From an uncultured Archangium sp. (GTDB lineage: Bacteria; Myxococcota; Myxococcia; Myxococcales; Myxococcaceae), in assembly GCA_903905455.1 (NCBI GenBank), contig CAIVGN010000009.1:1-44812 (forward strand): a stretch of 44,812 nt of DNA. The letters run 5' to 3'. Position numbers and translations under genes: made by a program. Within the stretch, counting starts at the first letter, position 1. Each line of letters opens with the position of its first letter. Of this stretch, positions 1 through 44,812 are shown piece by piece. Under the pieces are notes generated by a model, which worked only from the letters and a program-made list of their open reading frames with translations, was not told the DNA's origin and did not search any database.

Positions 1-2
1 GC

Positions 3-98
3 TTTGTGCTCGGCGCGCCAACTCCGCCAGCCCTGCAGACGGCGGCGTGGATCAACAAGCCCAAGTCCGAGAACGGGAGCGTGATCGCTCGAGCCTAA
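3..98 (+). CDS. C-terminal fragment of an unidentified protein
   Basis: An open frame enters from the left edge and ends at a TAA at 96-98, giving the last 31 residues of a protein (ending ...SENGSVIARA). The piece APTPPALQTAAWIN is faintly like the linker ahead of thioredoxin-fold domains, but the frame stops far too soon to hold that fold, so no function is assigned. The real start lies outside the window. The frame could also be fortuitous, because GC-rich DNA has few stops. Bases 99-199 after it hold no gene that I can support. Confidence 0.3.
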   Translation, partial: FVLGAPTPPALQTAAWINKPKSENGSVIARA

Positions 99-199
99 AT
101 GCAGAACGCCGGTGTCTCATTCACGTTGACAGGTTCCGCTGCAGCCCATCGACGCGAGGCCGCAAGTCGACGGCATGCTGGCCAAGAACGGCGTCCGCG

Positions 200-1024
200 C
201 TACCGGCACTTCGCGGCGACGACCGCGTCATCAGTGCAGTCGCAAGGGGGCGCGTCTGGGCTCTCGCTCTTTGCTCCGCTGTTGCACGCGGCCACTGCGG
301 CGCTGACAGGTGCTGCGAAGCAACCGTTCCTGAGCGTGACCCAGCCCTTCTCGGCCGTCCGCACGGGGATTTTCCAGGCGCAGAAAACAGTCGCCTCGCT
401 TCGCTTGGGAGCCGGGGGCGCCACCGCCGCAACAACAGCAGGAGAAGCGGCAACAGAGGGCGGCGGGATCGGCCGCTCCATCGCGGCACGCACTCTCGCC
501 GCGCTTTGGGCCCGCTCGCTGGCGGACATGCGTTCGTTCTGAGCCCTGGCCAGCGCCCTCTCCGCGTCTTCGATGGCGTCCGTCGCGGACTGCATCGAGG
601 CATCGGCCTTCTCGAGCGCACGCGCCTTCCCGTCGGAATCGGGATCGGCCGAACTCGCATCCTGGGCCTGCTCGAGTCGCGTGTTTGCCTTGGCGCCTGC
701 CGCCCGGGCCTTCTCGACGTTGCGTTCGAGTTGCTTCAACTCGGCGTCGACGAGCACCAGGTGAATGGTCTCGCCGGCCCTGGCTGTCTGAAGTCGCCTG
801 GTGACGGTCTCGAACCCCTTCAACGTCACCACGAGGTTCTGCTTTGCCCCCGGGGGAACCTGGACCGCGACCGGGGTGACGCCGACGTCGGCTCCGTTGA
901 CGGACACCTGCGCGTTCGGCGGCGCCGAGGTGACCGTGACCGTCCTCGGCGCAGGAGGAGCGGCGAACGCAGGTGTTGCGAGGTGGCCGACGAGGAACCC
1001 AGCCAGAACGACCAGTCGAGTCAT
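200..1024 (-). CDS. Secreted PEGA-domain protein with coiled coil
   Basis: Protein of 274 residues. Residues 1-21 form a signal peptide ending ATPAFA. Residues about 28-90 match the PEGA pattern (SAPPNAQVSVNGADVGVTP, then a PPGAK turn and a hydrophobic strand), a surface-exposed domain common in myxobacteria. Residues about 93-175 are Ala/Glu/Lys/Arg-rich and likely a coiled coil. The C-terminal third has a Pro/Ala-rich linker and six cysteines (FCAW, NGCF, AACN, CDC, KCR), which suggests disulfides in the periplasm or outside. The ATG at 1024 was chosen because it starts the signal peptide; the same frame upstream is Arg/Ala-rich shadow of dusB. Role unknown; cell-envelope adaptor is an inference. 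Confidence 0.75.
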   Translation of the reverse strand: MTRLVVLAGFLVGHLATPAFAAPPAPRTVTVTSAPPNAQVSVNGADVGVTPVAVQVPPGAKQNLVVTLKGFETVTRRLQTARAGETIHLVLVDAELKQLERNVEKARAAGAKANTRLEQAQDASSADPDSDGKARALEKADASMQSATDAIEDAERALARAQNERMSASERAQSAARVRAAMERPIPPPSVAASPAVVAAVAPPAPKRSEATVFCAWKIPVRTAEKGWVTLRNGCFAAPVSAAVAACNSGAKSESPDAPPCDCTDDAVVAAKCR

Positions 1025-1086
1025 GACCTGGATCCTACCTTGGCACTGGGCGACTGCCACGGCCGCCGCGCGCCACAGCTGACGCT

Positions 1087-2157
1087 TCAGCCGAGCGCAG
1101 TGCGGTAGTCGAGCTCCTGCTCGCTGCCTTCCACGGGGTTCTCGTCGGTGTTCGCCCCGAGGAAGAACTGCTCGAGCGCGTCTTCCACGTCCTTCTTCGT
1201 GTCCGCGTGGTTGATGCGCGCCCGGAACGCCGAGGCGCCATGGAGCCCGTGCGCGTACCACCCCAGGTGGCTGCGGAAGCTGTGCACGCCCTGCTGCTCG
1301 TCCTTGCGCGCGCGCTGCTCCGGAGGCAGCTCTTCGCGGTGCACGCGGGCCTCGGCCGAGAACACCATGTGCTGACGGAAGTGGCGCTGCACCACCTCGC
1401 ACCGCTCTTCATTGGTGGGCTTCTCGCCGCCGAGCAACTGGCGGAAGAGCCACGGGTTGCCCAGGGCCGCGCGGCCGATCATCACGTAGTCACAGCCAGT
1501 GGTCTCGACCATGCGCGCCGCGTCTTCGACGGTCTTCACGTCACCATTGCCGATGATGGGGAACGCGTTGCCCACGTGGCGCTTGAGGTCAGCGATGAGC
1601 GACCAGTCGGCCTTGCCCGAGTAGCCCTGCGCCCGGGTGCGCGCGTGCATCGCCAGCGCGGCCACGCCCGCGGCGCCAAGCACGTCGGCCATCTGCAGGA
1701 AGTTCTTCTGGTTCGCGTCCCAGCCGCTGCGGATCTTCACCGTCACCGGCAGGCCCGTGGCGGCCTTGATCTGCCGCACCACCTCGCCGGCGCGCGCGGG
1801 GTCGCACATCAGCCCGGAGCCGGCGCCGGTCTTGGTCACCTTCTTCACCGGGCAGCCCATGTTGATGTCGATGATCTGCGCGCCGTACTCCTTGGCGATC
1901 ACCGCGGCCTTGGCCATCACCTCGGGCTCGCCACCGAAGAGCTGCAGCGAGTACGGCTGCTCGACCTGCTTGTCGAAGCGCAGGTAGCGCAGCGTGCGCG
2001 AGTTGATGCGGAACAGGCCCTGGGCGCTGATCAACTCCGTGGGGCACAGCGCTGCGCCCTGCTGAAAGGCGAGCACGCGAAAGGGCATCTCGCTGACCCC
2101 CGCCATCGGCGCGAGGATGTAACGGTTCTTCAGGGTGTAGGGACCGATGGGCAGCAT
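1087..2157 (-). CDS. dusB: tRNA-dihydrouridine synthase DusB
   Basis: Flavin-dependent reductase of 356 residues that reduces uridine in the tRNA D-loop to dihydrouridine, in the cytoplasm. Visible motifs: N-terminal APMAGV, the catalytic-cysteine motif DINMGCPVKKV with Cys102, the SG.L loop, VKIRSGWD, AMHARTRAQGYSGKADW and the phosphate-binding GNGDV and IGRAALGNPW. Length is normal for DusB (about 320-360). The ATG at 2157 is used because it precedes the conserved start of the barrel (IGPYTLKNRYILAPMAG); the frame upstream is shadow of the alkC gene. It is 40 bp downstream of alkC on the same strand and may be co-transcribed. DusA or DusC are less likely given the motif set. Confidence 0.92.
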   Translation of the reverse strand: MLPIGPYTLKNRYILAPMAGVSEMPFRVLAFQQGAALCPTELISAQGLFRINSRTLRYLRFDKQVEQPYSLQLFGGEPEVMAKAAVIAKEYGAQIIDINMGCPVKKVTKTGAGSGLMCDPARAGEVVRQIKAATGLPVTVKIRSGWDANQKNFLQMADVLGAAGVAALAMHARTRAQGYSGKADWSLIADLKRHVGNAFPIIGNGDVKTVEDAARMVETTGCDYVMIGRAALGNPWLFRQLLGGEKPTNEERCEVVQRHFRQHMVFSAEARVHREELPPEQRARKDEQQGVHSFRSHLGWYAHGLHGASAFRARINHADTKKDVEDALEQFFLGANTDENPVEGSEQELDYRTALG

Positions 2158-2197
2158 GCGGGGGCTCGTGTACCGGCAAGCCGCGCATCGGCGCAAC

Positions 2198-3289
2198 TCA
2201 CACCTCGAGGCGAAAGCGCCCCATGGGGGTGCGCGCGCCGTTGACCTGCAGCTCCACCTCGTGAACCCCGGCGAACAGGCGGCGAATCGACCGGTGCTGG
2301 AGCTCCATGGACTTGGAGACGACCCGCGTCTCACCCGGCCCCAGGTCGACCCGCCCCAGTCGGAACGGCTTGACCGACGTGCCGCGCACCTTGACGAAGT
2401 GCACCCGCGCTTCGACCACGGCGTGGAGCTCCGTCTTGCCCGTGTTCTTCAGCCTCGCGGTGAAGGTCACCCGCTCGCCGAGCTTCACGCGCTCAGGGGA
2501 CAGCGAGCCCGACGTTCGCAGCGCCTTGCTGGCCCCCGCGCCGATCAACTGGAGCGCCCCCGCATCGCCTCGCTTGAGCAGCGTCCGCAGGCCGTGCTCG
2601 ACCAGCCTTCGGCGTTCCTTCGAGGCGCCCTGTAGCCACCGCTTCGCCGTCTCCAGCACCACCTCGGGGTGATCCTTCGCGATGTCGTTCAAGTTGTTGG
2701 CCACCGAGCGGCGAACGTACTCGCTGGGGTCGTCCTTGAGCTTCTCGAGGTAGGGCAACACCGGCGACGGGTCGGCGATGAACGGCGGCAGCTGGCGGCC
2801 CCACGGCAAGCGTGGCCTCGTGCCTTCGCTGACCAGGCGCCGCACGTGCTCGCTCGGATCGACCACCCACGCGTCGAGCGCGCGCGAGGTCGGCTTCCAC
2901 GCCTCGAGGATCAACGGGCGCAGGCAGAACTCGCTCGTGAAGCGCTGGGTCAGCAGGTAGTTCGCGCGCAGGGCCGACTCGACGTCGCGCGGGCCGTGGC
3001 GCTCGAGGAACTCGCTGACCGGCAGGTAGGTGAAGCCCGCGGCCTCCGAGGAGGGGCCGTCCAGCAGGGCGATGAGCACCCCGAAGGCCTCGGCCGGCGC
3101 ACCGGGCAGGCTCTGCTCGAGGGCATCGGCGATGTGGCGCGCGCGGGCCTTGAGCTCCAGCGCCTCGAGGCCCCGGTTCGCGGCGCGGGAAAACGCGGGC
3201 GCAGGGAACGGCTTCCACGCCCCACGCAGCCGTGATGCGAGCCATTCGACCTGGGGTTTCCCGAGGAGATTCTTGAACGGCTCGGCCAT
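2198..3289 (-). CDS. alkC: AlkC-type DNA alkylation repair glycosylase
   Basis: Protein of 363 residues. Residues about 40-250 are alpha-helical HEAT-like repeats with the signature pieces LKARARHIADAL, TYLPVSEFLERHG, EHVRRLVSEGTRPRLPWG and DDPSEYVRRSVANNLNDIAKDHPE, which mark the AlkC branch of the AlkD superfamily. These enzymes excise 3-methyladenine-type bases without base flipping. Residues about 258-363 (SPERVKLGERVTFTARLKNTG onward) form a beta-rich Ig-like module, also part of AlkC proteins. The ATG at 3289 follows a GGAAGGA purine stretch. It is divergent from the M50 protease gene with only 36 bp between the two starts. Confidence 0.88.
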   Translation of the reverse strand: MAEPFKNLLGKPQVEWLASRLRGAWKPFPAPAFSRAANRGLEALELKARARHIADALEQSLPGAPAEAFGVLIALLDGPSSEAAGFTYLPVSEFLERHGPRDVESALRANYLLTQRFTSEFCLRPLILEAWKPTSRALDAWVVDPSEHVRRLVSEGTRPRLPWGRQLPPFIADPSPVLPYLEKLKDDPSEYVRRSVANNLNDIAKDHPEVVLETAKRWLQGASKERRRLVEHGLRTLLKRGDAGALQLIGAGASKALRTSGSLSPERVKLGERVTFTARLKNTGKTELHAVVEARVHFVKVRGTSVKPFRLGRVDLGPGETRVVSKSMELQHRSIRRLFAGVHEVELQVNGARTPMGRFRLEV

Positions 3290-3325
3290 TCCTTCCTTCT
3301 ACCGGGGTGGTACGTAGCGCGAACC

Positions 3326-4750
3326 TTGATTCGCTTTCGGTTCGCCGGCGTCCCCGTGTTGATCCACCTGAGCCACCTGCTGATCAGCGGGCTCATCGCG
3401 TGGAGCTTCCTGGGCTGGAAGCAGGCACCCACGGCCTGGCCCCGCGAGATCCTCTCTGACGCCACCCACCCCTCGCACGACACCACCGCGGTGCTGGTGT
3501 GGCTCATCTGGACCTCGCTGGTCACCCTCTCGGTGTTGGCGCACGAGTTCGGCCACGCGCTGGTGACCCGCGCCTTCGGCGCCAGGCCGCAGGTGCACCT
3601 GGTCGGCCTCGGCGGGCGCACGATGATCGAGGGCGCCGATCGCCTCGAGTGGTGGCAGGAGGTGCTCATCACCCTCGCAGGGCCCGGCGCCGGTCTCGCC
3701 CTGGGCGTCGGCGCAGGCGCCCTCGCCTTCCTCGGCGGCACCGCCCTGCCCGATGCGCTGCGCTACTTCGGCACCGGCCTCTTCTTCGCCAACGTCTCGT
3801 GGACCCTCTTGAATCTCCTGCCCATCACCGGGCTCGACGGCGGGGTGATCACCACGCTGGTGCTCACGCGGCTCTTCGGCCGGACGGGCTTCCTGCTCGC
3901 GCAGATGGTCGCCCTGGGCCTCGCGGCGCTGGTGCTGCTCGGGGCGCTGGCCACCGCCCAGCCCATGCTCGCGGTGCTGGTGGGCTTCATGGTGTTGCGC
4001 ACCTTCGGGAACATCAGCGCCTACCAGCGCGGCGAGCTCCCCGCGGGCAGCGCGGCGCACCCGCTCACCGCCGTCGTCGAGCGCGCCGAGGCCCTCTACC
4101 GCGAGCGCAAGCTGGCCGAGGCGGGCCTCATCGCCCAGGGCGTGGTCGACGGCGCCGAGACGCCGTCGCTGCTGCGCAGCCGCGCCCACGTGCTGCTGGG
4201 CTGGGTGGCGCTCAAGGAAGGCAACGGCCGCCGCGCCCTCGATCACTTCGCCCAGGTGCAGGGCCTGGAGGTGCCGCCCCACGCGCTGGCCGCCGGCTTC
4301 AGCCTGGTGGGTGACGAGACCCGGGCCGTTCCGCTCTGGGCGCGCGCCTCCGAGCTCATGCGCGACGACGTCGTGCTCCACGAGTACGCCGGCGCGCTCA
4401 TTCGCGGAGGTCGCGAGGCCGAGGCGCGGTTGCTGCCCGGCGTCGACCTGGCCCGCGCGTTCTCTGCCGCCGAGCGGGTGCACTACGTGCGCCGCGAATT
4501 CGAGCTCGCCGCGAAGGCCGCCGAGGCCGCCTTCCACGAAGCCCACCACCCCGCGCTGGCCTACACCGCCGCCTGCGCGTGGGCCCTGGCCGAGCGGCAC
4601 GCCGACGCGATGCGCTTGCTAGGCCTCGCCACCCAGGCCGGCTTCCGCGACGCGAAAGAGGCCCGCACCGATCCCGATCTCCGCTCGCTGCGGGGCCGCC
4701 CGGAGTTCGAGGGCTGGCTCAGCTCGCTGACCCAATCAGCGCCGTCATGA
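3326..4750 (+). CDS. M50-family intramembrane metalloprotease with repeat C-terminus
   Basis: Protein of 474 residues related to site-2 proteases. The zinc motif HEFGH is at residues 73-77 inside a membrane helix, and the second motif NLLPITGLDGG ends with the metal-binding Asp171. Several hydrophobic segments lie between residues 10 and 235. Residues about 240-474 are soluble, Ala/Glu-rich and helical with a TPR-like rhythm (AEALYRERKLAEAG, LLGWVALKEGNGRRALDHFAQVQGL). A membrane protease acting on a membrane or periplasmic substrate is inferred. The start is a TTG with no good Shine-Dalgarno sequence, so the exact N-terminus is uncertain. It may share a promoter region with divergent alkC. 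Confidence 0.85.
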   Translation: MIRFRFAGVPVLIHLSHLLISGLIAWSFLGWKQAPTAWPREILSDATHPSHDTTAVLVWLIWTSLVTLSVLAHEFGHALVTRAFGARPQVHLVGLGGRTMIEGADRLEWWQEVLITLAGPGAGLALGVGAGALAFLGGTALPDALRYFGTGLFFANVSWTLLNLLPITGLDGGVITTLVLTRLFGRTGFLLAQMVALGLAALVLLGALATAQPMLAVLVGFMVLRTFGNISAYQRGELPAGSAAHPLTAVVERAEALYRERKLAEAGLIAQGVVDGAETPSLLRSRAHVLLGWVALKEGNGRRALDHFAQVQGLEVPPHALAAGFSLVGDETRAVPLWARASELMRDDVVLHEYAGALIRGGREAEARLLPGVDLARAFSAAERVHYVRREFELAAKAAEAAFHEAHHPALAYTAACAWALAERHADAMRLLGLATQAGFRDAKEARTDPDLRSLRGRPEFEGWLSSLTQSAPS

Positions 4751-4809
4751 CAGTCGGGTGACGGCCATCGGTGTTGATCACCTCACGAAACTCGCTCGTG
4801 AGGTACCCC

Positions 4810-5781
<972 letters not shown>

Positions 5782-5822
5782 AAAGAAGAAGGGCCGGCCC
5801 TCTGGAACGAGAGGACCGGCCC
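5782..5822 (-). terminator. Strong intrinsic terminator
   Basis: Read on the minus strand this is a 13-bp stem, GGGCCGGUCCUCU pairing with AGAGGGCCGGCCC (one U-G pair), a six-base loop CGUUCC, then UUCUUCUUUU. It lies 28 bp past the stop of the Cys-rich lipoprotein gene. On the plus strand the hairpin has a C-A mismatch and no U-run, so it serves the minus-strand gene best, though it may also slow plus-strand readthrough from the desaturase. Confidence 0.88.
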
Positions 5823-5849
5823 GAAGCTCACTTCACGAAGCGACGACGC

Positions 5850-6932
5850 TTACTGGCAGGCGCCCCAGGGCATCACGCCGCCGTCGACCGGGTTGAGCAA
5901 GCCGCCGCACTGCCCGGCGCCGCAGTTGGGCATGCCGGCGTCACGGTTGCAGAACTGGTGGCACGCGCCCGCGGTGGCGCTCGTGAGCAGGCACACGCTG
6001 CCCTTCACGCAGTTGCCCTGCGTCTGGCCACAGACCGCCCCGGCGGCCACGGTGCCGGCGGTGTTGCAGAGCGGCCCGGTGCCCGAGAGGTAGCAGCCCT
6101 CGCCCGCCGCGCAGTTCTGCGCGAGGGGGTCGCACGCCGTGACGGGCACGCAGAACAGCGGCTTCTCGGGGCTGCCGCCGATGTCGATGTAGGAGGCACA
6201 CGCCGCGTTGGCGCCGCACTGCACGTCGGTGTTGCAGAACTTGTGGCACTTGCTGTCCGCCAGGCAGATGAGGCCCGTGGCGCAGTCGTCCATTTGGCTC
6301 GCACCGCACGCCTGGCCTTCGGTCTTCACGCCCGCCGCCCCGCACGCGCGCTCCACGCCACCGTCGGCGAGGCCCGCGTAGGAGCACTTGCCGCCGTTCG
6401 GGCAGTTCTGGGTCACGAGGTTGCACGCGCCCGCGAAGCACTGGGTGCTGCCCGAGGCGTTGGTGAGGAAGCACGACTCGTTGGCGCCGGTGCAGTTCTG
6501 GAGCGCGATGTTGCAGCCCGTCGCGCCGCCGCCCGTGGTGCCACCACCCGTGCCGCCGCCCGTCGTGCCGCCACCGGTGCCGCCGCCCGTCGTGCCGCCG
6601 CCGGTGCCCGTGCCGCCACCCGTCGTGCCGCCGCCGGTGCCCGTGCCGCCGCCCGTCGTGCCACCACCGGTGCCGCCGCCCGTGCCCGCGTGCGTCTCAC
6701 AGACGAACAGGGTCTTGCTGCAGGCCGCGCCGGTGGCCGCGCAGTTGGAGCAGGTCGTGCCCTTCTGGCCGCACGAGGTGTCCGAGCTGCTCGCCGAGAC
6801 CGGCACGCACTTGTTGGCCGCGTCACAACAGCCGTCACAGTTCGTCGGGCCGCACGCGGGGGTGCCACAGGAGGGAATGACGGCGACGAGGAAGCCGAGA
6901 ACGGCACCGAAAGAGAGGGCTCTGAGGTTCAT
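5850..6932 (-). CDS. Cys-rich lipoprotein with Gly/Thr linker
   Basis: Protein of 360 residues. A signal peptide ends in a lipobox-like IPSC, followed by a short Cys-rich module (CGPTNCDGCCDAANKC), then a low-complexity linker built from GGGT/GGGTT units (about residues 84-137), and then about 220 residues with regularly spaced cysteines in patterns such as CNTDVQCGANAAC and CNRDAGMPNCGAGQCGG. This is the typical build of myxobacterial surface lipoproteins. The ATG at 6932 begins the signal peptide; an upstream ATG at 6953 would place charged residues before it. Monocistronic with its own terminator. Function not recognised; adhesive or ligand-binding roles are guesses. Confidence 0.82.
   Translation of the reverse strand: MNLRALSFGAVLGFLVAVIPSCGTPACGPTNCDGCCDAANKCVPVSASSSDTSCGQKGTTCSNCAATGAACSKTLFVCETHAGTGGGTGGGTTGGGTGTGGGTTGGGTGTGGGTTGGGTGGGTTGGGTGGGTTGGGATGCNIALQNCTGANESCFLTNASGSTQCFAGACNLVTQNCPNGGKCSYAGLADGGVERACGAAGVKTEGQACGASQMDDCATGLICLADSKCHKFCNTDVQCGANAACASYIDIGGSPEKPLFCVPVTACDPLAQNCAAGEGCYLSGTGPLCNTAGTVAAGAVCGQTQGNCVKGSVCLLTSATAGACHQFCNRDAGMPNCGAGQCGGLLNPVDGGVMPWGACQ
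6521..6690. repeat. GC-rich tandem repeat encoding the Gly/Thr linker
   Basis: Imperfect tandem units of GGTGGCGGC / GGCACGACGGGC type (minus-strand sense), in multiples of 3, 12 and 18 bases, encode the linker of the lipoprotein at 5850-6932. Every unit keeps the reading frame, so gain or loss of units would only change linker length. Confidence 0.8.
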
Positions 6933-6972
6933 GGGTCGCGAGACACCACGCACCTCGGGCCTTCGTCAAGCC

Positions 6973-7503
6973 TCAGCGCGTTCCCCCGTCGGGGTCGCCG
7001 GTCACGAACTTGAGCGCCTCGGGGGGCTTGAGGCTGCACGCGGTGACCGCGCCCGAGGGGTCGAGGGCGTCGCTCCCCTCGCTGACCGAGAGCACCTTGC
7101 GCCCGGATCCGATGACGAAGGTCACCCGCCGGGCGATGGTGAAGATGAAGACCTTCACGTCGAACGCCTTGACCAGCACCGCGTCGGGGTCGGCCACGAA
7201 GGAATAAGGCGCCTTGAGCGACTCGCGGAACCGCTTCTGGGTGTCGACGCCGTCCGTCGAGACCGCGATCACCGTGCCGTGGTGCTTCTGGATGTCGGCA
7301 TACCGGTCCCGGTACGCAGTGAGTTCGCGCGTTCAGCCAGGGGTGAAGGCCTTGGGGAAGAAGGCCACGACCACCGGGCCCCGCTCCACCAGGCTCGAGA
7401 GCACCAGCTCCACGCCGTCGACGTCCTTGACCGTGAAGTCCGCGACCACGTCACCGACGGCAGGCTGCGCAGCGAGGGCGAGGGTGAGGAGCGCGGTCAG
7501 CAT
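6973..7503 (-). CDS. Secreted selenocysteine-containing peroxiredoxin (in-frame TGA = Sec57)
   Basis: One continuous frame of 176 residues is interrupted only by a TGA at 7335-7333, exactly where the peroxidatic cysteine belongs: P50-K-A-F-T54-P-G-U57 matches the peroxiredoxin motif PxxxTxxC. Both sides are good peroxiredoxin: [15 protein letters not shown] and [13 protein letters not shown] before it, [22 protein letters not shown] and RVTFVIG after it, with conserved Arg126. Residues 1-12 are a short signal peptide, so reduction of peroxides in the periplasm or envelope is likely. The only cysteine is Cys156 near the C-terminus, a possible resolving residue. A SECIS-like hairpin follows the TGA. 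The gene lies 43 bp after the SsnA-like gene. Usual gene callers would report only the part from 7272 on, or a pseudogene. The ATG at 7503 lacks a clear Shine-Dalgarno sequence. A TGC-to-TGA mutation or sequencing error is the alternative. Confidence 0.85.
7298..7335 (-). promoter_or_regulatory. UGA (Sec) codon with bacterial SECIS-like hairpin
   Basis: On the minus strand the UGA (7335-7333) is followed after 15 bases by GCGUACCG-GGAC-CGGUAUGC (7317-7298), which folds into an 8-bp stem with one G-U pair and a four-base loop starting with G. The loop begins 24 bases after the UGA. Bacterial SECIS elements recognised by SelB sit immediately downstream of the UGA, inside the coding region, with a short stem and a G at the start of a small apical loop about 16-37 bases away, so the geometry fits. 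The fold was read by eye. Confidence 0.7.
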
Positions 7504-7546
7504 GGGCCCATGAGTAGCGGGCCCCGGGCCGGCGCGCCACCTGCGT

Positions 7547-8818
7547 TCAGCCCTTCATCAGCGCCCAGGCGGCCTTGGCGGCCTCGGCCGAGGCGCGGGC
7601 CACCTCCACCGCGTCGAGGGCCAGGGACTTGCGCTTCCACAGGCGCCACAGCCCGTCGACCATCACCGACTCCACCAGCCGCCCCGACAGGCCGTGCAGC
7701 ACGTGCGCCGCGAGGGTCTGCGCGTCGAGCGGCGTGGGCGGGTGGTAGTCGAGCACCATCAGGTCGGCGACCGCGCCGGGCTGCAGCGGGCCGACCGGAA
7801 GGCCGAAGGCCTCGGTGGCCAGGCGGTGGCCGTTGGCGAGGAAACGCAGCGCGTCGATGGGCTGGCCCGAGTCGTTGGCGCGCAACGCCGCGGCCTGGAC
7901 CTCGGCGAAGACGTCGAGCGACATCACGTCGGTGCCCAGGCACGCGCGCACGCCGAACTTGCCGGCGGCGGCGCGCCCGGTGGCGCTCGACATGTTGGAC
8001 CGGGCCGCGTGGGCCAGCCAGGTGCCGGCGCTGATCAACTCCGAGAGCTCCGGCCACGAGAGGTGCACCCCCTGGGCGAGCACCACGCGGGAGCCGGTCA
8101 TGCCGCGGGCCACGAGGCGCTCGGCGGCCGTGGCGTTGAAGCGATCGCGGCTCTCCCGCTCTTCGGCCGGGTCTTCGGCGAGCGTGGCCAGGAGCATCGC
8201 CCCGGTGCGCCGGAGCGCGTCGTCGAGCGACCCCAGGCCCTCCTCGGACAACGACGCCAGCGACTCGGCGGCGAAGGCCCCGCGGAACCGGCCCTTGGCG
8301 CGGGCCACGTAGTCGAGGTTCTCTTCGAGGGCGGCCTGACGGGCCTGCGCCCCGCCCCGCTCGCTGACCAGGTAGCCGAGCACCGCGCGCAGCCCGACGC
8401 CGTTGAGCCCGTGAGCGACCCGCGAGAGCGACCCGGCGACGTGGGCGCCCGAGGCGTGCACGTTGAAGACGGTGGTGGTGCCCGCCTGCAGCCCCTCGAG
8501 CGCGCCGGCCGTCGTCGCGGCCTGGAGCTGGTCGCCGTCGATGACTTCGGCGAGGCGGTGGCGGGCGTGCTGCTCGGCCGCGAAGCCGGTGCCCACGCGC
8601 GGGGCGCCCCGCAGGAGCGTCGAGGTGAAGTGGTGGTGCGCCGACACCAGGCCGGGGAAGAGGAGCTTGCCGCGCAGCTCGATCACCTCGTCGCCGGGGC
8701 GTGGCTCGAGCACCGTCGCGCGCTCGACGATGCGGTCACCGTCGATGCGGAGATCGGCTACTTCGACGCACGCCGGCTCGAGATCGACGACGGTCGCCCC
8801 TCTGAGGAGTGTGGACAC
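7547..8818 (-). CDS. SsnA-like amidohydrolase with degenerate metal site
   Basis: Protein of 423 residues with the layout of the AtzA/TRZ/SsnA group of amidohydrolases: a small N-terminal beta part, then [14 protein letters not shown] with the HxH motif (H61, H63), [22 protein letters not shown] (D297), [11 protein letters not shown] and a C-terminal [17 protein letters not shown] return to the beta part. It resembles SsnA, a family often linked to selenium-dependent molybdenum hydroxylases. Two expected metal ligands are changed: the His of the xHxxE motif is Thr212 (TLAED, Glu215 kept) and the His of AHG is Gln249 (AQGVHL). Zinc or iron hydrolase activity may be altered or lost. GTG start at 8818. 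It is the first gene of a two-gene unit with the Sec-peroxiredoxin. Confidence 0.78.
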
Positions 8819-8964
8819 GGGGCGCGCACGGTATCGCGTTCGTCAGCTGCGTTGACAGCGAATGGTGCCGCCCTGTCCACTTCTCGCGCAGATCGGGTCG
8901 CGCGCGTCACACCCGGGCCGGCCATGTGCACCGCAGTCGGCTGAATTCGCTCAACCTCGTGAAA

Positions 8965-8980
8965 GGGCACACACCTTGCT
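8965..8980 (+). promoter_or_regulatory. Sigma-54 (-24/-12) promoter
   Basis: GGGCACACACCTTGCT matches the sigma-54 consensus TGGCACG-N4-TTGCW: GG and GC are exactly 10 bases apart, and GGCAC and TTGC are both intact. The predicted start of transcription is near 8991, which leaves a leader of about 35 bases before the protease gene at 9026. The location in the 207-bp divergent intergenic region supports it. An enhancer-binding activator would be required; no upstream binding site was identified. Confidence 0.65.
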
Positions 8981-9025
8981 AACCGGGGGCGCACAGCACG
9001 CCTCGTTCGTCCCGGAGCCCCCACG

Positions 9026-10465
9026 ATGAAGCAGTCCCTCCTCGTCCCCCTCGCGTTGGCCGGCGCCCTCGGTGGGCTCGTCGCCTGCGGCCCCTCTGTC
9101 CTCGAGGCCCCCGCGGCGGCGGCGCAGACCGACGCGATCATCGGCGGCACCCTGGCCCTGGGCGACCCGGCGGTGGTGTCCCTGGCGGTGCGCTACGGCG
9201 GCTCCTACGAGTCGCTGTGCACCGGCACCCTCATCGGGCCCAAGACCGTGCTCACCGCGGCGCACTGCATCTACGCCTACGGGCAGAACACTCCGTACTA
9301 CGTGGTGTTCGGAACCGACTCGAGCGCGCCCACCAGGGCCGTGGCCGTCGCCCAGCAGTACAAGAACCCCAGCTACAACCAGAGCTCCTACGACTTCGGG
9401 CTGCTGCGCCTGGCGACGGCGGTGACCGACGTGACGCCCATCGCGATCAACGAGACGCCGCTCAACACCGGCCACATCGGCACCCCCATTCGGCACGTCG
9501 GCTACGGCTTGACGGTGGCCAACAGCCAGCTCTCGGGCACCAAGCGCGAGGTCACCTACGATCTGCGCCAGGTGACGGCCTACACCATCGAGTCCGGCGC
9601 CGCGGGCAAGCAGACCTGCCAGGGCGACTCGGGCGGGCCGGGCTTCATGGTGATGCCGGGCACCACGCAGGAGAAGGTGGTCGGCGTGGTGAGCTACGGC
9701 GACGCCGACTGCGCCATCGAGGGCTTCGACGGCCGCGTCGACGTGGGCGCCCCGTGGATCCGCCAGACCATGGGCGGCTGGGAACAGCCGACCTGCGCGG
9801 CCGACGGCCAGTGCGTGCCCGGCTGCACGCCCATCGACCCCGACTGCGCGTGCAAGGCCGACGGCGTATGCGGCGCCGACTGCAGCGACCCCTCGAAGGA
9901 CGTGGACTGCCCCGCCGACTGCAGCGCCAACGGCATCTGCGCGCAGCAGGCCTGCGGCCGCCCCGACGTCGACTGCGTGCCGGCCGGCGACCTGTGCAGC
10001 GCGGCGGTGCAGTGCCAGTCGCGCCTGTGCGTCAGCGACGACCAGAACCCCACCACCTACTGCACCCAGGCGTGCCGCGCGCAGACCGACTGCCCCTCGA
10101 GCATGGAGTGCGCCTCCGGCTCGTGCCGCATCAAGCAGCGCCCGGTGCGCCAGCTCTTCGATGCCTGCGCAGCGTCGACCGACTACTGCGCCCAGAGCAT
10201 CTGCACCGGCCCCACCGGCGGCTTCTCGCGCTGCGTGAAGGGCTGCCTGGTGACCGCCGACTGTGCCTCGGGCTCGGTGTGCGAGGCGGGCTCCGATTCG
10301 CAGCGCTTCTGCCGCCCCGCCGAGCTGCGCTTCACCAACGTCACGCTCCCCGCGGTGTCGACCATCGCCGGCGAGCCGGCCACCGGCTGCACCGCCTCGG
10401 GTGGCGCGCTGGGCCTGTGGCTCGGGCTCGCGCTGCTGCGTCGGCGCCGCGCGAAGTCGAACTGA
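9026..10465 (+). CDS. Secreted trypsin-like serine protease, lipoprotein with MYXO-CTERM-like tail
   Basis: Protein of 479 residues. A lipoprotein signal peptide ends LVAC21. A propeptide ends at IIGG (38-41), the normal activation cleavage site. The S1 triad is complete: His80 (LTAAHC), Asp123 (YDFGLL) and Ser202 (CQGDSGGP). Residues about 260-445 are Cys-rich modules (CVPGCTPIDPDCACKADGVC type). The C-terminus has TGC, a hydrophobic stretch and RRRR, as in MYXO-CTERM sorting tails. It should be an active surface protease. Having both a lipobox and a C-terminal sorting tail is odd. It is preceded by a sigma-54 promoter and followed after 1 bp by a paralogue. Confidence 0.9.
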   Translation: MKQSLLVPLALAGALGGLVACGPSVLEAPAAAAQTDAIIGGTLALGDPAVVSLAVRYGGSYESLCTGTLIGPKTVLTAAHCIYAYGQNTPYYVVFGTDSSAPTRAVAVAQQYKNPSYNQSSYDFGLLRLATAVTDVTPIAINETPLNTGHIGTPIRHVGYGLTVANSQLSGTKREVTYDLRQVTAYTIESGAAGKQTCQGDSGGPGFMVMPGTTQEKVVGVVSYGDADCAIEGFDGRVDVGAPWIRQTMGGWEQPTCAADGQCVPGCTPIDPDCACKADGVCGADCSDPSKDVDCPADCSANGICAQQACGRPDVDCVPAGDLCSAAVQCQSRLCVSDDQNPTTYCTQACRAQTDCPSSMECASGSCRIKQRPVRQLFDACAASTDYCAQSICTGPTGGFSRCVKGCLVTADCASGSVCEAGSDSQRFCRPAELRFTNVTLPAVSTIAGEPATGCTASGGALGLWLGLALLRRRRAKSN

Positions 10466-10466
10466 A

Positions 10467-11774
10467 GTGAGGCCTGTTTCGCGCCCCCTGCGCACCCTGG
10501 GCCCACCCCTGCTGCTGGGCCTGCTCGCCGCCTGCGGCCCGGTCGCGGTCGAGCCGGGGCGCGCGCGCTCGGCCATCGTCGGGGGCACGGCCATCACCTC
10601 CGACCCCAACGTGTACCTGCTGATGATCCGCGGGGACAACGGCCAGGGCTCCACGTGCACCGCGACGTTGATCGCCCCCCGCACGTTGATCACCGCCGCC
10701 CACTGCGTCGATCCCAACATCCTCGGGGCGGGCGCGGTGACCCTCGTCGCCAGCAACGTGCCTGACGAGGGCCAGGTCAAGTACGGCCTCAACACCGTCA
10801 AGGTGAAGGAGACGCGCATCCTCCCCGGGTGGACGCCGGCGATCAGCCTCGACAACGATCTCGCGCTGGCGCTCCTCGAGAGCCCGCAAGACGTGACCCC
10901 CAAGCCGTGGAACTCGAGCTCGCTGGCCGGCCGCGGCGGGGCGCCGGTGCGCGTGCTGGGCTACGGCACCACGGGCAGCAACGGCCTGGGCGCGGGGCTG
11001 CGGCGCGAGGTGGCCCTCACGGTGCGCCAGCTCTCGCCGGAGCTGCTCTACCTGGGCAACGGCGTCGACAAGGGCATCTGCCACGGAGACTCGGGCGGCC
11101 CGACCTTCCTCACCTTCGAAGACGGCGTGGAGCGCCTCGTGGGCGTGCACAGCTTCACCGTCACCGAAGACTGCCTGGACGGCGCCGACACCCGCGTCGA
11201 CGCCTACGCCTCGTTCGTCCAGCAGTGGCTGGCCGACCACGAAGACGCGTGCGCGGCCAACGACGTGTGCGCGGTGGGGAGCTGCGCCTCACCCGACCCC
11301 GACTGCGTCCCGCTCGGCGGCGCCTGCAACAACGTCTTCCAGTGCCTGGGCCGGCAGTGCGTCAGCGACGTGCAGCACCCCCAGCCGTACTGCTCGAAGA
11401 CCTGCGTCACCGACCCCGACTGCGGCGCGGGCTTCACCTGCGACCCGGCCGACCACGTGTGCCAGCGCGTGCAGCTGCCGCTGGTGCGCCCCCTCGAGCC
11501 CTGCATTCCCGGCGCGACCTTCTGCGAGAGCGGCACGGTGTGCACCGGGCCCGCCGAGGGGAACACCCGCTGCAACCGCCCCTGCGCGCAGACCAGCGAC
11601 TGCCCGAACCCCGAGCGGTGCCAGCCCGGCTTCGACGGCATGAAGATCTGCACCGCGCCCCCGGCCATCGTGATCGCCGCGGCGACGCTCGCGGCGCCCG
11701 CGGCCCCGGGGTGTTCGACGGGCCTGGGCCTCGCGCCGTTCCTCCTGATCGCCATCGTCCTGCGGCGGCGCTGA
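10467..11774 (+). CDS. Secreted trypsin-like serine protease paralogue
   Basis: Protein of 435 residues with the same build as the gene before it: lipobox LLAAC23, activation site IVGG, S1 triad His79 (ITAAHC), Asp131 (NDLALALL) and Ser209 (CHGDSGGP), then Cys-rich modules (CNNVFQCLGRQC, CVTDPDCGAGFTC) and a C-terminal GCS, hydrophobic stretch and RRR tail of MYXO-CTERM type. The GTG start at 10467 begins 1 bp after the TGA of the upstream gene, so the two are co-transcribed. Tandem duplication followed by divergence is likely because module order is shared but sequence identity is moderate. Substrates unknown. Confidence 0.88.
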   Translation: MRPVSRPLRTLGPPLLLGLLAACGPVAVEPGRARSAIVGGTAITSDPNVYLLMIRGDNGQGSTCTATLIAPRTLITAAHCVDPNILGAGAVTLVASNVPDEGQVKYGLNTVKVKETRILPGWTPAISLDNDLALALLESPQDVTPKPWNSSSLAGRGGAPVRVLGYGTTGSNGLGAGLRREVALTVRQLSPELLYLGNGVDKGICHGDSGGPTFLTFEDGVERLVGVHSFTVTEDCLDGADTRVDAYASFVQQWLADHEDACAANDVCAVGSCASPDPDCVPLGGACNNVFQCLGRQCVSDVQHPQPYCSKTCVTDPDCGAGFTCDPADHVCQRVQLPLVRPLEPCIPGATFCESGTVCTGPAEGNTRCNRPCAQTSDCPNPERCQPGFDGMKICTAPPAIVIAAATLAAPAAPGCSTGLGLAPFLLIAIVLRRR

Positions 11775-11816
11775 AGGCGCTGCGCCGGGCGGCTGGAACT
11801 GTTAGCCCAGAGCGTC

Positions 11817-12968
11817 GTGCGTCCGGGTGAGAACAGGTGGGGATGGCTGGCGCTCGCAGGGAGCGTCGTGGCGCACCTCGCCTTCATCGCCTGGGTCCAT
11901 GACCGCCCGCCCGAGCCCGTCGAGGTCAAGTCGGTCTCCGCGGAATTCGTCTTCGCCGAGCCGACGCCCGCCCCGCCGCCCCCGGAACCGACGCCGCCCG
12001 CCCCGGAGGCCACGCCGCCGAAGCTGCCACCGCGCGCGACGCCCCGGCCCGCGCCGCCCGTCCCGCCCACCACCGCGCCGCAGCCGCCCCCGACGGGAAA
12101 CGCGCCGGTGGTCTCGGACGTGCCGCGGCAGACGGAGCCCGCGCCGCAAAGCGACCTGCCGCGGATCAAGCTCTCGCTCCTGCCCGGCTCGAGCTTCGCG
12201 GTGTCGCTCGACGCGGGCATCGACGATGGCCCCGAGGTGGTCAACGCCGGCGGGCTCCACGCCATCGAGGCCCCGAAGGATCTCGTGGGCACGCTCACCA
12301 AGGAGACCCTCGGCCGGGGGCGCGTCGACCGCGGCCTGGTGCACCCGTATTACTCGCAGCTGGGCAAGGCCCTGCTCAAGAACTGGGACGCCGAGCGCGT
12401 GGCCCAGAGCGGGCTCAAGGGCCTCGCCGAGCAGACCGCGCAGAACTTCAAGCTCTACAACGAGATCTGGGCCGAGCGCGCCCAGGCCTACGGCGCCGGC
12501 GGCAACCCCCTGGGGGACGCCACGCCGACCAGCAACCGCCGCGGGGCGATCAACGACCGCATCCAGGGCATGCCCGGCGTCGATCTCGAGCAACGCAAGG
12601 AGCTGGGCAAGGCGATGCAGGCGCAGTTCAAGGCCACCCGCCGGGCGATCATCCGCGTGGTGCAGGCCCTCGACGGGAAGCTGCTCAAGGTCGAGCTGGT
12701 GCAGCCCTCGCAAGACTCGAAGGTCGATCGCGAGGCCCTCGCCGACGTGCGCAGCGCCGCCGAGAAGCTGCCCCCGCCGCCGGCCGAGGCGCTCGAGAAC
12801 GGCAAGACCTCGCTCTCGTCGCTGTGGAGCTTCGAGCTCATCATCTCCATTTCCCCGCCGGTGCCGACCTTCAGCTTCGAGTTCGACGAAGCCCTGGGTT
12901 TCATCGACGCGCGCTTGCCCCTGGACCGGCGCATCTACAAGAAGGTCCGCCTCGTCTCTGTCGAGTGA
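11817..12968 (+). CDS. TonB-family energy-transducing protein
   Basis: Protein of 383 residues. A single membrane anchor is at about residues 9-26. A Pro-rich spacer spans about 48-112, long enough to cross part of the periplasm. Residues about 275-355 match the TonB C-terminal pattern (RAIIRVVQALDGKLLKVELV, a DREAL helix, LPPPPAEAL, then SLWSFELII). TonB links the ExbBD proton-driven motor to outer-membrane barrels; no exbB/exbD genes are nearby. The middle part (about 150-270) is helical and unusual in size. GTG start at 11817. Only 10 bp separate it from the next gene, and an outer-membrane barrel gene follows at 13503, a possible partner. Confidence 0.78.
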   Translation: MRPGENRWGWLALAGSVVAHLAFIAWVHDRPPEPVEVKSVSAEFVFAEPTPAPPPPEPTPPAPEATPPKLPPRATPRPAPPVPPTTAPQPPPTGNAPVVSDVPRQTEPAPQSDLPRIKLSLLPGSSFAVSLDAGIDDGPEVVNAGGLHAIEAPKDLVGTLTKETLGRGRVDRGLVHPYYSQLGKALLKNWDAERVAQSGLKGLAEQTAQNFKLYNEIWAERAQAYGAGGNPLGDATPTSNRRGAINDRIQGMPGVDLEQRKELGKAMQAQFKATRRAIIRVVQALDGKLLKVELVQPSQDSKVDREALADVRSAAEKLPPPPAEALENGKTSLSSLWSFELIISISPPVPTFSFEFDEALGFIDARLPLDRRIYKKVRLVSVE

Positions 12969-12978
12969 CCCTGAAAAC

Positions 12979-13431
12979 ATGGCTGACAAGCGCCGCTTCG
13001 ATCTCTTCGCTGAACTGCTCCGCACCCAGTTCCCCGCGGCCACCCGCGTGTTCGACGTGGCCGGGGGCATGGGCAAGCTCAACGAGGCCCTCTCGCGGCG
13101 CGGCTGCGAGGTGATCACCTTCGATCGCCGGCACAAGCACCTGCCGGTCACCTTCGCCGAGCGCGAGTTCACCCTCGACGAGCCCTGCGCCTGCGACCTG
13201 GTGGTGGGCATGCACCCCGACGGCGCCACGCGGGTGATCATCGACTACGCCGCGAAGCACCGCGTGCCCTTCGCCATCGTGCCCTGCTGCTCGGACAACT
13301 CGATGCCCTACAAGCCGTGGATGCGCCACCTGGCCGACCTGGCCACCACCCAGGGCCTCGTGGTCCAGGAGGTCGAGCTGCCGATGGAGGGCCGGGCCCG
13401 GGTGATCCTCGGTCACCCTCCCGTTTCTTGA
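12979..13431 (+). CDS. Small class I methyltransferase-like protein
   Basis: Protein of 150 residues. FDVAGGMGKLNEALSRRG near the N-terminus looks like motif I of a Rossmann-fold SAM-dependent methyltransferase, followed by the acidic strand end ITFD. Two further blocks stand out, VVGMHPDGATRVI and FAIVPCC; I recall similar GMHPD...PCC blocks in uncharacterised eukaryotic and bacterial proteins. No target-recognition domain is visible and the protein is short, so the substrate is unknown. The gene sits 10 bp after the TonB-like gene and 71 bp before the HhH-barrel gene. Confidence 0.65.
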   Translation: MADKRRFDLFAELLRTQFPAATRVFDVAGGMGKLNEALSRRGCEVITFDRRHKHLPVTFAEREFTLDEPCACDLVVGMHPDGATRVIIDYAAKHRVPFAIVPCCSDNSMPYKPWMRHLADLATTQGLVVQEVELPMEGRARVILGHPPVS

Positions 13432-13502
13432 GAAAATCCGCGCCGGAAGGCGCCCACTTTGGCGATCCGGTGGGAGGCGGAGACGTGTAGCGTCCTGCCC
13501 TG

Positions 13503-15671
13503 TTGATTCGCGTCGCCGCCCTCGCCCTCGTCGCCTGCCTCGTCGCGTTCCCGGCCCGGGCGGCGATCTACGAAAACACGATCAACGTCGACGACGAAGA
13601 CGACCTCTTCGAGCTCGAGCAACGCGGGGACATCGCCGAGGACACGGCGGACACCCTGCTGGAGCTGATGCGCGAGGGCGTCGACCTCAACGCGGCGGGG
13701 CGCGAGCAGCTCTACGATCTGCCTGGCCTGACCTACGCCGACGTGGACGCGGTGCTCGAGTACCGCAAGGCCAAGGGCCACATCGACGACCCCACCGAGC
13801 TGGTGGGCGCCGGCGCGTTGACCAGCGAGCAGCTGGTGCAGATCGCTCCCTTCATCCGCATCGACGCGGCCCGTCCCCTGCTGCCGGTCAGCGGCAAGAT
13901 CCGCGCGCAGACCCGGGTCACCACCACCGACAACGTGCCCCCGCCGGCCCTGCTGAGCGCGCGCTTGAAGGGGCCGCTGAACCTCTCGGCGGGGTTCATG
14001 ATGTTCACCACCCGGCGCCGCGCGGCCACCCCCACCTACGACGCGCTCAACGACGCGCTGACCAGCAAGGGCTTCACCTACCAGCCACAGCTCACGCGCT
14101 ACTTCGCCCAGTGGAAGCCGGGCAACGCGCGGCTCGTGGTCGGCACCTTCACCATCGGCTTCGGCGAGCACCTCACGCTGGACAACACGCGAAGGGTCAC
14201 GCCCCGCGGGATCTACCTCGTCGACGACTTCCGCCGGGTCAACGTGCTCAGCCAGACCTGCAAGCTCTCGAGCGGCGGGCTGCTCGCCGACCCCAGCTCG
14301 GGCTGCGACCAGGGCGACGGCAAGAACCTGTACATCACCCCCGACTACAAGTGGCGCGAGAGCTTCCGCGGCGTGGCCGGCTCCATCGAAGACCTGCACG
14401 TGGGCAGCGAAGCCACCATGGCCCTGTACGGGTTCCTCTCGTACCAGCAGCGCTCGATCTACCAGTACGAGATCTACGATCGCCGCTTCTGCGATGACCC
14501 GCGCGACGACAACAACGAGTTCTGCAAGGCCCCCGCGGTCTCCCTGCCCGACGGTACCACCCGCCTCGTGTACAGCACCCTGGGCAACGCCTTCGACGAG
14601 CTGACCGGCGGCGGGCACGTCACCTTCAAGCCCAGCTACCGCGTCACCCTGGGCCTCACCGGCTTCGTGGCGATGCCCTTCTTCCGCCAGTCGCCCCTCG
14701 AGCTCGACTTCCAGGAATACAGCCGCTACCCGTCGGGCGGCGCCTTCGGGGCCGTGGGCGTCGACGCGCACACCAGCTACCAGGGCTTCAACTTCTTCCT
14801 CGAGGCCACCCACAACTTCGACGGCCGCGTGGGCACCGGGGGCGCGGGCGGCTACGGCATCGAGCAGCGCACCAGCTACAGCACCAAGAAGCACGACTTC
14901 GAGCTCTCGCTGCGCTTCTACGACCAGGGCTTCGGCACGCCCTACGCGCGGCCCATCGCCGGGCCGGATCTCCTCGAAGGCCAGCGCGCGCGCAACGAGG
15001 CCGGGGCCCGCTTCCGCTGGGTGGGGCACTTCTCGAAGGACTGGGAGGTCGGCTTGCGCGCCAACTTCTGGGTCAACCCCTATGCCATCGAGAACTCCAC
15101 GCCGGCCCTGGTGCCCAACCTCTATGCCCTGGGCCGCGTCGACTTCGTGGGGTGGAGCTTCATCCAACCCGGGGTGTGGTTCGACATGCGCAACAAGAAC
15201 GTGCCCTCGTCCGTGCACGGCACCTGCTCGAGCGAGACCATCATCCTCACCGAGAGCGGCACCCTGGCCTGCGGCGGCGACCTCTACAAGGCCGTGGGGC
15301 GCGTGGAGGTGATGCCCCACGCGCGGCTGCTCAGCGGCACCGTGCAGTTCGCCTACACCTGGAAAGACGACATTCGGTACAAGGACCGGTTCCGCAACGA
15401 CGTGCAGCTGTGGGTCGAGCTGCGCAGCCGGCCGGTCGACTTCCTCCAGCTGCGGCTGCGGACCCGGTACCTGTTTCAAGACGTGTCCGACAACACCTAC
15501 CTCGAGCAGAGCAGCTGGAGCTTCATCGAGGCGGCGTGGGTGGTGGGCGGCTCGCTGCGCCTGGGCCTCCGCTACGATCTCTACGTGTGGCTCGACCAGC
15601 GGTCGTCGACCGCCAACCGCGTCCCCAACCCGGAGCACCGGCTGCAGCTCGACCTGCGCGCCGCGTTCTAA
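13503..15671 (+). CDS. Outer-membrane beta-barrel with N-terminal ComEA-type helix-hairpin-helix
   Basis: Protein of 722 residues. Signal peptide 1-21 (ends PARA). Residues about 58-122 contain VDLNAAGREQLYDLPGLT, AVLEYRKAKGHIDDPTELVG and a third helix, the (HhH)2 pattern of ComEA-type DNA-binding domains. The rest alternates amphipathic strands with many aromatic ends (YRVTLGLTGFVAMPFF, FELSLRFYDQGF, LRLGLRYDLYVWLDQ) and ends in ...LQLDLRAAF, a terminal-Phe barrel signature. DNA capture or transit at the outer membrane is an inference from the fold pair and from the neighbouring nuclease genes. TTG start; no strong Shine-Dalgarno sequence. Six bases separate it from the nuclease gene. Confidence 0.78.
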   Translation: MIRVAALALVACLVAFPARAAIYENTINVDDEDDLFELEQRGDIAEDTADTLLELMREGVDLNAAGREQLYDLPGLTYADVDAVLEYRKAKGHIDDPTELVGAGALTSEQLVQIAPFIRIDAARPLLPVSGKIRAQTRVTTTDNVPPPALLSARLKGPLNLSAGFMMFTTRRRAATPTYDALNDALTSKGFTYQPQLTRYFAQWKPGNARLVVGTFTIGFGEHLTLDNTRRVTPRGIYLVDDFRRVNVLSQTCKLSSGGLLADPSSGCDQGDGKNLYITPDYKWRESFRGVAGSIEDLHVGSEATMALYGFLSYQQRSIYQYEIYDRRFCDDPRDDNNEFCKAPAVSLPDGTTRLVYSTLGNAFDELTGGGHVTFKPSYRVTLGLTGFVAMPFFRQSPLELDFQEYSRYPSGGAFGAVGVDAHTSYQGFNFFLEATHNFDGRVGTGGAGGYGIEQRTSYSTKKHDFELSLRFYDQGFGTPYARPIAGPDLLEGQRARNEAGARFRWVGHFSKDWEVGLRANFWVNPYAIENSTPALVPNLYALGRVDFVGWSFIQPGVWFDMRNKNVPSSVHGTCSSETIILTESGTLACGGDLYKAVGRVEVMPHARLLSGTVQFAYTWKDDIRYKDRFRNDVQLWVELRSRPVDFLQLRLRTRYLFQDVSDNTYLEQSSWSFIEAAWVVGGSLRLGLRYDLYVWLDQRSSTANRVPNPEHRLQLDLRAAF

Positions 15672-15677
15672 AGACCC

Positions 15678-16793
15678 ATGCGCCCACTCCTTTCCCTGTT
15701 GCTGGCGTCGCTGCTGTCGCTCGGGTGCAACACCACCCGCGAGAGCAAGCGCTTCACCCGCGACGAGACCTCGTCGCTGCTCAAGAAGCTCGAGGTGGTC
15801 AGCCTCGAGCTGGGCGAGTTCCCCTTCGAGGGCCCCTCGGCGGTGATCGACGGCGACACGGTGCGGGTGCGCGGGCTGCAGGCCTCGCTGCGCCTGCTGG
15901 GCATCGACACCGAGGAGACCTTCAAGAAGGACTGGGAGCGCGAGGCCTTCGCCGGCGGCTGGGAGCAGTACAAGAAGAAGATGCGCGGCAGCTCCGCCCG
16001 GCCGGTGAAGATGGCCACCCCCGCGGGCGAAGACGCCAAGCACTTCGCCCAGGACTTCTTCGAGGGCGTCACCGCGGTGCGCATCGAGCGCGATCACCCC
16101 GGCGAGATCCGCGACTTCTACGGCCGCTACCTCGCGTACATCTTCGCCAAGAAGAACGGTCAGTGGGTCAACTACAACGTCGAGTGCGTGCGCGCGGGGC
16201 ACAGCCCGTACTTCATGAAGTACGGCCGCAGCCGGCGCTTCCACCGCGAGTTCGTCGAGGCCCAGAAGGACGCGCTCGAGAACAAGCGCGGCATCTGGAA
16301 GCCCGGCGCCATGCACTACGACGACTACGACGAGCGCCTGCGCTGGTGGGGCGAGCGCGAGGCCGCCATCACCCGCTTCGAGCGCGAACAGAACGTGCAC
16401 CCCGAGTCCAACATCGCGCTGACCCGCTGGGACGCCATGCTCAAGCTCGAGCAGCGCCTGGGCCAGGAAGTCACGCTGCTGGGCTCGGTCCAGGAAGTGG
16501 TGCAGCGCGAGAATGGCCCGGCGGTGGTGAAGCTGGCCCGCACCCGCACCCAGAACTTCGACATCGTCTTCTGGGACCGCGACGTGCTCCTCAACACCGG
16601 GCTCCAGTTCAAGCGCGGCGAGTACGTGCAGGTGCGCGGTGTCGTACAGAAATACCGCAACTCGAGGGGGCTCGATTCGTTGCAGATGCAGGTAACGTTG
16701 CCAGGTCAGGTCCTCGCGCCCAGCGAGGAGCTCGAACAGATGTTGTCGACCGACTCCAAGGCCGGGAGCGCCGACAAAGAAGAGGGTGAATGA
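15678..16793 (+). CDS. Staphylococcal-nuclease-like lipoprotein with OB-like tail
   Basis: Protein of 371 residues. Lipobox LSLGC17. The SNase (TNase) domain spans about 52-210 with VIDGDTVRVRG (Asp58, Asp60), LRLLGIDTEET (Arg72, Asp77, Glu80) and DFYGRYLAY (Arg150), the equivalents of the catalytic Arg/Glu/Arg set, so it should be active. It has an unusually long insertion of about 60 residues between the two motifs. Residues about 265-350 (VTLLGSVQEVVQ, FDIVFWDRD, YVQVRGVVQKY) look like an OB-fold nucleic-acid-binding module. A membrane-tethered, extracytoplasmic nuclease is inferred. Its TGA overlaps the next start (ATGA), implying translational coupling. Confidence 0.85.
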   Translation: MRPLLSLLLASLLSLGCNTTRESKRFTRDETSSLLKKLEVVSLELGEFPFEGPSAVIDGDTVRVRGLQASLRLLGIDTEETFKKDWEREAFAGGWEQYKKKMRGSSARPVKMATPAGEDAKHFAQDFFEGVTAVRIERDHPGEIRDFYGRYLAYIFAKKNGQWVNYNVECVRAGHSPYFMKYGRSRRFHREFVEAQKDALENKRGIWKPGAMHYDDYDERLRWWGEREAAITRFEREQNVHPESNIALTRWDAMLKLEQRLGQEVTLLGSVQEVVQRENGPAVVKLARTRTQNFDIVFWDRDVLLNTGLQFKRGEYVQVRGVVQKYRNSRGLDSLQMQVTLPGQVLAPSEELEQMLSTDSKAGSADKEEGE

Positions 16794-19051
16794 TGAAGCG
16801 CGTTCTCTTTCTCCTCACCGCCCTCGCGGTGTCGGGTTGTCCCCAGGAAGCGACCACCGACGTGTGCAAGGGCCGCGTCGAGGGCGATCTCGTGGTCACC
16901 GAGGTGATGATCGACCCCGATGGTCCCGACACCGGCAACGAGTGGATCGAGATCTTCAACACCCTCGGCACCCCGGTCGATCTCAAGGGCATGACCGTGC
17001 TCGTCTCTGACGCCACCGGCGCGGGGCAGAAGACGCACGCCATTCGCGCCGGCACGGTGCCGGCCCGCGGCTACTTCGTGCTCGGGGACGTGCGCAGCGG
17101 CCCGAACCCCGCGTGGATCAACTACACGTACAACACCTCGCTGAACTCCCTGCCCAACGCCTCGGGCACCGTGGGCATCAAGTGCGGCCAGGTCAGCCTC
17201 GCGAAGTTCACCTGGACCACGCCGGGCAAGGCCACGCGCAGCCGCTCGCTCGACGGGGCCCTCGAGCCGTCGTCCACCGCGACCGAGCTCAACTACTGCG
17301 ACACCCCGGTGACGATGACCTACTCCGGGCTCAACGCGGGCACCCCCGGCGCCGCCAACGCGCGCTGCGAGGTGACGCCGGTGTCCGGTGCCTGCATCGA
17401 CGAAGTCACCGGCCAGGCCCGCCCGGTGGTGGCCCCCCTGGCCGGAGACCTGATCATCACCGAGGTGATGGCGCGCCCCAAGACGGTCAGCGCGGCCAAC
17501 GGCGAATGGGTCGAGCTCTTCGCCGACGCCGAGGTCGACTTGAACGGCCTCAAGCTGGCCACCGCCAACAGCTCGACCACCCTCACCTCGGCGACCTGTC
17601 TGCACGCCGGCGCCGGCACCTACGTGCTCCTGGCGCGCAACGGCGACGCGGCGGCCAACGGCAACCTCCCCACGCCGAAGTTCGCCTACGGCTCGCTGAG
17701 CATCCCCGACACCACGCAGCAGACGCTGACCCTCTCGAGCGTCGACGCCACCATCGACCGCGTGGTGCTCTACCCTTCGGCGTCGGGGCACAGCTGGCAG
17801 CTCAACCCCACCACCCTGGACGCGGTGAGCAACGACTCGCCGGACAGCTTCTGCTCCGCCCCCACCCAGTGGACCGTGGGCAGCGGTGACTTCGGCAGCC
17901 CCGGCGCCGAGAACCCCGCCTGCCCGGTGGTGGCCGACCCCAACCTCTGCTTCGACGACACCCTGATGGCCAGCCGCGGCATCCGCCGGCCGGCGACGGG
18001 CGAGCTGGTGTTCACCGAGTGGATGTCCGCCCCCTCGACCCCCCAGGGCGACCGCGAGTACCTCGAGGCCGTGGCGAAGGCCGACTTCGACTTGAACGGC
18101 GTGACCCTCGTGGTGGGCACCGGGCGCACCAGCGTCAACTCGCCGACCTGCCTGCCCGTGCTCGCCAACAGCTACGTGCTCTTCGGTCACACCGACGACC
18201 CGCTGCTCAACGGCGGGCTGCCTCCGCTCGTCGCCTCGTTCAGCACCACGCTCACCGGAACCAGCGTCTTCAGCTTGCTGGGCAGCGACGGCGGCGTGCA
18301 CGACACCGTCAGCGCCACCGGCGAATTCACCGGGGCCTCCACGCAGGTCGCGCCGGGCTTCGAAAACGCGGTCGACAACGACGCCATGGCCAACCGCTGC
18401 CGCGCGCCCAACCGGTGGAACCCGGACGGGGGCGGTGACTTCGGCAGCCCCGGCGCACCCAACCCCGCCTGCCCGCTCGCCGACGCCTGCATCGACCCCT
18501 CGACGCAGCTGGCCCGGCCCGTGCGCCGGCCCAACGACGGCGAGCTGGTGATCACCGAGTGGATGGCCCGGCCCAGCGCGATCTCCTCGACCAACGGGGA
18601 GTACTTCGAGGTGCTGGCCAAGGCCGACCTCGACCTCAACGGGCTGACGCTCCAGGTGGGCACGACGAAGACCGTCTTGAACTCGGCGAACTGCCTGGGC
18701 GCCACGGCCAACAGCTTCCTGGTGTTCGGCCGCAACGCGGTGCCCGCGCAGAACGGCAACCTCCCGGCGCTGGCCGGCGTCTTCACCGGCGGCCTCACCG
18801 ACACCGGGTCGAGCATCTCGGTCTTCGGCCAGGACGGAGGCCTCTTCGATTCGATCACCTACGGCAGCGTCGGCACCGCCGGCATCTCGAGCCAGGTGAA
18901 GCCGGGCGCCGAGACGCCCACCGACAACGACGTCGCCACCAACGTCTGCCCCACGCCGCTCACCTCGCGCTACGGCCCCGTCGACCCCAACGACGGCGGG
19001 CTCACCGGCGACCGCGGCACCCCGGGCCTCGCGAACGTCCCCTGCCCGTGA
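16790..19051 (+). CDS. Lipoprotein with four lamin-tail (LTD) domains
   Basis: Protein of 753 residues. Lipobox AVSGC17. Four repeats of about 185 residues begin near residues 32, 219, 404 and 584, each with a GDLVVTEVM / GELVITEWM first strand, an EWIEIFN / EYFEVLAKADLDLNG pattern and an ending like SPGAPNPACP. These are lamin-tail domains, beta-sandwiches found in bacterial surface proteins, often beside secreted nucleases. Regular Cys pairs suggest disulfides. The start overlaps the stop of the nuclease gene before it (ATGA), and its own stop overlaps the start of the second nuclease gene (GTGA). A scaffold for the nucleases is an inference. Confidence 0.88.
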   Translation: MMKRVLFLLTALAVSGCPQEATTDVCKGRVEGDLVVTEVMIDPDGPDTGNEWIEIFNTLGTPVDLKGMTVLVSDATGAGQKTHAIRAGTVPARGYFVLGDVRSGPNPAWINYTYNTSLNSLPNASGTVGIKCGQVSLAKFTWTTPGKATRSRSLDGALEPSSTATELNYCDTPVTMTYSGLNAGTPGAANARCEVTPVSGACIDEVTGQARPVVAPLAGDLIITEVMARPKTVSAANGEWVELFADAEVDLNGLKLATANSSTTLTSATCLHAGAGTYVLLARNGDAAANGNLPTPKFAYGSLSIPDTTQQTLTLSSVDATIDRVVLYPSASGHSWQLNPTTLDAVSNDSPDSFCSAPTQWTVGSGDFGSPGAENPACPVVADPNLCFDDTLMASRGIRRPATGELVFTEWMSAPSTPQGDREYLEAVAKADFDLNGVTLVVGTGRTSVNSPTCLPVLANSYVLFGHTDDPLLNGGLPPLVASFSTTLTGTSVFSLLGSDGGVHDTVSATGEFTGASTQVAPGFENAVDNDAMANRCRAPNRWNPDGGGDFGSPGAPNPACPLADACIDPSTQLARPVRRPNDGELVITEWMARPSAISSTNGEYFEVLAKADLDLNGLTLQVGTTKTVLNSANCLGATANSFLVFGRNAVPAQNGNLPALAGVFTGGLTDTGSSISVFGQDGGLFDSITYGSVGTAGISSQVKPGAETPTDNDVATNVCPTPLTSRYGPVDPNDGGLTGDRGTPGLANVPCP

Positions 19052-19527
19052 AGCACGCGGTCCTCGTCAGCGCCCTGGCCCTCGCCGCCTGCGGGGCGCC
19101 TCCCAGCAAGTGTGGGCCGGCGAAGGCGACGGTCGACTCGGCCATCGACGGGGACACGCTGCTGTTGGCCGACGGCACCAAGATTCGCCTGCTGCTCGTC
19201 GACACCCCGGAGATCACCAAGGGCAAGAACGACTGCTTCGGGCAGGAGGCCGCGGCCTTCACCACCGCCCGCGTGGTCGGAAAGACCGTGGACCTCGCCT
19301 ACGACGAGGCCTCGTGCACCGATCGTTACGGCCGCACGCTGGCCTACGTGCAGGTCGACGGCGTGGAACTCAACACCGAGCTCGCGCAGGGGGGCTACGC
19401 CTGCTTCCTCTACGTGAGCCCCGGCGGCGAGGCCCGGCAAGACGAGTTCCAGACGTACGAGGCCGAGGCGAAGACCAACCGCACCGGCATGTGGGGCAGC
19501 TGCACCTCGATCCCCTGCAGCCTGTAG
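19048..19527 (+). CDS. Small staphylococcal-nuclease-like lipoprotein
   Basis: Protein of 159 residues. Lipobox LAAC15. The SNase domain fills residues about 26-155: SAIDGDTLLLADG (Asp34, Asp36), IRLLLVDTPEI (Arg47, Asp52, Glu55) and TDRYGRTLAYV (Arg96), so the catalytic Arg/Glu/Arg residues are present. Several cysteines (22, 63, 90 and near the end) suggest extracytoplasmic disulfides. The GTG start at 19048 overlaps the stop of the LTD gene (GTGA). It is the last gene of the HhH-barrel/nuclease/LTD unit, and smaller than the first nuclease because it lacks the insertion and OB-like tail. Confidence 0.88.
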   Translation: MKHAVLVSALALAACGAPPSKCGPAKATVDSAIDGDTLLLADGTKIRLLLVDTPEITKGKNDCFGQEAAAFTTARVVGKTVDLAYDEASCTDRYGRTLAYVQVDGVELNTELAQGGYACFLYVSPGGEARQDEFQTYEAEAKTNRTGMWGSCTSIPCSL

Positions 19528-19534
19528 GGGCCGC

Positions 19535-19681
19535 TCACGCCTGCGGCTTCGGGGTCAGCGCGAGCAAGAGCTGCCGCGCCTGCGCTTCAGACGCACATCG
19601 GTATTCCTGCACAGGAACGTTGCGCTCCACGCGCACCACCCACACCTCGCCTTCCTGCGTCACGACCGGACGACCATCCAT
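19535..19681 (-). CDS. Small hypothetical protein, 48 residues
   Basis: A short frame from an ATG at 19681 to a TGA at 19535 encodes 48 residues with a natural-looking make-up: MDGRPVVTQEGEVWVVRVE, a VPVQEYRCASEAQARQLL segment and a short tail. The pattern of two beta strands then an Ala-rich helix is plausible for a small globular protein. No Shine-Dalgarno sequence is evident. It sits in an otherwise empty 255-bp gap between the nuclease gene and the helicase gene, converging on the nuclease gene. Function unknown. Confidence 0.45.
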   Translation of the reverse strand: MDGRPVVTQEGEVWVVRVERNVPVQEYRCASEAQARQLLLALTPKPQA

Positions 19682-19782
19682 GTGTCGGCGTGTTCAGCAG
19701 GGCTCGTGCCGCCGCCAAGCACCTGATTCGGGAAGCGCCCTTCCGTGCATTTCGCTTCTGAAATGAAAACCACGTCAAGAGG

Positions 19783-21690
19783 TCAATCCGCCGCGGGCCA
19801 CTCCCACGCGCTGCGGTAGCCCTGCGCCGCCTGGATGAACTCGATCCACCCCGCGTAGAACGGGTGACCCGAGAGCGTCGCCGAGTCGCCCACCACGAAG
19901 AGGTGCCGCCGGGGCCGCGTGATGGCCACGTTGATGCGGCGCAGGTCTTCGAGGAAGCCCAGCTGCTGCTCGGTGTTGCTGCGCACCAGCGAGACGAGGA
20001 TCACCTCTTTTTCCCGACCCTGGAACGCGTCGACGGTGTCGACCTCCAGCTCCGCGAGGTCCTGCAGTTGTTCGCGCAGCCACAGCGCCTGGGCGCGGTA
20101 CGGGGTGATGACGCCCAGGTCGCGCGCCGGCAGCCCCGCGGCGAGCAGCTCGCGCACCCGCGCGATCACCAGCGCCCCTTCACCCTCGTTGCGCAGAGAC
20201 TCGGTCTGCGGCGCCTTCGACTCGTCGTAGCCCTTGCCCGCGGTGTCGAGGAACAGCACCGGCGGCGCGTCCACCTCCCCCCGCGCGAGCAGCTCGCCCA
20301 GGGTGCGCCCGGCCACCGAGGGGTGCGCCCGCAGCTGCCCGCCGTAGGTCTGGTCCGAGGGGTAGCGCATGATCGTCTCGTGCATGCGGTACTGCTCCTT
20401 GAGCATGCGCTTCACGTCGTCGCCGTAGTCGGCCAGGAGGCGCTCGAAGAGCGAAGTGCCCAGCCCCTGCTTCGCCGCGTCCATCGAGATGATGGTGGGG
20501 GCGAGCTGCTTCGGGTCGCCGGCCATCACCACCGTGGGCGCCTTCAGGAACGCCAGCAGCGAGAGCGGCTCGATGGCCTGGGTGGCCTCGTCGAAGAGCG
20601 CCACGTCGAACTCCTGGTGGCGGAGGATCGAGCCCTCGAGCATCGACAGCGTCGCGCACACCACCTGGGCCCGGTCGAGGATCGACGCGAGCGCCTTCCG
20701 CTCGAGCACCCGCGCGTCGTCCATCATCTTGTAGGCCTCGGCGCTCGCTTCGCGGGCGTTGGAGAAGCGCTCGCGGCTGCGACCCCGGTCGCGCTGCTTG
20801 CGCGCGTAGCCCAGCAGGTCGAAGGCCTCCTCGAAGAGCTCCCGGGCCAGCTTGCGATCGGGGTGCGCCTCGACCAGGAGATCGAGCGTGTGCTCCTGCA
20901 GGTGCGGCAACACGCGCGCCGGGTGGCCCACGCGCACCGCGCTCAGGCCCGCGTCGAGACACAGCTCGAGGAGGTGATCGACCGCGGCGTTGCTCGCGGC
21001 GGTGCACACGATGCGCTTGCCCTGCGCGCCCCACTGCGCGGCGAGCTCCGAGAGCACCGTCGACTTGCCCGTGCCCGGGGGCCCGTGCACCAGCGCCACG
21101 TCGCGGGCCGACAGCGCCAGGGAGACGGCCTCCAGTTGCTCGGGGTTCAGGGGCCGCGTGGGGGTGAAGACCGGCGGGCGCTCGAAGCGCGGCGGCGAGT
21201 TGCCCAGGAGGATCTCCCGCCGGTCGCGCTTCTGCCCGGTGTCCATCGCCTTCCACTTCGTCAGCGACGACTTCGCGCGGTCGAAGGTCACGTCGTTGGC
21301 GGTGACGTCGAGGCGCAGGCGGCCCTCCCCCATCCACGGCGGCGGCGGGCGGTCGAAGGCCACCACCACCTGGGTGCGCGTCGCCGACACCACCGTGCCC
21401 TGCGGCGGCGCGTCGACCGGCGCCTTGCGCGGCGAGACGGCCAGCAGGTCACCGGGCCCCAGCCGCGTGGTGAGCCGCCGCTTCGACTCGTGCATGAAGG
21501 TCACCAGGTGCCGGCCCCCGAGGCCCACCGACTCCTCGGTGGTCTCCACGTCGAGCACCACCAGCCCGCGCGCCTCCAGCTCGGCCAGGGGCAGCGTCTC
21601 CCGTTCCTGCGCAATGCGGCTGCGCTCGGCCTGTCGCTCGAGTTCGAGGAGACGGCCAAAGCGATCGAAGTGGTCGACGTCACGGGGCAT
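19783..21690 (-). CDS. SF1B (IGHMBP2/AAA_12-like) helicase
   Basis: Cytoplasmic ATPase of 635 residues. Motifs in order: LNPEQLEAV (Q-motif region, 181-189), Walker [10 protein letters not shown] (203-211), [10 protein letters not shown] (Ia), Walker B LFDEATQ (365-370), [10 protein letters not shown] (III), [20 protein letters not shown] (V) and [16 protein letters not shown] (VI). The N-terminal 180 residues include a beta-barrel-like 1B region. This pattern is that of the Upf1/IGHMBP2 group, which unwinds DNA or RNA. All catalytic motifs are intact. The role in this organism (repair, RNA metabolism) is unknown. Divergent from the DUF255 gene with 61 bp between starts. Confidence 0.9.
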
Positions 21691-21751
21691 GGGGGAGCCG
21701 ACTCAACAACCGATGCCGCGTCGGCGCACCCTCGTTGTTAGGAGTCCGGCC

Positions 21752-23779
21752 GTGAACCGCCTCGCCCACGAGCCCTCGCCCTACCTGCGCCAACACGCCC
21801 AGAACCCCGTGGACTGGTACCCCTGGGGCCCCGAAGCGCTCGAGCGGGCCCGGCGCGAAGACAAGCCGCTGCTGCTCTCGGTCGGCTACTCCGCCTGCCA
21901 CTGGTGCCACGTGATGGCCCACGAGTCGTTCGAAGACCCCGCGGTGGCGGCCGCCATGAACGAGCACTTCATCAACGTGAAGGTCGACCGCGAGGAGCGA
22001 CCCGACGTCGACCAGCTCTACCAGGGCGTGGTGCAGCTCATGGGGCGCGGCGGCGGCTGGCCGTTGACCGTCTTCCTCACCCCCGAGCTCAAGCCGTTCT
22101 ACGGCGGCACCTACTTTCCCCCGGCGCCCCGGCACGGGCTCCCCGCCTTCGGCGCCCTCGTCGCGGGCATCGGCGTGGCGTGGAAGCAGGAACGCGCCGA
22201 GCTCGAGCGCCAGGCGCTCACCTTCGAGCAGGGCCTCACCGAGTTCGCCTCCGTGGGCCTCGACGCCACGCCCGGCGCGTGGTCGGCGGGCGATCTCCTC
22301 GCTGCGGGCCAGCAGATGAGCGCGCGCCTCGACCCCCGGTGGGGCGGCTTCGGGAAGACCGGCCCCAAGTTCCCCAACCCCATGAACCTCGCGTTCCTGC
22401 TGCGCGCGTGGCGGCGCGGGGGCGACGCGAGCTGCCTCGACGGCGTGCTCCTCACCCTCGAGAAGATGGCCCACGGCGGCGTGCACGATCAGCTCGGCGG
22501 CGGCTTCCACCGCTACTCCGTCGACGAGCGCTGGCAGGTGCCGCACTTCGAGAAGATGCTCTACGACACCGCGCAGCTCCTTCACCTCTACAGCGAGGCC
22601 GCGCTCATCGCCCCGAGGCCGCTGTGGCGCGAGGTCGTCGAGCGCGCCGTGGGCTGGGTCGAGCGCGAGATGACCTCGCCCGAGGGGGGCTTCTACGCGG
22701 CACAAGACGCCGACAGCGAAGGCGAAGAGGGGCGCTTCTTCGTCTGGCGCCCCGAGGACCTCGACGCCCTGCTCTCGAAGGAAGACGCGGCCCTGCTGAA
22801 GGAACACTACGGCGTCGTGCCCGGTGGCAACTTCGAGCACGGCGCCTCGGTGCTCGAAGTGAAGACCGCGCTGGCCCCGGCCGACCGCCCCCGCTTCGAG
22901 CGCGCGCGGCAGGCGCTCTTCGAGGCGCGGCGGCAGCGGGTGGCGCCGGGCCTCGACGACAAGATCCTCGCGGGGTGGAACGGCCTGATGATCCGCGGGT
23001 TGGCCCTCGCCGCGCGCGTCTTCGAGCGCCCCGACTGGGCACAGCTGGCCACCCGCGCCGCCGACTTCATCGCCACGCGCCTGCGCCGGCCCGACGGGTC
23101 GCTCTTCCGCTCGGTGCAGCGCGGCGAGGGCCGCCTCGACGCCGTGTTGGAGGACTACGGCGACGTAGCCTCGGGCCTGGTGGCGCTCTTCCAGTGCACC
23201 TTCGAGCCCCGGCACCTCGCGCTCGCCGAGGCCCTGTGCGACTTCGCCGGCCAGCGCTTCTGGGACGACGAGCGAAAGGCCTGGCTCGCGGCCCCGAAGG
23301 GCGAGCTGCTGGTGCCCACCTACGCGCTGCACGACAACGCCTTCCCCTCGGGCGCCTCGACCCTCACCGAGGCCCAGCTCGCGCTCGGCACGTTGACCGG
23401 TCGCAGCCGGCACCTCGAATGGGCCACCACGTACCTCGAGCGCATGCGCCACGAGCTGCTGCAGAACCCGCTGGGCTTCGGCCACCTGCTCGTCGCCGCC
23501 GACCTGCTCGTGGACGGCGCGGCCGACCTCACCCTGGTCGGCACGCGGGAGGCGCTCGCGCCCCTGCTCGCCCGGCTCCAGGCATCCTGGCTGCCCACGG
23601 TGTCGGTGCTCCGGCATTTTCAGGGCGACACGGTCCCCGAGGTCACCCGGGAACTGCTCGAGGGTCGCACGGCCCCGGGCGCGTACCTCTGTCAGCACTT
23701 CGCCTGCCAGCGCCCGGTGCAGACCGTCGAGGCCCTCGACCGCCTGCTGGGGCCGCTGACCCGACGATCAGGCGCCTGA
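21752..23779 (+). CDS. Thioredoxin-domain protein of the DUF255 (YyaL/SPATA20) family
   Basis: Protein of 675 residues, the usual family length. It starts with the hallmark [25 protein letters not shown], followed by SACHWCHVM (Cys49, Cys52) in a thioredoxin-like fold, [13 protein letters not shown] and GGTYFPP. The rest is an (alpha/alpha)6 barrel like those of N-acyl-glucosamine epimerases ([43 protein letters not shown]). The biochemical role is not established. The GTG at 21752 has AGGAG 7 bp upstream, which fixes the start. Its 3' end overlaps the FHA gene on the other strand by 12 bp. Confidence 0.93.
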
Positions 23780-24271
23780 CGCGCGCACGCCCATGCGCCG
23801 CCGCAGGGTGGCCACGTGCATGAAGAACATGTGCACCGTTCCCAGCGCGAGCAGGTCGTTGTCCGACAGCGACTGCTTCTGGTGCAGGCGCACGGAGTTC
23901 ACGAACACGCCGTTCGACGAGCCCACGTCTTCGAGGCTGGCCTGGCCATCGACCCAGTCGATGCGCGCGTGGTGCGTGGACACCGTGGCCTCGTCGATGA
24001 CCACGTCGCAGTCAGGCGCGCGGCCGAGCAGGAAGCTGTCGCGCTCGCTCATCGGCGGCAGCGTCGCCACCCAGAGATCTTCGAAGTCGAACACGCCCCC
24101 GCTGGTCGCCGGCCGGCTCGTGTCGGGCAGCCGCCGCGTCGAGCGCAGGTCGGGCGTGCGCGGCTTTTCGGCCCGGGGTCGCTGCACCAGCACGAAGGGG
24201 CCGAGCTGCTGCTCGAGCGCCTTCACGTCGAGGCGAACCGTCAGCTCCTTGAGTTCACGCACGCTCAGCAT
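23768..24271 (-). CDS. FHA-domain protein
   Basis: Protein of 167 residues. Residues about 70-150 are a forkhead-associated domain that binds phospho-threonine peptides: [15 protein letters not shown] (Gly83-Arg84), VSTHHARI (Ser99, His100) and SSNGVFVN (Asn120) are the conserved loops. The N-terminal 60 residues are charged and of low complexity. It probably reads out Ser/Thr kinase signalling, which is rich in myxobacteria; a kinase is encoded at 38676-39770, but a link is speculation. The ATG at 24271 was chosen as the first in frame after the epsC-like stop, 4 bp away. Confidence 0.88.
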
Positions 24272-24275
24272 GGGG

Positions 24276-24863
24276 TCAGCGTACTGCCTTGGGGCGCGCG
24301 GTCGTACGCTCGACCACCACCGAGTCGGCCGGCCGCACCAGCGACCCTGGCGGCACCGACCTCGTGAGCACCGCCCCGGCCATGATCTTCGAGCCGTCGC
24401 CGACGTGGATGGGCCCCAGCAAGGTGGCGCCCGGCCCCACGTGCACGTCGCGGCCCAGCGTCGGGGCGCCGGTCTCGCGCGTCTCGGGGTCGATGCCCTC
24501 ACCGAGGGTCACGTTGTGAAACAGGATGCAGCCCTCGCCCACGGTGGCCCGGTGGCTGAGCACCAGGCCCGTGCCGTGCACGATGGAGATGCCGTTGTGC
24601 AGCGTGGCGTTCCAGTGCACCTCGGCCCCGTAGAGGTGGCGGATGAGGCGGCTGGCGACCTGCGGCAGCAGCGGCACCTTCGCGTCGCGCAGCAGCGCCA
24701 TCGAGCGCATGGCGATCATCATCTGGAACCCGATGCGCGTCACCGCGTCGGCGGGCAGCCGGCTGAGCCCCTGGCCGTCGCCGTGGTACTTGGCGCGGTA
24801 CCGCTGGTTCGTCTCGTAGTCGGCTCGCACCGAGGTCAAAAACGTCAAGAGCGGGTTCGCCAT
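24276..24863 (-). CDS. epsC: Serine-acetyltransferase-like hexapeptide protein (EpsC-like)
   Basis: Protein of 195 residues. Residues about 85-185 are left-handed beta-helix hexapeptide repeats (ATVGEGCILFHNVTLG, PTLGRDVHVGPGATLLGPIHVGDGSKIMAGAVL) as in CysE-type O-acetyltransferases; the N-terminal 75 residues are helical and shorter than in E. coli CysE. The M. xanthus eps cluster contains EpsC of this kind, so acetylation of the exopolysaccharide or of a precursor is more likely than cysteine synthesis. The symbol rests on family and context. Divergent from the GT2 gene, with palindromes between them. Confidence 0.75.
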   Translation of the reverse strand: MANPLLTFLTSVRADYETNQRYRAKYHGDGQGLSRLPADAVTRIGFQMMIAMRSMALLRDAKVPLLPQVASRLIRHLYGAEVHWNATLHNGISIVHGTGLVLSHRATVGEGCILFHNVTLGEGIDPETRETGAPTLGRDVHVGPGATLLGPIHVGDGSKIMAGAVLTRSVPPGSLVRPADSVVVERTTARPKAVR

Positions 24864-24884
24864 GCCAGAGGTCTACGCCACCCC

Positions 24885-24897
24885 GGAAGGACCTTCC
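24885..24897. repeat. Perfect palindrome in divergent intergenic region
   Basis: GGAAGG-A-CCTTCC, two perfect 6-bp arms around one base, 22 bp upstream of the epsC-like start and 35 bp upstream of the GT2 start. A possible operator for a dimeric regulator of both genes. Confidence 0.45.
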
Positions 24898-24905
24898 AGC
24901 CTGCA

Positions 24906-24929
24906 CCCGGGTGTGCCAATGACACCGGG
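24906..24929. repeat. Imperfect inverted repeat before the GT2 start
   Basis: CCCGG(G)TGT and ACACCGGG flank a 7-base centre directly before the ATG at 24932. It could be a second operator, or a leader hairpin that hides the GT2 ribosome-binding region, where no good Shine-Dalgarno sequence is visible. Confidence 0.4.
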
Positions 24930-24931
24930 CC

Positions 24932-25957
24932 ATGTCCCTCCGGCTCAGCGTGGTGATCTCGACGTTCAACCGACTCCCCCTGCTCCTCGAGCTGCTCGAC
25001 GCGCTTGGGCAACAGACGCTGCCGGCCGAGCGTTTCGAGGTGGTGGTGGTCGACGACGGCTCGAAGGTGCCCGCCGCCCCGGCCGTCGAGCGCCGCAAGG
25101 ACCCCTTCAAGCTCACCATGGTGACCCAGGCCAACGGCGGCGCGGCCGCGGCCCGCGATGCCGGCGTGCGCCGCGCGACCGGCGACGTGGTGGTGATCAC
25201 CGACGACGACATGCTGGTGCCGCCCGACTTCCTCGCCGAGCACCTCGCGGCCCACCAGGCGGGCCACACCCTGGTGCTGGGGCACATGGTCCCCGACGCC
25301 ACGGTGCTCGACAAGCCGCTCTTCGAGCGCTTTCACATCGACCAGATCACCCGCTTCGTCGAGCGCTACCGCGACCGGCCCACCGAGGTGCGCGGGGTCA
25401 TGGTGTGCACCGGCAACGTCTCGTTCCGCCGTGAAGACTACCTGCGCATCGGCGGCTTCGACGTCACCCTCGACCGCTCGGAAGATCGCGACCTCGGGGT
25501 GCGCCTGCAGGAAGCCGGCGCCAGGCTGTACTTCGCCGACAAGGCCCGCACCACCAACCGCACCGATCACACCGATCTCTCGGTGTGGATGCGCCGCAAC
25601 TTCAACTACGGCCTCTGCGACGCGCGCATCAGCCACAAGCACCCCCAGCGCCTCGACGCCGACCCGTGGGACTTCCTGTTCCTGGTCAACCCCGTCTCGC
25701 GCCCGCTGCTGCTGGCCGCCGTGGCCGTGCCCCCGCTGGGCTTCGCGCTCTCGCGCGCGGCCTACTCGGTCGCCGAGCTGGTCGATCGCGGCCGCAAGGT
25801 GCACCCCCTCTTCGAGCGCGTGGCGCTGGCCGGGGCGACCTTGAGCTACGGGCTCGAGTACTTCCGTGGCGTGCGCAAGGCGTCAGGCTCGCTGCCCCGG
25901 GCCGTGCAGGGCCTGGGTCAGCACGCCCTGAAGCGGCTCACCCGGCGCAGCCGCTGA
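24932..25957 (+). CDS. Family 2 glycosyltransferase
   Basis: Protein of 341 residues. An N-terminal GT-A fold shows SVVISTFNR, VVVVDDGSK, ANGGAAAARDAGV and the metal-binding ITDDDML, then FRREDYLRIGGFD and SEDRDLGVRL with the catalytic ED. The C-terminal 100 residues include one or two hydrophobic stretches (FLFLVNPVSRPLLLAAVAV) that may tether it to the inner membrane. It should add a sugar to a lipid-linked EPS repeat unit; donor and acceptor cannot be read from sequence. It is the only plus-strand gene inside the eps-like region and converges with the GT26 gene. Confidence 0.88.
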   Translation: MSLRLSVVISTFNRLPLLLELLDALGQQTLPAERFEVVVVDDGSKVPAAPAVERRKDPFKLTMVTQANGGAAAARDAGVRRATGDVVVITDDDMLVPPDFLAEHLAAHQAGHTLVLGHMVPDATVLDKPLFERFHIDQITRFVERYRDRPTEVRGVMVCTGNVSFRREDYLRIGGFDVTLDRSEDRDLGVRLQEAGARLYFADKARTTNRTDHTDLSVWMRRNFNYGLCDARISHKHPQRLDADPWDFLFLVNPVSRPLLLAAVAVPPLGFALSRAAYSVAELVDRGRKVHPLFERVALAGATLSYGLEYFRGVRKASGSLPRAVQGLGQHALKRLTRRSR

Positions 25958-25989
25958 CCTGCGGCCTCAGCGCCGCCGGTTCCGCAGGT
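25957..25989. repeat. Inverted repeat spanning two convergent stops
   Basis: ACCTGCGG and CCGCAGGT (8-bp perfect arms) surround a 17-base loop that itself contains short GGC/GCC pairs. It covers the stop of the GT2 gene and the last codons of the GT26 gene. There is no U-run, so termination would not be classical; it may stop readthrough from both sides. Confidence 0.35.
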
Positions 25990-26719
25990 CGCGCCCGAGG
26001 ATCAGCAGGAAGCGCGGATCGTTGACCAGGTAGCGCCGCCACAAGCGCCGCGGCTCCTGGCCCAGGCGCCAGGCCCACTCGAGGCCTGCCTTGCGCAGCG
26101 GCACCGGGGCCCGCTTCACGTTCCCGGTGAGGAAGTCGAGCCCCGCGCCGATGTTGAGCAGCACCGCGGGCTTCACCCGGTCGACGATGCGCGCGCTGAG
26201 CAGCTCCTGCTTGGGCGCCCCGAAGGCCAGGAACACCACGTCGGGCTTCGCCTCGGCGAGCTGCCCGGCGAGGCCGTCGATGACCGCCGCGTCGTCGAGG
26301 CGCACGTGCGGGGCCGCGGTGAACACCACCTGGGTGCCCCAGCGCTCCCGCGCCACCTGGGCCGCCTGCTCGGCCACGCCCGGCCCGGCGCCCACCAGCG
26401 CCACCCGCCACCCCAGTTGCCCGGCCCGCTCCAGCACCGGCGCCACGAGGTCGGCCCCCGAGACGCGCTCGGGCAACCGCGCCTCGAGCAGCCGCGAGGC
26501 CCACACCACCGGCGCGCCGTCGGCGAACGACAGCGCCGCGCGCTGGTAGACCGCCGCGAACTCGGGGTTGTCCTCGGCGAGCACGATGTGGTCGACGTTG
26601 GGGGTGACCACGTAGCCCCCCTCGCGGGAGGCGACGAGCCGCTCGAGCGCCACCATCGCCTCGGCGAAGGACAGCACGTCGATGAACACCTTGCCCATGG
26701 TCAGGCGTGCGTTGCCCAC
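25967..26719 (-). CDS. epsA: WecG/TagA/CpsF (GT26) glycosyltransferase, EpsA-like
   Basis: Protein of 250 residues. Family signature blocks: VVTPNVDHIVLAEDNPEF, ALSFADGAPVVWASRL, ERVSGADL, VALVGAGPGVAEQAA, PDVVFLAFGAPKQEL, LLNIGAGLDFLTGNVKRAP and a C-terminal AWRLGQEPRRLWRRYLVNDPRF. GT26 enzymes add N-acetylmannosaminuronic acid, N-acetylmannosamine or related sugars to undecaprenyl-linked intermediates at the inner membrane. The GTG at 26719, 1 bp after the upstream stop, has an AGGGGG purine run; an internal ATG at 26698 is the alternative. Last gene of the epsZ operon. The symbol is by analogy with M. xanthus EpsA. Confidence 0.87.
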   Translation of the reverse strand: MGNARLTMGKVFIDVLSFAEAMVALERLVASREGGYVVTPNVDHIVLAEDNPEFAAVYQRAALSFADGAPVVWASRLLEARLPERVSGADLVAPVLERAGQLGWRVALVGAGPGVAEQAAQVARERWGTQVVFTAAPHVRLDDAAVIDGLAGQLAEAKPDVVFLAFGAPKQELLSARIVDRVKPAVLLNIGAGLDFLTGNVKRAPVPLRKAGLEWAWRLGQEPRRLWRRYLVNDPRFLLILGRDLRNRRR

Positions 26720-26720
26720 G

Positions 26721-27155
26721 TCAGCCCCCTGACTCGACCGTCACGGCGCCGAGGAACTTCTTCTCACCCACCAGCTCGACGGTGCGCTTCGCGTCGGCCG
26801 TGTCGGTGACGCCCAGGTGCACCACCAGCAACGCCACGTCGACGGCCAGGGTGACGGGGATGCCCGACTGCGCGGCGATGACCGAGTCGATGGACGCGAT
26901 GGCCAGGCCACCGGCGCCGATGTGCTGCATCATGTCGACGATCACCTTCGAGACGTCGTTGACGCCCAGGCCCTCGACGCTGAAGAGCTTCGCCTTCTTG
27001 CCTCGCACCAGGGTGCTGACTTCGGCCAGGGCGTTGGCCACCATCGAGGCCGACGAGCCCGGCGACGCGGGCACCACCACCATCGAGTGCCACTCGCCCC
27101 GCAGGCACGTGAGGAGCTGCTGGTAGAGCTGTTGCTGCGGTGCCACCTTGCTCAT
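26721..27155 (-). CDS. BY-kinase/ParA-fold protein lacking ATP-binding residues
   Basis: Protein of 144 residues. It can be threaded onto the CpsD/Wzc tyrosine-kinase domain: MVVVPASPGSSASMVANALA takes the place of the Walker A strand and loop, KKAKLFSVEGLGVND the Walker A' region, and VALLVVHLGVTDTADAKR with KKFLGAVTV the usual last strands. The Walker A lysine, the Walker A' aspartates and the C-terminal Tyr cluster are all missing, so it cannot be an active kinase. It may be a structural partner of the EpsV chain-length protein. The start overlaps the epsU stop (ATGA). Family assignment is by pattern only. Confidence 0.6.
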   Translation of the reverse strand: MSKVAPQQQLYQQLLTCLRGEWHSMVVVPASPGSSASMVANALAEVSTLVRGKKAKLFSVEGLGVNDVSKVIVDMMQHIGAGGLAIASIDSVIAAQSGIPVTLAVDVALLVVHLGVTDTADAKRTVELVGEKKFLGAVTVESGG

Positions 27156-28366
27156 GGTCGCGGTTCCCCTTCGCGCGTCGTGCGCACCCACTCGTTCTTC
27201 TTCGCGCCCTTCGGCTGCTGAAAGCGGATGACCACCTTCCACGCCAGGTACGCGGGCGCCATTGCCAGGTCGAACAGCCCGCGCAGGCCGGTGTGCGAGT
27301 GCAGCCAGCCGGCGCAGACGTACAGGCCCACGCCCGACAGCGAGAGGCCGAAGACCCCACCCGCGACGGCCCCATGGCCGGTGAAGCCCGCCAGCGCCAC
27401 CGAGGCCACCGCGCCGAAGGCCGCGAAGGCCACCACGCGCGAGAGCGGCGGCACCAGCACGTCCATCGCGAGATCGAACAGCAACAGGCTGCGCGCCTTG
27501 ATCGCCTCGCGCATCAGCGGCCAGCCGTAGAGGGCGAGCATCTGCGCGCGGCCGTGTTCCCAGCGGTGGCGCTGCGAGCGGGAGGCCTCGCCGCCCGAGA
27601 CCATCTCCCCGAGCACCTCGGCGTCGAAGGCGTAGGCCACGCGAAAGCCCCGGCGCCCGAGCCGGATGCCGTACTCGAGGTCTTCCACCAGCGAGTAGGC
27701 GTCGTGCGGCACTTCACGCAGCAGCGAGGTGCGGAAGCACATGCCGTTGCCGCGCAGGCCCGCCGAGACCTTCAGGCGCTCTCGGCCGATGCTGCGCACC
27801 TGGTGGAACATGGCCAGGGCGATGCGCATCAGCCGCGTGCGCCACGAGGCGTTGGGGTTCTGCACGCCGTAGTACGCCTGCACCGCCACCTGGCCTGCCG
27901 CGAGGCGCGCCCCGAAGGCCGAGAGCAGGTTGGCCGAGACGAGGGTATCGGCGTCGACCACGACCACCGCGTCGGCCACGCCGGCGCCGAGCACGTGCGT
28001 GAAGGCGTGCGCCAGGGCGTAGCCCTTGCCGCGCAGCTCCAGGTTCGTGCGCTCCAGCACCGTGGCCCCGGCCTCCCGCGCCCGGGCGGCCGTGTCGTCG
28101 GTGCAGTTGTCGGCCACCACCAACACGTCGAAGAGGGCCTTCGGGTAGTCCACCGCGGACAGGCTCTTGACGGTCTGGGCGATGCCCAGGGCCTCGTTGT
28201 GCGCGGGCACCACGAAGGTGAAGCGCAGCGCCGGCGGCGACGGCGGCAGTGGGGCGCGCGGCGTCCACGAGAGCAGCGCCAACACGCCCAGGTACCCGCC
28301 CCAGGTGAGCACCGGCACCGCGAGCACGAGCAACGCCAGCTCGGCCACCAACCCCAGGGTGTTCAA
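27152..28366 (-). CDS. epsU: Membrane-bound family 2 glycosyltransferase (EpsU-like)
   Basis: Protein of 404 residues. An N-terminal membrane helix (about 5-30) is followed by a GT-A domain with FVVPAHNEA, DVLVVADNCTDD, VVVDADTL (DxD), SLVEDLEYG and SQRHRWEHGR, the Q-x-x-R-W motif of synthase-type GT2 enzymes. Two to four helices at the C-terminus complete it. It probably builds or extends the EPS repeat unit at the inner membrane. The start is taken as the TTG at 28366 because it overlaps the epsV stop (TTGA); a start a few codons later is possible. Confidence 0.85.
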   Translation of the reverse strand: MNTLGLVAELALLVLAVPVLTWGGYLGVLALLSWTPRAPLPPSPPALRFTFVVPAHNEALGIAQTVKSLSAVDYPKALFDVLVVADNCTDDTAARAREAGATVLERTNLELRGKGYALAHAFTHVLGAGVADAVVVVDADTLVSANLLSAFGARLAAGQVAVQAYYGVQNPNASWRTRLMRIALAMFHQVRSIGRERLKVSAGLRGNGMCFRTSLLREVPHDAYSLVEDLEYGIRLGRRGFRVAYAFDAEVLGEMVSGGEASRSQRHRWEHGRAQMLALYGWPLMREAIKARSLLLFDLAMDVLVPPLSRVVAFAAFGAVASVALAGFTGHGAVAGGVFGLSLSGVGLYVCAGWLHSHTGLRGLFDLAMAPAYLAWKVVIRFQQPKGAKKNEWVRTTREGEPRP

Positions 28367-29844
28367 GGCGCCTTCACCTGGCTGAGCACGGTGAGGCCGA
28401 GCGCCCGCTCGACCTGCCAGGGCTCCACGAGGCGACCCGAGCTCCAGTCGCGCAGGCCGCCCACGAAGAGCCCGGCACACAGCGCGGCCATGAAGGAGAT
28501 CGCCAGCACCACCGGTACGTTGGGCTTCTCGGGCTTGCGGGGCACCGAGGCGGGGCGCACCACCGAGTAGCGGTACTTGAAGGCCGCGCGCGCGGTGTCC
28601 TGCTCGATGCGCGCCGAGTCGATGCGCATCAGGAGTTCTTCGTACTTCGCCGAGGCCACCCGCAGGTTGTTGCGGGCGAAGTCGACCAGCGGGTCATCGG
28701 CCAGCTCCGAGGGAGACAGCTCGGCCGTGGACTGGGTGGCGCGGCGCTGGGTGGCGCGCGGGCGCACGGTGGGCTCGACCAGCGAGTCGGGGTCTCGGCC
28801 TCCCTTGCGGCGGTATTCCTGCTCGATGCCGTCGATGTCGGCCTTCACCTGCATCATCTGCGGCGAGTCGAGCTTGAGGGCCTCGATGCGCGACATGGTG
28901 TCGAGCACCACCGGGTGCTGGTCGGCGTACTGCACCTTCTGCTCCTGGAGCTGGGTGGTGAGCTCGCGCACCCGGCGCCCGCGGAAGTCGTCGAGATCGC
29001 CCAGGGCGCGCTTCTTCGAGTTGAGGAGGAACTTGAGCTGCGCGAGTTCCTGCTCGGTGGCCGAGGCGCGCGGCTCCGGCGGGTCGAGGGGCTGGGGCGC
29101 GGCTTCGACGGTGGGGACCGGCGCGGCGCCACCGCCCGCGCCCTTGCGTCGCACCTCGCGCACCCGCTCGAGCTCGTGGAGCGCGTCGTCGACCGACTTC
29201 TGCACCTGGGAGCCGTGCATCTCGAGAATCGAGAGCGCCTCGCTGATGGCGGTCATCTCGGTCACGTGCCGCGTCTCGAGGAAGTTCTGCTGGGCGGTGT
29301 CGACCAGCAGGTAGGCCATCTGCGCGTCATGCCAGGTGATCTCGATGGTCACCGTCTGCTGATCGGTCGAGACCTGCAGCCGCTTCTCCAGCAGCCCCAC
29401 CATGGCCTCGATCTTCTCTTCCTCGGTCTGCTCCCCCGAGAACAGTCGCGTGACCTGGTCCTTGAACTTGACCACCGCCGGGCGCGTCTCGTCCCAGTTC
29501 TTCATCAGGTTCGTCTGGCGGATCAGCGAGACGATGTTGTCGTGGGCGAAGATCAGCTCGCGCGCGGCCCGCGTGGGGTCGTCGGAGCGGAGCGCCGAGC
29601 GGGGATTGCCCAGGGCGCGGATGAGCTCGTTGCTGTTGGCCAGGAGCTTCGATTCCGCGTGGTAGGTGCGCGGCAGGAGCACGGCCGCGGCGATGCCCAG
29701 CGAGAGCACCAGCGTGAAGGCCATCAGCGACAACCAGCGGTGCCGCCGCACGCCGCGCAACACGAAGCCCGTCACCTGGCTGGCCAGCTTGGTGTCGAAG
29801 AGCGCCGGCTCTTCGGGGGCGATCGGGGGCGCGGGGGCGTTCAC
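28363..29844 (-). CDS. epsV: Wzz/Wzc-type polysaccharide co-polymerase without kinase domain (EpsV-like)
   Basis: Protein of 493 residues. Membrane helix 1 is at about 38-57 and helix 2 at about 448-470, with a large periplasmic part rich in coiled coil between them and the usual Pro-rich patch PRKPEKPNVP before helix 2. It ends VERALGLTVLSQV, the linker that normally precedes a tyrosine-kinase domain, and then stops, so the kinase is absent. It sets chain length in Wzx/Wzy-type EPS assembly and contacts the export channel. Residues about 235-265 have a Pro/Ala-rich insertion. The GTG start overlaps the epsW stop (GTGA). Confidence 0.88.
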   Translation of the reverse strand: MNAPAPPIAPEEPALFDTKLASQVTGFVLRGVRRHRWLSLMAFTLVLSLGIAAAVLLPRTYHAESKLLANSNELIRALGNPRSALRSDDPTRAARELIFAHDNIVSLIRQTNLMKNWDETRPAVVKFKDQVTRLFSGEQTEEEKIEAMVGLLEKRLQVSTDQQTVTIEITWHDAQMAYLLVDTAQQNFLETRHVTEMTAISEALSILEMHGSQVQKSVDDALHELERVREVRRKGAGGGAAPVPTVEAAPQPLDPPEPRASATEQELAQLKFLLNSKKRALGDLDDFRGRRVRELTTQLQEQKVQYADQHPVVLDTMSRIEALKLDSPQMMQVKADIDGIEQEYRRKGGRDPDSLVEPTVRPRATQRRATQSTAELSPSELADDPLVDFARNNLRVASAKYEELLMRIDSARIEQDTARAAFKYRYSVVRPASVPRKPEKPNVPVVLAISFMAALCAGLFVGGLRDWSSGRLVEPWQVERALGLTVLSQVKAP

Positions 29845-30224
29845 GGGGTCCCCTCGAGCGCCTCTTCGACGGCGCGCTTCAGCTCGGCCTGGGTGAAGGG
29901 CTTCGTGAGGTAGACGCGCACGCCGAGCTCTTCGGCCTGGGCGCGGTCTTCGGGCATCGAGCGGGCGCTGATCATCAAGATCGGCAACCCCTGGAGCGGC
30001 GCCGAGCGGTTGACGTGCTCGCACACGTCGTAGCCCGACGACTCGGGCAGCATGAGATCGACGCACAACAGCGAGGGGCGGCTCTCGTCGAGGCGCTTGA
30101 TCGCGGTGCGACCATCGGCCGCCTGCGTGACGTCGAACCCCAGCCGGGAAAGCGAGGTGACGATCAGCTTCCGGATCTCCGGATCATCGTCCACCACCAA
30201 CGCCGTCTTCTTCTGCGCACTCAC
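29841..30224 (-). CDS. epsW: Single-domain response regulator (EpsW-like)
   Basis: Protein of 127 residues, only a receiver domain. ALVVDDDPEIRKL carries the acidic pocket, LLCVDLMLPESSG the phospho-acceptor Asp56, MISARS the conserved Ser, and YLTKPF the conserved Lys. With no output domain it should act by protein contact, probably tuning EPS synthesis inside the operon. It lies 9 bp after the epsX stop and overlaps epsV. The partner kinase is not in the window. Confidence 0.92.
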   Translation of the reverse strand: MSAQKKTALVVDDDPEIRKLIVTSLSRLGFDVTQAADGRTAIKRLDESRPSLLCVDLMLPESSGYDVCEHVNRSAPLQGLPILMISARSMPEDRAQAEELGVRVYLTKPFTQAELKRAVEEALEGTP

Positions 30225-30233
30225 GTTCGCCCC

Positions 30234-31436
30234 TCACCACGCAAGAGAGTCCATCGCCCGCACCGTCACCGAGACCGATCCCACCGCCTGCACCAGGCCC
30301 GGAGCGCCAGTACGGGGCTGCTCGGTCCATAGCACGCGCGCCGTCGCCGAAAGCAGCAACCACGTGGTGGGGACGTAGTTGACCGCGGCGTCGCCCCCCA
30401 CCAGCCGATCTCCGGCCTGCTCCGCGCGGCCCATGTCCACCGCCAGCGCCCCCGAGGCACCGGCCGATACGACCCACTTCCGGTCGGGCTGCCAGTTGGC
30501 CTGCAGGCGCCCCTCGAGGCGCTCGTAGACGAAGCCGGTGAAGCGATCGGCAAAGGGCGCCAGGCGAAGGCTCGCCGCGAAGCCCACCGGTGATCCAGCG
30601 ACCGACGAACGCCAGCCCAGCGACGCGGCCGCGGCGGGCAGCACCTCGAGGTACGTGCCGGGAATGCCCTGGGTGGCGACCACCACCTCGCGGGTGACCG
30701 CCGCGCCGCCGCCGATGGTGAAGGTCATGGTGCGGCTCAGGGCCCGGTCCCACGTCTCGAGCAACTGCACCACCGCCAGCTCCTGGCCGGTGTCGAAGGT
30801 CGACGACGCAAAGAGCGCGGTGGTGGTCAGGCCGTCGCGCCGCGTGAGGGGGAAGCGCGCGTGGAGCGAGGCGCTGGGGCCCTGCTGCAGCGGGAGCCCG
30901 CCCACCGTGCCCACGGGGCTCCCGGAGATGCTGTAGTTGGCCATGAGCCCGAACGAGACGTCGCGACCGGGCAGCACCTCGAGGCTGCCGGTGGTGACCG
31001 AGCGCAGGTAGGGCACGGCGCCCAGCGTCTGCACCTCGCTGACCGCGGTGGGCAGGCTGCCGTCGGGGGCGCGCAACGAGCCGATGTCGGCCAGCCCCCA
31101 GGCCCCTTCCTGTTGCAGGAGCAGGGTCGCGTGCCGGAAGCGCTCCGAGTAGGCCACGCGGCCCCGCTGCAGCGGCAGCAACTTCCCGCCCGTCTGTGGC
31201 TCGCGCCAGATCAGCGTGGGCGTGTACTGAAAGAGGAACGAGCTGTGCTCGGTGGTCAGCGACAGGTCGCCGACCGGGGCCAGCTCGAGATCGCCGGTGA
31301 CGCCGGTGCCGGTGTCCCCGGGCAGCGCGGTGCGCCCCCGCGCTTCGAGCCGGGCCGACACGTCGTATTTCACGTCGACCGCCGCGGCCAGCACCGGGAA
31401 GAGCAGCACCCCGAGCTGGAGCGCGCGCGTGTTCAT
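30234..31436 (-). CDS. epsX: Outer-membrane beta-barrel of EPS export (EpsX/WzpX-like)
   Basis: Protein of 400 residues. Signal peptide about 1-20 (LFPVLAAA), then alternating amphipathic strands throughout (VKYDVSARLEARG, SFLFQYTPTLIWRE, HATLLLQQEGAWG, WLLLSATARVLW), ending in ...AMDSLAW with a terminal aromatic residue typical of barrels. In M. xanthus a barrel at this place in the cluster works with a short OPX protein to carry EPS across the outer membrane, and the neighbour here is such a short OPX. The start ATG lies 1 bp after the epsY stop. Identification rests on position and fold pattern. Confidence 0.75.
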   Translation of the reverse strand: MNTRALQLGVLLFPVLAAAVDVKYDVSARLEARGRTALPGDTGTGVTGDLELAPVGDLSLTTEHSSFLFQYTPTLIWREPQTGGKLLPLQRGRVAYSERFRHATLLLQQEGAWGLADIGSLRAPDGSLPTAVSEVQTLGAVPYLRSVTTGSLEVLPGRDVSFGLMANYSISGSPVGTVGGLPLQQGPSASLHARFPLTRRDGLTTTALFASSTFDTGQELAVVQLLETWDRALSRTMTFTIGGGAAVTREVVVATQGIPGTYLEVLPAAAASLGWRSSVAGSPVGFAASLRLAPFADRFTGFVYERLEGRLQANWQPDRKWVVSAGASGALAVDMGRAEQAGDRLVGGDAAVNYVPTTWLLLSATARVLWTEQPRTGAPGLVQAVGSVSVTVRAMDSLAW

Positions 31437-31437
31437 A

Positions 31438-32031
31438 TTATTCGGCGACCACCACGTCGCCCGGCTGGAGCGTGAACCGCGACGCGGGGCCCTCACCGCG
31501 GGTGAGCGCGTCCCACGTGAAGCGGATGCGCTTGGGCGCTGGCTGGCCGGCGATCTTGCGCAGCACGAAGAGCCCGTCGCGGTGCGCGAAGTCGGTGAGG
31601 CCACCCGACGCGGCGAGCGCCTGCAGCACGCCCGAGCCCAGCTCGAGGGTCACCACGCCCGAGCGCACCACCTCGCCCAGCACCGAGACCGTCAGCGGGC
31701 GCATCTGCTCCAGCGAGACCGTCACCACCGGGGTGTTGATGAAGTCCTTGAGGCGAATCTGCAGCTCGCTGGCCAGCACCGCGGGCGACTTGCCGGCGAC
31801 CACCACGTCGTTGACCAGGGGGAGCGACACCTTGCCGTCGGCGCGCACCCGCACCCGGGCCGACATCGCCTCCTGCTGGAAGACCCGGACCTGCAGCTCG
31901 TCACCCGGCGAGATCACGTAGTCGGTGGCGTCCGAGATGATCGCGGTGTCGACCTCGATGAACGCGCCGTGGGGCGTGTAGCAACCCAGCGAACAGACAC
32001 ACAGGAGAGCACCACCCAGAAGTCGCGTCAT
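31438..32031 (-). CDS. epsY: Short OPX polysaccharide export lipoprotein (EpsY/Wza-like)
   Basis: Protein of 197 residues. Lipobox CSLGC. The Poly_export domain is clear: DYVISPGDELQVRVFQQE, VRADGKVSLPLVNDVVVAGKSP and the SLBB-type segment LTVSVLGEVVRSGVVTL...LQALAASGGLT, ending LQPGDVVVAE. It lacks the extra domains and C-terminal membrane helix of E. coli Wza (about 380 residues), so it cannot form the outer-membrane pore itself. That fits the barrel gene next to it. The 90 bp upstream to epsZ hold no gene. Confidence 0.9.
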   Translation of the reverse strand: MTRLLGGALLCVCSLGCYTPHGAFIEVDTAIISDATDYVISPGDELQVRVFQQEAMSARVRVRADGKVSLPLVNDVVVAGKSPAVLASELQIRLKDFINTPVVTVSLEQMRPLTVSVLGEVVRSGVVTLELGSGVLQALAASGGLTDFAHRDGLFVLRKIAGQPAPKRIRFTWDALTRGEGPASRFTLQPGDVVVAE

Positions 32032-32121
32032 GGTCGAAGGCTCCGCAGGAAAAACACCATCGCCCCGCACGTCACCCCGGGGTTTCCGGGGGCCGGCGGG
32101 GCGAGTCGTGCCAGCACTACG

Positions 32122-33507
32122 TCAGCTCGCGCCGCGGCCGGTCAGCACGACCGGGAAGGTCTTCATGATGAGGCTGATGTCTTTCGTGAAGCTCCAGGTG
32201 TCGATGTACTGGAGGTCCATGTACATCCACTGCTCGAAGGAGATCTCGTTGCGGCCGGACACCTGCCAGATGCACGTCAGGCCGGGGCGCACCGAAAGGC
32301 GGCGGCGCTGCCAGGGCTCGTACTTCGCCACCTCGTTGGGCACGGGCGGCCGGGGGCCGACCACGCTCATGTCACCGCGCAGCACGTTGATGAGCTGAGG
32401 CAACTCGTCGATGGAGAACTTCCGCAAGATGCGCCCGATGGGGGTGATGCGCGGGTCCTTCTTCATCTTGAAGACCGGGCCGTCCATCTCGTTCTGCGCG
32501 GCGAGCTTCGCCTTCAGCTCCTCGGCGTTCTCCACCATGGTGCGGAACTTCAGCATCTTGAACGGGCGGCCGTGGAGGCCCACGCGGGTCTGGCGGAAGA
32601 GCAACGGGCCACGCGAGGTCAGCCGCACCAGCACCGCGACGCCCACCAGCATGGGGGCCAGCAGCCACAGCGCGACGCCCGACGAGACGATGTCGAAGAG
32701 GCGCTTGAAGGCCATCTCCACCGGCTTGGCCTGCACCGACTGGTAGTGCACGTAGCCGTCGTTGATGCCGTGGGTCAGCAGGGGCTGGGCGCGATCGAGG
32801 CGGTAGGCGATGGCCGGCGTGGCGAAGGGAACACCGAAGCGCTCGCACACCTTGATGCCCGCCTGGATCTCCTCGGCGTGCGCGGGGTTGGTGGACGAGA
32901 AGTACACCTCGGCGCAGGGCACCGAGCGCAGCACCTCGTCGAGCGCGGTGGCGACGCCGAGCACCGGGGCCCGGGGGGTCTTGGCCGGGTGCTCATTGGA
33001 GAACCGCACCACCCCCAGGACTTCCTGGCGGCCGCGCTTGCGGAGGTGATCGACGGTGGCCCGGGACAGCGGGCCCGTGCCCACGACGATCACGTCGTCG
33101 ATGGGGGCCGAGCGCGGCGACATGTTGCGGAACAGCGTCGAGCGGAGCACCAGGGCGGCCGGCCAGAGCACCAGCAGGAAGACGGCCACGTTCGGCAGCC
33201 CGGCCGCGGGGAGCAGCAGGCCCATCACCGCGAGCACCGTGGTGACCGCCAACACGAGGATGGAGGTCATCGCGCCGTCGTCGAGAGCCGAGCGATCGCC
33301 CGCCCACGGATCGTACTGGCGCAGCGCCATCGCCGTGACCAACCACGTCCCCATCGCCAACACCGCGAAGGTGGTGAGCCCGCCCGACAGCTCGTGGCCC
33401 GAGAGGAGCGTGGCTCCGACGGTGGCCAACACGAGCGCGAGAAGATCGACCAGCAGACTGAGGCGAGCGACCGCCCCTGCTGCGATTCTCCCGAAAAGTG
33501 AGTTCAT
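32122..33507 (-). CDS. epsZ: Polyprenyl-phosphate hexose-1-phosphate transferase (EpsZ-like)
   Basis: Initiating phosphoglycosyltransferase of 461 residues. Residues about 10-125 hold four to five membrane helices, about 135-235 a Rossmann-like domain (VIVVGTGPLSRATVDHL), and about 265-461 the catalytic domain: KRLFDIVSSGVALWLLAPM, FRQTRVGLHGRPFKMLKFRTM, DELPQLINVLRGDMSVVGPRP and RPGLTCIWQVSGRN. It moves a sugar phosphate from a nucleotide sugar to undecaprenyl phosphate, the first step in making the EPS repeat unit. First gene of the eight-gene minus-strand operon. ATG start; no strong Shine-Dalgarno sequence. Confidence 0.92.
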   Translation of the reverse strand: MNSLFGRIAAGAVARLSLLVDLLALVLATVGATLLSGHELSGGLTTFAVLAMGTWLVTAMALRQYDPWAGDRSALDDGAMTSILVLAVTTVLAVMGLLLPAAGLPNVAVFLLVLWPAALVLRSTLFRNMSPRSAPIDDVIVVGTGPLSRATVDHLRKRGRQEVLGVVRFSNEHPAKTPRAPVLGVATALDEVLRSVPCAEVYFSSTNPAHAEEIQAGIKVCERFGVPFATPAIAYRLDRAQPLLTHGINDGYVHYQSVQAKPVEMAFKRLFDIVSSGVALWLLAPMLVGVAVLVRLTSRGPLLFRQTRVGLHGRPFKMLKFRTMVENAEELKAKLAAQNEMDGPVFKMKKDPRITPIGRILRKFSIDELPQLINVLRGDMSVVGPRPPVPNEVAKYEPWQRRRLSVRPGLTCIWQVSGRNEISFEQWMYMDLQYIDTWSFTKDISLIMKTFPVVLTGRGAS

Positions 33508-33831
33508 GTGGGTTTTTCGTCTCGGTCAGCGGGGAAGTTGCGACTGCACTGAAGAAAAACTCTCTAACACCTACGCACAGCGCACCGCGTCACAACTCGT
33601 ATCGCAACAAATCAAGCAACTTGCAAATTGACATGTCGCGTTACACACCCGACTTCTGTTCAGGCTGATGTGCAGTATCAAGGCCAGTGTCGGACAAAAG
33701 CCCACGTTGTCGCCATACACCTGAAATCACGGGCCCCCGATCCGCGGACTTTACACGTCATGGGCCTGACGCGAGCACCAAGTGGTGCAAACTTTCGCCA
33801 CCGTGATGGAGCGCCCGAGGGGCACCCCTGT
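33508..33831 (-). promoter_or_regulatory. Regulatory region upstream of epsZ, less GC-rich than the rest
   Basis: This 324-bp gap holds no gene and is clearly richer in A/T than its surroundings, notably at 33541-33720. On the minus strand, CTGGCCTTGATACTGCA (33686-33670) has GG and GC 10 bases apart with TGGC and TGCA kept, a moderate sigma-54 match; TTGCAA-N17-GATACG (about 33627-33599) is a weak sigma-70-like alternative. The leader would be long, about 100-150 bases. Real promoter positions are not certain. Confidence 0.5.
33775..33788. repeat. Inverted repeat GCACCA-AG-TGGTGC
   Basis: Perfect 6-bp arms around two bases, 44 bp downstream of the fusion-gene stop and upstream of the epsZ promoter area. 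With no U-run it is more like a protein-binding site than a terminator. Confidence 0.4.
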
Positions 33832-36300
33832 TCAGGCAGCCACGGGCGCCGGGGGCAGGCGCCACGCCTGGTTGCGGGTCGCCAGGCGCCCGATGATGGC
33901 CACGGCCGAGGCGACGAAGAAGTCGATGAGCGCACTCTGGGTGCCCATGTCTCCGAAGGCCTGCAGCAGGTAGGTGAGGATGATGCTCAGCGACACGAGC
34001 AGCGCGGCGCGCTCGCGCCAGTCGCGGCTGCGCTCGAAGGTCCGGCCCAGGAAGTACAGCGCCACGGCCAGGTACAAGAGCACGCCGGTGAAACCCAGGA
34101 GCCCGCCGATCCACAACAACCAGAGGATGGAGTTGTGGCCCACGTGCCCGAAGTTGGACTGGCCGAAGTCGTAGCCGGCGACGTGCTCCTTGAAGGCATG
34201 ACCGAAGCCCTGGCCGATGATCATGTTCTCCTTCCAGGTGGTCATGATGTTGTAGTTCTCGATGTCTCGCTCGAGGTTGGAGCTCTCTTCTTCGCTGTTC
34301 ACCTGCGGAGAGAAGATCGAGCGCACCTTCTGCACCGGGGCGAAGAACCTGCCATTGCTTACGTTCCACCCGACCGCGACGTAGGCGAGCACCAGCGGCA
34401 GCAGCAGGACCGCGACCCGGGTCACGAAGCGCTTCATCAGGTTCCAGGGGCTGAGCAGGTAGATGGTGCCCATGGCGAGGGCGATCTCCACGTAGGCGAT
34501 GCGGCGGTCGTTGAGCTTGATCGCCAGGGCGATCACCGGGAGCCACAGCAGGGCCAGCGCCAGCGTGCGCCGCGACGGGTGTTCCCAGAGCATCGCCACC
34601 GCGGTCACCGCGGCGGTCACGAAGAGCATGGTGTCCTGGTGACCCGAGGTGAACGGGGGGTCGAGGCCCTGGGGCGTGGCGACCAGGTAGATGAACCACG
34701 CCCCGAACCCGGCCTTGATCACGCTGCCCACCACGAGCACGCCGAGCAACTTGGGGAGATCGCGCGGCAGGTCGAGCGCGTACATCAACAGGCTCGCCAC
34801 CACGGGCAGCAGCAGCAGGCCGCGGAACTGCCACAGCGCCTCGCGGAAGATGCCGCCCCGGGCCAGCCCGCTGAGCACCAACACCCCGATGACGGCCGCC
34901 GAGAGCGCCACCGCGGCCTGCAACGGCAGCGGCGCCTGGCCCCGCACCGGGTCGACGTGGGAAGACCGCCGGTCGGCCCACACGCGGCGCACCACCATCA
35001 CCCCGGCGAGCGCATAGAAGAGGAGCTCGAAGCCGGTGAGCAGCGCGATGTTGGTGAAGAGCAGGCGCCCCACGGCGAAGAGCGGCGAGCGCCACATGCC
35101 GGCGTAGGCGCGGCCCGTGGGATCGTCGGCGATGATGCCCACGAAGATGATCGCCAGCAGCGGCCACTTGAGCGGGCGGGTCCACACCAGCCACAGCGCG
35201 ATGATCGCCAGCGGAGGCAGCACCGAAGGGGCCTGCGCGCCCGAGAGGCCCACGGCCGCGCCCGTGGCCAGCGCCAGGCCGAAGGCCAGCAGCAGCCCCG
35301 CGCGCGAGGGCGACGAGAGCAGGCCGCCCGAGCCATGCACCAGGGTCGCGCGCACCGGCAACCCGAGCTCCCGCTCGACCTGGCCACGCGAATAGAGCCG
35401 CCCGCTCGAGAGCGCGAGAATGAGCACGCACACCACCGCGGCCAGGGCCGACGAGAAGAGCGCCACCAGCACCCGGGCCGCGAGCGGCAAGCCCTCCGGG
35501 TGCTTGGGCCGGGCCGGGGGGGCGAGCACGGTGAAGCGCAGGCTGTTGCTCGAGCGGAACACGTCACCGGCAATGTGCTTCTCTTCGGACTGCACCATCA
35601 GCGTCGCGGCGCGCCCACGCTCGTGCTCGAGCTGCTCGAGTTCCCGCTGCACGGTCTGCCACCCGGAGGGGTCCTTGAGCGCGGTCTCGATGCGCTCGGC
35701 GCGCAGGGCCATCTGCTTGCGCAGGGCGTCGTACTGGTCGTCGAGCGCCAGGGCGGCCGAGTCGACGAGGCGGGCCTCGCGGCGCACGCGTAGCTGCATC
35801 AGTGCGCCCAGCTGGGTCTGCACCAGCGAGAGGGCGACGTCGGGGGACATCCAGTCAGCGGTGAGGCGCACCTTGGGCCCGTCGACCACCACGTCGAGCC
35901 GCCGCTCGAGCATCTTCACCAGCACCTCGAGGCGATCCTTGTCGCTCACGGGGCCCAGCACCGCGGCCTGCAGCCGGTCCTTCTGGCGCAGCGCCCAGGG
36001 GCGCCCGAGGTCCCACTGGTCGAGCAGCCCGCTGCGCTTGACGAGCGCCACCAGGCTGTCGCGCGACATGAGCAACTCGCGCACCTCCGCGAGTTCCTGG
36101 GTCGCCTCGGGCAGCCGGGCCGCGGGGTTGGCGAGGCGGTGCACGGCGACCGGCTCGGCGATGAAGACCAACGCCTCGACGGCATAGTGCTCGGAGACGA
36201 GCGACGACGAGGCGACCGCGACGGCCAGCGTGAGCGCCGCGCACACCAGGGCCGCGAGCCGATGGCGCGACCAGGCGACGTGGAAGAACTCGCGCATCAC
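33832..36300 (-). CDS. Fusion of Wzz-type co-polymerase and Wzy/WaaL-type polymerase-ligase
   Basis: Protein of 822 residues. The N-terminal part is a chain-length protein: helix 1 about 15-33, a periplasmic coiled-coil region 40-255, the Pro-rich PPARPKHPEG (261-270), helix 2 about 275-297, and the VERELGLPVRATLV linker. It then runs on without a stop into about 10 to 12 membrane helices (335-810) with a large periplasmic loop and the O-antigen-ligase block ENMIIGQGFGHAF ... GHVGHNSILWLLWIGGLLG. Wzy-like proteins polymerise repeat units and Wzz sets their length, so one chain could do both. The first ATG of a tandem pair (36300) is used; it follows the small membrane gene by 3 bp. A frameshift artefact is unlikely because the frame is continuous through the junction. 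Confidence 0.85.
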   Translation of the reverse strand: MMREFFHVAWSRHRLAALVCAALTLAVAVASSSLVSEHYAVEALVFIAEPVAVHRLANPAARLPEATQELAEVRELLMSRDSLVALVKRSGLLDQWDLGRPWALRQKDRLQAAVLGPVSDKDRLEVLVKMLERRLDVVVDGPKVRLTADWMSPDVALSLVQTQLGALMQLRVRREARLVDSAALALDDQYDALRKQMALRAERIETALKDPSGWQTVQRELEQLEHERGRAATLMVQSEEKHIAGDVFRSSNSLRFTVLAPPARPKHPEGLPLAARVLVALFSSALAAVVCVLILALSSGRLYSRGQVERELGLPVRATLVHGSGGLLSSPSRAGLLLAFGLALATGAAVGLSGAQAPSVLPPLAIIALWLVWTRPLKWPLLAIIFVGIIADDPTGRAYAGMWRSPLFAVGRLLFTNIALLTGFELLFYALAGVMVVRRVWADRRSSHVDPVRGQAPLPLQAAVALSAAVIGVLVLSGLARGGIFREALWQFRGLLLLPVVASLLMYALDLPRDLPKLLGVLVVGSVIKAGFGAWFIYLVATPQGLDPPFTSGHQDTMLFVTAAVTAVAMLWEHPSRRTLALALLWLPVIALAIKLNDRRIAYVEIALAMGTIYLLSPWNLMKRFVTRVAVLLLPLVLAYVAVGWNVSNGRFFAPVQKVRSIFSPQVNSEEESSNLERDIENYNIMTTWKENMIIGQGFGHAFKEHVAGYDFGQSNFGHVGHNSILWLLWIGGLLGFTGVLLYLAVALYFLGRTFERSRDWRERAALLVSLSIILTYLLQAFGDMGTQSALIDFFVASAVAIIGRLATRNQAWRLPPAPVAA

Positions 36301-36303
36301 CCC

Positions 36304-36474
36304 TCACCCCAGCCGCGGGACGATGACCCGCAGCAAGACCACGTAGAAGACGTTGAAGGCCACCACGCCCCAGATGGCGCGCTTGAGGCCGCGCACCGGC
36401 CGCGGATCTCGCGAGGCCCTCAAGGGGATGATGACCAGCGCGAGGCACACCGTGAGGAGGATGAGCTTCGTCAC
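36304..36474 (-). CDS. Small two-helix membrane protein, 56 residues
   Basis: A GTG-started frame at 36474 encodes 56 residues: helix 1 TKLILLTVCLALVIIPL, a basic loop RASRDPRPVRGLKRA, helix 2 IWGVVAFNVFYVVLLRVIV and a short PRLG end. By the positive-inside rule the loop faces the cytoplasm. It is 3 bp ahead of the Wzz-Wzy fusion gene and so almost certainly co-translated. A role as an assembly partner of the polymerase is an inference; no family was recognised. Confidence 0.7.
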   Translation of the reverse strand: MTKLILLTVCLALVIIPLRASRDPRPVRGLKRAIWGVVAFNVFYVVLLRVIVPRLG

Positions 36475-36518
36475 GAGAACCTAAGGCGTAGCACGGAACC
36501 CGGGCATGGCCGGCGCGC

Positions 36519-38660
36519 TCACTTCGGGCGCGGCACGGTGAGCTCGATCACCGTGATGGAATAGGGGGGAAGGCGGTAGGCGCTGCCCAGGGGCACCTGG
36601 CGGGGGCTGAACCCGCGCGCGTCGCCGATGTAGCTGAAGACGCGCTGGGACACCGCCGGCGTGCAGCCCTGGAGCTTGATGCTCGCCTCGAGCGTCTCCT
36701 TCGGCGAGAGGTTCAAGGCCACGAGGGTCACCCGCGAGCCATCCTTGCTGCGCGCGGCGAACAGAGAGGCGTCGGGCTGCGCGGTGGTGGTGGGCATCGA
36801 CCAGTCGGCGAAGCGGCCGCCGGCGCCGTCGTAGTTCCGGAAGGCGCGGAAGGCCCAGAAGGCCGGGCTCGCGTCGACGGGGTAGGTCCAATACCAGGCG
36901 GCGTAGAGCCCCTCCTGGCCGAAGCGCCCGAGGGCCTCGGCGAGGGCCAGGCCACCCGACAGGTGCCGCTCGGCGCCGAAGTTGTACTCGCCGATGGCCA
37001 GCTTGAGGCCCGGGTAGTTCTTCTGCACCAGCTCGCGCATGCGGGGGATCAGGCGCACCGGCTCCTTGATCCACGACTCGTCGGTGTACCGGGGGTCCCA
37101 CAGGGCGCGCGTGGAGCGGATGCGCAGCGCCGCCGACTCGCCGTCGGTCTGCCCCTCGGTGCCCACGCCCATGCCCTGGGCCTGCGGGTAGAAGTGCAGG
37201 TCGAGCACGTCGAGCAGCCGCACGCCGGTCTTCTTCTCGTGGGCCGCGAGCTTGCCGAGCCACCACTCGAGCAGGGGCACGTCGCCGTGAGCGCGGCGAT
37301 CGGGCCGGAGCATGAAGCCCGCCTCGGCGTCGACGGCCGAATAGAAGTAGCCCGGCCAGCCCCACTCGGCGGGGCCGGCGAGCAGCGCGTCGGGGGCGAC
37401 CTTGCGCACGGCGGAGGCGTACTCCACGGTTCGGGAAAGCTGCTCGTCGTAGCTCAGCGGCGCGGGGTGCACGTCGCGGTGGGTGCTGTGCCAAAGCGCC
37501 GGCTCGTTATCGAGGAAGAAGATCTCCGCGGTCTTGCCGCGCACCGCCTCGTAGTCGCGCAGGGTCTTGACCCAGCGGGCAATGAAGTCGGGGGGCGCGG
37601 CGATGCTGGTGCGCGCGGGCGGCCCGGGCTTGAGCGGCTTGCCGTCCTTGCCCAGGCCGTTGCCGGCGATGGTGCGGTAGCCGTCGAAGGCCTGCTGCAC
37701 CGGGTACTCGCTGCGGGGGAAGGAGACGGACTTCGTGTCACGCGCCACCCAGCCGAGCATGGGCAGGGTGACGGCCGAGACGACGTGACGGTCGCGGTTG
37801 GCGTCGAGGTAGTTGCGCCAGGTGAAGCCGGGCTCGTCCACGTAGTCGACGTTCTCGAAGAAGTAGTCGAGGCCGGTGTTCCACGCGTTGCCCAGCTCCC
37901 AGTTGTAACGGCTGGCCGGGTTGCCGCCCCAGCGACGCGAGGCGGCGTTGAGCTTCCACTGGTGGGTCTCCTTGCCGTCGTGCATCGGGTCGAAGGCGAT
38001 GCTGTAGATGAGCGGGCTGATCTCCTGCACCGGGGCTTCGCAGTCGACGGCGAAGGCGGCCATGGTGCCCGGCGCGTTGCGCGCGGCCTCGGCCTGGGTG
38101 AGCAGCGCGGCGTCGGCGCCGGTGAGGCCCACGAAGTCGATCTCCACCAGGCCCGGCGGGGGCAGCGGCCGCACCGCGCGCAGGCGCACGTGATCGAACT
38201 GGGCGAGCGTGGGGTTGAGCTCGGACATCGAGACGTAGATCTCCGACCAGCCGTCGGCGAGGTCGACCCGGTGCTCGGGGCGCAGCATCACGCGGGGGAA
38301 GATGTCGGCCTTCTCGGAGTCGAGGTTCAGCTCGAGGAACTCGCTGGCCTGCGGCGTGGTGCGCACGCGCATGGTGAGGCCGCCGAAGAGCCCCTCGAAG
38401 CCCGACTTGGCGAGGATCCACCCGCCGTAGTTCCCCATGAGGTGCCGCTCGGGGTCGCCCGACTTGCGGGGCTGGCGCGCGTCCCAGCCGTGGTCTTCCC
38501 AGCCCTGCACGCGATCTCCCTTGAAGACCCACGAGGCCACCTCGGGGGTCTTGGTCGTGCGCGTGCCGGCCACGAAGGCCTTCGCCGGGGACGCCGGCTG
38601 GGCGTTGCTGCGGCACCCCAGGATCATCACCAACGAGAGGACGAAGGAGAGAGCGCGCAC
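36519..38660 (-). CDS. GH44-family glycoside hydrolase lipoprotein
   Basis: Protein of 713 residues. Lipobox MILGC. An N-terminal beta-sandwich (about 40-180) is followed by the GH44 TIM barrel: RWGGNPASRYNWELGNAWN, FFLDNEPALWHSTHRDVHP with the acid/base Glu386, LDLHFYPQ, and LAIGEYNFG with the nucleophile Glu558, then a C-terminal beta domain. GH44 enzymes cut beta-1,4-glucans and xyloglucan. The place beside eps genes suggests trimming or turnover of the cell's own polysaccharide; use on plant polymers is the alternative. M. xanthus eps also carries a glycosidase gene (epsB). Starts 15 bp after the kinase stop. Confidence 0.88.
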   Translation of the reverse strand: MRALSFVLSLVMILGCRSNAQPASPAKAFVAGTRTTKTPEVASWVFKGDRVQGWEDHGWDARQPRKSGDPERHLMGNYGGWILAKSGFEGLFGGLTMRVRTTPQASEFLELNLDSEKADIFPRVMLRPEHRVDLADGWSEIYVSMSELNPTLAQFDHVRLRAVRPLPPPGLVEIDFVGLTGADAALLTQAEAARNAPGTMAAFAVDCEAPVQEISPLIYSIAFDPMHDGKETHQWKLNAASRRWGGNPASRYNWELGNAWNTGLDYFFENVDYVDEPGFTWRNYLDANRDRHVVSAVTLPMLGWVARDTKSVSFPRSEYPVQQAFDGYRTIAGNGLGKDGKPLKPGPPARTSIAAPPDFIARWVKTLRDYEAVRGKTAEIFFLDNEPALWHSTHRDVHPAPLSYDEQLSRTVEYASAVRKVAPDALLAGPAEWGWPGYFYSAVDAEAGFMLRPDRRAHGDVPLLEWWLGKLAAHEKKTGVRLLDVLDLHFYPQAQGMGVGTEGQTDGESAALRIRSTRALWDPRYTDESWIKEPVRLIPRMRELVQKNYPGLKLAIGEYNFGAERHLSGGLALAEALGRFGQEGLYAAWYWTYPVDASPAFWAFRAFRNYDGAGGRFADWSMPTTTAQPDASLFAARSKDGSRVTLVALNLSPKETLEASIKLQGCTPAVSQRVFSYIGDARGFSPRQVPLGSAYRLPPYSITVIELTVPRPK

Positions 38661-38675
38661 GGCCCGCGATCTAGC

Positions 38676-39770
38676 TCAGCGGAAGAAGCGGCGCTCGCCG
38701 TCTCGATCTTCGGCCCGCAGCGCGCCCTTCTCGACGAGGCCCTGCAGGACATCGAGCGCAAAGGGTGCACCGTCGAGCGTACGTGCATCGATCGCCGCCT
38801 CGGCCTCCTCCGCGCTCATGCCGTCTCGAATGACGCCCAGCGCCGCCGTCTCCACGACACTCAACGGCTGGCGCTCCCTGTCCCCAGGCGCCGGGAGGGG
38901 AAGCACCGGGCGCGCCTGCTCCACCACCGCGCGCGAGGCGAGCGCCGCAGGCCCGACCTCGAGGCGCAGGCCGCGAACCACCTCGAGCCACGCCTCGCGC
39001 ACTTCGCTCATGCTGCCGAACCGCGCCGACGGCGCGAGGGCCGTCATCCGCTGCACGAGGGCCGCCAGCGAGGACGGCACCGACGCGGGCAGCGGCCGCA
39101 CGCCGACCTCGGTGACGAGGCGGATGAGTTCGACGTCTTCGACGTCACCGAAGGCGCGTTGCCCGGCGAGGCATTCCCAGGCGACCACGCCCAGCGAGTA
39201 CTGGTCGCCGTGGGGCGAGGTGAGCTCGTCCATCAGTTGCTCGGGGGCCGCGTAGGCGAGCTTGCCCCCGCTCTCGCCCTGCCCTCCCAGCGAGGCCACG
39301 CCGAAGTCGATCAACTTCACCGAGCCGTCGAGGTCGACGAGCAGGTTGTGAGGGCTCACGTCGCGGTGCACCACCGGGGTCGCGCGGCCGGCCGCGTCTC
39401 GGGCGCCATGCGCAGCCATCAAGCCCGACGCGCCCTCGAGCACCACCCGGCACGCGGCCGAGAGGGACACCGGCCCGCGCGCGAGCCACGCGGCGACGTC
39501 GAGGCCCTCCACGTGCTCCATGGCGAGGAACCAGCGGCCGTCGACCTCTCCGAAGTCGAACACCCGCACGATGCACGGCGAGTGCAGCCGCGCCAGCACC
39601 TGCACCTCGTGGAGGAACCGCTCGACGAACCCGGGCCGCGACGCGAGCCCCGGGAGCACCCGCTTGATCACCACCTGCTGCCCGTCGGCGAGGCGGCGCG
39701 CGAGGAAGACCTCGCCCATGCCGCCCGCGCCCAGCCGGCGGCCGAGCTCGTAGGCGCCGAACGCGGTCAC
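38676..39770 (-). CDS. Serine/threonine protein kinase
   Basis: Cytoplasmic kinase of 364 residues. Motifs: GAGGMGEV loop (14-21), Lys36, helix-C Glu55, HRDVSPHN catalytic loop (Asp137), IDFGVA with DFG at 155-157, YAAPEQ (APE 175-177) and DQYSLGVVAWE. All catalytic residues are present; the SPHN variant is common in myxobacteria. Residues about 280-364 are helical with no membrane segment and no extra domain. The GTG start overlaps the transglutaminase-like gene's stop (GTGA), so the two are translated together. Confidence 0.92.
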   Translation of the reverse strand: MTAFGAYELGRRLGAGGMGEVFLARRLADGQQVVIKRVLPGLASRPGFVERFLHEVQVLARLHSPCIVRVFDFGEVDGRWFLAMEHVEGLDVAAWLARGPVSLSAACRVVLEGASGLMAAHGARDAAGRATPVVHRDVSPHNLLVDLDGSVKLIDFGVASLGGQGESGGKLAYAAPEQLMDELTSPHGDQYSLGVVAWECLAGQRAFGDVEDVELIRLVTEVGVRPLPASVPSSLAALVQRMTALAPSARFGSMSEVREAWLEVVRGLRLEVGPAALASRAVVEQARPVLPLPAPGDRERQPLSVVETAALGVIRDGMSAEEAEAAIDARTLDGAPFALDVLQGLVEKGALRAEDRDGERRFFR

Positions 39771-41203
39771 CTGACTTCGACCACCGTCATCGAACCGATG
39801 AGCGGGGTGATCTCCGCGCTGCTCTCTTCCCCGACGCCCAGCCGCGTGGCGTTGGCCACCGCCTGGCCGAAGGTGGGGTCCATCTGGGTCCACTCGCCGA
39901 CGAAGGCTTCGACCCACTCGTGCCAGTAGAGGGCGGGCACGCGGTCGTCGTTCTTCAGGTACACGAGGCCGTCCACGCGCTTGGCGGGGATGCCGATGGC
40001 GCGCAGCAACGAGACCATGAGCAGCGAGTGCTCGGTGCAGTCGCCCTTCATCAGCGCGAGCACGCCGGTGGCGCTGTCCGACGAGGCGCCGTAGTCCTTG
40101 GCGAGGTTCTTGTTCACCCACTCGTTGATCTTCTTCGCCGAGGCCCACGCGTCCTTCTCGTCACCGACGATCTTCTTCGCCAGGGCGATGATCTCCGGGC
40201 TGTCGGCCTCGACGGCGATGGTCGACTTCAGGTTCGCGCCGCCGTTGGGGTCGATGAGCGGGCGGGGCTTCAAGATCTTCGGAGGCGCCGAGAGCACGGT
40301 GACCTCCACCCGGCCGTCGCCCAGGGACTTCCACTTCTGGCGGTAGGTGGTGTTCCAGAACTTCTCGGAGACGCCCTTGAGCACCATCACGAAGGCCACC
40401 GACGCGCTGGCCGGCGGGTCCCTGGGCAGCACCACGCGGGTCAGCCCGAAGACCTCCACGAGGTCCACGCGGCGGGCGACCTCTTCCGACTCGAGGAAGC
40501 CCGACATCATCGGGCCGTACTGCACCTCGAGCATGCGGCCCTTCTCGTCGACCCAGGCCTCGGTGGGCACCTTCTCCTTCTCGGACAGCGTGGTGACCTT
40601 GCGCAGCTTCGCCTTCACGCCGGCCACGGTGCGCGTCTCGGTGCCGCCGACGGTGGTGGTGATCGAGTACTGCTGGAGATCGGTCGAGTCGGTGATCGTG
40701 CCCACGACCTTCGCGTTGCGCTTGAGGGCCACGCGGGCCTGGTCGGCGTCCTCCACCACCTCCTTCGAGGGCGGCAGCAGCTTCACGTCGTTGGGCACGC
40801 CGGGCTTCTTGCGGACCACGCGCACGCCGGTAGGCAAGGCGGTGCCCTCGAGGAGCTGTTCGCCGCCGTCGCCGCTCTGTTCCATCACGAACGAGAGCAG
40901 CCGCCCGTTGGGTTTCGATTCGTAGACGCGGGTCTCCTTCATCATGCGATCGCTGATGGCGTCGGGGCCGACCTTCGCCTTGAAGTGCAGCTCGGTGACC
41001 GCGGTCACGGTGTCCCGGGCCGGCGAGAGCGTGACCTGGCTGTACATGAAGCCGATCTTCTGGCCCTTGAGGTACAGCCCCATGAACTCGCCCTTCTCGG
41101 GGCGCGGCACCTTGACGACGTCCGACAGGGGAAGCTCGGCGTGCGCGGCGAACGCCAGGAGCGCCAGCCAGAGGGCGGAAGAGCGAAAGCGGGGCGAAAT
41201 CAC
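39767..41203 (-). CDS. Secreted transglutaminase-like cysteine protein
   Basis: Protein of 478 residues. Signal peptide about 1-22 (ALLAFAAHA). The N-terminal 300 residues are beta-rich (GEFMGLYLKGQKIGFMYSQV, TAVTELHFKAKVG). The C-terminal transglutaminase-like core has Cys389 (KGDCTEHSLL), His428 (WHEWVEAF) and Asp442 (QMDPTFGQ), so the triad is complete. Such proteins cut or cross-link peptides outside the cytoplasm. The GTG at 41203 has GGAG 7 bp upstream and begins the signal peptide. Divergent from the PLP gene; translated with the kinase. Confidence 0.86.
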   Translation of the reverse strand: MISPRFRSSALWLALLAFAAHAELPLSDVVKVPRPEKGEFMGLYLKGQKIGFMYSQVTLSPARDTVTAVTELHFKAKVGPDAISDRMMKETRVYESKPNGRLLSFVMEQSGDGGEQLLEGTALPTGVRVVRKKPGVPNDVKLLPPSKEVVEDADQARVALKRNAKVVGTITDSTDLQQYSITTTVGGTETRTVAGVKAKLRKVTTLSEKEKVPTEAWVDEKGRMLEVQYGPMMSGFLESEEVARRVDLVEVFGLTRVVLPRDPPASASVAFVMVLKGVSEKFWNTTYRQKWKSLGDGRVEVTVLSAPPKILKPRPLIDPNGGANLKSTIAVEADSPEIIALAKKIVGDEKDAWASAKKINEWVNKNLAKDYGASSDSATGVLALMKGDCTEHSLLMVSLLRAIGIPAKRVDGLVYLKNDDRVPALYWHEWVEAFVGEWTQMDPTFGQAVANATRLGVGEESSAEITPLIGSMTVVEVR

Positions 41204-41219
41204 TGGAAACTCCCTTGCA
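41204..41219 (+). promoter_or_regulatory. Possible sigma-54 promoter for the PLP/TSUP/DUF819 unit
   Basis: TGGAAACTCCCTTGCA has GG and GC 10 bases apart and an intact TTGCA, but the -24 box is weak (GGAAAC instead of GGCACG). It would start transcription near 41230, about 115 bases before the ATG. It overlaps the divergent gene's ribosome-binding region, which lowers confidence. Confidence 0.3.
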
Positions 41220-41345
41220 GCACGGGCCGGAGACGCGAAGTCGACAACCCTATGCACCTGATTGTTCGACATGCGACCGCAAAACAGAGGGCGCGGCATC
41301 GAAATGCCCGGGTAAGGGCCTGTGGGTTCCCGCGAAGGAGAGACC

Positions 41346-42665
41346 ATGGCGAAGACGCTCCCGAAGAGTGGCACCCCCCGCGACGCGGTGATGCAGCAGC
41401 TCAAGGCCCTGCACGCCGACGACGCCAAGTGGAAAGACGGTCGCACCTTCAGCCTGGTGTACTTCGCGGGCGACGAGGTCTCGGCGCTGCTCAAGGACGC
41501 CTACTCGGAGTTCATCGCCGAGAACGGCCTCTCGCCGGTCGCCTTCCCCTCGCTGCGGCAGATGGAGTGCGAGGTGGTCTCGATGGCGGCCTCGCTGCTG
41601 GGCGGCGATGACGACGTGGCCGGCACCATGACCTCCGGCGGCACCGAGAGCATCATGATGGCCATCAAGACCGCGCGCGAGTGGGGCCGCAAGGTCAAGG
41701 GGCTCAAGCGGCCGCACGTCATCGTGCCCGCCTCGGCGCACCCGGCCTTCGACAAGGCGATGCACTACTTCGACGTCGACTACTCGCACGCCCCGCTGCA
41801 GGCGGACTTCCGCGTCGACGTGGCGGCGATGGAAGCGCTGATCCGCCCCGAGACGGTGTTGCTGGTGGGCAGCGCGCCGGCCTACCCCCACGGGGTGATC
41901 GACGACATCACGGCCATCGCCGGGCTGGCGAAGTCGCTCGGCCTGCTGTGCCACGTCGACGCGTGCCTCGGCGGCTTCTTCCTCCCCTTCGCGCGCATGC
42001 TGGGCCGTCCGGTGGCGCCCTTCGACTTCGCGGTCGACGGGGTGACCTCGATGTCGGCCGACCTGCACAAGTACGGCTACGCGGCCAAGGGCGCCTCGGT
42101 GGTGCTGTACCGGACGGGGGCGCTGCGGCGTCACCAGTTCTTCACCTACGCGGGGTGGAATGGCGGGCTGTACGCGTCGCCCTCGTTCTGCGGCACGCGG
42201 CCCGGCGGGGCCATCGCGGCGGCCTGGGCGGTGATGCACCACCTGGGCGAAGCGGGCTACCTGACGCGGGCCCAGAGCATCATCGACTCGACGAAGGCCA
42301 TGCAGGCGGGCATCCGCGACATCGCGGGGCTCCACGTGCTGGGCGAGCCGGTGGGCGGGGTGTTCGCCTTCGGCAGCGACAGCCTCAACGTGTACGAGCT
42401 GGGCGACGCGATGGACGCGCGCGGGTGGAAGCTCGACCGGCAGATGAGCCCGCCGGCGCTGCACGTGATGGTCACCCCGGCGCACGCGGCGGTCTGGGCG
42501 CAGTTCCTCACCGATCTCGCCGAGTGCGCGAAGAGCCTCGCGGCCGGCGAGCCCGCGCCCGACGGCAGCGCCGCGATGTACGGCATGGTCGGCTCGATCC
42601 CCGACAAGTCGCAGGTCGACGACTTCCTCGGGGAGTTCCTCGACGGGCTCTTCAACCGGGCGTGA
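41346..42665 (+). CDS. PLP-dependent lyase/decarboxylase (sphingosine-1-phosphate lyase-like)
   Basis: Protein of 439 residues. Group II decarboxylase fold: FPSLRQMECEVVSMAASLLGG, TMTSGGTESIMMAIKTAR, VIVPASAHPAFDKAMHYF, LLVGSAPAYPHGVIDDI, CHVDACLGGFFLPF (Asp205, which binds the PLP ring nitrogen) and SADLHKYGYAAKG with Lys242, the PLP lysine. The block order is closest to sphingosine-1-phosphate lyases, and myxobacteria make sphingolipids, but amino-acid decarboxylases share these motifs. ATG at 41346 with AAGGAGA upstream. Its stop overlaps the permease start (GTGA). Confidence 0.87.
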   Translation: MAKTLPKSGTPRDAVMQQLKALHADDAKWKDGRTFSLVYFAGDEVSALLKDAYSEFIAENGLSPVAFPSLRQMECEVVSMAASLLGGDDDVAGTMTSGGTESIMMAIKTAREWGRKVKGLKRPHVIVPASAHPAFDKAMHYFDVDYSHAPLQADFRVDVAAMEALIRPETVLLVGSAPAYPHGVIDDITAIAGLAKSLGLLCHVDACLGGFFLPFARMLGRPVAPFDFAVDGVTSMSADLHKYGYAAKGASVVLYRTGALRRHQFFTYAGWNGGLYASPSFCGTRPGGAIAAAWAVMHHLGEAGYLTRAQSIIDSTKAMQAGIRDIAGLHVLGEPVGGVFAFGSDSLNVYELGDAMDARGWKLDRQMSPPALHVMVTPAHAAVWAQFLTDLAECAKSLAAGEPAPDGSAAMYGMVGSIPDKSQVDDFLGEFLDGLFNRA

Positions 42666-43414
42666 GTCCCCCGGGGTTGCTCGCGGCGATCGTCTTTCTC
42701 TCGTTCCTGGTCGAAGCGGCGGCCGGCTTCGGGAGCATGGTCGTGGCCCTCACCCTGGGGGCCATGTGGTTCCCGGTGAACGAGCTGCTGGCGTGGCTGG
42801 TACCGGTGAACATGGTGCTCTCGGCCTACCTGGTGGCGCGCGGCTGGGGCTCGATTCGCTGGTCGTTCCTCGCGCGGCGCATGGTGCCGCTGATGGCCCT
42901 GGGCCTGGGCCTGGGCACCCTGGTGGCCACGCGCGCGGCCGAGACCAGCTGGCTCAAGCCGGTCTTCGGCGCCTTCGTGATGGCCGTGGCCGCGTGGCAG
43001 CTGCAGGGCGCGCTCCAGCCGAACGTCGCCCCGGCCGCCCTGCCCGGCCCGGCGCGCGTCGCCGCGTTGGTGGGGGCCGGGGTCATTCACGGCATCTTCG
43101 CCACCGGCGGCCCGCTGGCGGTCTTCGTGTCGGCGCGCGAGCTGACCGACAAGGCGGCCTTCCGCAGCACCCTGTCGATGCTCTGGCTGGTGTTGAATGC
43201 GCTGGTGATGCCCCGACTGGTGATGGACGGCGCGGTGAGCGCCGGCACGTTGACCACCAGCGGGTGGATGCTGGGCCCCCTGGCGCTGGGCATCGGTGCC
43301 GGCGAGTGGGTGCACCACCGCCTCGACGAGGCGCGCTTTCGGGTGGTGGTGGCCGGGCTGCTGCTGGTGGCAGGCGCGGTGTTGCTCACGCAGTCGCTTC
43401 GGGGTGCCTCGTGA
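42662..43414 (+). CDS. TSUP (TauE/SafE) family permease
   Basis: Membrane protein of 250 residues with about eight hydrophobic helices in two related halves. Family marks are FLVEAAAGFGSMVVALTLG in the first half and LVGAGVIHGIFATGGPLAVFV in the second. TSUP proteins move sulfite, sulfonates or other organic acids, often outwards. Which substrate is used here is unknown; the coupled PLP enzyme might make it. Start GTG at 42662 and stop 43414 both overlap neighbours (GTGA). Confidence 0.85.
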   Translation: MSPPGLLAAIVFLSFLVEAAAGFGSMVVALTLGAMWFPVNELLAWLVPVNMVLSAYLVARGWGSIRWSFLARRMVPLMALGLGLGTLVATRAAETSWLKPVFGAFVMAVAAWQLQGALQPNVAPAALPGPARVAALVGAGVIHGIFATGGPLAVFVSARELTDKAAFRSTLSMLWLVLNALVMPRLVMDGAVSAGTLTTSGWMLGPLALGIGAGEWVHHRLDEARFRVVVAGLLLVAGAVLLTQSLRGAS

Positions 43415-44547
43415 TCGTGCTGCAAGTGCTGTTCTGCCTGGTGGTCCCCGCCCTTTCCATCTGGGCCGCGGAGCGCTTCAAGGCCGCCAAGGTGCTGGGC
43501 CCGGTGGTGCTGGCCTACGGCGCGGGCATCGTGGTGGCCAACGTGCCCGGGCTGCACCTCGACGAGGAACTCGGCACCAGCCTCGCGGGCGGCGCGGTGC
43601 TGCTGGCCGTGCCGTTGTTGCTCTTCTCGACCGAGCTGGCGAAGTGGCTGTCATTGGCGCGCGGGCTGTTGATCTCGTTTGCCTGCGCCTGCGTGGCCGC
43701 GGTGACGGCCGCGGGCGCGGTGGGCTGGTACTTCCGCGGCTCCACCGACGAGTGGTGGAAGATCGCCGGCATGCTGGTGGGCGTGTACGTCGGCGGCACG
43801 GCCAACATGTCTGCCATTGGCTACGCGCTCAAGACCCGGCAGGAGACCTTCGTGGTGCTCAACACCGCCGATCTCATCTGTGGCGGGGCGTACCTGTTCT
43901 TCCTGCTCTCGGTGGCCCAGCCGCTGCTGGCGAAGATCCTCAAGCCCTTCAAGGCCGAGGCGCACCACGAAGCCTTCGAGCACCCCGGCGAGACCCTCTC
44001 GAAGTGGACGAGGCACCACGTCGTCCCCATGGCCCAGTCGTTCGGCCTGACGGTGGTGATGGCCGCGGGGGCGGTGGGCCTGTCGTTCGGGCTGCTGCAG
44101 GAACTGCACATCGGCTTCGTGATGCTCTGCGTCACCACCCTGGGCATCGCCGCGTCGCTCTCGCCGAAGGTGCGGGCGCTCGAGGGCTCGTTCGAGCTGG
44201 GGGAGTACGCGCTGCTCATCTTTTGCGCCGCCATGGGCAGCCTGGCCGACGGGAGCAAGCTGACCACCACCAGCCTGATGCTGCTCTCGTTCGTCTTCAT
44301 CGTGATGGTGAGCGCCGCGGTGATTCACTTCGCCCTGTGCTGGGTGTTCGGCATCGACGTGGACACGGCGATCATCAGCTCCACGGCCACCATCTTCGGC
44401 CCACCGTTCATCGGCCCCGTGGCCGCGGCGCTCAAGAACCGCGCGCTCGTCGGGCCGGGGCTGACGCTGGGGCTGGCCGGCATCGCCCTGGGCACGTACC
44501 TCGGCCTCGCGACGGCGTGGGTGCTCAAGGCCCTCGCGGGGCTCTAA
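43411..44547 (+). CDS. DUF819 (YjcL-like) integral membrane protein
   Basis: Protein of 378 residues with about ten to eleven hydrophobic helices. Family blocks include LLFSTELAKWLSLARGLLISF, VGVYVGGTANMSAIGYAL, FGLLQELHIGFVMLCVTTLGIAAS and DTAIISSTATIFGPPFIGPVAAALK. The duplicated Gly-rich segments recall anion or organic-acid transporters, but no substrate is established. The GTG start overlaps the permease stop (GTGA). Two different membrane proteins coupled to one PLP enzyme suggests uptake and release of its substrate and product. Confidence 0.85.
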   Translation: MIVLQVLFCLVVPALSIWAAERFKAAKVLGPVVLAYGAGIVVANVPGLHLDEELGTSLAGGAVLLAVPLLLFSTELAKWLSLARGLLISFACACVAAVTAAGAVGWYFRGSTDEWWKIAGMLVGVYVGGTANMSAIGYALKTRQETFVVLNTADLICGGAYLFFLLSVAQPLLAKILKPFKAEAHHEAFEHPGETLSKWTRHHVVPMAQSFGLTVVMAAGAVGLSFGLLQELHIGFVMLCVTTLGIAASLSPKVRALEGSFELGEYALLIFCAAMGSLADGSKLTTTSLMLLSFVFIVMVSAAVIHFALCWVFGIDVDTAIISSTATIFGPPFIGPVAAALKNRALVGPGLTLGLAGIALGTYLGLATAWVLKALAGL

Positions 44548-44798
44548 CCCCAGACATCAGGCGCCCTACCGCACAACGTGCAGCGCTGACGTGTGTAGGC
44601 ACGAAGGGTTTGCGGTTGACGCCACGCGTCGCGAGCCAACCCCGTTGAACCAGATCGCTACGCACCGACGGACGGTTTCGCTCGGAGGGCGAAGCTTCTG
44701 CGCAGGTGCGCCTTCATGAACCGGGTCGGCTGGCCCGATCCGTGAATTGGCGCGCCCCGGGTTTGGTGATGCCGGTCTCGCGCCCCCCTGGAGGCACT
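44548..44798. other. Intergenic region without recognisable gene
   Basis: These 251 bp hold no supportable gene. A weak hairpin, TTCGCTC-GGA-GGGCGAA (around 44668-44685), has no U-run. The region ends with GGAGG (44790-44794), the ribosome-binding site of the next gene. Confidence 0.5.
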
Positions 44799-44812
44799 AT
44801 GAGTGCAGTCGA
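44799..44812 (+). CDS. Start of a gene cut by the window edge
   Basis: An ATG at 44799 with a perfect GGAGG four bases upstream begins a frame (M-S-A-V) that leaves the window. Only four full codons are visible, so the product cannot be named; the support is the ribosome-binding site and spacing. Confidence 0.5.

Follow-up and report, generated by a model that had tools for sequence, protein, structure and literature searches.

The window analyzed here is a 44,812-nt stretch of DNA from an uncultured Archangium sp. (contig CAIVGN010000009.1, GCA_903905455.1), and the peroxiredoxin (Prx) gene described below is part of it. On the minus strand, a reading frame runs from an ATG at position 7503 to a terminal TGA at 6975–6973. 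A reading of the DNA sequence alone had proposed that this frame encodes a complete peroxiredoxin interrupted by one TGA on its catalytic codon, and both parts of the proposal are borne out. The 176-residue frame contains a single internal TGA (7335–7333, codon 57) and no other stops or shifts. With Cys placed at codon 57, the Pfam AhpC-TSA profile matches residues 16–137 across the TGA (E 2.5e-27, 95.7 bits, cut-off 26). The active-site motif P50-K-A-F-T54-P-G-U57 matches PxxxTxx(C/U), the TGA taking the peroxidatic place in PKAFTPG-x-T, and P50, T54, and residue 57 are invariant among the 27 Prx members compared. The protein has one cysteine, Cys156 (TGC at 7038–7036), as had also been noted. 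An Rfam search of the window returned no known RNAs.

Table 1. Features at the peroxiredoxin locus.
Feature	Coordinates	Strand	Basis or remark
Predicted Sec-peroxiredoxin gene, PrxQ/AhpE-like, 176 codons plus stop	6973..7503	-	Frame, profile, model, fold matches
TGA codon 57, probably read as selenocysteine, predicted peroxidatic residue	7333..7335	-	Aligned with TGC/TGT (Cys) or TGA (Sec) of homologues
Cys156, sole cysteine, candidate resolving residue	7036..7038	-	TGC; spacing conserved in homologues
SECIS-like hairpin, 8-bp stem GCGUACCG/CGGUAUGC, apical loop GGAC	7298..7317	-	Fold, conservation, bSECIS constraints
Hydrophobic N-terminal extension, codons 1–17, possible export signal, no basic n-region	7453..7503	-	Sequence; AF2
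SsnA-like amidohydrolase, conserved neighbor	7547..8818	-	43 bp upstream of Prx
Cys-rich lipoprotein-like gene, Gly/Thr repeats	5850..6932	-	Short gap downstream of Prx

The SsnA-like amidohydrolase gene adjoins the Prx gene in most Myxococcaceae loci with enough flanking sequence, for selenocysteine (Sec) and Cys forms alike, and the two are probably co-transcribed. Its product scores 229.9 bits against TIGR03314 (“putative selenium metabolism protein SsnA”), for which the cut-off is 455.5. A selenium role for this neighbor was considered and is not claimed because the score is half of the SsnA cut-off. The Cys-rich lipoprotein-like gene is conserved beside Prx in the window's clade only, and its protein has no Pfam match. 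Elsewhere in the window, positions 9026–11774 of the plus strand hold a tandem pair of trypsin-like proteases with Cys-rich C-terminal parts.

Orthologues of the Prx gene were sought in 145 genomes of the order. In those read, the equivalent of codon 57 is TGA or encodes Cys (TGC or TGT), never TAA or TAG. None shows extra internal stops or frame damage, close relatives included. Of 84 distinct homologues, 45, spread across families, have TGA as the catalytic codon. These TGA forms come from dozens of Myxococcota and some Gammaproteobacteria (L085 and L087–L090); the former include the window's genus, nearby genera, Pyxidicoccus fallax, P. caerfyrddinensis, and members of the further families f2 and f3 of the order. 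Among the Cys forms are those of Corallococcus and Myxococcus species and a TGC gene from the same genus as the window (L107, genome G053). In one genus, a TGT gene (L118) and a TGA gene (L122) encode nearly identical proteins. Some apparent further cases were rejected: the second TGA of L032 and L033 is a normal stop rather than a second Sec codon, and the TGA of G042 is the terminal stop of a gene with a catalytic Cys. A separate PrxQ-type protein with a catalytic TGA (L117, G004:C39; DTPGUTMQGCGLRD) has a PrxQ-like Cys at +5. A Prx with the sequence FTGGU (L106, G041:C8), from another family in the order, apparently lacks both the C-terminal Cys and the consensus hairpin described below.

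A nonsense mutation in a decaying peroxiredoxin gene would account for the one in-frame stop, at which standard annotation would end the gene (the list of open reading frames gives only a 99-aa remnant), but this explanation retains practically no probability because TGA recurs at the codon 57 equivalent, and both flanks of the TGA lie in intact frame under synonymous-codon constraint. The earlier judgment that a chance nonsense mutation was improbable is therefore upheld. Likewise, although the window derives from a 251-contig draft in which a true TGC might have been misread or misassembled, such an error is excluded for practical purposes because independent assemblies carry TGA at this codon, including the finished genomes G104, G109, and G013 (one or two contigs each).

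If codon 57 specifies selenocysteine, then the genome should encode the machinery for its insertion. The window corresponds to contig C9 in a draft genome of 8.6 Mb that is 97.8% complete with 1.35% contamination. Curated profile searches of this genome detected selA (564.5 bits, cut-off 267.9), selB (300.2 bits, cut-off 242.3), and selD (370.9 bits, cut-off 125). The fourth component, selC (tRNA-Sec), was found with a UCA anticodon and a score of 71.2 bits, which is also over its curated cut-off. All four reside on contigs other than that of the Prx gene. The same genome carries a second, independent Sec gene, that for formate dehydrogenase alpha, in which the catalytic codon is TGA (SCNRT-U-HAPS), and UGA is therefore very probably read as Sec elsewhere in this genome. 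The formate dehydrogenase gene (L094, G000:C133) is followed by a NuoE/NuoF-like reading frame. Across the order, selA was found in 130 of the 145 genomes, over the cut-off in 128. Two genomes (G050 and G124) have a TGA-form Prx but no selA was found in them; both are drafts that are 80–87% complete.

UGA is reassigned in some bacteria, and the codon might accordingly be read as Trp or Gly, or through near-cognate suppression, rather than as Sec. However, the Prx gene and many of its homologues use TGA as their terminal stop, homologues with another residue at this position invariably have Cys, and a full set of Sec machinery is present together with a SECIS-like hairpin. Readthrough of this other kind is thus very improbable.

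The hairpin sequence GCGTACCGGGACCGGTATGC (7317–7298) folds at −12.1 kcal/mol with 8/8 pairs. It begins 15 nt 3′ of the TGA, and its loop is 23 nt from that codon. According to published constraints, bSECIS elements have a loop of 3–9 nt with G in the first two positions, a stem of 4–16 bp, a distance of 16–37 nt from the UGA, and an MFE of −7.5 or lower (PMC13188914). The Prx hairpin satisfies all of these, and a scan of the window for the hairpin pattern returned this single site, with 0 expected. No TGA-plus-hairpin pattern was found in viral contigs. The folding energy of the 48-nt region is unexceptional when compared with synonymous shuffles (z of 0.09 for L001, mean of −0.74 for Sec genes), and plain folding energy measured in this way does not separate Sec from Cys genes. 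Because the fold energy is ordinary and 7.5% of synonymous variants of the window's Prx gene also make all 8 pairs, the evidence for the hairpin rests on conservation.

Sec and Cys genes are separated by conservation together with defined pairs. In the window's clade, 11 TGA genes were compared, and the six 7-codon segments with the strongest synonymous constraint all fall between codons +2 and +14. The run GCG TAC CGG GAC CGG TAT is nearly unchanged among these genes, and the Arg CGG/CGG and Tyr TAT codons are kept in 11/11. In neighboring genes, TAT is rare (3 of 93 Tyr codons) and CGG makes up 54 of 279 Arg codons. The most constrained segments of 25 Cys homologues lie elsewhere in the gene. 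Of 45 Sec genes, 37 have a consensus-type hairpin of 6 bp or longer, compared with 5 of 39 Cys genes, and in independent tree pairs the hairpin goes with Sec 6.4 times on average, against 0 (median p 0.03). Eight Sec genes do not have a perfect 6-bp consensus hairpin, and the gammaproteobacterial genes have a hairpin of other sequence at about the same position. On the tree of 84 homologues, loss of the hairpin accompanies the Cys state. A further regularity concerns the SecB group (e.g., L038, L047, and L077), where the Gly codon preceding TGA is GGT in 16/16 Sec genes, while the one before the catalytic codon of Cys genes is GGC or GGG in nearly all. An upstream context effect on UGA decoding is possible.

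A tree of the 84 distinct proteins was computed after masking the Sec/Cys site, and on it this site switches state a minimum of 10 to 11 times. Across the bacterial peroxiredoxins known in 2006, five Sec-to-Cys events were counted (PMC1794560). Deep lineages include Sec forms, which suggests that Sec is ancestral and was repeatedly lost; the change counts are compatible with gain or loss. A switch to Cys needs no loss of the machinery, since selA is kept in nearly all Cys-form genomes.

The AF2 model of the protein has a Prx fold with a mean pLDDT of 84.5. Foldseek places it closest to BcpB of M. tuberculosis (5epf, E 4.5e-16), and the nearest solved structures are this protein and S. solfataricus Bcp1 (3drn), with further BCP and AhpE proteins next in rank. 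The window's protein reaches none of the NCBIfam equivalog cut-offs: it scores 59.7 of 140 bits (NF006960) and 49.3 of 260 bits (NF053650) for PrxQ, 26.1 of 270 bits for PrxU (NF040737), and 20.8 of 120 bits for the SelL-related profile. Prx-SUH (NF045827) does not appear for this protein among the matches listed. Weak matches to the Prx-SUH and SelL-related profiles are given by 6 and 21 of the 27 members, respectively. The protein is a member of a poorly described PrxQ/AhpE-like lineage.

Cys156 lies in a helix (residues 150–157) of the model. Of 77 myxococcal homologues, 71 have a Cys exactly 99 residues past the catalytic residue, and all 77 have one between +96 and +105; this Cys is conserved equally in Sec and Cys forms, which makes a resolving role likely. 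The main competing possibility is a Sec protein of the 1-Cys, AhpE-like type, in which an external thiol reduces Sec57 directly and Cys156 serves structure or some other function. The nearest folds include 1-Cys AhpE and M. tuberculosis BcpB, and Cys156 is far along the chain. However, the fixed spacing speaks against this type, as does the arrangement in gammaproteobacterial members, where the +99 Cys is missing and a Cys at +4 takes its place, as if resolving cysteines had been swapped. We regard the 1-Cys type as possible but distinctly the less probable arrangement. The simplest reading of the conserved spacing is that Cys156 acts as the resolving residue, and this is rather probable.

The sequence-only reading had also assigned the protein a signal peptide. 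The first ∼12 residues are hydrophobic; the model shows no structure for them and places residues 1–10 (pLDDT about 44) outside the fold. The basic n-region is missing: no K or R precedes the hydrophobic stretch in the window's Prx or in nearly all myxococcal members examined, which makes the original wording too strong. Ordinary signal peptides are present in a more distant member (L083) and in a gammaproteobacterial one (L088). Export of the protein nevertheless seems likely.

The sequence analysis establishes the catalytic TGA, the decoding genes, the conserved hairpin with its frozen synonymous codons, the recurrent exchange of Sec and Cys, and the conservation of Cys156. It supports the selenocysteine reading of codon 57 that had been put forward, and we conclude with high confidence that UGA codon 57 encodes Sec57 and that this residue is the peroxidatic one in a Prx of PrxQ/AhpE-like type. 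From these data we infer a scheme that comprises Sec insertion, peroxidase activity, a role for Cys156, and export. The hairpin just 3′ of the UGA would direct SelB and Sec-tRNA(Sec) to insert Sec in place of termination. The Sec57 selenolate would attack a hydroperoxide to give a selenenic acid, which would most likely form a selenenylsulfide with Cys156 and most likely be reduced in turn by a thioredoxin-like partner. The hydrophobic N terminus probably targets the enzyme to the cell envelope. A broader proposal, which we offer only tentatively, is that these proteins form an unnamed Myxococcota lineage of envelope selenoperoxidases with a Sec57–Cys156 pair at a resolving position not of the PrxQ type, an ancestral Sec, at least 10 conversions to Cys with the machinery kept, and an SsnA-like partner.

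Recognition of this gene corrects a class of genes that automatic annotation can be expected to cut short across many genomes of myxobacteria. The homologues also provide a natural experiment: close relatives, some of them cultured, carry either the Sec or the Cys form of the same orthologous enzyme, in most cases at a shared genomic position. With selA retained in nearly all relatives, why some keep Sec and others lose it becomes a testable question, for example with L118 and L122.

Sec peroxiredoxins are well established in bacteria, as the sequence-only reading had stated. The family has been known since work on E. acidaminophilum in 2001 (as cited in PMC8533274), is standard in surveys of selenoproteomes (78 organisms as of 2016; PMC5029168), and had three members counted in the myxobacterium Anaeromyxobacter dehalogenans in 2006 (PMC1794560). 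In the main text of the papers retrieved, no Sec peroxiredoxins are named in other myxobacteria. TGA is also found in orthologues of the window's Prx from the neighboring family f3, to which Anaeromyxobacter probably belongs. The protein shares with the Sec-Prx family (COG1225 Bcp, TxxU; E. acidaminophilum PrxU and A. dehalogenans; PMC1794560, PMC13188914, PMC9312934) the AhpC/TSA fold, the PxxxTxxU motif with a peroxidatic Sec, SelA/B/C/D decoding, and surrounding Cys homologues. It thus adds a member to an already known kind. In contrast to PrxU, it falls under the NCBIfam cut-off and has a hydrophobic N-terminal extension, and unlike PrxQ-type proteins with a Cys at +5 it has its Cys at +99. 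Prx-SUH and SelL-related redox proteins are distant Prx-like selenoprotein relatives of the lineage. PrxQ/BCP and AhpE proteins are the closest matches in fold and sequence; relative to them, Sec replaces Cys and the scores are far under the curated PrxQ cut-offs. PxAFT has been given for AhpE and a Gly preceding the catalytic residue for PrxQ (PMC5302317), and the active site of the window's Prx combines the two.
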